Positions 1-49,198 of a stretch of 49,198 bases of DNA are shown piece after piece. The stretch covers positions 94,013 through 143,210 of the forward strand of contig CALUQG010000004.1 of assembly GCA_944322855.1 (NCBI GenBank), read 5' to 3'. Within the stretch, counting starts at the first letter, position 1; each line of letters starts with the position of its first letter. The notes beneath the pieces are model-generated. The model saw nothing but the letters and a program-made list of their open reading frames with translations. It did not search any database and was not told the origin of the DNA. The stretch is from Candidatus Gastranaerophilales bacterium (GTDB lineage: Bacteria > Cyanobacteriota > Vampirovibrionia > Gastranaerophilales > Gastranaerophilaceae). The translations under genes were made by a program, and so were the position numbers.

Positions 1-1250
1 TTTAATCCTTCTATATTTGACGGATGAAGGCCGATTGAAGGTTCGTCAAGAATATACAGAACTCCTGTTGTACGGTTGCGGACAGCACGTGCAAGCTGCA
101 TGCGCTGGCGTTCACCTGTTGAGAGAGTTGATGAAGCCCTGTCGAGTGTTAAATAACCAAGACCTAAATCCATCAGTCTTTTTGCTGAACCCAGAAAAGA
201 TTCACAAATACTTTTTGCCATCGGTTTCATTTCTGCAGGCATGGAGTCAGGTACGCTGCTAACCCAGTCTATTAGACTAGAAAGAGTCATCCGGCAGGCT
301 TCATCAAGCGAAATTCCTTTTATTTTTGGTTTTCTTGCGGTTTCAGATAGTCTTGTTCCGTGGCAGTCAGGACATATATCCTGTTTTAAGAATTTTTCAA
401 CTCTCTTCATACTTTTTTCATCTTTGACTTTGGCAAGAGCATTTTCTACTGTATAAGTAGCATTGTAATAAGTAAAGTCAAGTTCTCCGGCCTGATTAGA
501 ATTTTTTGCTTTATAAAAAATGTGTTTTTTTTCTGCAGGGCCGTTGTAAACAATATCTTTTTCTTTATCTGTCAAATCCTTAAACGGGATATTTGTTCTG
601 ACCCCCATCTCCCTGCAAACATCTGTCATTAATGTCCACATTAATGAATTCCAGGGCGCAACGGCGCCTTCATCTATTGTTAATGACTCATCAGGAACAA
701 GGGTTGATTTATCAACCGTTCTGATAATACCTGTACCCTGACATTTCTGGCATGCTCCCTGACTGTTGAATGCGAGTTCCTCTGCAGACGGGGCATAAAA
801 GTGCGCTCCACAAACAGGACAGACAAGTTCCTGTTCGGCAGCAACCGCAAGTGTCGGTTCAAGATAATGTCCGTTGGGGCAGCAATGATTTGCAATTCTT
901 GAAAACATTAATCTGAGGCTGTTTAAAAGTTCAGTACCAGTACCGAAGGTACTTCTTATACCGGGAACACCCGGACGCTGGTGCAAAGCAAGAGCGGCAG
1001 GGACATATAAAACATCTTCCACCTGAGCTTTTTCTGCCTGAGTCATTCTTCTTCTTGTATAGGTAGAAAGTGCTTCCAAATATCTTCTTGAACCTTCTGA
1101 ATATAAAACTCCTAAGGCAAGAGAAGATTTTCCTGAGCCGGAAACACCTGCAATCCCGACAATTTTGTTAAGAGGTATATCAACGTTAATGTTTTTTAAG
1201 TTGTGTACTTTCGCACCGATAACTTTTATCTTATCAATATTATTTGTCAT
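1..1250 (-). CDS. uvrA: UvrA-like ABC ATPase lacking the UvrB-binding domain (partial, runs off the left edge)
   Basis: Only the first ~416 codons are present; the frame stays open to base 1. The start is the ATG at 1250. The product has a Walker [10 protein letters not shown] near residue 30, the UvrA-typical [10 protein letters not shown] just after it, CPVC and CQKC zinc-finger pairs near residues 130-155, a CPDC pair further on, the ABC signature LSTGERQRM, and a Walker B ending [12 protein letters not shown]. In canonical UvrA about 120 residues, the UvrB-binding region, separate the first nucleotide-binding part from the first zinc finger. Here the two are almost adjacent. That matches the UvrA2 class, known from Deinococcus and from antibiotic producers, rather than the repair subunit. 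UvrA2-like proteins are linked to DNA damage or drug tolerance; the role here is inferred. It lies 18 bp upstream of the end of the fliI-like gene, on the same strand. Confidence 0.88.
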
Positions 1251-1268
1251 TTTTCCCTTTATAAACCA

Positions 1269-2618
1269 CTAAATATCGACAGGCGACATCATCTGAATAA
1301 GAGTATTAATAGTAGTATCCATACTAACGGAATCAGAAACTCTCTGTTGTAAGAAAGCGTTAATCTGCGGCATCATCTCAATAGCAATATCGAGTTTCGG
1401 GTTTGAACCTGCGACATACATACCTACGTCAATCAAATCTTTGTTTTCACGATACAGAGCCATTGCACGACGCATTTTTGCAGCTGCTTCTTTGTGTTCC
1501 GGCGAAGCTATTGCGGACATAAGACGGGAAATACTACCCAAAATATCTATTGCCGGATAATGATTCATCTCAGCAACTTTACGACTTAAGAAAATGTGCC
1601 CGTCAGTAATACCACGCACCGTATCAACAATCGGGTCATTGATGTCATCACCTTCCATTAATACTGTATACAAAGCTGTTATAGAACCTTTCGGACTGTT
1701 TCCGGCACGTTCAAGAACTTTCTGAAGCCACGAAAATATTGAAGGCGGATATCCTTTCATTGTTGGAGGTTCACCGATAGACAGGCCGACTTCACGCCCG
1801 GCCATTGCGCATCTTGTAACAGTATCTGTCATAAGGAAAACTTTTTTGCCTTTATCTCTAAAATATTCGCAAACAGAAGTTGCAGCCTGCAGGCATTTTT
1901 GACGTATCAAAGGCGGCTGGTCTCCGGTTGAACAAACAAGAACGGATTTTTTCATACCTTCTTCGCCCAGAGAATCTTCAATAAATTCTTTTACTTCCCT
2001 TCCACGTTCTCCAATCAGCGCCACAACGTTTACATCCGCATCAGAGTTTCTGGCAATCATACCCAGCATGGTGCTTTTCCCGACTCCGGATCCTGCAAAA
2101 AGACCCATACGTTGTCCGGCTCCCATTGTTAAAGTTGCATCAATAGCCCTGACTCCTGTTGAAAACATTGTATTGATAATAGGTCTGTCAAAAGGACTCG
2201 GTGCAGGGCCGTCAATTGATACAAAGTTTGCATCAGAAGTATCAAGCGGCTTTCCGTCAATTGGTTCTCCCATAGGACTGATTAATCTGCCCAGTAAAAA
2301 ATCGCCGACCGGAAGCATAATGGGCTTTCCTGTAGTGGAAACAAGACTGCCCTGTCCTATTCCTGCTCCGTCATAAAGCAAAAGCAGCTGCGCTGTATCA
2401 CCTTTGAAAGCGACAACTTCTGCAGGTTTTTTTTCTCCCTGCCATGTTTCTATAAAACATAAATCACCAATTTTCAATCCCGGAAGTTTTACTTCAACAG
2501 TAAGCCCCAGAAGCTTTGATACAGAACCCTTATACTGATACATGGGTGTTGAGTCTATTATTTCATAGGCCCTTTTTTTCATATATTCAATTGAACGTTC
2601 TGTTGATTGTTCAAGCAT
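1269..2618 (-). CDS. fliI: FliI/SctN-type type III export ATPase (first, divergent copy)
   Basis: This 449-residue ATPase of the F1-beta/FliI family energises export through a flagellar-type or injectisome-type type III apparatus at the inner membrane. It has an N-terminal beta-barrel region (residues ~30-100), a Walker [11 protein letters not shown] near 175-183, the [10 protein letters not shown] segment, and a Walker B-like region ending LMTDTVTR. It differs from the second copy at 36190: it reads [28 protein letters not shown], and it has [14 protein letters not shown], which recalls YscN-type ATPases. It is the last gene of a five-gene minus-strand series and starts 10 bp after flhA, with AGGGG ahead of the ATG. 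The class is clear. Whether it serves the flagellum or a second machine is open. Confidence 0.92.
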
Positions 2619-2628
2619 TTCTTAACCC

Positions 2629-4722
2629 CTATTGATAATCAGGCGAATACATTTCTCCAATTGTGTCTACAGCTTCGACTTTAATATCCGTAATCAATTC
2701 GGAATAGGATATTACAACAATTGTAGGAATATGTCTTTCCAAAAGCTGGTACAAAGGCAGTCTTATTCTTGGCGAACACAGGATAACCGGCTGCCTGCCT
2801 ACGGTCTGATGCGCACGCATAAGTGTGGAAGCTGTAGTTTCAATGAGTTCCTGAACCTGCATCGGATTTAGCAGGAACATTGTTCCTAATTCTGTTCTCT
2901 GACAGCTGTCATCAAGTGTTTTTTCCCATTCACTCGAAAGTGTCAGAGCATAAAGAACCTTATCCTCGGTGCAGTTTGTCAAACATATCTGTCTGCCAAG
3001 CGCAGCCCTGATACGCTCAGAGAGAATATCAGGTTCTTTTGAAAATCTTGCATAATCGCAGAGTCTCTCAAAAATAAAGATAATATCTTTGATGGAAACT
3101 TTTTCTCTTATCAGGTTAACAAAAATTTTGCGCAAATCGCTTGTTGAAATAATTGCAGGTACAAGGTCATTAACGAGTGTTGGGTCTTGAGATTTTACAA
3201 GTTCCATGAGCTTGAGAACATCGGTTTTTGTCATAACTTCATCAACATATTTTCTTACACATTCCTGAAGGTGTGTAACAATTACGTCTACAGAATCGAC
3301 TGCGGTCAGATGATCTTCTTCATGAATATTTGCAGGATCAACCCAGTATGCCTGCGCCTGATATGTAGGATCAATATTTACGATAGAATCTGCAGGAGTA
3401 GGTCTGCCTGTAGCATCCCACTGATCAGCAATAACCATGAGTTTTCCGGGATAAACAAATCCGGTTGCAACTTTGTTGCCTCTAATGGATATCAAATATT
3501 CGTTTGCATCCAGAGCGGAAGAATCCATAATTCTTATGTTAGGTATAATGTATCCGAGTTCATCAGTAACACGCTGACGCAATGCAGCTATTTTTGCCAG
3601 CAGCTGTCCTTCCTGATCAGGGTCAGCAATAGGCAAAAGTCCGGAGCCTACCTGCAGACTCAAGACATCTACACCCAGTCTCTCGTACATCTTATTCGGG
3701 TTAACAAGATCCTGCATATTTTGTTTAACATTTTCTAATTGGCCGAGTTGAGCCTGAACATCCTGATTAACAAGAACAGAAAAACCTGCAATCAAAAGAA
3801 TTACTGAAAAAATAGTAAACGGAAGCCATGGCAATCCTGTCCAATGGCTTGATACGGCAATCAACATAAGGAAACCTACAGCGCAGAACAAACTCATAGG
3901 TTTGCTCATAATCTGTCCGGCAACATCAGTTGCCAAACTCGGACTTGCTGCAGAAGCACGTGTCATTACGATACCTGCAGATACTGCCATCAAAAGCGAC
4001 GGAACCTGTGAAGACAAACCGTCACCGATTGTCAAAATTGTATATTTTGAAACGGCATCACCTATAGGCATTCCCTGCTGTAAAACACCGATTAACAAAC
4101 CGCCTATGATATTGATGATTACAATGATAATACCGGCCATCGTATCACCTTTTACGAACTTCATAGCACCATCCATAGACCCGAACAGAGCGGATTCTCT
4201 TTGAAGATCCTCACGTCTTTTGACTGCTTCATCAGGTGAAATCAATCCGGCATTGAAATCCGCATCAATCGTCATTTGCTTACCAGGCATTGCGTCCAAT
4301 GCAAACCTTGCGGAAACTTCGGCAATACGTTCCGCACCTTTGGTAATTACCATAAACTGAACAATAGTGATAATTATAAAAATTACACCGCCGACAACCA
4401 TGTTACCTCCGGTGACAAATGTCCCGAAAGCGTGAATAACTTCGCCGGCTTCACCTTTTGCAAGAATAAGACGGGTTGAAGCAATCCCCAGAACCAGCCT
4501 GAACATTGTACCGATAAGGATAATTGACGGAAATGAAGAAAGTTCAAGCGGTTTTTGAATATACAAAGAAAACATCAAAAGAACGATACCCAGTGTAATA
4601 TTCAAAGATATTGAAAAGTTAATAATCCATGTCGGAACTTCTATAAGCAGGATGAGTATCAGCGCCACTACAAATGCCGCCAGTGAAAGTTCGCTTATTG
4701 GATTTCCGTTTGGATTTGCCAT
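2629..4722 (-). CDS. flhA: FlhA/SctV type III export gate protein
   Basis: This 697-residue protein has the length of FlhA. The first ~330 residues carry about eight hydrophobic segments; the rest is the cytoplasmic domain that receives export substrates. The family signature lies near residues 130-165 (GAERIAEVSARF, then DAMPGKQMTID). NPNKMYERLGVDVLSLQVG marks the start of the cytosolic part. It forms the nonameric export ring together with FlhB, whose gene is at 44410. The start codon overlaps the stop of the upstream fliH-like gene by one base (TAATG), which points to translational coupling. It is the only FlhA in the window, and it sits in the divergent cluster rather than in the canonical fliFGHI operon. 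Confidence 0.96.
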   Translation of the reverse strand: MANPNGNPISELSLAAFVVALILILLIEVPTWIINFSISLNITLGIVLLMFSLYIQKPLELSSFPSIILIGTMFRLVLGIASTRLILAKGEAGEVIHAFGTFVTGGNMVVGGVIFIIITIVQFMVITKGAERIAEVSARFALDAMPGKQMTIDADFNAGLISPDEAVKRREDLQRESALFGSMDGAMKFVKGDTMAGIIIVIINIIGGLLIGVLQQGMPIGDAVSKYTILTIGDGLSSQVPSLLMAVSAGIVMTRASAASPSLATDVAGQIMSKPMSLFCAVGFLMLIAVSSHWTGLPWLPFTIFSVILLIAGFSVLVNQDVQAQLGQLENVKQNMQDLVNPNKMYERLGVDVLSLQVGSGLLPIADPDQEGQLLAKIAALRQRVTDELGYIIPNIRIMDSSALDANEYLISIRGNKVATGFVYPGKLMVIADQWDATGRPTPADSIVNIDPTYQAQAYWVDPANIHEEDHLTAVDSVDVIVTHLQECVRKYVDEVMTKTDVLKLMELVKSQDPTLVNDLVPAIISTSDLRKIFVNLIREKVSIKDIIFIFERLCDYARFSKEPDILSERIRAALGRQICLTNCTEDKVLYALTLSSEWEKTLDDSCQRTELGTMFLLNPMQVQELIETTASTLMRAHQTVGRQPVILCSPRIRLPLYQLLERHIPTIVVISYSELITDIKVEAVDTIGEMYSPDYQ

Positions 4723-5510
4723 TATATTTGTTTAAATGCCTCTTTTATTAACTCGAGCTGTGTACTTATATTAGCATCTATAATACCGTTTGAAGTTTCA
4801 ATAACCGCTGACCCTTCATCCACATCTTTGTCGCCCGTTACAAAGATTTTAGCTTCAAATTGTCCGGAAGACAAAAGCGCCGGAACAATTTCTTTTGTGT
4901 ATTCGACATCTGTCGGATTTACTTTGAGTATAATTTTGTTCTCGTCTTTTGCAAGGCTCTTCAATGCATCATGTACGATTGCATCAAGAACTTTTTTGTC
5001 TGTTTCTACTTCTTTTTTAATGATTTTTTCAGCAACTTTCAAGGAAATATCTAGAATATCTCCTGCCACTTTATCGTAGACGACTTCTTTATATCCAAAA
5101 AATTCTTCAAGAGCACTTTTTAAGGCGAACAAATCTTCTTTTGCTTCCTCTACACCTTTTTCATAGCCTTCTTTGGAAGCTTGTTCCTTAATCATTATAG
5201 CTTCCTGCTGTGCACGGGAAATAAGGTTTCTGTCATCTATTCTTCTATAGCCCCTTCTTCTGTCGCCTCTTCTTCTCTCGGCTCTCTGGGAGAAATTTAT
5301 GTCATCAAAATTAAAACCTTCAAAAATATCGAATGTTTTTTCTTCTTCTTTTTCAGGCTGAGACTGTTGTTGAATATTTTCTTCGTGCAAGGAAGATGAA
5401 TCTTGTAACTGTTCCTCAATCTGTTCCTGCGATATTTGTTCAACAGGTTGCTGAGGAAGGTGAGGCTGAATTCTATTGAGTTTTTTCTGACTATTTCTTT
5501 TTATTATCAT
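4722..5510 (-). CDS. fliH: FliH-like export ATPase regulator (first copy)
   Basis: The protein has 262 residues. Residues ~1-70 are low-complexity and rich in Gln and Glu; a very basic patch follows (RRRGDRRRGYRR near 80-90). Next comes a coiled coil starting near AQQEAIMIKEQA, and a FliH/SctL-type C-terminal domain (from about DILDISLKVAEKIIKKEV). FliH proteins bind the FliI N-terminus and act as a peripheral-stalk analogue of F-type ATPases. The position directly upstream of flhA and fliI supports the call more than raw sequence does. AGGA stands 8 nt before the ATG. The basic patch is not usual in FliH and could contact RNA, lipid or an acidic partner; that is inference. Confidence 0.8.
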   Translation of the reverse strand: MIIKRNSQKKLNRIQPHLPQQPVEQISQEQIEEQLQDSSSLHEENIQQQSQPEKEEEKTFDIFEGFNFDDINFSQRAERRRGDRRRGYRRIDDRNLISRAQQEAIMIKEQASKEGYEKGVEEAKEDLFALKSALEEFFGYKEVVYDKVAGDILDISLKVAEKIIKKEVETDKKVLDAIVHDALKSLAKDENKIILKVNPTDVEYTKEIVPALLSSGQFEAKIFVTGDKDVDEGSAVIETSNGIIDANISTQLELIKEAFKQI

Positions 5511-5542
5511 CCTGGAATTTATCCTGTGAGAATTTCACAAAT

Positions 5543-6550
5543 TTATTTGCGAGAAAGTTTCTCTTCAATGTGATTGCATATAATATCCGCAATTCTTGGC
5601 GGAATATCTACACTTCTGCCTTGTCCTGCGGCCGCTGATACAAAGTTTTTTACGAGTTCTCTTTCCTTCATTATCATATTAGATATTTTAGAAATATCCG
5701 AATTTTTTACAATTTTATATAATCTGTCATAAATTTTTCCTGCATTAAGTTTTTTAGGCTCAGGCAATGTTTTTTTTATCTCTTTCAAACATTTTACAAC
5801 AAGTCCTCTGTCGAGTTTGTTTTCAAGATCCTCCATAGCCGCATAATCATTTAAAATAGCAGCATCGTCAGGCGAAAACTTGCTCAATAGGCCCTGTCGC
5901 TTGTCTGCTGGCAGGTGTCTTAGAACTATTGCAAAAGTTGCGAGTTTAAAAAGTTTGTTGTCGTCTGTATGCTGAATATACTCGGTAAGCTCATCCTGGG
6001 CACCTTGCTGTTGAGGAGATTGCGCAGCTTGCTGCTGTTCTATTTGTTCCTGTGCCTGCTGCTGTGCCATTTCATCAATATTGGAGTGGCTCAATGCTTC
6101 TTTGACTTGCTCTTCGTTCAAAATGCCTTTTGCTTTTAGTTCGTCGAGAGCTTCAGCATAAGCTTTTTTGACATGATGTTCGACAACGGCAATCATATCA
6201 GCCTGCGGAAGCTGTTTTATTATTGCTGTTTTGGCTATTTCAAATACGGTAAAGGCTATTTTTTGCATTATACCGTCTCTAAACTGTGGATCAATTCCGC
6301 TTCTTATGATATCAATAGCCTTGTGAAAAGCCCATTCCCCGATAAACTGTGTAACGATGCTTGCCTGCTCCGCATTAAAACTTATAGTTGTATCATTTGC
6401 AATAGCTTCCCCAGCCATGTAACAGAAGTTGAATACAATGTTGATAATATACTGCTTGTCTGCATCAGCCAGATCAGGCGGCAGTGCCGGCCCAACCTGA
6501 TCGGAAAGGTTTTTTGCAAATTCTTTATAATCAAATCCTTCTATTGGCAA
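5543..6550 (-). CDS. Unrecognised protein in the FliG position (possible divergent C-ring component)
   Basis: The 335-residue product lies between fliF-like and fliH-like genes, exactly where fliG sits in the second operon. Residues 1-160 are a helical domain of no family I recognise. Residues ~163-187 are a Gln-rich linker. Residues ~190-335 are helical again. The stretch TFAIVLRHLPADKRQGLLSKF resembles the FliG middle-domain pattern of a hydrophobic helix followed by LP..., but the charged C-terminal torque helix found in real FliG is not visible. The start is TTG at 6550, chosen because GGGAGAG stands 6 nt upstream. A FliG-like role rests on synteny plus this weak resemblance. A non-rotating scaffold is as likely. 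Confidence 0.6.
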   Translation of the reverse strand: MPIEGFDYKEFAKNLSDQVGPALPPDLADADKQYIINIVFNFCYMAGEAIANDTTISFNAEQASIVTQFIGEWAFHKAIDIIRSGIDPQFRDGIMQKIAFTVFEIAKTAIIKQLPQADMIAVVEHHVKKAYAEALDELKAKGILNEEQVKEALSHSNIDEMAQQQAQEQIEQQQAAQSPQQQGAQDELTEYIQHTDDNKLFKLATFAIVLRHLPADKRQGLLSKFSPDDAAILNDYAAMEDLENKLDRGLVVKCLKEIKKTLPEPKKLNAGKIYDRLYKIVKNSDISKISNMIMKERELVKNFVSAAAGQGRSVDIPPRIADIICNHIEEKLSRK

Positions 6551-6626
6551 TTTTGTCTCTCCCTGTTAGTTTGAATTTTTAGCTAAAATTCTGCTTTCAA
6601 ATAAATCTTGTAGATTTAACTATGGA

Positions 6627-8255
6627 TTATGCTTTTTCAATCCAGCTTTTGACGTGTTCTGCAAGAGCATCATCATCAAGCCCTGACATTTCATCCGCAA
6701 GCTCAGACAGTGTCGAATTTAATTCAGGCAATGTTTGTGATTGATTTTTTTGTTCGAGCATTCCTTGTGCAAGCTGTGTTTGTTTTTCTATCAATTCGGC
6801 AGCTTTCAGATTTACATCTCTTATTTGTTTTTCTTGATCTTGAGATTTTTCTCTCAACATTTCTATTTCTGCTCTTTGTCTGTCCTGAGCAGCTTTAACT
6901 CTGTCAGACAGGAATTTCAAACCTACACCAAGACCGATAAGTATCAGTGCAATTGCAAGCCACCACGGGTTTCCCGTTGAATCCGGTTTCGGAAGTGATT
7001 CAGGTTTGTCACCTGCAAGGAACGGATCAACCGAGTCAGAGAATGCAATTTCTACATTTTCTGCTTTTGCTTTTGGGGATGCAGCTCTTGCTATAAGCTC
7101 TTTTAATTCTTCTAAAGTCATATTGGCAGGAATAGAGCTTTCTTCAAGTGTAACTGCAATAGATATATCTTCAACTGTTCCCGGTTTTACAAGTTCACTG
7201 GTCTGTACTTTCGGAACTCCGTATTGAGTTTCTCTTGCTGTTCTTGAGTAGCTTCTGTTTTGAGCGGAATCAGCATTATTTGCAGGTAATCCGTTAGGCA
7301 GATACACGCTCACGGCACTGATGCCTTTGTTTGTGTCTCTGGTTTGATCACCCAAACCTTCTGAAAAAGTTTGTTCTGTCAAAGCAGTCTTTTTAGTCGG
7401 ATCAAAATCAATTGCATCTTTCTGCATTGGTGCCTGACGCAAATATGTACTGACCGTAACGGCATAATTGCCTTTCCCGATAAGTTTATCCAGCTGGGTT
7501 TTTACCTTTGCCTGCATATACTGGTCATTTTCTTCAAGTTTGGCCAGCATGTCATCATCAGCTGATGCTATAGAATCATAAACATTTCCGTTTGTATCGG
7601 TAATCGAGATATTTTCAGCTTCAAGACCATTAACAGAGCCTAACAAAAGATTTCTAATGGCCTTGACTTTCATATTATCCAGTTTTTCACCGCTTGGCAT
7701 AACAAGCTGAACTGTTGCTGTAATAGGCTTTTGATCCTGTTCAAACATAACCTGTTCAGGAATTGATACAAAAACAGATGCGTTTTCTATCGGAGGGATT
7801 TTTCTTATTAAACGAGACAACTCCCCGTTGATTGCACGGGTGAGACGAATTCTTTTATCTTCTTTTGTTGATGTAAAATCACCTTTGTCAAAGATTTCAA
7901 GACCGATATTCTGGTCTACAAGACCGCTTTTTACAATAGCCAGAAGAGCCCTATCTCTTTGTGTCATAGTGTATTTTTGCAGATATAAAACAGATTTTTG
8001 TCCGTCAGCACGTCTTTCGACAGTAATACCTTCTCTGGCAAGAAGTGCCTGGATTTCAATAGCTTTGCCCAGATTATCTGTTGTAAGCAAGTCAAGCGGT
8101 TTGTCTATGACTTTTTCTTTAACTGTTTTTGGCGCACCGGAATTGTTTTGAGACACGACGACTCCCACTGTTATAAACAGTGCAAGCACTACAACAAGTC
8201 CTCCTATTATCCCATATAGTAATGGCTTATTTTCCAGTATTTTTTGAAAATCCAT
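6627..8255 (-). CDS. fliF: FliF-like MS-ring protein (first, divergent copy)
   Basis: The protein has 542 residues. A transmembrane helix lies at ~14-36 and a YscJ/FliF ring-building domain at ~50-220, including ASVFVSIPEQ and the ITDTNGNVYDS segment that corresponds to FLTDQSGN in standard FliF. A long periplasmic middle follows. A second transmembrane helix (PWWLAIALILIGLGVGL) lies at ~428-448, then a coiled coil, and the C-terminal tail ends AEHVKSWIEKA. That final amphipathic helix with a Trp is the kind that binds FliG in ordinary flagella, so a partner is expected and may be the next gene. The two-helix architecture is flagellar FliF rather than the injectisome ring protein SctJ. AGGAAA precedes the ATG, and a strong sigma-70-like promoter lies upstream. 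Confidence 0.88.
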   Translation of the reverse strand: MDFQKILENKPLLYGIIGGLVVVLALFITVGVVVSQNNSGAPKTVKEKVIDKPLDLLTTDNLGKAIEIQALLAREGITVERRADGQKSVLYLQKYTMTQRDRALLAIVKSGLVDQNIGLEIFDKGDFTSTKEDKRIRLTRAINGELSRLIRKIPPIENASVFVSIPEQVMFEQDQKPITATVQLVMPSGEKLDNMKVKAIRNLLLGSVNGLEAENISITDTNGNVYDSIASADDDMLAKLEENDQYMQAKVKTQLDKLIGKGNYAVTVSTYLRQAPMQKDAIDFDPTKKTALTEQTFSEGLGDQTRDTNKGISAVSVYLPNGLPANNADSAQNRSYSRTARETQYGVPKVQTSELVKPGTVEDISIAVTLEESSIPANMTLEELKELIARAASPKAKAENVEIAFSDSVDPFLAGDKPESLPKPDSTGNPWWLAIALILIGLGVGLKFLSDRVKAAQDRQRAEIEMLREKSQDQEKQIRDVNLKAAELIEKQTQLAQGMLEQKNQSQTLPELNSTLSELADEMSGLDDDALAEHVKSWIEKA

Positions 8256-8282
8256 TTAGTATTTTTCCTGCCTGTTATTTAG

Positions 8283-8311
8283 ATTATACTATCAATTACG
8301 GTAGAAGTTAA
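8283..8311 (-). promoter_or_regulatory. Sigma-70-type promoter for the fliF-fliI minus-strand cluster
   Basis: Read on the minus strand, TTAACT (8311-8306) and a perfect TATAAT (8288-8283) are separated by 17 bp. Transcription would start near 8276, about 20 bp ahead of the fliF-like ATG. There is no sign of a FliA-type promoter, so the cluster looks housekeeping-driven. Confidence 0.65.
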
Positions 8312-8695
8312 CTGCCTGTGTAGGTTTCAGAAAAATTTTCATCCAAATAGAGGATATTTTTCTATCCTTCAAATTAATGATTTTTTTCTGGAAGTCATGT
8401 TTTTCATTAATTAATATCTAATCCGGAGTCGCAGCTGCAGCCTCAAGTTTTTAAGCTGACTTGATGGAGACAGAAAAACAAGTTGTGCTTTAGCTAAGCT
8501 GTTTTCTTTGTCACTGTTCTCTTTGACTTTTTTACCGTTGGGCTTAGTGACTTAAGTGAACAAATAACACTCATCTGCTCTCTGTGTTTCGGAGACAGGC
8601 TCACTACTGCTCGATTCGCTGTGCGTGTTCGATTTGTCAAAAAATTTGTTAATGTCGTTTAATTTTTTATCAAGAATTTTTTAAATAATTCTTAA
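8312..8695. other. Intergenic region with a GC-richer block of unknown nature (about 8430-8640)
   Basis: Between the fliF-like gene and the end of pheS there is no intact gene. The stretch 8430-8640 is visibly richer in G and C than the flanks. On the minus strand one frame stays open for about 46 codons, with SLSPKHREQMSVIC and KSLSPTVKKSK, but it has no ribosome binding site. A small hairpin AGGATA/TATCCT lies at 8351-8369. Near 8670-8695, AAGAATT and AATTCTT form a weak inverted repeat just beyond the pheS stop. The block could be a gene remnant, a dispersed repeat or a non-coding RNA. Confidence 0.4.
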
Positions 8696-9730
8696 TTAAA
8701 ACTGTTTTAAAAATCTGATGTCATTATTGAAAAACAGTCTTATATCATCTATACCCCATTTGAGCATAGCAAGTCTTTCAACCCCCATGCCAAACGCAAA
8801 TCCCGAGTATACTTCAGAATCTATATCAACATTTTTCAATACATTCGGATCAACCATTCCGCAGCCGAGAATTTCAAGCCATCCTGTACCGGAACATGTA
8901 CGGCAGCCTTTACCTTCACACATTATGCATTGAACATCCACCTCTGCAGACGGCTCTGTAAAAGGGAAAAAACTGCTTCTAAATCTTGTCGGTCTGGCCG
9001 TTCCAAAATAAAGTCTCAAAAATTCATTCATGACTCCCTTTAATTCGGCAAAAGTAATATCTTTGTCTACGATGAGTCCTTCTATCTGGTGGAATAAATT
9101 ATTTTTTCTTGCACTTACTGATTCTTTTCTGTATACACGGCCTGGTGAAATAACTCTGATAGGCGGTCTGTGAGTAAGCATTTCATGAATTTGTGCGCCG
9201 GATGTCTGGCTTCTCAAAACCACGTTTTTGGCAACTTCTGTATAAAAAGTATCCTGCATATCTCTTGCCGGATGGTCTTTGGGAGTATTTAGCATGTCAA
9301 AGTTAAAATATTCTGTTTCAACTTCCGGCGAATTTTCATTTTTTACTACCGAAAATCCCATTCCCTGGAATATTTCAACTATTTCATCTATTGTTTGAGT
9401 CAGAGGATGTTTTTTGCCGTAAGGTATATAAGAACCGGGCAATGTTATATCTATTCTTTCTTTTTCAAGTTTTTCATTCAGTTCTTTTTGATAAAAACTT
9501 TGATATTTTTCATCCAGCTTTTCTTCAATATCTTTTGAAATCTGGTTTGAAAGTGAACCGACTATTCTTTTGTCTTCATTTGACAGGTCTTTTAGATTTT
9601 TTTTGATATTATTAAGTTCACTTTTTCTGCTGAGATAAGTATTTCTCACCTCTTCTACATCAGCTGTTGAGCTTATGTTATTTATAGCTTCAAGTGCCGC
9701 AGCATGAATTTTTTCTAAAGTTTCTTTCAT
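8696..9730 (-). CDS. pheS: Phenylalanine-tRNA ligase alpha subunit
   Basis: At 344 residues this has the normal size for bacterial PheS, which pairs with PheT to charge tRNA-Phe. The N-terminal ~90 residues form the tRNA-binding coiled coil. The class II core follows, with motif 2 FHQIEGLIVD, the Cys-rich loop CIMCEGKGCRTC, ILGCGMVDP, and motif 3 FGMGVERLAML near the end. It stands alone: no pheT is next to it, although many genomes have pheST together, so the beta subunit must be elsewhere. GGGTGG precedes the ATG. Confidence 0.97.
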   Translation of the reverse strand: MKETLEKIHAAALEAINNISSTADVEEVRNTYLSRKSELNNIKKNLKDLSNEDKRIVGSLSNQISKDIEEKLDEKYQSFYQKELNEKLEKERIDITLPGSYIPYGKKHPLTQTIDEIVEIFQGMGFSVVKNENSPEVETEYFNFDMLNTPKDHPARDMQDTFYTEVAKNVVLRSQTSGAQIHEMLTHRPPIRVISPGRVYRKESVSARKNNLFHQIEGLIVDKDITFAELKGVMNEFLRLYFGTARPTRFRSSFFPFTEPSAEVDVQCIMCEGKGCRTCSGTGWLEILGCGMVDPNVLKNVDIDSEVYSGFAFGMGVERLAMLKWGIDDIRLFFNNDIRFLKQF

Positions 9731-9834
9731 TTTCCACCCTCTGGTTTCTATTTATAAATAGATTATATAATAAAGAAGAATTTTAATAAAAACATTATTT
9801 AGAGCAAATTCACTACCGGCAATTATTCATATAC

Positions 9835-10488
9835 CTACTGAGAAACAATTGCAGCACCGGAACTCGTACCGAGTCTGTCAGCACCTGCTTCAATCATATC
9901 AATAGCTTTTTGTCTGTCACGAATTCCTGCCGATGCTTTTACTCTTAACCCATGGGGTTTAACGATTTCTGCCATAAGTTTTACATCTTCAGCTTTTGCA
10001 CCGGCTCCGTTTTTTACAAATCCCGTTGATGTCTTTACAAAATCAGCTCCGGCTTCTACACATATTTCGCAGGCTTTTTTTATTTCTTCTTTTTCCAGCA
10101 AATCTGTTTCAAGAATTACTTTCAACGGTTTGTCTGCGCAGGCATTTTTTACTGTTTCGATATCTTTTTTTACAAATTCATATTCTTTGTCTTTAAGTTT
10201 TGAGACATTGATAACCATATCAATCTCATCTGCTCCGTCTTGAACAGCAAGCTGTGTCTCAAATGCCTTTACTTCGCTTTTGTTTGCTCCGAGCGGAAAG
10301 CCTACAACAGTGACTATTTTTATATTGGTGTCTTTTAGATAATTTTTGGCATCAGCAACATTGATAGGATTAACACACACACCAAGAAAATTATATTTCT
10401 TTGCTTCTTCATATAATTTTTGAAGTTCTTCTTTTTTTGCATCCTGTTTCAGAAGTGTATGTTCTATATATTTTGAAAGTTCATTCAT
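9835..10488 (-). CDS. deoC: Deoxyribose-phosphate aldolase
   Basis: The 217-residue enzyme splits 2-deoxyribose-5-phosphate into glyceraldehyde-3-phosphate and acetaldehyde in deoxynucleoside breakdown. Visible active-site landmarks are EIDMVINV (the conserved Asp), FVKTSTGF with the Schiff-base Lys near residue 151, and RVKASAGIR with the second Lys near 183. The chain ends with LGTSSGAAI, the phosphate-binding region. The length is that of the short bacterial type. It follows recO by 23 bp on the same strand, so the two are probably cotranscribed although their functions are unrelated. Confidence 0.96.
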   Translation of the reverse strand: MNELSKYIEHTLLKQDAKKEELQKLYEEAKKYNFLGVCVNPINVADAKNYLKDTNIKIVTVVGFPLGANKSEVKAFETQLAVQDGADEIDMVINVSKLKDKEYEFVKKDIETVKNACADKPLKVILETDLLEKEEIKKACEICVEAGADFVKTSTGFVKNGAGAKAEDVKLMAEIVKPHGLRVKASAGIRDRQKAIDMIEAGADRLGTSSGAAIVSQ

Positions 10489-10511
10489 TTTTTTAACCTT
10501 TTTTATGTAGT

Positions 10512-11273
10512 TTATCTTGTCATTTCTAGTATTTGACCTGATTTAATTCTTTTTGGAGAATGCTGTTCTATGTGTTTGCTCAAAATATTAAAACAGAAAT
10601 CGCATATTTTTTCTGTAGCAAGTTCGTCATATCTGCTTTTTGCATCAAAATCAAGCTGCAAAAGAGTATTCAAAAAATCTCTGATTTTGTAGTGAAGTTT
10701 TACAGACTTAAATTCTTGTTTTCTACATTCAAAACAGACTACCCCCCCGTTTTGAGGCGAAAACCATATGTTTTCTCTGTCAGGATGATTTCCGCAGCAT
10801 ACGCAAGTTTCAAGTTCAAGAGAATAACCGGCTATGTGAGTAATTTTGAGTTGAAATTTTATTATTGCAAGCATCATTTCAACTTTATTTTTCGACATGG
10901 AAATTGCATCAAGAGTTTTGTAAAACAGTTCATAAATCTCTTCACTGTTCGGGTCATTTTCAACACCGAAAGCGTTAATAATCTCACCGCAGTATATGGA
11001 ATAAAAAAGCTTGTCCATATCCTTTCTGGTATTTTTAAAAGTGTTCAAAGATTCTGCCTGACAGATTGTATTAAGGTTTTTCCCCTGACGCATCAACAGC
11101 TTGTTTGCTATCAGCATGTCCATTCTGCCGCCGAGTTTGCTGGTCGTTTTTTTTACCCCTTTTGCTACACCTTTGATTATACCCTTTTCTTTTGAATACA
11201 TGACAACTATTTTGTCAGTTTCTGACAAATTATAAGATTTTAGGTTTATAGCGTTTGTTGTAAAGTTTTGCAT
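10512..11273 (-). CDS. recO: DNA repair protein RecO
   Basis: At 253 residues the length is right for RecO, which helps load RecA on SSB-coated gaps in the RecFOR pathway; recF is also in this window, at 16756. The N-terminal OB domain starts TTNAINLKSYNLSETDKIVVMYS, shown here only as its first part. A zinc site is made by CVCCG near residue 157 and CFEC near 178. The ATG follows the pilT stop by two bases, so translation is probably coupled. Confidence 0.93.
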   Translation of the reverse strand: MQNFTTNAINLKSYNLSETDKIVVMYSKEKGIIKGVAKGVKKTTSKLGGRMDMLIANKLLMRQGKNLNTICQAESLNTFKNTRKDMDKLFYSIYCGEIINAFGVENDPNSEEIYELFYKTLDAISMSKNKVEMMLAIIKFQLKITHIAGYSLELETCVCCGNHPDRENIWFSPQNGGVVCFECRKQEFKSVKLHYKIRDFLNTLLQLDFDAKSRYDELATEKICDFCFNILSKHIEQHSPKRIKSGQILEMTR

Positions 11274-11275
11274 TT

Positions 11276-12391
11276 TTAGAACTGAATATCAAATTTGTCC
11301 ACTGTACCGTGGTAAGCTCCTCTAAGCATCTGTTCAATTTCAACTTTATTGTCAGAAACTTCAACAGCTGTTTCTTTCGAAATCAACCCTTCTTTAATCA
11401 ATTGAAGAAGCGACATGTTCATTGTAATCATGTCGTTGTAAGAGCCTTTTTTAACAAGATCATAAATCTGTTCAAGCTCGTCTTTGATAATAAAGTCTTT
11501 GATAGTTGGTGTAACAACCATAATCTCGCATGCCGGAATACGTCCGTGTCCTGATTTGAGAGGCAGAAGTTTCTGGGCAACGCATGCTCTGAGTGTTTCT
11601 GCAAGCTGTTTTCTTACTCCGTCTCTATCTTTCGGGTCAAACATGCCTACAATTCTGTTCACTGTTTGGATAGCATCGTTTGTATGCAAAGATGCTATTA
11701 CAAGGTGGCCTGTTTCTGCGGCTTTCATCGCACTGGTTAAAGTTTCAAGATCCCTGATTTCACCTATCAGAATAACATCCGGATCCTGTCTCAGGGCATA
11801 TTTTACACCGTCAGGGAATGAAAGTGTATCAATTTCGACTTGTCTTTGTGTAATTATGCAATTTTTGTTTGAATAAATAAATTCAATAGGATCTTCTATA
11901 GTAATAATATGTTTGCGTTCATTTTTGTTAATCAAATCAATCAATGAAGCAATTGTAGTAGACTTACCTGACCCTGTAGGCCCTGTTACAAGAACTATTC
12001 CGCTATGAAATTTTGCAAACATATTTAAAGCCGGAGGCAGTTTTAGTTCTGCAAAAGAAGGGATTTCATAAGGAATTATACGAAATACCAGAGAAGTATT
12101 TCCTAACTGTCTGGCAAGGTTTATTCTGAATCTTGAAATACCTTTTATTTCATAAGAAAAATCCAAATCAAATGCGGCCTGCACTTTTGTTCTCAAATAT
12201 TTTGGCAAAACAACATTTAAGACATGGGAAATATCTTTTTCTTTTATAACCGGATAATTTGTTTTAACAATCTTTCCGTCTTTTCTGACGACAGGAACCT
12301 CATCAATTCTCAAATGAACGTCAGAAACACCTTCTTCTACAGCTTTTCTCAAAAAAGCATTTATATCAAAAATAACTTCATTCTTTTCCAC
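11276..12391 (-). CDS. pilT: PilT-family type IV pilus retraction ATPase
   Basis: A hexameric secretion-type ATPase of ~371 residues. It has Walker A GPTGSGKST, the Asp box IITIEDPIEF, Walker B DVILIGEIRDLET, and the His box GHLVIASLHTNDA. The C-terminal region has NMSLLQLIKEGLISKETAV, which corresponds to the PilT-specific motif that distinguishes retraction from assembly ATPases. I chose the GTG at 12391 because AGAGGAG lies 6 nt upstream; an ATG 17 codons earlier is in frame but lacks a good site. No pilin or PilB is nearby, so it may serve twitching encoded elsewhere, or another function. Confidence 0.9.
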   Translation of the reverse strand: MEKNEVIFDINAFLRKAVEEGVSDVHLRIDEVPVVRKDGKIVKTNYPVIKEKDISHVLNVVLPKYLRTKVQAAFDLDFSYEIKGISRFRINLARQLGNTSLVFRIIPYEIPSFAELKLPPALNMFAKFHSGIVLVTGPTGSGKSTTIASLIDLINKNERKHIITIEDPIEFIYSNKNCIITQRQVEIDTLSFPDGVKYALRQDPDVILIGEIRDLETLTSAMKAAETGHLVIASLHTNDAIQTVNRIVGMFDPKDRDGVRKQLAETLRACVAQKLLPLKSGHGRIPACEIMVVTPTIKDFIIKDELEQIYDLVKKGSYNDMITMNMSLLQLIKEGLISKETAVEVSDNKVEIEQMLRGAYHGTVDKFDIQF

Positions 12392-12496
12392 GATAATCTC
12401 CTCTAGCCACATTATAACTTGTTTTTTGGATAAAGGAAACAAATTTATATTAATTAATACATGTGAATGAGAAGATTAAAAGATTATATTCAAAAG

Positions 12497-12529
12497 AAGA
12501 AATAAAAACTCCGTCTGCAAAGACAGAGA
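12497..12529 (-). terminator. Rho-independent terminator on the minus strand
   Basis: CTCCGTCT (12509-12516) and AGACAGAG (12521-12528) pair around GCAA, with one G-U pair. On the minus strand a T-rich run follows. It lies just downstream of the gene remnant at 12558 and is probably that gene's old terminator. Confidence 0.65.
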
Positions 12530-12557
12530 GAAGATATAAGCTATATAAGAATAAATA

Positions 12558-12722
12558 TTACCATTTAATAATAACTTTACCCGGAGCACCGTCAGCTCTG
12601 TTGCTTGAATAAATTGTATTGTAGGTAGCAGTGCCGTACTGAGATACTTTTAAAGCACTTGTGCTGCTGTCACCTCCAACAGCAGCTTTGATTATAAAGC
12701 TTTTTGCTTTTGAAGGTGAACC
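12558..12722 (-). pseudogene. C-terminal remnant of an unidentified protein
   Basis: On the minus strand a 54-codon frame follows directly after an in-frame TAG (12725-12723) and ends in TAA at 12558. It has no start codon and no ribosome binding site. The peptide contains KAKSFIIKAAVGGDSST, SQYGTATYNTIYSS and ends GAPGKVIIKW. The composition and the abrupt beginning suggest the tail of a secreted or surface repeat-type protein whose 5' part is lost. I do not recognise the family. The region from here up to 12879 holds no other clear gene. Confidence 0.45.
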
Positions 12723-12879
12723 CTATTTATAGTACAAAAAATTTACAACAGAGTTGGCGAATTCTGTGATCAGAATGAGTGCATTCACTGTTAATTATAC
12801 TTGCAGATCTATCATCATGCTAAGTGCCATCGCAATTTCTTTTCTTAAATCTATCGAATAAAATAACTGAATGTAATTA

Positions 12880-13605
12880 TTAGTTACTTTGACCTGCTCT
12901 ATATCCGCACCATGCAAAGATTGCAGGCATAAGTTTATCCAGATGCAATGCTTCAACAAAAGGTATTTTTGCTATAACAAATGCACCGAGTGCGTCATCC
13001 ATATTCACTATTGAATCTTTTAAAGTAAGTTTTCTGTCCGGTTCTTTGTCTTTCGGATCATTAATAATGTTAGACAGCCATGCGGCAAGAGGCATACCTG
13101 CAATTAATCCTGTCACAATTGCCGCAAATTTTACCGACCTTGAATCTTTATATTTTACGTTATCTTTGATAAGATTTAAAGCTCCGCCGACAAGCAGTGT
13201 CGGGATTGTTGCATTCATAAACTGGAAAACACCTTCCTGGAGTTTTCTTTTTTTATTTGATTTTTTATCTGCAATTATACCTGCAGCAACACCTCCTGCA
13301 ATACTTGTTGTGCTCAAGCCGATAACCTGAGGAAGTTCGTATCTGATATTAACAAGATGTTTCAATTTTAGTTTTGAAAGGCTTTTCAATTTATTTTGCT
13401 TCATTGCAAAATAAATCATAGGAAGTATAGTAGCAATCCCTGCGCCTGCTGCTACTTTAGCTTTTGTTTTTGTATCGGCTTCAAACACTCTGTGATTTCT
13501 TTTGTAATACCAGGATGAATATACATTGTTTTTTGCATGAGCTGCATTTTGAAACGCTGTAAAAACATTTGATTTATTATTTGTTTTATTTACAGTTAGT
13601 GTCAT
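12880..13605 (-). CDS. Hypothetical membrane protein
   Basis: The 241-residue protein belongs to no family I recognise. Its N-terminal ~45 residues are polar. Hydrophobic, Gly/Ala-rich stretches then follow at about 50-67 (AAGAGIATILPMIYFAM), 92-110 (VIGLSTTSIAGGVAAGII), 132-147 (TIPTLLVGGALNLI), 160-180 (FAAIVTGLIAGMPLAAWL) and near the C-terminus. Basic segments (KKSNKKRK) lie between them. There is no strong ribosome binding site before the ATG. It stands alone between a gene remnant and a divergent gene. A role in the cytoplasmic membrane is all that can be said. Confidence 0.75.
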   Translation of the reverse strand: MTLTVNKTNNKSNVFTAFQNAAHAKNNVYSSWYYKRNHRVFEADTKTKAKVAAGAGIATILPMIYFAMKQNKLKSLSKLKLKHLVNIRYELPQVIGLSTTSIAGGVAAGIIADKKSNKKRKLQEGVFQFMNATIPTLLVGGALNLIKDNVKYKDSRSVKFAAIVTGLIAGMPLAAWLSNIINDPKDKEPDRKLTLKDSIVNMDDALGAFVIAKIPFVEALHLDKLMPAIFAWCGYRAGQSN

Positions 13606-13713
13606 AGGTTAATGATGGTTTCTAAACTATCTAATCGAATTCTATCACAATAAAACTACTGATGCGAAAAAATTGCTATAATAAATTGTATAGTTTTTTT
13701 AAGGAGAAAAAAT

Positions 13714-14178
13714 ATGATTATTGATAAAATTGATAATGCCCGTTTTTACTATTGTTTGGGTGAAAGTTTTAAAAAAGCTTTTGAGTATCTTCAAAATACG
13801 GACATGAAAAATCTCCCCTGCGGAAAATATGAAATTGACGGGGATAATATATTTGTATCGGTTCAGGATTATCACACAAAACCTGAAAAAGAAGGAAAAT
13901 TTGAGGCTCACAAAAAATATACGGATATACAGTTTGTTATTCTGGGTGAAGAGCAAATGGGCTTTGGAAATATTGAAAATTATAAACCATCTACCTTTTA
14001 TGATGAAAAAAATGATATTGTCTTTCTTGAAAATAAAGAGGAGAAAAACTTTTTTGCGCATGTAAAAGAAGGATATTTTGTCATATTTATGCCTCAGGAT
14101 GCACATATGCCCTGTATAGAGAATAATAATCCGGCATATGTCAAAAAAGCGGTTGTAAAAATAAAAACAGGCTCATAA
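13714..14178 (+). CDS. YhcH/YjgK/YiaL family protein
   Basis: The 154-residue cupin-like protein matches the YhcH/YjgK/YiaL family (DUF386). Family features are KYEIDGDNIFVSVQDY, the conserved EGKFEAHKKYTDIQ, and the metal-site-like FMPQDAHMPC near the C-terminus, where His and Glu side chains would bind a metal. Family members are linked to sialic acid or sugar acid use and to biofilm formation, but the reaction is poorly defined. AAGGAG stands ahead of the ATG, and a terminator follows directly. It is monocistronic. Confidence 0.9.
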   Translation: MIIDKIDNARFYYCLGESFKKAFEYLQNTDMKNLPCGKYEIDGDNIFVSVQDYHTKPEKEGKFEAHKKYTDIQFVILGEEQMGFGNIENYKPSTFYDEKNDIVFLENKEEKNFFAHVKEGYFVIFMPQDAHMPCIENNNPAYVKKAVVKIKTGS

Positions 14179-14195
14179 TAAAGCCTGTTTTTTTA
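14165..14195 (+). terminator. Rho-independent terminator
   Basis: ACAGGCT (14167-14173) pairs with AGCCTGT (14182-14188), followed by a run of seven T. It ends the YhcH-family gene and overlaps its stop codon. Confidence 0.88.
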
Positions 14196-14216
14196 TTTTT
14201 TGTTAATTTCTTCCGG

Positions 14217-15734
14217 TTATTTATTATCAATCGGTCTCATTGTCGGGAATGCAATGACGTCTCTAATAGTCTGAGAATCTGTCAACAGCATAACCAATCT
14301 GTCAATACCCATTCCCATACCGCCTGTCGGAGGCATGCCGTATTCAAGAGAAGTAATGAAATCTTCATCGAGTTCCATAGCCTCTTCATCGCCGTTTGCT
14401 TTTGCCAGAGCCTGCGCTTCAAATCTGCTTCTTTGATCTATCGGATCAGTAAGCTCAGAGAATGCATTGGCAAGTTCCCAGCCGTTTATTCTTGTTTCAA
14501 AACGTTCTGTCAATCTTGAATTGTCTCTGTGAACTTTAGCCAGAGGTGAAATTTCTCTCGGATAATCAATAATATGGCAGGGCTGAATTAGTGAAGGTTC
14601 AATTTTTTCTTCAAAAACAGCTTCAACAACCTGACCCCAGTTCATATCATCATCAACCTGAACATGAAGTTTTTTAGCGGCTTCAACTGCCTGATGAGCA
14701 TCATAAATTTCCATGAAATCAACACCGGTAGCTTCTTTGATTGAGCCGAGCATTGTTTTTCTGTCCCATGGCGGAGTCAAATCAATTTCGTGCTCGCCGT
14801 ATTTGATTTTCATTGTGCCAAGAACCTCTTGAGCTACGTATGCAACCATGTTTTCTGTCAGAGTCATCATATCATTGTAATCCGCATATGCCTGATACAA
14901 TTCAATCATGGTAAATTCAGGGTTGTGGCGTGTATCGATACCTTCGTTTCTAAAGCATCTTCCGATTTCATAAACTCTTTCTGAAACTCCACCGACAATG
15001 AGTCTTTTCAGATATAACTCAAGAGCAATTCTCAGTGTCAAATCCATATCGAGTGCATTGTGGTGTGTTGTGAATGGTCTTGCGTTTGCACCGGAAGCCG
15101 TTGTCTGCAAAATCGGAGTCTCGACTTCCAAAAATCCTTCTTTAGAAAGATATTCTCTGATTTTTTGTATAATCAGACTTCTTTTTCTGAAAGTATCACG
15201 AACTTCTTCGTTCATAATAAGGTCAACATATCTTTGTCTGTAGCGTGTTTCTACATCAGTAAGACCGTGAAATTTTTCGGGAAGAGGCAAAAGTGATTTT
15301 GAAAGCAATTTGTAATCAGTTGCTTTGATTGAAAGTTCGCCTCTCGGTGTTCTTCTTATTGTACCTTGAAATCCTACAATATCACCAATATCAACGAGTT
15401 TTAGAGTTTTAATTTTTTCAACATCCATGTTTTCTTTGTGAGAGAAAATTTGGATTTTGCCTGATGCATCCATCAAATCAATAAACATGCCTGTGTTGCG
15501 GATTGCCATAACACGGCCTGCAACATGGTATTCGTCATTTGTTTCTTCACCGGCAGGCAAATCTTTATATTTTTCCTGCAAAGCTTTTGCTGAAGCATTT
15601 TTGTCATATGAATAAGGATAAGGATTTATCCCTTTATCAGCAAGTTCTGTTAATTTTTGTATTCTTGTATTTCTGATTGAATTCAATGTTGGTGCATTCA
15701 TTGTTGATGTATGCGTTGAATTGTTATCTGACAT
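14217..15734 (-). CDS. lysS: Lysine-tRNA ligase (class II)
   Basis: The 505-residue enzyme charges tRNA-Lys. It has an N-terminal OB-fold anticodon domain (VAGRVMAIRNTGMFIDL) and the class II core, with ETPILQTTASGANARPF, motif 2 FRNEGIDTRHNPEFTMIE, and motif 3 GGMGMGIDRLVML near the end. The ATG at 15734 was chosen because AAAAGGA lies just ahead of it; an in-frame ATG six codons upstream would overlap that site. It is divergent from the HD-domain gene across ~80 bp. Confidence 0.97.
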   Translation of the reverse strand: MSDNNSTHTSTMNAPTLNSIRNTRIQKLTELADKGINPYPYSYDKNASAKALQEKYKDLPAGEETNDEYHVAGRVMAIRNTGMFIDLMDASGKIQIFSHKENMDVEKIKTLKLVDIGDIVGFQGTIRRTPRGELSIKATDYKLLSKSLLPLPEKFHGLTDVETRYRQRYVDLIMNEEVRDTFRKRSLIIQKIREYLSKEGFLEVETPILQTTASGANARPFTTHHNALDMDLTLRIALELYLKRLIVGGVSERVYEIGRCFRNEGIDTRHNPEFTMIELYQAYADYNDMMTLTENMVAYVAQEVLGTMKIKYGEHEIDLTPPWDRKTMLGSIKEATGVDFMEIYDAHQAVEAAKKLHVQVDDDMNWGQVVEAVFEEKIEPSLIQPCHIIDYPREISPLAKVHRDNSRLTERFETRINGWELANAFSELTDPIDQRSRFEAQALAKANGDEEAMELDEDFITSLEYGMPPTGGMGMGIDRLVMLLTDSQTIRDVIAFPTMRPIDNK

Positions 15735-15813
15735 ATTTAATTTCCTTTTCATTACTTCATTAATATTTATTTTATCATCAAAAAAATTTTTGTTTACATG
15801 TTATTATGTCTGT

Positions 15814-16728
15814 ATGATAGATGAACAGACAGCACACAGTTTTTTTAAAGCACTTGAGGAAATGGAAAATCCTGACGGAGCGTTTTTGAATACAAATCTG
15901 GATGCGGATTTGTTTTCAATTGAGCTGCAATATGGCAGGCATCAATTTATTGAAGATATTAAAAAAGCTGTTTCTAATATGAGCGATTCCGAAAAAATGA
16001 ATGCAACAAGCTTTTTTGGATTTGCTATAGAAGAAGGGGACGGATTTTCGACTTTGAGAGGTTATCCGTCTATTGAAAATTTGAATAAAGAAGATGCAAT
16101 TTCGCATGCAAAAGTTTATCACTATGTCAAAGAATTTGTTTCCGACAATGAAGCTTTAATCAAAAACCATCCGGTTACAACAAAATGTCTAAATGCAATT
16201 ATAAAAACTTTCCCGGAATTTTTGACAATAATCGGCAAAGTTCAGCATAAAACTCATAGTTATACCGTAGATATCCATACGCTAAAAGTTTTGCAAGGAG
16301 CAATGAAAAATTCTCTATATAAAACTCTGCCGCTAAATGACAGAAGAGCTTTGCAAATAGCTATTTTGATGCATGATATAACGAAAAAAGAAGGTGAAAT
16401 TGACAAATCGCATCCTGCATGTTCTGCAAGAGATGCCTCTTTTATTCTCAATAAAATTGATATACCGCAAGAAGAAAAATCTAAAATATGTCTGATAATA
16501 AGAAATCATGACTGGCTTGAAAGATATAACAAAAAAATTACTTCTGCAGAGGAATTTGCAAATATTTTAAAAGACGGAAACAATTTCAAAATGCTTTGTA
16601 TACTTGCAGAAGCCGATTTGAGAGCTGTACAAAAAGACGGTGCTTTTTATCAAAAATATGCGAATGTATTAAATGAAGGATACAAAGAAATAAGCACATT
16701 AATTAACAAAGAAGTTTCTGCTGCATAG
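15814..16728 (+). CDS. HD-domain protein related to the HD region of GlnD
   Basis: About 304 residues when started at the ATG at 15814; the longer frame adds a hydrophobic stretch that overlaps the lysS start. The segment FPEFLTIIGKVQ, then THSYTVDIHTLKVL, then ILMHDITKKEG near residues 160-225 is an HD metal-binding phosphohydrolase core like that of the PII uridylyl-removing enzyme GlnD. HPACSARDA and IIRNHDWLERY supply further His and Asp ligands. No nucleotidyltransferase domain is present, so this is not GlnD itself. No Shine-Dalgarno sequence stands before the ATG. recF follows 27 bp later on the same strand. Substrate unknown. Confidence 0.82.
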   Translation: MIDEQTAHSFFKALEEMENPDGAFLNTNLDADLFSIELQYGRHQFIEDIKKAVSNMSDSEKMNATSFFGFAIEEGDGFSTLRGYPSIENLNKEDAISHAKVYHYVKEFVSDNEALIKNHPVTTKCLNAIIKTFPEFLTIIGKVQHKTHSYTVDIHTLKVLQGAMKNSLYKTLPLNDRRALQIAILMHDITKKEGEIDKSHPACSARDASFILNKIDIPQEEKSKICLIIRNHDWLERYNKKITSAEEFANILKDGNNFKMLCILAEADLRAVQKDGAFYQKYANVLNEGYKEISTLINKEVSAA

Positions 16729-16755
16729 AAAATTACAGGGGATTTTTGAGACAGT

Positions 16756-17898
16756 ATGTTTATTAAATCTGTTGAATTGAAAAACTATAGAAACTATGAA
16801 GATTTAAGTCTGGAATTTTCGTCGGATAAAATTCTTTTGATAGGAAAAAATGCTCAGGGAAAAACAAATCTGCTTGAAGCCCTGTACTATCTTTCCTGCT
16901 TGAACAGCGCCAGAGCAAAAACCGACAGCGAACTTATTTTGTGGAATAAAGATTTTGCAAAACTAAAAGCAGTTGTTGAGAAACATGAGATTGAAAGAGA
17001 ATTGGAAATAACAATTAATCCGCCGAAAAGAAAAGAGTTAAAAGTTAACGGAATAAAGAAAACAAAATCTGCTGATTTTTGTACAAATCTTTCTGTTGTA
17101 TCTTTTTCGGTAAATGATTTGCTTTTATTAAGAGGTGTACCGGATGATAGAAGAAGCTGGCTTGATATGGCAATAAGCCAGATTTATCCGGCTTATCCGG
17201 ACAGAGTTTCAAAATACAATAAAATCAGAACACAAAAAAATAATTTGTTAAAAGAAATAAAAGGCAATATAAATGCCGATACATCTCTTCTTGATGTTTT
17301 CAATATGCAGTTGTCAGTTTCTGGAAGTAACATTATATTTTTACGGCTTAAATTTTTGAAAGAAATTCAAAAAATAGCAATGGAAAAACATATACAAATA
17401 GCGGAAAATGAAATTCTTACAACAGTTTATAATTCAACTGTTTCTGGTGATATTGATTTTTGTTCAAAAAATGAATTTTCGGTTGAAGAAATTGCAAAAC
17501 AGTTTGAACAAAAACTGGCAGAACGAAAACTTGAAGAAATTATTCGTGCACAGTCTTTAGTCGGGCCGCATAGAGATGATGTTTCGTTTTTTATAAACAA
17601 TATTGAAGCAAAGAAATTTGCATCCCAGGGACAGCAAAGAACTATTGTGCTCAGTCTTAAACTTGCGGAATTGGAATTAATAAAAGAAAAAATAGAAGAC
17701 ACTCCTGTTCTTCTGCTCGATGATGTACTGGCAGAGCTAGATAATATAAGGCAGAATTATCTTTTGAATACGATAGGAACAAATATACAAACTATAATAA
17801 CTTCTGTTGACACATTACATTTTGATGAAAAATATCTTGAAAATGTAGAGATATTTAAAATTTCAAACGGTACTTTAGTCAATCAGGTTAAATTCTGA
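16756..17898 (+). CDS. recF: DNA replication and repair protein RecF
   Basis: At 380 residues this SMC-like ATPase has the size of RecF, which loads RecA at gaps with RecO and RecR. The N-terminus is IKSVELKNYRNYEDLSLEF, with Walker A IGKNAQGKTNLLEALY near residue 35. LVGPHRDDVSF, ASQGQQRTIVLSLKLAE (the ABC-type signature) and VLLLDDVLAELD (Walker B and D loop) complete the fold. It is not next to dnaN or gyrB. The last 11 bp overlap the convergent gene at 17888. Confidence 0.97.
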   Translation: MFIKSVELKNYRNYEDLSLEFSSDKILLIGKNAQGKTNLLEALYYLSCLNSARAKTDSELILWNKDFAKLKAVVEKHEIERELEITINPPKRKELKVNGIKKTKSADFCTNLSVVSFSVNDLLLLRGVPDDRRSWLDMAISQIYPAYPDRVSKYNKIRTQKNNLLKEIKGNINADTSLLDVFNMQLSVSGSNIIFLRLKFLKEIQKIAMEKHIQIAENEILTTVYNSTVSGDIDFCSKNEFSVEEIAKQFEQKLAERKLEEIIRAQSLVGPHRDDVSFFINNIEAKKFASQGQQRTIVLSLKLAELELIKEKIEDTPVLLLDDVLAELDNIRQNYLLNTIGTNIQTIITSVDTLHFDEKYLENVEIFKISNGTLVNQVKF

Positions 17899-18325
17899 AA
17901 AATTTTCTGTTCATTTCTCTTTTGAGTTTGTTAAATTCTGCAAGCTGTTTTATGATATCATCTTTTGTTTGTTCTATGCTGTGTTTGTAATTTTTTAGTG
18001 TATTTAGTGTTTCAGATATATTAAACGGAACTTTTTTGCTAACAAAGTTATAATTTCCGACTTTGAGATTAGATTTAACAAAAAAATCTTTTTCTTTGTT
18101 GCTTATAACATTTATAGTAAGTTCTTTTTCAGGACGCAGTTTATTTATAACTTTTTTAAGAAAAGATGTTTTTATTTGACTTACATTTCTTGTCTTATCA
18201 AAATTTCTTACACTTTCAAGCATAAGACTGGCTAAGTCATCACCGTACATTTTTCTGCAGTTGTTTATTGCCTCTTTAGATACAAAAACCCTGGTAGGTT
18301 TGTGCATTAATTTTAAAATTCTCAT
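17888..18325 (-). CDS. Hypothetical protein
   Basis: About 145 residues from the ATG at 18325, chosen because AGGAA lies ~7 nt upstream; a longer frame begins at 18370. It is basic and mostly helical, with LKLMHKPTRVFVSKEAINNCRKMYG at the start (quoted in part: LMHKPTRVFVSKEA) and a likely coiled coil over the last 45 residues (TLNTLKNYKHSIEQTKDD). There are no membrane segments or signal peptide. It converges on recF with an 11-bp overlap. I recognise no family. Confidence 0.65.
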   Translation of the reverse strand: MRILKLMHKPTRVFVSKEAINNCRKMYGDDLASLMLESVRNFDKTRNVSQIKTSFLKKVINKLRPEKELTINVISNKEKDFFVKSNLKVGNYNFVSKKVPFNISETLNTLKNYKHSIEQTKDDIIKQLAEFNKLKREMNRKFFRI

Positions 18326-18420
18326 ATTTTTATTCCTGTCAAAAAATATTAATGCATGGATAAGTCCCATACATTAATATTTTTGATAAAGTTTGGACTT
18401 ATTCTTAATTTTTATTTACA

Positions 18421-19701
18421 TTAAGGACGTATTCTATCCATAAGTCTCGGGAACGGAATAGTTTCTCTAACATGGTGCAAACCGCAAATCCATGCAACAG
18501 TTCTTTCAATACCCAGACCAAATCCGGCATGTTTACAGCTTCCGTATTTTCTCAGATCAAGATACCAGTCAAAGACTTCTTCGGGCAAGCCCTGCTCTTT
18601 AATTTTGGCTTTGAGTTTATCAATATCTTCTTCACGCTGGCCTCCGCCGATGATTTCCCCGTATCCTTCCGGTGCAATCATATCAACGCATGCTGCTTTG
18701 TCTCCGTCTTGTTTCATATAAAAAGCTTTTATTGCCATTGGATAGTGGTGAATCATAACTGGTTTGTCGAATTCTTCGGAAATTAATGTTTCTTCATCGC
18801 CGCCGAAATCCGCACCCCATTCGGTGTCATTGCCTTTTTTGTGAAGAATTTCTATGGCTTCGTCATAAGAAATTCTCGGGAAAGGACGTTTGATATTTTC
18901 AAGTTTTGATATATCTCTTTCCAGAACTTCCAAATCTTCTCTGTTATTTTTAACAACTTCCTGAACAATATATTCAACAAACTCTTCAGCAAGATCCATA
19001 TCGTCATAAATATCGAAAAATGCCACTTCCGGTTCAACCATCCAGAATTCTGTAAGGTGTCTTCTTGTTTTGGATTTTTCTGCACGGAAGGTAGGACCAA
19101 AGCAATATGCTTTGCCGACAGCCATAGCTGCTGCTTCCATATATAATTGTCCGCTTTGTGTTAAATAAGCGTTTTCGTCAAAGTAATCAACTTTGAACAA
19201 ATTTGTTGTGCCTTCACATGCATTTGGTGTAAAAATGGGCGCATCAACCAGTGTAAATCCTTTATTATCAAAAAAGTCTCTTACGGATTTAATAATTCTG
19301 TGACGAATTCTCAAAATTGCTTTTTGTCTAAGTGAACGAAGCCACAGATGACGGTGTTCCATCAAAAAATGTGTGCCATGTTCTTTTGGAGTAATAGGAT
19401 AATCTATAGATTCCCCTATAACTTTTACATCGGTTGCATCTATTTCATAACCGATTCTTGAGCGGTCATGTTTTTTCACAGTACCTGTTACTTCAACGGA
19501 TGATTCTTGAGTTATTTTGTCAGCAAGACTGAAAACTTCATCTGAAACATTACCTTTGAAAACAACCGCCTGTATTTCTCCTGTTCCGTCTCTAAGCTGT
19601 AAAAAATGTAACTTTCCGCTAGAACGTTTGTTGTACAGCCATGCTTGAAGCGTGATTGTCTGCCCTTCATATTTGGCAATGTCTTCGATGTAAATTTTCA
19701 T
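18421..19701 (-). CDS. asnS: Asparagine-tRNA ligase
   Basis: The class II synthetase has 426 residues. The N-terminal OB fold contains [22 protein letters not shown] in its opening part. The core has [31 protein letters not shown], motif 2 [17 protein letters not shown] and motif 3 [23 protein letters not shown] is typical of AsnRS rather than AspRS. GAGGTAG precedes the ATG, and a good promoter lies upstream. Confidence 0.95.
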
Positions 19702-19733
19702 AATTACTACCTCATAATATTAATTACCAGATT

Positions 19734-19762
19734 ATTATAGCCAATAGAGACATCGAGTACAA
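19734..19762 (-). promoter_or_regulatory. Promoter of asnS
   Basis: On the minus strand TTGTAC (19762-19757) and a perfect TATAAT (19739-19734) are 17 bp apart. The predicted start lies about 25 bp before the asnS ATG. The gene on the other side is divergent. Confidence 0.65.
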
Positions 19763-19830
19763 GAATTAAATCCCCTCTATATTCTTTTTTATTATGTAGT
19801 ATTATAGAAAAAAAGAAAGGGAGTAGTCTT

Positions 19831-20034
19831 ATGTTCCATGTATACACACAGAAAAAAGGAGCTGAATTAACAAAAACTCTGGTTAATGATTTTTCTGATC
19901 TTGAAGAAGCATTTGCCTGTGCAGAAAAATCAATCGAAGGTAAATCAGACTTAAAATATATCATTGAAGAGACCTCAGGACATTTCAACAGCTATGGTGA
20001 ACTGCTGGCTGATGTTGTTGCAGAAAGTGATTAG
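19831..20034 (+). CDS. Small acidic protein of unknown function
   Basis: The 67-residue product has a clear ribosome binding site (GGGAG ahead of the ATG) and lies 32 bp upstream of pgi on the same strand, so it is very likely a real gene cotranscribed with pgi. It starts MFHVYTQKKGAELTKTL and has a central DLEEAFACAEKSIEG helix. It has no Cys pair, membrane segment or known motif. I recognise no family. Confidence 0.7.
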   Translation: MFHVYTQKKGAELTKTLVNDFSDLEEAFACAEKSIEGKSDLKYIIEETSGHFNSYGELLADVVAESD

Positions 20035-20066
20035 TATTATTTAGACAAATAAAAAGGAGAAAAACA

Positions 20067-21368
20067 GTGTTAACAAAAAACTCTGATATTACAGCAAACT
20101 TTTCAGGTGTTGATTTTTCAAAATATTCATCGAAAGTTTCAGATTTTGTAAAAGAATTTGCATCAAGAGCAAACCAAAAAGGACAGTTTTTAAACTGGGT
20201 AAATCTTCCTGCAGAACAATTAAAAAGAGTTGATGAAATTTATGAAATGGCACAAAAATTAAAAGATGCCACAGGTGCTGAAAAATTAAGTGTTATGGGT
20301 ATCGGCGGTTCAAAACATACCGTTGAACATATGCTTTCAATTAACGGTTTAAACATCAAAGGCGACAAAATTGAGTTTTACTCTGATGTTGATTCTGCCA
20401 GCCTGGAAAGATTTTTGTACAAAATTGGAAATGATGTAACTAAGTCAAACTTTTTGATTGCATCAAAATCAGGTTCCACTTTTGAAACAAAAGACGGATT
20501 TTTAAGAGTTTGGGCAATGCTCGAAGATGCTTATAAAGCTCAAGGACAAAGTGAACAAGAGGCAAAAAAATCTGCAAACAAACACATGATTGCAGTAACT
20601 GATGCAAACGCAGAAAAAAGCGAACTCAGAAGAACATCAAACGAAAACAACTGGCTCGGTGATTTATTTATACATGATGATGTGGGCGGAAGATTTTCTG
20701 CTTTTGATGATCATGCTTTATTCACTCTGGCCTATGCAGGTATGAAAAAAGAAGACATGAAAGCAATGCTTGAAGCTGCTCAGGCTATGTCCGAAGCTTC
20801 TTTGTCTGACAGTCTCGAAACAAACATTGCTCTTAAAGAAGGTATTTTCTGGGCTGATGCAAAATTGAACGGTATAGAAGCTTCAGTTCATCAATATATG
20901 GGTGCAATTTTTGAAAATACAGTTTACTGGCACGCTCAAATGCAAAATGAATCAGTAAAAGATACTCTGAAACAGGTCGCAAAAGTGCCTGATGCTATGC
21001 ACCACAGTGCAGAAGCTCATTTCAATCCAGCTAATAAGCTGGTTTTTGCATTGACTGTTCCTGTTGATTGCGGTGTGTGCAAAGAAAATGCTGATGCTTA
21101 TATCGGAGCATTGACAAAATCTTACGAAGTTACCGGCGCTACTTTTGTTGAAAATGTTCAAACAAAAGGAATGGGCCTTACTCCGTCAGCAGCAGGTGCA
21201 ATGACTCAACTCAGAGCTTTTGCTACAGTTTATCAAGAAATTGTTCAAAAAATAATGACAGGAACTTCATTCCCCGAAGTTCTGGATAGCGTATTGCAGC
21301 CGCACGTTGAATTCTACAAAAAGAATTTAAAAGGCGGTGTTGTTGTACCGGGAAGAATTTCTAAATAA
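20067..21368 (+). CDS. pgi: Glucose-6-phosphate isomerase
   Basis: The 433-residue enzyme of the SIS fold interconverts glucose-6-phosphate and fructose-6-phosphate. VMGIGGSKHTVEHM near residue 77 and IASKSGSTFETKDG near 130 form the sugar-phosphate sites. DDVGGRFSAFDDHALF is the conserved region with the active-site Arg, and the C-terminal QTKGMGLTPSAAGAMTQL follows. The start is GTG at 20067, with AAGGAG 8 nt upstream. The length fits the short bacterial PGI form. A bidirectional-looking terminator follows. Confidence 0.92.
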   Translation: MLTKNSDITANFSGVDFSKYSSKVSDFVKEFASRANQKGQFLNWVNLPAEQLKRVDEIYEMAQKLKDATGAEKLSVMGIGGSKHTVEHMLSINGLNIKGDKIEFYSDVDSASLERFLYKIGNDVTKSNFLIASKSGSTFETKDGFLRVWAMLEDAYKAQGQSEQEAKKSANKHMIAVTDANAEKSELRRTSNENNWLGDLFIHDDVGGRFSAFDDHALFTLAYAGMKKEDMKAMLEAAQAMSEASLSDSLETNIALKEGIFWADAKLNGIEASVHQYMGAIFENTVYWHAQMQNESVKDTLKQVAKVPDAMHHSAEAHFNPANKLVFALTVPVDCGVCKENADAYIGALTKSYEVTGATFVENVQTKGMGLTPSAAGAMTQLRAFATVYQEIVQKIMTGTSFPEVLDSVLQPHVEFYKKNLKGGVVVPGRISK

Positions 21369-21380
21369 ATTCAACTAAAT

Positions 21381-21425
21381 AAAAAAGAGACTTGCAATTT
21401 TATTTTGCAAGTCTCTTTTTTATAT
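21381..21425 (+). terminator. Strong terminator after pgi, probably bidirectional
   Basis: AGAGACTTGCAA and TTGCAAGTCTCT form a 12-bp stem around a T/A-rich loop, with A-runs on the left and T-runs on the right. It lies between the convergent pgi and the minus-strand gene ending at 21437, and could serve both. Confidence 0.9.
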
Positions 21426-21436
21426 AATTATAAATT

Positions 21437-21811
21437 TTATGCCATCAAGCCGCCGAATTCTTTTGGTTGAACTTTATTTTTGTCGTCTTCATTTTGTCCG
21501 CCCTGTTGAGGTTTTGCGTCTTGTTGTTCATTCATAACGGCATAATATTGTTTGAATTCTTTTTCGCATTCAGCCATTTTTGTTTGGAGTTCATCAACAC
21601 TCATTGATGTTGCACCAAATGCATTCCCTGTTGTAGAGCCTGTTTCGCCGCCGTTTTGTTCAGCCTGAGCAAGCTGGGTTTTGTATTGTTCATATTGATC
21701 AAAAACTGTTTGAGCCTTTTCTACATTTGCTTTCTGCTGGTTTGATTTCGGGCCTGATGCTTGAAGTCCGTTTGCTTTAATTGATTGTAACATTCCAAAT
21801 TCAATTGCCAT
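21437..21811 (-). CDS. Gln-rich small hypothetical protein
   Basis: The 124-residue protein is rich in Gln, Asn and Gly. Residues ~25-50 and ~70-95 look like helices (NVEKAQTVFDQYEQYKTQL; ELQTKMAECEKEFKQYY), with a Gly/Thr linker between them and a disordered tail ending PKEFGGLMA. There is no signal peptide. GAGAG precedes the ATG. The layout recalls small secreted or export-apparatus-related helical proteins, but nothing specific is recognised. Confidence 0.65.
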   Translation of the reverse strand: MAIEFGMLQSIKANGLQASGPKSNQQKANVEKAQTVFDQYEQYKTQLAQAEQNGGETGSTTGNAFGATSMSVDELQTKMAECEKEFKQYYAVMNEQQDAKPQQGGQNEDDKNKVQPKEFGGLMA

Positions 21812-22016
21812 AATTTCACTCTCTTTTCTTAAAACATAAATCTAATTATCACTCTTGTATATATAAAGTATATACAATTTAAAAAATTGCCTTTTTAATA
21901 AGCAAATGCATAAAATTTCTTAACAAAACTTTGTATTTTGAGAGAGAATACCGTTAATAGTGAATATAGGCAATATTATTTCTAAATAAATTCATATGAT
22001 TTATGGAAAAATAAAA

Positions 22017-22292
22017 TTATAAATCGTCGTTGTTATAGTTGACATTTAAAAGGCTTACGATTTGTTCAAGGGGCATACCCAATCCTTTTGAATATTTTAC
22101 GAGTGTAGAAAATTTTGTATCAACAAGACCATTTTCAACCCTTGAAACAGTTGCTGTTGTCATATCGTTTTCGTATGCAAAAATATTTAAAGAAAGCCCC
22201 TGGCTCTCTCTTAAAAACCTGAGAAGATAACCAAAAATCTTTATCAGTTCTTTTTCATCAAGTTCCATATCCGTAATTATATTTATTTCCAA
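22017..22292 (-). CDS. XRE-family helix-turn-helix regulator
   Basis: The 91-residue protein has a Cro/CI-type HTH: FLRESQGLSLNIFAYENDMTTATVSRVENG, seen here as LRESQGLSLNIFAYE then TATVSRVENG, followed by KFSTLVKYSKGLGMPLEQI. It is a single-domain DNA-binding protein of plasmid or phage-regulator type. The first codon would be TTG at 22292; an ATG at 22268 is an alternative, and neither has a strong ribosome site. It stands alone, with ~200 bp of AT-rich DNA downstream that holds no gene. Confidence 0.85.
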   Translation of the reverse strand: MEINIITDMELDEKELIKIFGYLLRFLRESQGLSLNIFAYENDMTTATVSRVENGLVDTKFSTLVKYSKGLGMPLEQIVSLLNVNYNNDDL

Positions 22293-22366
22293 AAGAGGTA
22301 TATTACATACATGTAATTTCCGTTGGGTTTAGTAAGTGTTTTGGGTTGGATAATTAATATAGACAA

Positions 22367-22407
22367 CAAAAAACCGGGCATTTAACACAGTAAATGTCCG
22401 GTTTTAA
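22367..22407 (-). terminator. Terminator of groL
   Basis: AAAACCGGGCATTTA and TAAATGTCCGGTTTT form a long stem with one G-U pair around ACACAG. On the minus strand it ends in a T-run, 24 bp past the groL stop. Confidence 0.9.
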
Positions 22408-22430
22408 AAGATATTTGAATGTGCTTAAGA

Positions 22431-24083
<1,653 letters not shown>

Positions 24084-24121
24084 TTAACAAATTATTTTTA
24101 TCAAAAATTTTCTGATATTTC

Positions 24122-24409
24122 TTATTCAAGAACTCCGAGAACATCTCTTACAGAAAGAATTTTGAATGTTTCGTCTCCTATTTTCACATCTGTTCCTGCA
24201 TATTTTGCAAAAAGAACAACTTCGCCTGTTTTTACATCCATCTCTTCTCTTTTGCCGTCGTCAAGAATTTTTCCGGGGCCGACTGCAATAACTTCACCTT
24301 TTTGTGGTTTTTCTTTTGCAGAATCCGGAATAAATATGCCGCCTTCTGTTTTTTCAGTATCTTCTATAACTTTAATAACCAATTTGTCTGACAATGGTCT
24401 GATTGACAT
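24122..24409 (-). CDS. groES: Co-chaperonin GroES
   Basis: The 95-residue protein begins MSIRPLSDKLVIKVIE. The mobile loop TEKTEGGIFIPDSAKEK contacts GroEL, and GEVIAVGPGK is the conserved core. It forms the heptameric lid on GroEL. AGGAGG lies 6 nt ahead of the ATG. No CIRCE element is found upstream; two AT-rich inverted repeats are there instead. Confidence 0.98.
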   Translation of the reverse strand: MSIRPLSDKLVIKVIEDTEKTEGGIFIPDSAKEKPQKGEVIAVGPGKILDDGKREEMDVKTGEVVLFAKYAGTDVKIGDETFKILSVRDVLGVLE

Positions 24410-24471
24410 AGCGTCCTCCTTTTTGTGTATACTTTCTCATCATTTTTTTCTAACTTAATACTTTTATATCA

Positions 24472-24522
24472 TTTGAATTTCAAAATAATTAAAATATTAA
24501 TGAAAAATTAATATTTTAATTA
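24472..24522. promoter_or_regulatory. Inverted repeats in the groES upstream region
   Basis: TTTGAA and TTCAAA flank one base at 24472-24484. Immediately beside it, a perfect 16-bp AT-only inverted repeat (24486-24501 and 24507-24522) has a 5-nt GAAAA centre. The site lies between the methyltransferase stop (24551) and groES (24409). It could be an operator for heat-shock control, or a weak terminator of the gene upstream. The usual CIRCE sequence is absent. Confidence 0.45.
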
Positions 24523-24550
24523 AATAAATACATTTTGTGTAACATTTTCC

Positions 24551-25927
24551 TCAGACAATTTCAAGCCACGCAACAGATTCTATATGATATGAGTGGCAAA
24601 ACATATCCACAGGCTGAATATATTTTGTTTTAAATCCGTTTTCATGCAGATATTTTAAATCTCTTGCAAGAGTGGACGGATTGCAAGAAACATAGATTAT
24701 TGAGGTTTTGGTAAGTTTAATTGCATAATCTAAAGAAGCTTTTTCACAGCCTTTTCTTGGCGGATCAAGTAATGTCACGTCAAATTTTTCGCCTTTTTGA
24801 ACAAGTTCTTCAAAAATCTCTTTTGCGTCACCATTTAAAGCTGTAAGATTTTTAATCCCATTTAATTTTACATTCTCAGCCGCATCTTTTGTTGCAGATG
24901 TCGCTTCTTCTACGGAAACAACTTCTGATGCAGCATCACTCAGCCAAATTCCAAAACTTGAAACTCCGGAATATGCATCCAAGAGTCTTGGTTTTTGATA
25001 ATTTTTCAATATAATATCTTTTACCGTATTAAAAATATTTTTTGCAGAGCCAATATTCACCTGAAAAAAGCTGTTTGCAGAGATTTTGTAGATTTTGTCT
25101 TCAACTTTTTCGGTAATATAATTTTCACCATCAATTTTCCTTGTATCGTCTGTCATAATCAAGTTTGATTTTTGGGTATTATAATTAATCAAACAGCCTT
25201 TTATATGTGCAAATTCTGTAATTAGTTTCTTTGAAAGTTTTTTAAATTTGTCGTTTAATTTTGTATTATTAACCACGAAAATGACTATACATTCATTCTC
25301 AGACTTGCTGTATCTGTAAACAATGTGTCTTAAATCCCCTTTGTGAGTTTTTTCGTTGTAGCCTGAAATATTGAGTTCCTGAGCGGTTTTTCTTATAAAT
25401 TCCGTAATTTTGTCTATAATTTTAGGCTGTATCGGGCAGTATTTAATATTTACAAGTTCATGAGAACCTTTTTTGTAATAACCGGCAATAATGCGTTTTG
25501 AAACTTTTGTTTGCGTAACCGGATACTGAATTTTTGAGCGAAACTCTCTAATTTCCGGACTTTTTATCACCGGTTTTACTTCAATATCACAGGATGTAAT
25601 TTTTTTTACGGTTTCTTCTACAATACTTCGTTTCTGCTCAAGCTGGAAATCGTAATCTATAAACTGCCATCCGCAGCCTCCGCAAACATTATGAAGAGGA
25701 CAAAACGGTTTTACTCTGTGCGAAGACGGTTCTAAAATTTCCTGAATTTCCCCTTGCGCATAGTTTTTGTTGGCTTTAGTTATTTTAACTTTAAGTTTAT
25801 CCCCGGGGCACGCTCCGTCAACAAATACAGGAACCCCCCCAGCCCGTGCTATTGCAGAACCTTCATAGACAAGTTTTTCAGGTATTAATTCAATTTCGTC
25901 ACCAATTTTTAAAAAATTTTCAGACAT
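24551..25927 (-). CDS. rlmD: RlmD/RumA-type 23S rRNA uracil-5-methyltransferase
   Basis: About 458 residues from the ATG at 25927. A TRAM domain comes first (LKIGDEIELIPEKLVYEG), then an iron-sulfur site (FCPLHNVCGGCGWQ, with a further Cys in KYCPIQP). The methyltransferase core has LLDAYSGVSSFGIWL, LLDPPRKGCEKASL and the catalytic YVSCNPSTLARDL. Family members make m5U in 23S rRNA, or in tRNA for some bacterial branches; the site is not decided by sequence alone. I chose this start because the upstream glycosyltransferase stop lies one base before it, which suggests coupling. A longer frame starts at 25990 but overlaps that gene. Confidence 0.9.
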   Translation of the reverse strand: MSENFLKIGDEIELIPEKLVYEGSAIARAGGVPVFVDGACPGDKLKVKITKANKNYAQGEIQEILEPSSHRVKPFCPLHNVCGGCGWQFIDYDFQLEQKRSIVEETVKKITSCDIEVKPVIKSPEIREFRSKIQYPVTQTKVSKRIIAGYYKKGSHELVNIKYCPIQPKIIDKITEFIRKTAQELNISGYNEKTHKGDLRHIVYRYSKSENECIVIFVVNNTKLNDKFKKLSKKLITEFAHIKGCLINYNTQKSNLIMTDDTRKIDGENYITEKVEDKIYKISANSFFQVNIGSAKNIFNTVKDIILKNYQKPRLLDAYSGVSSFGIWLSDAASEVVSVEEATSATKDAAENVKLNGIKNLTALNGDAKEIFEELVQKGEKFDVTLLDPPRKGCEKASLDYAIKLTKTSIIYVSCNPSTLARDLKYLHENGFKTKYIQPVDMFCHSYHIESVAWLEIV

Positions 25928-25928
25928 T

Positions 25929-27281
25929 TTATACCGTTTGTTTATCTTGTTCCTGTGTATTTTCTGACTCATTATCAGGTTTGTTTTCAACTATTTTTGT
26001 GACACCGTGTTGAGTTTTTCCCCAATCCATTGTTTTTTTGAAGAAAATTATTTTAAAAACAATAAATACAACTATCGGAAACCATACACAGCAAAGGAAA
26101 ACACCTGTTTCCACAGCCTGTATAACACTTTGAAGTCTGGAAAGATGATTGTATCTTCTCACACTGTATAAAAGTCCGATTGTAAAAAATCCACACACAA
26201 TTACTGACACAAGCAAAGAAGACATAATGCAATTCGGAGACTCTTTAACATATTTAAAAGCCTGAAAACATATTTCGGAAATCATCCAGAACGGCAGTAT
26301 AAATTCAGTGATATATGCAATCATATCAATGCTTACACGCAAAGACATATCTTTTGAAAACAAAACACCCCAGAAATGTTCAAGATATCTTCTGATACTG
26401 CCTTCAACCCATCTTCTTCTCTGTTTAAGAAGAGGAATAAACCTTACAACAGCTTCTTCATACACACACACATCAGCACAAAAACGAATATCCCATCCTT
26501 TTATATGCAAGCGGGTTGACATATCAAGATCATCAGTAATTGTGTAATTATTCCATCCGTTTATATCAAGCAGAGCTTCTTTTTTGATAAGCTCTCCGTT
26601 GCCGCGTAGTTCAACGGCGCCTTTGATAGAGTTTCTGCCGACCTGAAAATGTGTGTCCAATGCGTATTCATTGTCCTGACAACGTGTAAGAAAATTTTCT
26701 TCTCTGTTAATTATGACTTTTCTTGCTTGAACAGCGCCAACGCTGTCTTTTTCAAGATGAGGTACAAGTTTTGTCAAAAAATCAGGTTTAACTCTGGCAT
26801 CTGCATCAAAAACAAGAATTGCTTCCCCTTTTGTCTGCGGCAGAGCTTCGTTCAAAACAGCAGATTTACCCGGAAATGCATCTTTATCTCTTATTATTGC
26901 TTTGACTTTGTCATATTTTTGTTCAAGTTCTTTAAGTTTTTCGGCTGTATTATCTTCGCTTCTGTCATCAATCAGTACAACTTCAAACTTTTCATAATCC
27001 ATTGCAAGAATATTTTCTACTGTTTTTTCAATAACATCCTGTTCATTATGAGCAGGTATCATGACGGATACAAAAGGTTTGTAACTCCAGTTAAGTTCTT
27101 CCGGCTTTTTTTTAAGTTTAATCTTTTGATGTTTTAGAGCAATTTGCATATAGATGCAATAAAGCGACATAAAACCGCATAAAAATAATATTGCCCAGAA
27201 TGTTGACATGTAATTTTGGAATATAAACAAAAATAGCCATAAAAAAGCAATAATTATTGTTAAAACTATTCTTTCAATCAA
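25929..27281 (-). CDS. Membrane glycosyltransferase, family 2 (processive type)
   Basis: The protein has 450 residues. Two N-terminal membrane helices (~5-45) precede a GT-A domain with VSVMIPAHNEQ, LIDDRSEDNT, VFDADARVKPDF, ITDDLDMSTRL and the LKQRRRWVEG motif. This set is characteristic of processive enzymes like cellulose, hyaluronan or poly-GlcNAc synthases. Several helices follow at ~315-425, and an acidic, Gln-rich tail ends it. The product is not predictable from sequence. It could make an exopolysaccharide. No accessory polysaccharide genes are nearby. Confidence 0.9.
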   Translation of the reverse strand: MIERIVLTIIIAFLWLFLFIFQNYMSTFWAILFLCGFMSLYCIYMQIALKHQKIKLKKKPEELNWSYKPFVSVMIPAHNEQDVIEKTVENILAMDYEKFEVVLIDDRSEDNTAEKLKELEQKYDKVKAIIRDKDAFPGKSAVLNEALPQTKGEAILVFDADARVKPDFLTKLVPHLEKDSVGAVQARKVIINREENFLTRCQDNEYALDTHFQVGRNSIKGAVELRGNGELIKKEALLDINGWNNYTITDDLDMSTRLHIKGWDIRFCADVCVYEEAVVRFIPLLKQRRRWVEGSIRRYLEHFWGVLFSKDMSLRVSIDMIAYITEFILPFWMISEICFQAFKYVKESPNCIMSSLLVSVIVCGFFTIGLLYSVRRYNHLSRLQSVIQAVETGVFLCCVWFPIVVFIVFKIIFFKKTMDWGKTQHGVTKIVENKPDNESENTQEQDKQTV

Positions 27282-27465
27282 ACCCGGTCCCTCTAAAAGC
27301 TGTCAGTAATTAAATTATACCAGAAATAATTTTTAACTTTGTAACAATAATAAACAATTCTGTACAAAATCGCAATATTTTAATTTTACAATTATATAAT
27401 TATACATGTATATTTTGCATGCAAAATAAAGGAATATACAAGACTATTATAAGGAATACCACATA

Positions 27466-27954
27466 ATGGGAAGAATAGCAGTTTATCCTGGCAGTTTTGA
27501 TCCGATAACCAAAGGACATCTAGATGTGTTGTCAAAAGCATCAAAGATGTTTGACAGGGTTATTATTGCAGTGTTGAACAACGATGCCAAAAAAGGCTTT
27601 CTTCCTACTTGTGACAGAGTTAGATTGATAGAAGAAGCAGTTAATGAAATGCAGTTATCTAATGTCGAAGTGGACAGTTTTGATGGACTGACTATCGAAT
27701 ATGCAAAAAAAGTCGGATCTGATATTTTAATCAGAGGGCTCAGGGCAGTTTCAGATTTTGAATATGAGATGCAGCTTTCTCAAACCAACAACTCTCTGGC
27801 TCCTTCAATTACTACGGTATTTCTGATTACGAAACCAAAATACAACTTTATTTCCTCAAGTACAGTGAAAGAAATAGCCAAATATGGAGGGGATATTTCA
27901 AAATTTGTTCCCGAAAGTGTGGTAAAATATTTCAATAAACTAAATAATAAATAA
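27466..27954 (+). CDS. coaD: Phosphopantetheine adenylyltransferase
   Basis: The 162-residue enzyme catalyses the penultimate step of coenzyme A synthesis. It has YPGSFDPITKGHLDV (the TxGH nucleotidyl-transfer motif), IRGLRAVSDFEYEMQ and the ISSSTVKEIAKYGGD motif near residue 125. AAGGA lies ~9 nt before the ATG. The DivIVA-like gene follows 21 bp later. Confidence 0.97.
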   Translation: MGRIAVYPGSFDPITKGHLDVLSKASKMFDRVIIAVLNNDAKKGFLPTCDRVRLIEEAVNEMQLSNVEVDSFDGLTIEYAKKVGSDILIRGLRAVSDFEYEMQLSQTNNSLAPSITTVFLITKPKYNFISSSTVKEIAKYGGDISKFVPESVVKYFNKLNNK

Positions 27955-27975
27955 ATCGAAAGGTAAAAATCAGTT

Positions 27976-28581
27976 ATGACGCAACTAAGAATCAAAGAAC
28001 TTTTAGGAAGAGCTAATTTAATATTAGACAAAGGTTTTCATTTTCTTCCGGGATTTGTTATGGTTAAAAGCTCAGAAATGGAAGCAATCCTTGACAGAAT
28101 AGACGCTTCTATTCCGGAAGATATAAAAGAAGCTGAATCAATTCTCAGAAGAAGAGAAGAACTCCAGATGGAAGCACAGCAAAGAGCAGAAAGAATTATT
28201 CTGGACGCAAGAAACGAAGCAGAAAAAATTCTCTCTGAATCAGAACTATTGAGCCAGGTTCAAAGAGAAGCTGAAAAAATTAAAGAACAGGTTCTCTCTG
28301 AATGTCAGGATTTAAGAGAAAGAACTATTGAAGAAGCTAAACAAATCAAAATTCAAGCAGAGGATGAGGCACACAGAACCAAAGAAGGTGCCGAAAATTA
28401 TGCGGAACAAATTTTGAATAATATCGACAATGATTTGTCACAGCTGCAGCAGATTGTAAAAAATGGTCAGTTGTATCTGGAAAAGCTCAGACATTCTGAA
28501 CCTGAGTCTGCGCAATATGCACAATCACAGACATCAAATTACCAGCAGGAAGACTACACTTCTGCAAATTATCCTATGTAA
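27976..28581 (+). CDS. Coiled-coil protein like cyanobacterial DivIVA/Cdv3
   Basis: The 201-residue protein has an N-terminal region of ~50 residues, then ILDRIDASIPEDIKEAESILRRREE (in part: DRIDASIPEDIKEAES). A long coiled coil runs from ~60 to 155, rich in EA, AE and QAE heptads (RAERIILDARNEAEKIL). Then comes YAEQILNNIDNDLSQLQQIV and a disordered Gln/Ser-rich tail. From memory, this order of segments matches the cyanobacterial DivIVA-like protein Cdv3, which acts in cell division. It has no transmembrane helix, so it is not the ATP synthase b subunit. AAAGG precedes the ATG. Confidence 0.75.
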   Translation: MTQLRIKELLGRANLILDKGFHFLPGFVMVKSSEMEAILDRIDASIPEDIKEAESILRRREELQMEAQQRAERIILDARNEAEKILSESELLSQVQREAEKIKEQVLSECQDLRERTIEEAKQIKIQAEDEAHRTKEGAENYAEQILNNIDNDLSQLQQIVKNGQLYLEKLRHSEPESAQYAQSQTSNYQQEDYTSANYPM

Positions 28582-28618
28582 TAAAATATAGTAATATAAA
28601 ATAACTGATTTTTGTATA

Positions 28619-28651
28619 TAAAAGCACTCCCAAAGGAGTGCTTTTGTTTAG
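28619..28651 (+). terminator. Terminator after the coaD/DivIVA-like pair
   Basis: AAAAGCACTCC (28621-28631) and GGAGTGCTTTT (28636-28646) pair perfectly around CAAA, followed by GTTT. Confidence 0.88.
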
Positions 28652-28668
28652 CTGAATTTATGCATAAA

Positions 28669-28695
28669 AAAAGATGCTATTAATGCATCTTTTTT
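28669..28695 (-). terminator. Terminator of the tRNA gene
   Basis: AAAAAGATGC and GCATCTTTTT pair around a short AT loop just past the 3' end of the tRNA. On the minus strand a T-run follows. Confidence 0.75.
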
Positions 28696-28697
28696 AT

Positions 28698-28771
28698 TGG
28701 CTCCGGGACATGGATTCGAACCACGATTAGATGATCCAGAGTCACCTGTCCTGCCGTTAGACGATCCCGGA
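28698..28771 (-). tRNA. tRNA-Gln, anticodon CTG
   Basis: The 74-nt gene on the minus strand folds as a cloverleaf: acceptor TCCGGGA/TCCCGGA with an unpaired G, D arm GTC...GAC, anticodon stem GGTGA/TCATC with loop CTCTGGA (anticodon CTG), T arm CGTGG/CCATG with loop TTCGAAT, and an encoded CCA. The D arm resembles those of tRNA-Glu, as is common where Gln-tRNA is made by amidation of Glu-tRNA. Confidence 0.92.
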
Positions 28772-28871
28772 ATGCTCACAATTAATATTGTATCACTATG
28801 AAAATTCTGGTCAATTAAAAAATTATTTCATATTTTAAATCATCTAAAAGCGGTATATATTTGTATAAAAT

Positions 28872-28900
28872 TTGTATAAAATCAAATAAGATTGTATAAT
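28872..28900 (+). promoter_or_regulatory. Promoter of atpD-atpC
   Basis: TTGTAT (28872-28877) and TATAAT (28895-28900) are 17 bp apart. The segment TTGTATAA is repeated three times between 28860 and 28900, which gives overlapping promoter-like copies ahead of atpD. Confidence 0.5.
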
Positions 28901-28921
28901 TGCAACATAAATAGAAAATAA

Positions 28922-30523
<1,602 letters not shown>

Positions 30524-30536
30524 TTGAAGGTTAAAT

Positions 30537-30941
30537 ATGTCAAAAAAAATAAATCTTAAAATAATTACACATGAAAAAGAAGTCTACAATGACAATGTAG
30601 ATGCGATTTATTCAAAAAGCGTCGAAGGTGAATTCGGAATACTTCCGGATCACCAGCCGTTTATGGCTGCACTTGATATTGGTGTCACAAGAGCTGAAAT
30701 TGACGGAAAAAAAGAAAATTTTACCACCATGGGCGGTATATTTCAGTTTAAAAATAATGAGGCCTTGATTTTGACAGATTTGGCAGAAAAAGGCAGTGAT
30801 ATAGATGTCACAAGAGCAAAATCAGCTAAGGAACGTGCCGAGGCCAGACTCGGCTCTCATGATGTTGAAGTTGACAATGCCCGTGCGCAAATTGCTCTTG
30901 CCAAAGCTCTTGCCCGTCTGAAAGCGGCTATGAAAGACTAA
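30537..30941 (+). CDS. atpC: F-type ATP synthase subunit epsilon
   Basis: The 134-residue central-stalk subunit has the N-terminal beta sandwich (LKIITHEKEVYNDNVDAIY, GEFGILPDHQPFMAAL) and the C-terminal helical hairpin (RAKSAKERAEARLGS, ALAKALARLKAAMKD). It inhibits hydrolysis and links the F1 head to the c ring. A weak GAAGG site precedes the ATG. It is probably cotranscribed with atpD across the repeat region. Confidence 0.96.
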   Translation: MSKKINLKIITHEKEVYNDNVDAIYSKSVEGEFGILPDHQPFMAALDIGVTRAEIDGKKENFTTMGGIFQFKNNEALILTDLAEKGSDIDVTRAKSAKERAEARLGSHDVEVDNARAQIALAKALARLKAAMKD

Positions 30942-31100
30942 TATATTTTTGCATTTATTTTTAATCTTTTGTAACTGTTTACCTGTATATTTTTCATTCA
31001 ACCTAATAGGTGCAATTTGGTTATAATTTGATAAACCAGAACAAGATTTTTGCAACATGTAGTATAATAAAAAAATTTATTTTGCTAAAATACTATTCAC

Positions 31101-31129
31101 TTGCCTGATGTGCTTATTCAGGGTATAAT
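31101..31129 (+). promoter_or_regulatory. Promoter of the DivIC/FtsB-like gene
   Basis: TTGCCT (31101-31106) and a perfect TATAAT (31124-31129) are 17 bp apart, ~75 bp ahead of the gene at 31207. The rest of the 265-bp gap after atpC holds nothing else that I recognise. Confidence 0.55.
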
Positions 31130-31206
31130 GTCCATACATTGTTTTCGCAAATTGTTGTTGTGTAAAGGAATGACAGACAGGGTAGATTAGTGCAGGGAAA
31201 ACAAGT

Positions 31207-31599
31207 ATGAATAAACCTGACTTAATTGAAAAAACTCAGCAAAAAAATAATCAAAGAAAAAATAAAATTCGTTTTTATTATTCTTTTTTGACAATTTTGC
31301 TGCTTGTTTGTCTTGTTCATGTCGGTGTTAGTGCTTTTAAAAATATTACAAAGAGCATAAGCTATCATGGCAAAATAAAGAAAATGAAAGCACTGAATCA
31401 GCAGGCATATATGGAAAATCAAAAACTCAAAGAAGAGCTTGATGATTTTAGTTCAATGAAAAGCCTTGAAGCTATTGCAAGAAACAACCTTAAAATGGCT
31501 GGAAAAGACGAGGTTCTTGTTATAATAAATAAACCACAGCCGCCGCAGCAGCAAAATCAAAATCAGAACTTGAAGAAAAAGAAAAAAGACAAAAAATAA
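31207..31599 (+). CDS. FtsB/DivIC-like septum protein
   Basis: The 130-residue bitopic protein has a basic N-terminus, one membrane helix (~24-46, FYYSFLTILLLVCLVHVGVSA), a coiled coil (~55-85) and LEAIARNNLKMAGKDEVLVII. This last segment is the FtsB/DivIC family pattern, in which a coiled coil is followed by a conserved short domain that joins FtsL and FtsQ at the septum. A Gln/Pro-rich and Lys-rich tail ends it. The family is clear. Which of FtsL, FtsB or DivIC it replaces is not. Confidence 0.78.
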   Translation: MNKPDLIEKTQQKNNQRKNKIRFYYSFLTILLLVCLVHVGVSAFKNITKSISYHGKIKKMKALNQQAYMENQKLKEELDDFSSMKSLEAIARNNLKMAGKDEVLVIINKPQPPQQQNQNQNLKKKKKDKK

Positions 31600-31640
31600 A
31601 ACTCCCAAGCCGTTGGTCTCATGCATTGGGAGTTATTGTT
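31600..31640 (+). terminator. Probable terminator after the FtsB-like gene
   Basis: AACTCCCAA (31600-31608) and TTGGGAGTT (31626-31634) pair around a 17-nt loop, followed by ATTGTTT. The T-run is weak. Confidence 0.55.
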
Positions 31641-31732
31641 TAAAATGTTTCAATCCCAGAAGTAAAAACCTTACTCCATCTTGCTATTCAGCATTTTTTG
31701 AAAGAAACATTAACTGTTTACTTCAATACTTT

Positions 31733-31888
31733 TTACTTCAAAGCAGCGAGTTTTGCGCATATCCCTATGTCGGAGTTAATCATTTTGGCGCTTGCAACTG
31801 CCATTGATCTTCTTTTTTTTGCGCCTCTTAAAATGAATGCTACACCGTCATTTATGTTACTCATTGATTTTTCTGCTTTTTTTATCAT
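31733..31888 (-). CDS. Small basic protein of unknown function
   Basis: From the ATG at 31888 the frame gives 51 residues, with AAGGGG ~9 nt upstream; a longer frame begins at 32023 but lacks a ribosome site. The product is basic (RGAKKRRSMAVASAK) and has CAKLAALK at the end. I recognise no family, and coding status is uncertain. Confidence 0.4.
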   Translation of the reverse strand: MIKKAEKSMSNINDGVAFILRGAKKRRSMAVASAKMINSDIGICAKLAALK

Positions 31889-31999
31889 CAAATTGCACCC
31901 CTTAACCTGAATATTTTTCTGTATATTATTCATATCGGGCAAATTGAAATTATCTTTAGTTTTTGAAACTACATGTTTACATTTGTTTACACATTGACT

Positions 32000-32056
32000 G
32001 TAAAAAATAAAACCTGAACCCACATATCTATAAAAATGAATATTTGAGTTCAGGTA
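32000..32056 (-). terminator. Terminator of the small Cys-rich gene
   Basis: ACCTGAAC (32012-32019) and GTTCAGGT (32048-32055) pair across a 28-nt loop. On the minus strand the stem is followed by TTTTATTTTTTAC. It lies 35 bp past the gene ending at 32091. Confidence 0.6.
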
Positions 32057-32090
32057 AATTTTTAGTGAAATCAGACTGTGTAAATATTAA

Positions 32091-32309
32091 TTAGTCTGAA
32101 AGAATTTGTGGGATGTCAACATCAGGTTTGCCCAATACTCTGACTAATTCCAGAACAGAGGCTTTCATCTGACATTTTTGAGATGTACCGTTGAAGAAAT
32201 CAGTATAAAAACAACCTTCACAAACACAACCTCTTTTATAACATTCCAAAGCCGTATTAGTCCATCTTCTAACGGCAATAGATCTTCCCATGTCTCTGCT
32301 TCTAAGCAC
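32091..32309 (-). CDS. Small Cys-rich protein of unknown function
   Basis: The 72-residue protein starts at GTG (32309), with GGGAGGA about 9 nt upstream. Four Cys lie in a compact cluster, CYKRGCVCEGC (CX4CXCX2C spacing), with a fifth in SQKCQMK. This could hold a metal or an Fe-S cluster. The rest is helical, ending LVRVLGKPDVDIPQILSD. A terminator follows. It stands alone and is a well-formed gene unit, but I recognise no family. Confidence 0.65.
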   Translation of the reverse strand: MLRSRDMGRSIAVRRWTNTALECYKRGCVCEGCFYTDFFNGTSQKCQMKASVLELVRVLGKPDVDIPQILSD

Positions 32310-32725
32310 TTTTATATGTCCTCCCGTTTTTCCCGTTCTGACTCCTTATCTTTATACTATTCCATTCCCTAAAATAAGTATAAGCTGTACAGTGATGTAC
32401 AAAAGAGTCTAGAGTTGTCTTCCGCAAAATCCCCGATGCGGCTTGTTTAGTAACTCTTTTTTTTATTATATAGACAAAAATCCTTTTTACAAGGCAATCA
32501 TGCGGAATTGTTACGAATTATTTCAATCTCTGTAACCTTTAAAATTCAATATTCTTGAGGTTTTTTGTTGTTTACAATTCAATTGCTGACATGGTTTCCA
32601 TGATTTGAACATGCTCAAATCATGTCAGAGAGCATGTTTAAGTGCTTATTTCTTATATTTAAGAATTGTAAATTTTTGATTTTTTTATTTTGAAAAATAC
32701 CTGAAATTAACGTAATTTAACATAT
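32310..32725. other. Intergenic region with several inverted repeats
   Basis: No gene is visible. At 32402-32465, AAAGAGT and ACTCTTT, with an inner CCGCA/TGCGG stem, are followed by a T-run on the plus strand, a terminator-like shape. At 32586-32638 three inverted repeats overlap: CTGACATG/CATGTCAG (32586-32593, 32621-32628), CATGATTTGA/TCAAATCATG (32599-32608, 32615-32624) and AACATGCT/AGCATGTT (32608-32615, 32631-32638). The third cannot form with the second, because they share bases. Confidence 0.55.
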
Positions 32726-32754
32726 TTGAACTAAGATAAAAAATAGTCTATATT
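32726..32754 (+). promoter_or_regulatory. Promoter of the second fliF operon
   Basis: TTGAAC (32726-32731) and TATATT (32749-32754) are 17 bp apart. The predicted start is near 32761, where ATAGGT and ACCTAT (32761-32779) would form a hairpin at the very 5' end of the transcript. Confidence 0.55.
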
Positions 32755-32810
32755 TTTAATATAGGTGAGTTGTACCTATTTTGAAATAAAAATTAGACAA
32801 AGGGGAAAAG

Positions 32811-34394
32811 TTGGAAACAAATTATTTTAAACTGTTCATTGATGATTTAACAAAACTGTGGAACGGTTTAGAAGTCGGACAAAAATTGGGTATAATAGTT
32901 CTCGGAGCCATAACATTAATGGTTTCGGCATTTTTTATTGTTAAATCTATGGAGCCTAATTGGTCTGTTTTGTATTCTGATTTATCCCAGCAGGATGCTG
33001 CTGCAGTGTCTGAAAGTTTGAAAAAAAGCGGATATCCTTTTAAGCTCAGTGCTGATAAAAAATCCGTGCTTGTGCCTCAGGAGATGCAAGATGAGTTGAG
33101 AATATATGTAGCAGAAAACGACCTTATACAAGATTCTTCTCCGGGATTTGAGCTTTTGGATGACATGCAGCTCGGGTCTACGGATTTTAAAAACAAACTC
33201 ACAAAACAAAGAATTTATCAAGGAGAACTTACACGCTCAATTGAAAAAATGAGCGGAATAAGAAAAGCTCGTGTTCAAATAGCAGATCCTGAACGTTCTG
33301 TTTTTTCAGAAAAGGATGAAGCTCCTACAGCTTCTGTTATGCTAATTTTAGAACCAGGATACAAGCTCAAAACTTCTCAAATCAAAGCAATAAAAAATCT
33401 TGTTGCCTATGCTATACCGAGATTGACTCCGGAAAGAGTATTTTTGACAGACCAGTCAGGGAACAATCTTTCTGATGATATAGAAAAAAATTCAAATGAT
33501 ATTGAATCATACAAAATAAACTATGAAAATCAAACTGCAAAAAAAATTCAAGATGTATTGGACAAGATTGTAGGATCTGACAATGCATCTGTTCAGGTTA
33601 GTGCTGATATAGATTTTAATTCAACACGTTCAACAATAGAAAGCTATATACCTGTCGGTGAATCTCAGCAGGGCGTGTTGACTTCAACCCAAACAGAAAC
33701 TGAAAATTATGAAAATCCTAATCCAAATACGGCAGGAATTACTACCGGTTCAAACAATCCTCCTGCTCAGCCTGCACCGGGTGGTCAGCCAAGAAATTTG
33801 AATTATCAAAAACAAAAAACAGCAAGTACATATAGCGTTTCAAAAGAGATTAAGCAAATTATATATGCTCCGGGTACTGTTAAAAGGATGACTATTGCTG
33901 TTGCTGTTAACAAAATTTTGACTACACAGGAAAAAGAAGAGCTTGAAAAACTTGTTATTTCTGCAAGCGGAGCAGATCTCAACAGAGGTGATATTATAAA
34001 TATCACAAGTCTTGAGTTTTCGGCAAAAGATCAGAATATTGCAGCTGCAACACAAGAAGCAAAAGCTATTCAGAAAGAAAAAACACAAGAAATTGTTGTT
34101 AACAAACTTGTACCGATGTTTGTGATACTGGTGCTCGGACTTGTTGCGTTGTTTGTCTTCCGTTCACTGTTTGGAAAAACAACTGCTGCCGCAGATGGCT
34201 GGGATGAACAGTATCAAGAACAGCAGCAGGCAATTACTGATAACTTGATAGACAAGTTTGAAGTTGAATCGCTTCCTCAGATTGAAGCAAAACTCAATCC
34301 TGAGCTGGATAAACTAAAATCAGACCTAACAGACACAATTATGTCTGACCCGTCGGAAGCAGCAAAAATACTTATTTCATATATTAAGGACTAA
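32811..34394 (+). CDS. fliF: Flagellar MS-ring protein FliF (second, canonical copy)
   Basis: The protein has 527 residues. A membrane helix lies at ~26-46 (GIIVLGAITLMVSAFFIV). The YscJ/FliF domain has GFELLDDMQLGSTDFKNK, RSIEKMSGIRKARVQIA, and PERVFLTDQSGN. A Pro/Asn-rich region near 300-330 precedes a second helix near 440-462 (VPMFVILVLGLVALFVF). The tail ends AKILISYIKD, the FliG-binding helix. All these are standard FliF features. The start is TTG at 32811, with AAAGGGG just ahead. fliG follows 8 bp later. Confidence 0.96.
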   Translation: METNYFKLFIDDLTKLWNGLEVGQKLGIIVLGAITLMVSAFFIVKSMEPNWSVLYSDLSQQDAAAVSESLKKSGYPFKLSADKKSVLVPQEMQDELRIYVAENDLIQDSSPGFELLDDMQLGSTDFKNKLTKQRIYQGELTRSIEKMSGIRKARVQIADPERSVFSEKDEAPTASVMLILEPGYKLKTSQIKAIKNLVAYAIPRLTPERVFLTDQSGNNLSDDIEKNSNDIESYKINYENQTAKKIQDVLDKIVGSDNASVQVSADIDFNSTRSTIESYIPVGESQQGVLTSTQTETENYENPNPNTAGITTGSNNPPAQPAPGGQPRNLNYQKQKTASTYSVSKEIKQIIYAPGTVKRMTIAVAVNKILTTQEKEELEKLVISASGADLNRGDIINITSLEFSAKDQNIAAATQEAKAIQKEKTQEIVVNKLVPMFVILVLGLVALFVFRSLFGKTTAAADGWDEQYQEQQQAITDNLIDKFEVESLPQIEAKLNPELDKLKSDLTDTIMSDPSEAAKILISYIKD

Positions 34395-34402
34395 ACTGAA
34401 AA

Positions 34403-35425
34403 ATGGTGGAAATAGCCTACGAAACAATGACTCAGAGACAGAAAGTTGCAGCGCTTTTAATTGCGTTAGGGCCTTCTACAGCTTCTGAAATCTTAAAAAA
34501 TATAAAAGATGATGATATTCTTGAACAAATAACCTTTGATATTGCCAGTTTAAATAAAGTTCCGACAGAGATAATGAATCAGGTATTGGAAGAATTTCAC
34601 TCTCTGTTTCTTGCAAGTGATTATCTGGCTTCAGGCGGTACTAATTATGCAAGAACATTGCTTGAAAAAGCATATGGCGCTGAACAGGCACAAAATATGC
34701 TGGGCCGACTTGTTAATTTGCTTACTACAAACCCGTTTCAATTTTTTAATGATGCGGATCCTTCTCAGCTTGCAACTTCTTTTCAAAATGAAAATCCACA
34801 GCTGATTGCGCTTATTCTTGCATATTTAAAACCTGAAAGTTCTGCCAAAGTTCTCAACAGTTTGCCTCCTGAAGTACAAGCTCAGGTTGCATTCAAAATT
34901 GCGGATATGAATTCTACAAACCCTGAAATTATTTCTGAAATAGAAAAAATTGTGGAAAGTAAATTCTCATCAGTTGTTGCTCAAGACTTTTCAAAAGCAG
35001 GCGGTGTAGGGGCGCTTGCTAATATTTTGAACCGTTCCGACCGTGCGACCGAAAAGAATGTTCTTGAATATCTTGAAATGAAAAATCTTGAACTTGCAGA
35101 AGGTGTTCGTGAACTTATGTTTGTATTTGAAGACATTATTCAGCTCAAAGATAACGCTATTCAGCGTATTATCAGGGAAGTTGAGACACGGGATCTTGCA
35201 ATTTCACTCAAAGGTGTCAGAGAAGAAATCAAAGAGAAAATTTATAGCAACATGTCAGAGCGTGCCCAGACAATGCTCAAAGAAGAACTTGAATACATGG
35301 GGCCTGTCAGAGCAAAAGAAGTTCAGGAAAAACAGACAAAAATTGTTGGTATTATCCGTGCACTTGAATCTGCAGGTGAAATTGTAATCACCAGAGACAC
35401 AGCCGAGGATGAATACATTGAGTAA
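34403..35425 (+). CDS. fliG: Flagellar motor switch protein FliG
   Basis: At 340 residues the length is that of FliG. It has the N-terminal FliF-binding domain (QRQKVAALLIALGPSTASEI), the middle domain with LIALILAYLKPESSAKVLNSLP, which carries the family's LxxLP pattern, and the C-terminal torque domain starting VRELMFVFEDIIQLKDNAIQ. The latter has the charged helix RIIREVETRDLAISLKG that meets the stator. Its last 17 bp overlap fliH. Confidence 0.96.
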   Translation: MVEIAYETMTQRQKVAALLIALGPSTASEILKNIKDDDILEQITFDIASLNKVPTEIMNQVLEEFHSLFLASDYLASGGTNYARTLLEKAYGAEQAQNMLGRLVNLLTTNPFQFFNDADPSQLATSFQNENPQLIALILAYLKPESSAKVLNSLPPEVQAQVAFKIADMNSTNPEIISEIEKIVESKFSSVVAQDFSKAGGVGALANILNRSDRATEKNVLEYLEMKNLELAEGVRELMFVFEDIIQLKDNAIQRIIREVETRDLAISLKGVREEIKEKIYSNMSERAQTMLKEELEYMGPVRAKEVQEKQTKIVGIIRALESAGEIVITRDTAEDEYIE

Positions 35426-36197
35426 AATTGATGCCAGCAAAATAAATCTCGGAAATTCATTTGTTATAAACAGTGACGGAAAAGGACTGGTTAACAAAGA
35501 AATTACCGATGCACAGCTCATTGCAGACACTATCATTGCTGAAGCAAAGAAAAAAGCACAGATTATTTTGCAAGAAGCAGGGCAAAAAGCTGACAAAATA
35601 CTTATACAGGCTGAAGAACAGGCTGAAGCCAGCAAGGACGAAGTTCTTGCAGATTCAAAAAAACAGGGTTATGAAGAAGGATACGAGGAAGGTAAGGAAA
35701 AAATCACTACCGAGATGGAAGATCTTGTTTATAATCTGAATAATTTTGCAAAGTCAAAATTTGAAATGAAAAACCGCATAATAAAATCTGTTCACAATGA
35801 TATTATTGATTTAATTCTTGCGATATCCGAAGAGATTTGTAAAACACAGATAACTTATAACAGACAGGCTCTTATCAACCTTGTTTCAAATGCAATTGCA
35901 CAGTTAAAAGAAAAAGAGAATGTTACCATTATTGTAAATCCTGAAATGGCAAGAAAAATTTATGAAATATCAGATGATTTGAAAGATAAAATACACAATC
36001 TTGAACATATAAAAATAGTTGAAGATACAGCTGTTTCTCCTGACGGAACAATTGTAGAATCTGTCGGTTCAAGAGTTGATGCAAGAGTTAAAGCTCAAAT
36101 TGAACAATTTGCACAGCATCTTTATAATGAATTAAACTCTACTCCTGAGTCTGAACTCGTAAGAGAAATAGAGCAAGACGAAAATAACAATGATTAA
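35409..36197 (+). CDS. fliH: FliH-like export ATPase regulator (second copy)
   Basis: The 262-residue protein has a long coiled coil (~35-100, AKKKAQIILQEAGQKADKIL) and a C-terminal FliH domain (from LILAISEEICKTQITYNR). It should bind FliI from the gene next to it. It overlaps fliG by 17 bp at the start and fliI by 8 bp at the end, so the four genes are tightly coupled. It lacks the basic patch of the first fliH-like copy. Confidence 0.87.
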   Translation: MNTLSKIDASKINLGNSFVINSDGKGLVNKEITDAQLIADTIIAEAKKKAQIILQEAGQKADKILIQAEEQAEASKDEVLADSKKQGYEEGYEEGKEKITTEMEDLVYNLNNFAKSKFEMKNRIIKSVHNDIIDLILAISEEICKTQITYNRQALINLVSNAIAQLKEKENVTIIVNPEMARKIYEISDDLKDKIHNLEHIKIVEDTAVSPDGTIVESVGSRVDARVKAQIEQFAQHLYNELNSTPESELVREIEQDENNND

Positions 36198-37509
36198 TCT
36201 TGAAAGATACAAAAATGTAATAAAAAAAACAAATTCGATGCAGGAAGTCGGGAAAGTTATTCAGATTATCGGATTGATAATAGAAGCTGACGGCCCGAAA
36301 TCAAGTATCGGTGATCTTTGTTATATATACAACAGCTTTGACAAAGAGCCGATATGGGCAGAGGTAGTCGGTTTTAAAACATCAAAAATTCTTTTGATGC
36401 CGCTTGGTTCTATGGAAGGGCTTATGCCCGGGGCTGTTGTTATGAATACCGGTTCTTCAATGAAAATCAAAGTTGGTCCGCAGCTTTTAGGAAGAGTTCT
36501 GGACGGTTTAGGCCGTCCGATAGACAATCTGGGGGTTATAAATACGCAGTCTTTGTATTCTACTCAGGCAGAGATTATCAATCCTTTGAACAGACAGTTG
36601 ATAAGAACACCGCTGTCTCTCGGTATACGATCTATTGACGGTTTTATTACTGCAGGTAAAGGACAGAGACTGGGTGTGTTTGCCGGATCAGGTGTCGGAA
36701 AATCCACTACACTGGCTATGATGGCTAAAAATACAAATGCTGATTTAAACGTAATAGCATTGATTGGTGAACGAGGCCGTGAGGTCAGAGAGTTTATTGA
36801 AACAACATTGGGCCCTGAAGGAATGAAACGTTCAATAGTTGTTGTTGCCACATCAGAGCAGCCTTCGCTTGTAAAAATTAAAGCAGGATTTGTTGCAACA
36901 GCGATTGCGGAATATTTTAGAGACCAGGGCAGAGACGTATTGTTTATGCTTGATAGTGTAACCCGTATAGCGATGGCTCAAAGAGAAGTCGGGCTTGCTG
37001 TCGGTGAACCTCCGGCAACAAGAGGTTATACCCCTTCGGTTTTTGCTTTGATGCCAAAGCTTTTGGAACGTGCAGGAAGTAACGAATACGGTACGATTAC
37101 AGGTTTATATACGGTTCTTGTTGAAGGTGATGATTTTAATGAGCCGATATCTGATACAGCGAGAAGTATTCTCGATGGTCATATTATGCTTTCCAGAGAG
37201 CTTGCTCACAAAAATCATTATCCAGCAGTTGACGTGCTGCAAAGTGTCAGCCGTGTTATGAAAGAGGTTACTGATTCTGAACATGCTGTGTCAGCAGGGA
37301 AAATAAGAACCCTTCTTGCCGCATACAAAAAGAACGAAGATTTGATAAACATTGGTGCGTATGTTTCAGGCGCTGACCCTGTTACTGATCAGGCTATCAA
37401 GTTTATGCCTCAGATTAATGAATTTTTACAGCAAAAAGTTGATGAAAAAACAACTTATGAGGAGACCGTCGCTGCTTTAATTAACCTTGGAAGGCAGATA
37501 AACTTATAA
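36190..37509 (+). CDS. fliI: Flagellum-specific ATPase FliI (second, canonical copy)
   Basis: The 439-residue ATPase has Walker [16 protein letters not shown] near residue 163-173, the GERGREVREFIE segment, LDSVTRIAMAQREVGLAVGEPPATRGY and YTVLVEGDDFNEPI. These follow the standard FliI consensus closely. It completes the fliFGHI operon. The sequence differs from the copy at 1269 throughout the catalytic core, so the two are old paralogues rather than a recent duplication. Confidence 0.96.
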   Translation: MINLERYKNVIKKTNSMQEVGKVIQIIGLIIEADGPKSSIGDLCYIYNSFDKEPIWAEVVGFKTSKILLMPLGSMEGLMPGAVVMNTGSSMKIKVGPQLLGRVLDGLGRPIDNLGVINTQSLYSTQAEIINPLNRQLIRTPLSLGIRSIDGFITAGKGQRLGVFAGSGVGKSTTLAMMAKNTNADLNVIALIGERGREVREFIETTLGPEGMKRSIVVVATSEQPSLVKIKAGFVATAIAEYFRDQGRDVLFMLDSVTRIAMAQREVGLAVGEPPATRGYTPSVFALMPKLLERAGSNEYGTITGLYTVLVEGDDFNEPISDTARSILDGHIMLSRELAHKNHYPAVDVLQSVSRVMKEVTDSEHAVSAGKIRTLLAAYKKNEDLINIGAYVSGADPVTDQAIKFMPQINEFLQQKVDEKTTYEETVAALINLGRQINL

Positions 37510-37593
37510 GTCTTGACAGTTTCTGAGTTTTTATAGTCAATCGGCTTTCAGTTTTATTTGTTTTTACAATGTTTTAAAAATTTGCTTGTGTTT

Positions 37594-38859
37594 TTAGCTT
37601 TCAATTTCGTTAAAATGACACAAAATTGTTTCATGCTTTTTTATTTCCTCGAGCATTTTTTCAGAATGAACTTCTAATGGATATGCATGGATTTCTGTTT
37701 TGGTGCTTTTGGATTTGTCCAGTATAAGCACACCATCTTTTGACTGCTGCATATAGTTAAGCTCATTTGGCATAATATACTCCTGCCCGTTGGCTTTGAT
37801 GCGTCCGTTTGGAGCATATAAAAAGCAGTTTTTGTAAAAATTGCAGCATTTTGCGCATAGTGCAAAATTTCCGTTTTCACAAAGAGCCTGCCTCATTTTG
37901 TTGGCTTTTGCATTATTCCATAATGACCAGAAGTCTTCCTGTGTAATATTACCTATGGTATTTTCAATACAGTTTGAAACATCGCCGTTTGCGCTTACAA
38001 AAGCTGTAAGCCAGGGGGTTGTGCAGCGCATATAGGGCCTTATTGTTTTCAAATCCTGTTCAAAATAGTATTTTTCAATTTCATCATCATGCAGATACGG
38101 AAAAATAAATGTGTCTACATTGCAGACAGGTGCTATTTTTTTGAATAAATTTTTTAGTTTATTTGTATATGTTTTATCGATTTTATATTGTTTTTTTGTT
38201 GTGAAGCATTCTCCATACGTCTGATGAAGACAGGTTTCCCACTCGGTTTTGGATAACTCGTTCAGTTTTTCTGTTGCAAATTGAAGATGTTGAAATACAA
38301 TCTGGTCAACATTTTCCTTTTGTATTGTTTGTATAAATTTGTCTGTTTCATCTATGTTGTCCGGAAGAAGTACGGAATTTACATATATGTATATGTTTGG
38401 ATTTTTCTTTTTAATTTCATTTAATTTTCTGATATTTTCGATAGCTTTTTTGAATGTCCCTTTTACTCCTCTGATTTTGTCATGTGTTTCTTCAAGGCCG
38501 TCTATGCTGAATGTAACTGTTATATTTTTACATTTAGAAACAGCTTCGAGATGTTTGTCCAGTAAGGTTCCGTTTGTGACAATCTGGATATAAAAGCCAA
38601 GGTTGTTTAAATAATCGATTATTGTATCAAAGTCTTTATACAACAGAGGTTCACCGCCCATAAGAATTATTTTTGGTTTAGGGTTTACATCACTGATAGT
38701 GTCAAAAAATTTTTTCCATTCTTCAACCGGCAAATCCGGACAGGCGAACTCTTTAAAATTTTCTCCGTACTGAGAGCACATTTCGCATCTGAGATTGCAT
38801 CGATTGGTCAAATAAACAACAAATTCCATTACAAAAGGCAGGTTCAAAGTCATATTCAT
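37594..38859 (-). CDS. Radical SAM protein with SPASM-type C-terminus
   Basis: The 421-residue protein has the radical SAM cluster motif CNLRCEMC near residues 21-28, GGEPLLYKDFDTII and IVTNGTLLD. Further Cys in MRCTTPWLTAFVSANGDVSNC and ALCAKCCNFYKNC suggest extra Fe-S clusters of the SPASM/Twitch type. A ~70-residue tail follows. Such enzymes modify peptides or proteins, or mature other enzymes. It converges on the fliFGHI operon, and the nearest recognisable partner is that operon. No small peptide substrate gene is obvious beside it. Confidence 0.9.
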   Translation of the reverse strand: MNMTLNLPFVMEFVVYLTNRCNLRCEMCSQYGENFKEFACPDLPVEEWKKFFDTISDVNPKPKIILMGGEPLLYKDFDTIIDYLNNLGFYIQIVTNGTLLDKHLEAVSKCKNITVTFSIDGLEETHDKIRGVKGTFKKAIENIRKLNEIKKKNPNIYIYVNSVLLPDNIDETDKFIQTIQKENVDQIVFQHLQFATEKLNELSKTEWETCLHQTYGECFTTKKQYKIDKTYTNKLKNLFKKIAPVCNVDTFIFPYLHDDEIEKYYFEQDLKTIRPYMRCTTPWLTAFVSANGDVSNCIENTIGNITQEDFWSLWNNAKANKMRQALCENGNFALCAKCCNFYKNCFLYAPNGRIKANGQEYIMPNELNYMQQSKDGVLILDKSKSTKTEIHAYPLEVHSEKMLEEIKKHETILCHFNEIES

Positions 38860-39002
38860 CCGTCATTTCTATATCCAGATATTTTTTGCAAATAAATGTA
38901 AGATATCATATAGGTTACAAGTTTAAACATACAGTATTGTGCTGTTTTGGGTTATGTTTTTTAAGAAAATTTACAATATTTTTACATATTATTTTATAAA
39001 AT

Positions 39003-39674
39003 TTAGTGCATTCTTTTTTTACACCAATTCAAAAGTTTTTTGTATAAATTTTTCGGCTCAAATTCTTTATCGGTGCTGTTAAGAATTTTTTGTTTTTCGA
39101 TAGAATATTTCAAAATTTCTCTGTCTTCATTTTGTAATTTTTCAAAAAGGTCTTTTTGTGTTGAAATATATTCCTTATTTTTCAAGAAATATTCAGCTTG
39201 CAGAACAAAAAATGCCATCTTAAAAAGACTTGCAAGAATTTGTTTATGATTGTGCTCAAAGACAAATCCATGGCACAGTGCGTGATAGATATTTTGCACA
39301 CCGGTTTGGGCGGAAAGTTTTATATCATTTGGAGAGATTTCTCCTGTGAGTTTTTTTAAATCACCATAAAGACTTTTAGTATCGTATATGAATTGAAACA
39401 TATCGGATTTTGACCAGTTCATAATTTCATTTTTTCCTGATATAAAACCGCATGCTTTTTCGCTATCAGGCATGGAATGAATAATCTTTTTATATTCTTT
39501 TAAATCTTCTATATCAAGTTTGTCCAAAATAACGACTATATCGATATCACTGTTTGTAGTTGCTTCTCCTCTTGCATAACTACCTTGAAGACCGATAAAT
39601 ATAACTCTTTTTTCAAAGCGTTCAAGTATTTTTTGCTTTAAATTGTCAGACCATTTTTTTACATCAAATGACAT
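39003..39674 (-). CDS. Nucleotidyltransferase-domain protein
   Basis: The 223-residue protein has GSYARGEATTNSDIDIVV near residues 30-47. This is the pol-beta-type nucleotidyltransferase site (GS...DxD). A helical C-terminal part follows (LASLFKMAFFVLQAEYFLKN), as in KNTase-like or HEPN-joined proteins. Similar proteins include aminoglycoside nucleotidyltransferases and MNT toxin-antitoxin partners. The substrate cannot be told. AGGAAC precedes the ATG, and there is no adjacent partner of toxin-antitoxin type. Confidence 0.82.
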   Translation of the reverse strand: MSFDVKKWSDNLKQKILERFEKRVIFIGLQGSYARGEATTNSDIDIVVILDKLDIEDLKEYKKIIHSMPDSEKACGFISGKNEIMNWSKSDMFQFIYDTKSLYGDLKKLTGEISPNDIKLSAQTGVQNIYHALCHGFVFEHNHKQILASLFKMAFFVLQAEYFLKNKEYISTQKDLFEKLQNEDREILKYSIEKQKILNSTDKEFEPKNLYKKLLNWCKKRMH

Positions 39675-39706
39675 AGTTTGTTCCTTTGAAATATTGTTAT
39701 AATTTA

Positions 39707-41248
39707 TTATTTTTTATTTTTGTCTTTTTGTTCTTCTTCATGTCTGTGTTCACAGTGCAGAGAGGCTTCGAGTTTGTTTATTATGTCTTTGTAGTGATAA
39801 TGCAGGGCATGCTGTGCCTGACTGTGCAGGTCATCAAGATGGTAGTGCATTGCGATTTCAAGTTCAGCAAGCGCTATATTGTATTCATAAAGCATTCTCA
39901 CATGCAGTGTTTTTGCTTCATTGTATTCTTTTCTTGCTTCTTGAAGTGCAATGTAGTCAAGTTTTCCTTCTTCGTATTGTTTGTTTGCAAGTTCAAAATT
40001 TTCGAGTGCTTCATGAACTTTAACTTGCGATGCGCGAATTTGTGCTGCAGATTTGTCGACGTTTAGAAAACATTTTTTTACTTCAAAATACAAATTTTGT
40101 TTGAATTGGTAAATATCGTTTTCTGCAAGATTTACCTGAGCATTTGCTCTTTCAACTTCATGGATTTGCTGCTTTACATTCACTGCAGAAACCATGTTCA
40201 CTGACATATTAATTCTGTTGTTTGATGCATCACGCGCATTGTCAAACCCGTAGCCCACATTACCTACGATATCAGGATAATACTGTCTTTTTATATAATT
40301 AACAGATTCTTTCATTGCATCGAGAGTTGATTCAAGAACCCATAAATCAGGACTATTTTTGTATGCAAGACCGAAAGATTCTTCCATTGTAAAAGGCAGG
40401 TCTTTTATTTTTGAGACTTCATTTTTTTCTATACGGGTTTCATAAGCTATATTGACAATCTTTTCCTGTTCATTGTGTGAAGAATAAAAAGTGTTTTTTG
40501 TCAGATATGACGGAGTGTAGATATCATCAAAGCTGAAAGTATCAACTTTTTTTATTTCAAAATCAGGTGTATATGCAATGTAAAGAGCATTCCCTAAATC
40601 AGCCATTGCGATATTATAGTCTGTTTGTGCATCTATTAATCTCATTTTTGCTTCGCTTAAAAAGACCTGTGCATTCACATAATCAATTTTGCTTTTTTTA
40701 CCTGTTTCGTAGAATTTTTTTGCTCTTGCTAGATTTCGTTCGTTTATCAATACATTATTTTTTTCTATTTCAAGAATTGCTTTTGCACGAAGCACATTAA
40801 AATACTGTGTTTTTACGTTATAGATAGTATTGCAGATGCTGTCCATAAACTGGTATTCTGCAGCCAGTTTGTAAAAATGTTCCATTTTTATAAGCGCACT
40901 GGTTTTTCCAAAATTCCATATAAGCTGGCTCAAATAAACATTAACTGCCGGCAGATTTCTGTTTGAGGAACCGTCGTAGTTTTTATTTGAATTGTAATCT
41001 TGATAAATACCTGCTTCAGCGCCGAGTGTAGGGAAATATGCTGATTTTGCAATACCAAGATCACTATTTGCTATCTGCAGGTTGTACTCATATTTTTTTA
41101 TTATAGGGCTGTTGTTGATTGCAATAGCAACGCAATCCTGCAAAGAGAGAATGTCTCCTTTTTTTATCTGTCCGTCTTCTATCGCAAAAGCAGTATGTAT
41201 ATTTGCAATAAATAAAAATAGAATTAAAACTAATTTGACTTTGTTCAC
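39707..41248 (-). CDS. TolC-like outer-membrane efflux protein with His-rich tail
   Basis: The 513-residue protein starts at GTG (41248) with a signal peptide, LVLILFLFIANIHTAFA, cut near residue 22. It has the internal two-fold repeat of the OEP family: NSPIIKKYEYNLQIANSDLGIAKSAYFP and NSPDLWVLESTLDAMKESV, each followed by helices. The last ~55 residues hold about ten His (HYHLDD, HYHYKD, HCEHRHEEE), which could bind metal. No membrane-fusion protein or pump gene is adjacent. Confidence 0.88.
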   Translation of the reverse strand: MNKVKLVLILFLFIANIHTAFAIEDGQIKKGDILSLQDCVAIAINNSPIIKKYEYNLQIANSDLGIAKSAYFPTLGAEAGIYQDYNSNKNYDGSSNRNLPAVNVYLSQLIWNFGKTSALIKMEHFYKLAAEYQFMDSICNTIYNVKTQYFNVLRAKAILEIEKNNVLINERNLARAKKFYETGKKSKIDYVNAQVFLSEAKMRLIDAQTDYNIAMADLGNALYIAYTPDFEIKKVDTFSFDDIYTPSYLTKNTFYSSHNEQEKIVNIAYETRIEKNEVSKIKDLPFTMEESFGLAYKNSPDLWVLESTLDAMKESVNYIKRQYYPDIVGNVGYGFDNARDASNNRINMSVNMVSAVNVKQQIHEVERANAQVNLAENDIYQFKQNLYFEVKKCFLNVDKSAAQIRASQVKVHEALENFELANKQYEEGKLDYIALQEARKEYNEAKTLHVRMLYEYNIALAELEIAMHYHLDDLHSQAQHALHYHYKDIINKLEASLHCEHRHEEEQKDKNKK

Positions 41249-41315
41249 TTTAAGAACCGATATTCATAAATCCTTGTATATTATAAACGAAATTGTAGAT
41301 GCCGGCAAAAGAAAA

Positions 41316-41534
41316 CTATGTCTTTTTATGTTTATACCATTCAATTAAACCGATATGCGCCAGTGTAAAAAGTCCTGCGGCATAACCAAGATATTTGTGT
41401 AGTTTGATATTTTTACTTTTTGCAGCAACTAAACTCCCTGCAGCAGCAGCTGTTGCAGCATATCCGGTAATCTTTACATAGTTTCTTTTTTTATGAACGC
41501 TATTATTTTGAGGTGTGATTTTTAATACAGGCAT
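41316..41534 (-). CDS. Small membrane protein
   Basis: The 72-residue protein has two hydrophobic stretches, TGYAATAAAAGSLVAA and LGYAAGLFTLAHIGLIEW, with basic residues between them and at both ends. It starts 5 nt after the MerR-type stop codon without a Shine-Dalgarno site, so reinitiation or coupling is likely. I recognise no family. Confidence 0.65.
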   Translation of the reverse strand: MPVLKITPQNNSVHKKRNYVKITGYAATAAAAGSLVAAKSKNIKLHKYLGYAAGLFTLAHIGLIEWYKHKKT

Positions 41535-41539
41535 TTTAC

Positions 41540-41956
41540 TTAAACAGCTTTATTTTCTGATTTTATTTTATTCATCGGGTTCCAGGTATCTTCGAGATTA
41601 TTTTTGATTAGATTTTCATAAAATTTTTCTTTGTATTTTAATACTTCAATCTGCTGATTGAGATCTTTTAATTGTTTTAGTGCTTTAGCTTTTGTTGTTT
41701 GTATGATTTTATATCTTTCGTTGATTGTAGAATCACCTACAATACACAAATCAATATATTTTTTAATATCTTTATTTTCTGTGCCAACGGAGCGTAAACA
41801 CTTAACAATTTTTATCCAGTCAAGATCATCATCGGAAAATAGACGAATGTTGTTTTTGTTTCTTTTTATAAAAGGGAAGAAACCGCTTTTTGCCCAGAAT
41901 CTCAAAGTGTGTTCGGAAATATCCATTTTTTCAGCAGCTTCTTTGACAGTGTACAC
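41540..41956 (-). CDS. MerR-family transcriptional regulator
   Basis: The protein of ~138 residues begins YTVKEAAEKMDISEHTLRFWAKSGFFP, a MerR-type winged helix-turn-helix (in part: TVKEAAEKMDISEHTLRFW). A coiled coil lies over the last 60 residues (KQLKDLNQQIEVLKYKEKFY). I chose the GTG at 41956 because GAGGG lies 7 nt upstream. An ATG 13 codons earlier (41995) lacks a good site. No Cys pair of the metal-binding kind is seen near the coiled coil. It could regulate the TolC-like gene ahead of it on the same strand. Confidence 0.85.
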   Translation of the reverse strand: MYTVKEAAEKMDISEHTLRFWAKSGFFPFIKRNKNNIRLFSDDDLDWIKIVKCLRSVGTENKDIKKYIDLCIVGDSTINERYKIIQTTKAKALKQLKDLNQQIEVLKYKEKFYENLIKNNLEDTWNPMNKIKSENKAV

Positions 41957-42003
41957 TTTATATCCCTCATCTGTTTTACTTTCATATTCTAGCATGAAAA
42001 CTA

Positions 42004-42044
42004 TAGAAAAAAGACTGTTTTTAAAAACAGTCTTTTTCTTTTGA
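42004..42044 (-). terminator. Terminator of the HEAT-repeat gene
   Basis: AAAAAGACTGTTTTT and AAAAACAGTCTTTTT form a perfect ~15-bp stem with almost no loop. On the minus strand a T-rich run follows. Confidence 0.8.
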
Positions 42045-42088
42045 TAATAGTTTAATTTAATAGTTTCGGCTAATTAGAACAAAAGAAA

Positions 42089-42379
42089 CTAAGCGGCAAT
42101 TTCGCCTTTAATCTCTTTAATAATATATTTTGCTACCCATTCAAAATCTTTATTTTCACGGGCAACTTTTTTAAGACAATCAACAGAAGGTTCGCCAATT
42201 CTGATTAAAGTCATTGCCACAACACCTCTTACTGCTCCTTTTACAGATTGAAGCTGCTCAACAAGAACAGGAACTGCTGCTGAACCTACGTTAACAAGAA
42301 TATTTTCAATTTCAGCTTTGCTTTTATTGTCTGCTGTTTCGAGTTGTGTCAAAAAATATTTAATAGAATCTGCGTGCAT
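42089..42379 (-). CDS. Small HEAT-repeat protein
   Basis: The 96-residue protein has two HEAT/PBS-type helical repeats: AAVPVLVEQLQSVKGAVRGVVAMTLIRIG and PSVDCLKKVARENKDFEWVAKYI (quoted in parts: VPVLVEQLQSVKG, RGVVAMTLIRIGEPSVD). Such repeats bind proteins. GGAG lies ahead of the ATG. It stands alone between a MerR gene and a gene-free region. Confidence 0.78.
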   Translation of the reverse strand: MHADSIKYFLTQLETADNKSKAEIENILVNVGSAAVPVLVEQLQSVKGAVRGVVAMTLIRIGEPSVDCLKKVARENKDFEWVAKYIIKEIKGEIAA

Positions 42380-42739
42380 TTGATTGTCTCCATACTTTTC
42401 TTATCGTTGTACACATTATAGAGCAAATTTTTATTAAAACAGGATTTCTTTATCTAATCTTTATATCTGTATAAAGAATTTTTGCAGAATTTAACAAATT
42501 GTATATGTAAAAATAAGCTTAAAACAAATAATCTAAAGAGATTAGATGTAATTTTATATGGTTTCTTTTGTTTTAATTTTTATTCAAAATGAAAATATTT
42601 TATAAAGTTAGAAATCGAATTTTAATCAATTTTATGTCACGTTGAATAAGCTTTAGAGTTTCTGTTTCTTAATTCATTCATTATGTTAAATATGGATGTA
42701 CTTATGCAAAAGTTTTTTCAATGTCCGGATTGCTGTATT
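42380..42739. other. AT-rich intergenic region without a gene
   Basis: I see no gene. ATCTAATCT and AGATTAGAT form a 9-bp inverted repeat about 80 bp apart (near 42453 and 42539). The rest is AT-rich. Confidence 0.5.
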
Positions 42740-43729
42740 TTAAAACGGCAAAACAACTGAAAAAGTTGTACTTTTATCTTTTTCAGACTCTACATTAATC
42801 CGTCCTCTGTGGGCTTTTACTATTTTGTTGGAAAGATACAATCCGAGCCCTGTACCGACTTTTCGAAATTTTTTTGTCGTAGTGTAGTATTTGTCAAAAA
42901 CGTGTTTTACTTCTTCTTTTTTTATACTCTTTCCATAATTTGTAATTTTAATATAAATATTTTTTTCGTCTCTGCAGACAAATATATCTATTTTGCTGTT
43001 AGGTTCGCTAAAAGAAATTGCATTCAAAATAAGGTTTTTAAGAACTCTTTTTATATAGAATTTATCAAGATTTACATCTCCATTAAAGTAACTTAAAAAC
43101 TCTATCTTTATTTCATCAGAATCCGAGATAGGATGCATTTCTTCTATAGTTTCTTCAACCAGACTGTTTATACACACCGGTTCTTTTGTTAAACTGATTT
43201 TTGTTTCATTAAGTTTGTAAGTCTCAAGAATAATTTCTACAAGTTCAACGAGTTCCTGATTGGAGTTCTTAAGATGAGAAACCGCCTCTTTTTGCTTTTC
43301 GTTTAATTCCCCAAACCTATTGTCAAGCAAAAAAGAAAGCATATTTTTTTCTGCCATAATTGGTACTTTAAGATCATGAGTCAAAGTAGCAACAAAATCT
43401 TCTTTCAGTTGTTCGACTTCTTTTAAGCCATCAATTTTTTTATTAAGATCATTTTGATATTCTTTTATCATATCTTCACGATCAGATATGGCATCAATCA
43501 TTGAATTTATGCTCTGCGCAAAATTCGGCAGCATAGAAAAAGTTTCGTCATTCACTCTTTCATAAATATTTCCGTATCTGACAGAATTTATTGTTTTCAA
43601 AATACTGCGTAACATTTTTTTGTGGTTACGAAAAGTGTTTTTGAGTTTTCTGTATTTTATACTCAAAGATACAAGCAGCACTAAAAGAATGACTATTAAA
43701 GTTACAAGGGATAAAAACAAAAAACTCAC
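42740..43729 (-). CDS. Sensor histidine kinase
   Basis: The 329-residue protein has one N-terminal membrane helix (~3-25), a short HAMP-like helix region, the H box FVATLTHDLKVPI with the phospho-accepting His near residue 118, an N box LKNLILNAISFSE, and a G box GTGLGLYLSNKIV. No sensory domain is present beyond the helix. The start is GTG at 43729. It follows the sigma factor gene by 12 bp, and no response regulator is next to it, so its partner is elsewhere. Confidence 0.93.
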   Translation of the reverse strand: MSFLFLSLVTLIVILLVLLVSLSIKYRKLKNTFRNHKKMLRSILKTINSVRYGNIYERVNDETFSMLPNFAQSINSMIDAISDREDMIKEYQNDLNKKIDGLKEVEQLKEDFVATLTHDLKVPIMAEKNMLSFLLDNRFGELNEKQKEAVSHLKNSNQELVELVEIILETYKLNETKISLTKEPVCINSLVEETIEEMHPISDSDEIKIEFLSYFNGDVNLDKFYIKRVLKNLILNAISFSEPNSKIDIFVCRDEKNIYIKITNYGKSIKKEEVKHVFDKYYTTTKKFRKVGTGLGLYLSNKIVKAHRGRINVESEKDKSTTFSVVLPF

Positions 43730-43741
43730 AGCTTCTACCTG

Positions 43742-44413
43742 CTAATAGCCGTAATGTTCGTGTTGTATAAGATATTCTCTGACATGATTCAGTGCACCTT
43801 GAACAATACGTGTAATACGTGAGGAAGAAAGACCTACCTGCTCGGCAATTTCTTTAACCTGCATATTTCTGTAAAATCTGTATTCAACAACAAGTCTGTC
43901 TTTTTGAGGTAAAGTTGCAATAGCTTCTCTTATTGCTCTTCCGAGTTCAGAAATTTCTGCTTTTTCATCTGGCAATGCATGTGGGTCTTTGATAAAATCA
44001 AACGGAGAATCATTATCTGATGATGCCGCAGCGATAGAATCAATAGATAAAATTGTCTCATAAATAGCTTCTCTGACTTTGCCAGGAGATACTTCAAGTC
44101 CGTCTTCGCCGCTGTCTTCCGCTTCTTCGTCAGATTTATTATGCTTGAGAGTATACCATTTATAACGATTTCTCAATTCGTTTCTGATAGCCCATCTGAC
44201 AGCTGTACCAATATATGAGCTGTTATATTTTTCAAGCTGTTCATCTGTTTTGTTTTTTATCATTGATTGAACAGCAATGATACCTATAGAAACAAGCTCA
44301 TCATAATCCACCATATGAGCAGGAATACGACGGTGCTCTATTTTGGCTACTTTTTCTACAATTGATATATATTCTTTAATTTTATTTTGAGAAGCGTTAT
44401 TAACCATGGTCAT
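43742..44413 (-). CDS. Sigma-70 family factor, FliA-like
   Basis: The 223-residue factor has region 2 (VDYDELVSIGIIAVQSM, YIGTAVRWAIRNELRNRY), an acidic linker (SDEEAEDSGEDG), and region 4 (LPQKDRLVVEYRFYRNMQ, AEQVGLSSSRITRIVQ). This pattern fits the FliA/SigF/WhiG group, which lacks region 1.1. Its start overlaps the flhB stop by 4 bp (ATGA), so it is translated with the flagellar export gate gene. That makes a flagellar or stage-specific sigma likely. Confidence 0.88.
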   Translation of the reverse strand: MTMVNNASQNKIKEYISIVEKVAKIEHRRIPAHMVDYDELVSIGIIAVQSMIKNKTDEQLEKYNSSYIGTAVRWAIRNELRNRYKWYTLKHNKSDEEAEDSGEDGLEVSPGKVREAIYETILSIDSIAAASSDNDSPFDFIKDPHALPDEKAEISELGRAIREAIATLPQKDRLVVEYRFYRNMQVKEIAEQVGLSSSRITRIVQGALNHVREYLIQHEHYGY

Positions 44414-45507
44414 GTCTTATCTGTTTTCTTAGTATCTATATTACTAGGTTTTTGTGTTTTGCGCAAATTATATACAAACAATAAAATTTCCGCTACAGCT
44501 TTGTATAAATCAGGAGGAATTTCTCTGTTTAATTCAACCATCCTGAATATCGCCCTTGCAACAGGCGGATTTTCAATTACAGGAACTCCGTGTTCACGTG
44601 CAATATCAATAATCTTTTTGGCAAAAAGCTCAGTACCTTTTGCTATCAGCTTTGGTGATTCCATTTCTTCCTGATCATACTTTAAAGCGCAGGCAATATG
44701 AGTTGGGTTGGTAACAACAAAATCCGCATCCGGCACCGCATCCATCATACCCTGCTGCATCATTTGCTGGCGGCGCTGACGCAGTGCTGCTTTTACATTA
44801 GGATCACCTTCTGTATTTTTATATTCATCTTTTACTTCTTTAAAAGACATTTTTTGATCCTGCAAAAACTTCCATCTGGTCATTCCGTAATCTGCTGCAG
44901 ATATAATCAAAAAAGCAATACTGGCTTTAATAACAAAGTCCATTATCAATGCACCGAACTCCTGCATAATTGCAAAGTTGTTATCCATTGCGGCCAAGCC
45001 GAGAATTGTTTCAAAATGAGCGCTGTATACAGACCATCCGACCCAGCCCAAGACTATTACTTTCAAAATATTTTTTACAAGTTCAAAAAGTGTTTTGACT
45101 GACATCAAATTTTTAAAGTATTTGGTAGGATTGAGTTTATCCAGCTTTGGTGCAAGCGGTGTCGTTGTGAACAGCGGCCCGACCTGTATAAAATCACCTA
45201 TTATTGCAATAAACATTGCAAGAAACAAAATAGGCCCTATAATCAAAACCGTAGGTACAAGTGTTATAAAAAGCAGATACGGCAAACCGATATTTTCCAG
45301 ATGCTGATTTGGAATTTGCTCATAACACAGCACAAATAATCTCGAAATCTGGTCAAATATAAAAGGCGCAAGTTTTGCAATTGCAAAAAACATAACAATC
45401 ATTGCAAGAGCGGTCGAAAAGTCTTTTGACTTTACAACCTGTCCTTCTTTTCTTGCTTTTTCCAGTTTTTGGTGTGAGGCCTCAAACTGCTTATCTTCAT
45501 CACCCAT
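44410..45507 (-). CDS. flhB: FlhB type III export switch protein
   Basis: The 365-residue protein has about four membrane helices (~30-50, 78-105, 145-165, 187-205) and a cytoplasmic domain with the autocleavage motif NPTH at residues 267-270. PVIENPPVARAIF and LYKAVAEILLFVYNL complete the family pattern. FlhB sets the order of export substrates. AGGA precedes the ATG. It lies between mlaD and the sigma factor gene, away from the fliF operons, and no fliR or fliQ is beside it. Confidence 0.96.
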   Translation of the reverse strand: MGDEDKQFEASHQKLEKARKEGQVVKSKDFSTALAMIVMFFAIAKLAPFIFDQISRLFVLCYEQIPNQHLENIGLPYLLFITLVPTVLIIGPILFLAMFIAIIGDFIQVGPLFTTTPLAPKLDKLNPTKYFKNLMSVKTLFELVKNILKVIVLGWVGWSVYSAHFETILGLAAMDNNFAIMQEFGALIMDFVIKASIAFLIISAADYGMTRWKFLQDQKMSFKEVKDEYKNTEGDPNVKAALRQRRQQMMQQGMMDAVPDADFVVTNPTHIACALKYDQEEMESPKLIAKGTELFAKKIIDIAREHGVPVIENPPVARAIFRMVELNREIPPDLYKAVAEILLFVYNLRKTQKPSNIDTKKTDKT

Positions 45508-45577
45508 GGGGAGGGGTCCTTTTTATCTAACCATCTTCAACAATACATCCTGACATAAATCAGAATATTTTTCACTA

Positions 45578-46942
45578 TCAGAACATCAATCTGAACAGTA
45601 AAAACCTTTTGTTCAATTTTTCAGAGAATTTACGTAAATTTTTTGAAGTTTCATTGACATTGTTGATTGTATCATTGAGTTCTTCTTTTTTATCGGTAGT
45701 AAGGCTGTTTACAGTTTCAAGCGTGCATGACAAATCATCGAGTGCTTTATTGAATTTTGTCACTGTAGTATTAATTTGTGATTTCAAGACAGGATCTTTT
45801 GTCATGCCGTTTACATACTGAGAAATTTCAGAAATATTTTTGCTTGCAACTTGAAGATTATCAAGAGTTTCTCTGGTTTTTGGATCTTCGATAAGTGTAT
45901 TGAGGTTTCTTGACAATCTGTCTATTGATTTTGTTGTGGATATCAAAGTATCCTTGAATTCTTTATCACCGATAATATCATTAATATTGTCAGTCAGGAC
46001 TATAATTTTTGCTGATAATTTATCTGTTGTTCCCATCAAAGACTCAAGGTCTTTTCTTGATGAGTCAATCAAAAGCTGTGTTTTATCAAGGGTGTCATTT
46101 GCCTTTATTGTCAGCAAGTCAACATTTGTCACAATATTTTTTAAATCTGCAATTACATCATCAGACATTAAAGCAGATAGCTTTTCGTTTGTTTCTGCAA
46201 GGGACATAGCTGCCCTGTATTGCAAATCCATAAAATCAGACAATCTCAAAGGTTCTATTACAGTAAATCTTGAGGTTGATTGAGGATATGCTATTTCCAT
46301 TTTTGTTGCAGGTTTTATAAAAAGATAGTTTTTTGAATCTTTTTGTTTTATTTTACCTACAAGTCTGTCAGGAAGCTGTAATCCCGGCAATGTCAGGATA
46401 TATCCGACTTTATATGCAGAGGGGGTTTTCACTTCTTCCTGTATATTTATTGGAAGCGTTTTTGTTTCAATTATTTCAATTTTTTTAACTTTTCCGACTT
46501 CGGAAAGTTTGTCGCTCAAAATCATACGAACTTTATCATTGGCATGAAGAACCATCGACTTTTTGTTAATCGGAAGATATAAAGTGCGAAGCCGAGGGGG
46601 GGTAATTTCCAAAAATTGCTCGCCGATAATACCGGACTGTTGGATAGAAATTGTTGATGCATTAGGAATATTTACATCCGGTTCTGTTATAACAAATTTT
46701 ACTCTGACATAAGGATCATCGGGATTTGAAACAACGGGCTGAATTTCTTCAACCTGTCCAATTCTGAACCCCATCAACTGCACAGCTGAACCGGGACGCA
46801 TTCCGTTTACGTCTTTAAAATCAACAGAAAGTCTTTCGCCTGCAGAAAGAGCTCTGCCTTTTATCCATAATATGCTGAAGATTAATATAATCAGTGCTGT
46901 CAGTGTAAGCAAACCTACTTTAAATGATGATGAAAATCGCAT
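45578..46942 (-). CDS. mlaD: MlaD-type MCE lipid-transport protein
   Basis: The 454-residue protein has a membrane helix at ~8-27, an MCE domain starting LSVDFKDVNGMRPGSAVQLMG (in part: VNGMRPGSAVQLMGFRIGQV), with QQSGIIGEQFLEITP, and a long helical C-terminal part (~265-440) with many Asn/Thr/Leu heptads. This length is well above E. coli MlaD and resembles the longer MCE proteins of cyanobacteria and plastids. It probably binds lipid in the periplasm and works with the ATPase and permease upstream. Confidence 0.9.
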   Translation of the reverse strand: MRFSSSFKVGLLTLTALIILIFSILWIKGRALSAGERLSVDFKDVNGMRPGSAVQLMGFRIGQVEEIQPVVSNPDDPYVRVKFVITEPDVNIPNASTISIQQSGIIGEQFLEITPPRLRTLYLPINKKSMVLHANDKVRMILSDKLSEVGKVKKIEIIETKTLPINIQEEVKTPSAYKVGYILTLPGLQLPDRLVGKIKQKDSKNYLFIKPATKMEIAYPQSTSRFTVIEPLRLSDFMDLQYRAAMSLAETNEKLSALMSDDVIADLKNIVTNVDLLTIKANDTLDKTQLLIDSSRKDLESLMGTTDKLSAKIIVLTDNINDIIGDKEFKDTLISTTKSIDRLSRNLNTLIEDPKTRETLDNLQVASKNISEISQYVNGMTKDPVLKSQINTTVTKFNKALDDLSCTLETVNSLTTDKKEELNDTINNVNETSKNLRKFSEKLNKRFLLFRLMF

Positions 46943-46983
46943 TATATTCTTCCAATTCTTTCTTGTGTTAGTTAATGGGGGTA

Positions 46984-47724
46984 TTAATTTTCCACAGGAG
47001 CCTCAGTTCCGGCAACCTTCATCGGACCTTCTATGCAGGCGGTTATGAACTGTTTTGTATATTCATTGCCACCGTCTATCATATCCTGAGGAGTACCTGA
47101 GTATACGATTTTTGTATTATATAACATAATAACTTTATCCGCACACCTTTGAATGGTGGATAATTGGTGAGTGACTATCACGGAACTCGCTTTGAGTTCA
47201 TCTTTCAATCTTACTATGTAATCTTCTATCATTGTAGAAGAAACCGGATCCAGTCCTGCTGTCGGTTCATCATACAAAATGGTTTTAGGGTCTGTTACGA
47301 TGGCTCTGGCAAAACTGACTCTCTTTTGCATACCGCCTGACAGTTCGTGCGGCATTTTGTCTTCTATTCCTTCAAGTCCTACAAGTTTGAGTTTCTGACT
47401 TACAATTTCCTTAAGCTGTTTTTTTGTATATTTGTTTTTAAATTCTTTTCTTTCTGTAAGAGCAAAAGCAATATTGTCCTCGACATTCAAAGAGTCAAAC
47501 AAAGCGGAATATTGAAAAACCATTGCAATGTCACCTGGTGAAACAATAATTTTTCCGCTGTCGGGCTTTGTCAGACCGCATATAAGTTTCAAAATCGTAC
47601 TTTTCCCTGCTCCGCTTAAACCGACAACCGCAAGTATTTCACCGTCTTCAACCTTAAAAGATATATCATCTAGAACTTTTTTCCCTTTGAATGATTTTGT
47701 TAGATTTTTAACTTCTATACTCAT
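46984..47724 (-). CDS. mlaF: MlaF-type ABC transporter ATPase
   Basis: The 246-residue ATPase has Walker A VGLSGAGKSTILKL, the Q loop MVFQYSALFDSLNVED, the signature ELSGGMQKRVSFARA and Walker B ILYDEPTAGLDPV, followed by VIVTHQLST. The SALFDSL and GGMQKRV features are typical of Mla/MCE-system ATPases. AAGGA precedes the ATG. It lies between the permease and the MCE protein. Confidence 0.95.
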   Translation of the reverse strand: MSIEVKNLTKSFKGKKVLDDISFKVEDGEILAVVGLSGAGKSTILKLICGLTKPDSGKIIVSPGDIAMVFQYSALFDSLNVEDNIAFALTERKEFKNKYTKKQLKEIVSQKLKLVGLEGIEDKMPHELSGGMQKRVSFARAIVTDPKTILYDEPTAGLDPVSSTMIEDYIVRLKDELKASSVIVTHQLSTIQRCADKVIMLYNTKIVYSGTPQDMIDGGNEYTKQFITACIEGPMKVAGTEAPVEN

Positions 47725-47782
47725 TATTTTGTCCTTAATATTTAAAATTTATTTTAAAAACTTGTTTGATATAACAAGTTTT

Positions 47783-48610
47783 TTAAAAGAAAAATATTGT
47801 AGCGAAAATATAGTCAATAATGCATATCGCAACGAATGACCATACAACTGCTTTTGTGGTGGAAATACCAACACCTTTTGCTCCGCCATATGCAAGATAT
47901 CCGCATGTGCAGCTTATGATTGCAATTGCGGCACCAAAAAAGGCCGATTTAAGCAGTGCAACGGATATATCCTTGATAAATAGGCCCTGCCATAATGAAC
48001 TTATATAATTCAATCTGCTGACATGCGCACTCAAATAAGCAGCTATTCCTGCACAGAACAAACCAAAAGTTGATGCAATGATTACGATTACAGGCATCAT
48101 TACAAAACCTGCAGCAGCTCTTGGAACAAAAAGATATTCAATAGGATTTACTTTTAAAACTTTCAGTGCATCAACCTGTTCTGTTACTCTCATTGTTGCA
48201 ATTTCAGAAGCATAAGCAGAACCAATCATAGAAATTATTGCAAAACCTGACATAATAGCACCCATCTCTCTTGCCATAACGACACCCATGAGCATTCCGA
48301 CAAATTTTTCACCACCCTGCTTAACCATTTCAGGAGCAACCTGCATAGATATAATAATAGAACACATTCCGACAATGGATAAGGTTATTGGCAAAGAGTC
48401 TACAGCAAATCTGGAACACTGGTCAATAAAAAGCTTCCAGTTCATTTCTCTTTTTATTAAATCTAAAAAAATCAGCTTTATGACCTGAACAGTCCTTATA
48501 CCTATTTCTCCAAGCGTTTCAAAAAAATCTTCCGCCTGGGAAATGAGCAGTTTTGCAAGATTATAAGTTGCACTTTGTTTTATTATGTTCAGAGCTTTTG
48601 AATAATTCAT
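47783..48610 (-). CDS. mlaE: MlaE-type ABC transporter permease
   Basis: The 275-residue integral membrane protein has about five helices and the MlaE family core: ALKVLKVNPIEYLFVPRA and MGVVMAREMGAIMSGFAI, with GSAYASEIATMRVTEQVDAL (the conserved E-x-T-M-x-V-x-E-Q-x-D-A-L motif). With MlaF and MlaD it moves phospholipid between inner and outer membranes. The ATG has only a weak ribosome site. It is the first gene of the minus-strand series that reaches the histidine kinase. Confidence 0.95.
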   Translation of the reverse strand: MNYSKALNIIKQSATYNLAKLLISQAEDFFETLGEIGIRTVQVIKLIFLDLIKREMNWKLFIDQCSRFAVDSLPITLSIVGMCSIIISMQVAPEMVKQGGEKFVGMLMGVVMAREMGAIMSGFAIISMIGSAYASEIATMRVTEQVDALKVLKVNPIEYLFVPRAAAGFVMMPVIVIIASTFGLFCAGIAAYLSAHVSRLNYISSLWQGLFIKDISVALLKSAFFGAAIAIISCTCGYLAYGGAKGVGISTTKAVVWSFVAICIIDYIFATIFFF

Positions 48611-48697
48611 GGCTCAATTGTATCAAATATTTGTAATATTTGTAATATTTATTTTTCTTCATTATCTAAAATAATAAAATTTTACTGTTAAAATCTG

Positions 48698-49140
48698 TTA
48701 TACCTGACCAAGTATATCTTTTAAGTCTTTTTTTGCTGTTGTAATCGGTTTTATTTTAAATTTTTCTATAAGTATGTTTAAGATATTTGGAGAAATGAAA
48801 GCCGGTAAAGTCGTTCCAAGCCTGATATTTTCAATACCTAAGTATAGCAGTGTCAGCAATATGCAGCAATGCCTTTTACACCAAAGAGTATTAGCGATTT
48901 TAAGCTCCTGATATCTTCATTACAATCCCAAACAGATTTAATATCAAAATTATTATCACATGGCGTTTTGTTTGTTATTTTTTGAGTTAACCGCTTTATT
49001 GATTCATCATCAAAATTTACGTTTGTAATTGTCGTAAATAATGCTTTCACAATCAAGTCTGTATTTTCTTTGGTAAATGATGCACAATTTGCAAATTCTA
49101 TAATTTTGCTTGTTAATTCATATTGAAATAAATATAAAAA
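48698..49140 (-). pseudogene. hcp: Decayed hybrid cluster protein (hydroxylamine reductase) gene
   Basis: Two parts of Hcp remain in different frames. The N-side part (from about 49140 to 48853) has VKALFTTITNVNFDDE and CNEDIRSLKSLILFGVKG, which match the region near residues 60-150 of Hcp. The C-side part (up to TAA at 48698) has LLTLLYLGIENIRLGTTLP and NILNILIEKFKIKPITTA, the end of Hcp. Roughly 340 residues with the catalytic cluster ligands are missing, and the first ~45 residues with the N-terminal Cys motif are gone too. Hcp handles nitric oxide or hydroxylamine. This copy cannot work. Confidence 0.8.
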
Positions 49141-49142
49141 TT

Positions 49143-49192
49143 GGAGACGAGGGACTGTGCCGAAGAAAACAAGACTAAATGTCTTGTTTTAT
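49143..49192. other. Hairpin and structured-looking segment at the right edge
   Basis: AAAACAAGAC (49166-49175) and GTCTTGTTTT (49181-49190) form a perfect 10-bp stem with a TAAAT loop. On the plus strand it is preceded by GAGGGACTGTGCCGAAG and followed by ATGAGAGG up to the edge. It could be a terminator or part of a structured RNA that continues outside the window. Confidence 0.45.
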
Positions 49193-49198
49193 GAGAGG

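What the first reader, a model, noticed from the sequence alone, without database searches (positions are those of the whole stretch)
5543..6550. Unrecognised 335-residue protein takes the place of FliG
It sits between fliF-like and fliH-like genes, as FliG does in the other operon, but I see no FliG torque domain. A Gln-rich linker joins two helical domains. One segment faintly resembles the FliG middle domain. If it binds the FliF tail, it would be a novel ring adaptor in a system that may not rotate.
Basis: partly seen in the sequence, partly recalled or inferred. Interest (0 to 1): 0.62.

Follow-up and report, generated by a model that had tools for sequence, protein, structure and literature searches.

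The report
Torque-less FliG-like adaptor, second flagellar-type exporter
In gut relatives of cyanobacteria, a second flagellum-like export machine that seems to have no rotary motor carries, where the torque protein FliG normally sits, a FliG relative cut down to its membrane-ring-binding part and fused to a new domain, so FliG's anchoring role appears to have outlived its motor role.

Summary
The gene is real: minus strand 6550-5543, 335 aa, TTG start. It lies between a FliF-type and a FliH-type gene in an operon also encoding FlhA and FliI, in Candidatus Gastranaerophilales, and is conserved across the order. It has a helical N-domain (1-165) of unknown fold, a Gln-rich disordered linker, and a helical C-domain (196-335).

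The C-domain is not unrecognisable. It is a divergent FliG/MgtE_N-type ARM domain (PDB profile search: top three hits FliG, 9 of 21 overall). Two other families of the class encode it alone, as a 123-134 aa protein between FliF and FliH. An AlphaFold model of one such protein joined to its own FliF tail resembles FliG above all else in the PDB, the tail supplying the first helices, as in the known FliF-FliG 'split domain'. No torque domain is present.

In 33 genomes FliG_C, flagellin and MotB co-occur in the same 21. The other 12 lack all three yet keep this operon, so the second machine is unlikely to rotate.

Verdict: position and missing torque domain confirmed; FliF-tail binding supported in silico on a homologue. 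It is a truncated, refitted FliG-type adaptor, not a new adaptor type. The N-domain's role is unknown.

The parts
5543..6550 (-). the finding: 335-aa protein X in FliG's place between fliF2 and fliH2
6557..6564 (-). Shine-Dalgarno-like AGGGAGAG upstream of the TTG start
   Evidence: sequence; inference
6056..6550 (-). X N-domain (residues 1-165), helical domain, fold relatives not established; paralogous copies are fused to FlhA C-domain, TPR or membrane segments in other genomes
5966..6055 (-). Gln-rich linker (residues 166-195), low pLDDT at 177-195
5546..5965 (-). X C-domain (residues 196-335): divergent FliG-type ARM domain, homologous over its length to the stand-alone 123-134 aa proteins of sister families
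6627..8255 (-). fliF2: MS-ring protein of the second system
6630..6740 (-). C-terminal tail of FliF2 with invariant Trp (..AEHVKSWIEKA), proposed docking partner of the X C-domain
   Evidence: modelled on a homologue
4722..5510 (-). fliH2
2629..4722 (-). flhA2 (scores higher as FlhA than as SctV)
1269..2618 (-). fliI2
44410..45507 (-). flhB, the one of two in the genome that is not beside the C7 FliP; probably that of the second system
   Evidence: assignment inferred
32811..37509 (+). flagellar operon fliF-fliG-fliH-fliI used as comparison; canonical FliG at 34403-35425

Best explanation
X is a FliG-derived (or FliG-superfamily) MS-ring adaptor of a second, flagellum-type type III export machine that has no rotary motor. 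Its C-terminal ARM domain co-folds with the Trp-containing C-terminal tail of the FliF encoded next to it, as FliG_N does with flagellar FliF. This places one X per FliF subunit under the MS ring. The torque domain (FliG_C) and the usual FliM-binding ARM_M repeat are missing. In Gastranaerophilales an added N-terminal helical domain on a flexible Gln-rich linker hangs from the ring and probably recruits another cytoplasmic part, such as the SpoA (SctQ-like) C-ring protein, FliH-FliI, or the FlhA cytoplasmic domain. Shown: gene, position, conservation, superfamily membership of the C-domain, its stand-alone homologues at the same operon position, absence of a torque domain, and retention in genomes without FliG_C, flagellin and MotB. 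Predicted in silico on a homologue: tail docking. Inferred: ring stoichiometry, lack of rotation, N-domain recruitment role.
For: (1) Profile of the C-domain against 177,635 PDB sequences: top three hits are FliG (E 0.0014, 0.0061, 0.0067), 9 of 21 hits are FliG and one is MgtE; a hypergeometric estimate of so many FliG by chance is about 1e-32. The N-domain profile gives no FliG hit. (2) Pfam scan of 34 C-domain sequences against 24,736 families: the most frequent matches are MgtE_N (15 members), FliG_M (10, best 1.1e-4) and FliG_N (10, best 2.2e-4). (3) Shuffle control: 16/34 (FliG_M) and 12/34 (FliG_N) members exceed the 99% shuffle level, against 0/19 and 1/19 for the N-domain. (4) In families f9 and f47 of the class the gene between fliF2 and fliH2 encodes only this domain; profile comparison with X's C-domain gives probability 97.3%, E 2.5e-11 over 119 columns. 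(5) X lies directly 3' of FliF2 in over 100 loci, and the FliF2 tail ends in a conserved helix with an invariant Trp. (6) AlphaFold of FliF tail plus short protein: pLDDT 86.8, pTM 0.67, tail blocks 78-91. Fold comparison: the top 14 rows are all FliG (best Z 8.3, 100 residues, 3.8 A), the next unrelated row is Z 2.4, and model residues 5-130, tail included, overlie FliG 91-191, i.e. ARM_M. That FliG_N co-folded with the FliF tail matches the FliG_M fold is published (PMC7355467). (7) FliG_C, Flagellin_N and MotB_plug occur in the same 21 of 33 genomes; the 12 without them keep X or the short protein. (8) The second system has its own FliP/Q/R/O and two-SpoA protein.
Against: The docking was modelled for a homologue in another family, in one artificial read-through chain that forces proximity, with no coordinates or PAE to inspect. 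Foldseek E-values are individually insignificant (1.2 and above) and Z 8.3 is modest for a helical protein. The FliF2 tail is not significantly similar to flagellar FliF tails by profile. Profile-profile comparison of C-domain and FliG gives only a short match (E 6e-4, probability 28%). In the model of X alone the C-domain matches FliG with a high rmsd of about 14-15 A. Most sequence matches favour FliG_M or MgtE_N as much as FliG_N. One 99%-complete genome of the family (G218) shows no X.
Confidence: 0.7

Rival explanations
1. X is an SctK-type (YscK/MxiK/OrgA) adaptor that joins the ring to the SpoA protein, and its similarity to FliG is only a shared helical-repeat look.
For: Same position in the logic of the machine (ring to SpoA protein); the second system has a separate two-SpoA SctQ-like protein; no torque domain.
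Against: The unbiased sequence profile points to FliG and MgtE_N and not to any injectisome adaptor; the machine's other parts score as flagellar rather than injectisome and include FliF_C, FliE, FlgB, FlgC and FlgG relatives. SctK itself was not compared directly.
Confidence: 0.1
2. The N-domain, not the C-domain, is the main working part: X is an export-gate regulator that touches FlhA, and the FliG-like domain only tethers it.
For: Paralogous N-domains are fused to the FlhA cytoplasmic domain in several genomes; the N-domain is the better conserved half in Gastranaerophilales (mean column identity 59% against 45%).
Against: Families f9 and f47 do without the N-domain at the same operon position, so the FliG-like domain is the common core. 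The two views are compatible.
Confidence: 0.15
3. X is a decaying FliG remnant in a degenerate flagellum, without function.
For: Earlier reports describe partial flagellar gene sets and loss of flagella in this order (PMC4451040, PMC5877343, PMC3787301).
Against: X is intact, full-length and conserved over a whole order, has acquired rather than only lost a domain, and sits in an operon kept in genomes with and without a flagellum. A complete second export set is kept beside the flagellum in the window's own genome.
Confidence: 0.04
4. X replaces FliG in a still rotating flagellum, with torque taken up by another protein.
For: The second operon carries rod-type genes (FlgB, FlgC, FlgG relatives, FliE) in many genomes.
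Against: Twelve genomes with the operon have no flagellin and no MotB plug domain above cut-off; the genomes that have flagellin also have a canonical FliG_C.
Confidence: 0.03

Closest known systems
FliG, N-terminal ARM domain co-folded with the FliF C-tail (PDB 5TDY, 5WUJ; reviewed in PMC7355467)
   Same: Gene order between fliF and fliH; divergent ARM domain; modelled docking of the FliF tail as the first helices of an ARM domain
   Different: One ARM domain instead of N, M and C; no torque domain; no EHPQ FliM-binding motif seen; extra N-terminal domain and Gln-rich linker
FliG middle domain and MgtE_N
   Same: Best Pfam and PDB sequence matches fall on these related ARM domains
   Different: No CBS or channel domains of MgtE; no second FliG ARM repeat
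SctK/YscK/MxiK/OrgA sorting-platform adaptors of injectisomes
   Same: Would fill the same role between membrane ring and SpoA protein
   Different: No sequence match found; not compared directly
Myxococcales secretin-less T3SS, proposed intermediate between flagellum and injectisome (PMC3459982)
   Same: Flagellum-derived export machine lacking elements essential for motility
   Different: Here FliF keeps its flagellar C-terminal part and tail, and a reduced FliG-type protein is retained; phylum differs; gene sets not compared in detail
Published 'flagella' of Melainabacteria (PMC3787301)
   Same: ACD20 gene list runs flgG, flgG, flgC, fliF (G0021), fliH (G0023), flhA, fliI; the unlisted gene G0022 sits where X would be
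   Different: The paper does not mention FliG or a second system; that its genes belong to this second system is my inference

Membership tests
FliG (canonical flagellar motor switch protein) | FliG-type ARM domain | tested here: met
   C-domain: top PDB hits FliG, Pfam FliG_M/FliG_N/MgtE_N enrichment, shuffle control, fold rows all FliG for the homologue. Individual scores are below Pfam cut-offs.
FliG (canonical flagellar motor switch protein) | Second ARM repeat (FliG_M) with EHPQR-type FliM-binding motif | tested here: not met
   Only one ARM-type domain is recognised; no EHPQ-like motif in alignment A3, against NENPQ in the window's own FliG
FliG (canonical flagellar motor switch protein) | FliG_C torque domain | tested here: not met
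   No FliG_C match to X; in the operon-bearing, flagellin-free genomes no FliG_C above cut-off anywhere
FliG (canonical flagellar motor switch protein) | Gene between fliF and fliH | tested here: met
FliG (canonical flagellar motor switch protein) | Binds the FliF C-terminal tail | tested here: inconclusive
   Predicted for a homologue in a read-through single-chain model; not tested for the window's own pair; tail motif not significant by profile
SctK-type adaptor | Sequence or fold match to SctK/OrgA/MxiK | tested here: inconclusive
   No such hit among sequence or fold rows, but no direct comparison was made
Rotary flagellum (for the second system) | FliG_C, MotB and flagellin, needed for rotation and filament | tested here: not met
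   Absent together in 12 of 33 genomes, all of which keep the operon (with 35 and 46)
Flagellar-type T3SS, as opposed to injectisome (for the second system) | FlhA, FliI and FliF closer to flagellar than to Sct models | tested here: met
   NCBIfam bits: FlhA 699 vs SctV 592; FliI 558 vs SctN 535; FliF 110 vs SctJ 59, all below the equivalog cut-offs of the flagellar models

The most novel reading that the evidence does not exclude
A class of non-photosynthetic Cyanobacteriota carries, in several families, a flagellum-derived, motorless type III export machine in which FliG has been reduced to its MS-ring-binding ARM domain and, in Gastranaerophilales, refitted with a new cargo- or gate-recruiting N-domain that also circulates fused to FlhA cytoplasmic domains. 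It would be a living intermediate between flagellum and injectisome that evolved independently of the known ones.
Probability: 0.5. Interest if true: 0.78.

Novelty: new variant of a known kind. Interest (0 to 1): 0.62.

Why it matters
FliG is thought of as the torque protein. Here a FliG-type protein survives without torque domain, stators or filament, which separates its role as ring scaffold for export from its role in rotation. It makes testable how an export machine sheds its motor on the way from flagellum to injectisome. It also suggests that some 'partial flagella' reported for gut Melainabacteria are a different, non-motile machine. Because the organisms live in animal guts, what this machine exports would be of wider interest.

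Tried and rejected
Direct searches with the single protein: nothing in PDB, nothing above cut-off in Pfam or NCBIfam. Full-length profile against PDB: only chance hits. Fold search of the whole X model: the list is filled by helical bundles matching the N-domain (best 6tgz, Z 10.2, 132 residues, 3.4 A), below the level that means anything for helical proteins. hhalign of the N-domain against FliG and against the short proteins: nothing, so the idea that X is two FliG-like ARM domains is dropped. A profile of local flagellar FliF tails does not score FliF2 tails above shuffles convincingly, and FliF2 tails find no FliF in PDB, so the tail likeness is a motif impression only. No FliF-X gene fusion was found in the loci held. 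Sub-threshold FliG_N hits to 830-850 aa ORFs look like Clp-type AAA ATPases from their sequence and were dismissed.

Full report
What is there. It is the second gene of a five-gene block read leftwards: FliF-type (6627-8255), X (this gene), FliH-type (4722-5510), FlhA (2629-4722), FliI (1269-2618). The window's other operon, 32811-37509, encodes FliF, a FliG with all three Pfam domains, FliH and FliI. The window belongs to Candidatus Gastranaerophilales, non-photosynthetic relatives of cyanobacteria (record titles of the relatives).

Is it a gene? Yes. Relatives occur in 56 of 59 nearby genomes, in 135 of 292 genomes sampled across the phylum, nearly all in the same family, and in 395 loci of the named genome collection. 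Identity of orthologues runs from 82% to about 30% over the full length, with conserved residues throughout. In over 100 loci X lies directly 3' of the same FliF-type gene.

Two systems in one genome. The window's genome has two full-length FlhA, two FliP and two FlhB, FliM and FliN on one contig, and a separate protein with two SpoA domains followed by FliO, FliP, FliQ and FliR on another. X belongs to the second set. By NCBIfam scores this set is flagellar rather than injectisome in type: FlhA 699 bits against SctV 592, FliF 110 against SctJ 59. In many relatives the operon also carries FlgB-, FlgC-, FliE- and FlgG-like genes, and in family f9 a lytic transglycosylase.

Domain structure. AlphaFold with 23 orthologues gives a helical N-domain (pLDDT mostly above 90), a disordered linker at 177-195, and a helical C-domain (pLDDT about 84). 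The N-domain has no convincing relative in PDB by sequence or fold. It recurs in other proteins of these genomes: fused to the C-terminal cytoplasmic part of FlhA, to a TPR-like protein, to membrane segments, or alone beside X.

What the C-domain is. A profile of 34 C-domain sequences, searched against all PDB sequences, ranks three FliG chains first (E 0.0014-0.0067). Nine of its 21 hits are FliG and one is MgtE, whose N-domain is a known distant relative of FliG (relation stated in PMC7355467). A hypergeometric estimate for nine FliG among 21 hits is about 1e-32. The N-domain profile, as a control, finds none. Scanning the 34 sequences singly against Pfam, the commonest of 24,736 families are MgtE_N, FliG_M and FliG_N, with best E-values between 1e-4 and 6e-4. 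Shuffled sequences do not reproduce this. No single score passes a curated cut-off, and hhalign against a FliG alignment finds only a short stretch, so the kinship is distant.

The short homologues. In two other families of the class (f9 and f47 in the tool's numbering) the gene between fliF2 and fliH2 encodes a protein of only 123-134 aa that is X's C-domain and nothing else. The profile match between X's C-domain and these proteins is strong: probability 97.3%, E 2.5e-11, 119 columns. The FliG-like domain is therefore the common core, and the N-domain was probably added in Gastranaerophilales (inference).

Does it bind FliF? All aligned FliF2 tails end in a helix with an invariant Trp. It is an artificial fusion that brings the partners together. 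The model has pLDDT 86.8 and pTM 0.67, and the tail blocks score 78-91. In the comparison with PDB every one of the 14 best rows is FliG, best Z 8.3 over 100 residues at 3.8 A, and the next unrelated row is Z 2.4. Foldseek also puts eight FliG chains first, though with insignificant E-values. The aligned range includes the FliF tail: model 5-130 overlies FliG 91-191, that is helix NM and ARM_M. The literature says that FliG_N co-folded with the FliF tail takes the FliG_M fold (PMC7355467), so this is what canonical binding would look like. I could not inspect coordinates or run a two-chain prediction. Sequence likeness of the tails to flagellar FliF tails is not significant.

Does the machine rotate? 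Among 33 genomes, FliG_C, Flagellin_N and MotB_plug are each present above cut-off in the same 21 and absent in the same 12, seven Gastranaerophilales and five f9 genomes. All 12 keep X or the short protein. Conversely, three flagellated genomes of families f46 and f50 show no match to the short protein, and no member of f46 or f50 is among the hits listed for X. The second system is thus independent of the flagellum and has no recognisable torque protein, stator plug or filament. That it does not rotate is inferred, not observed.

Relation to earlier work. Di Rienzi and colleagues (PMC3787301) listed flagellar genes of ACD20 as flgG, flgG, flgC, fliF (gene 21), fliH (gene 23), flhA, fliI. [quoted passage not shown] Soo and colleagues (PMC4451040) inferred a flagellum loss in the order. 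My reading is that part of these 'flagella' is the second system described here; I did not examine those genomes. Searches of the held library found no description of X or of a second system; papers outside that library were not searched.

Verdict. It is best described as a FliG-superfamily adaptor reduced to one ARM domain and fused to a new domain. It works like the FliG_N anchor but is not a FliG, since two defining features, the torque domain and the FliM-binding repeat, were tested and not met.

Noticed in passing
L031:779-2881, L032:2222-4306, L033:893-2977, L042:1042-2823: The N-domain of X occurs fused, through membrane segments, to the cytoplasmic C-terminal part of FlhA in proteins of about 600-700 aa that are not in T3SS operons. 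An FlhA gate domain without the gate is unusual.
   Followed up: partly
L059:7299-8756 (G000 contig C24): The window's own genome encodes a 485-aa protein with only the FlhA C-terminal domain (FHIPEP 309-653) and no export-gate membrane part.
   Followed up: no
L039:3843-4406 and 2872-3831: In genome G041 a stand-alone copy of the X N-domain (187 aa) is encoded between fliF2 and X.
   Followed up: partly
G000 contigs C3, C6, C27, C33: Four flagellin-like ORFs of 630-699 aa with identical scores in the window's genome suggest near-identical copies of a long flagellin.
   Followed up: no
L040:2734-5244: An 836-aa protein joins the X N-domain to a long TPR-like repeat region.
   Followed up: no
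L185:9514-10050 and homologues in f9 loci: A lytic transglycosylase (SLT) gene sits between flgC-like and fliE-like genes of the second system.
   Followed up: partly
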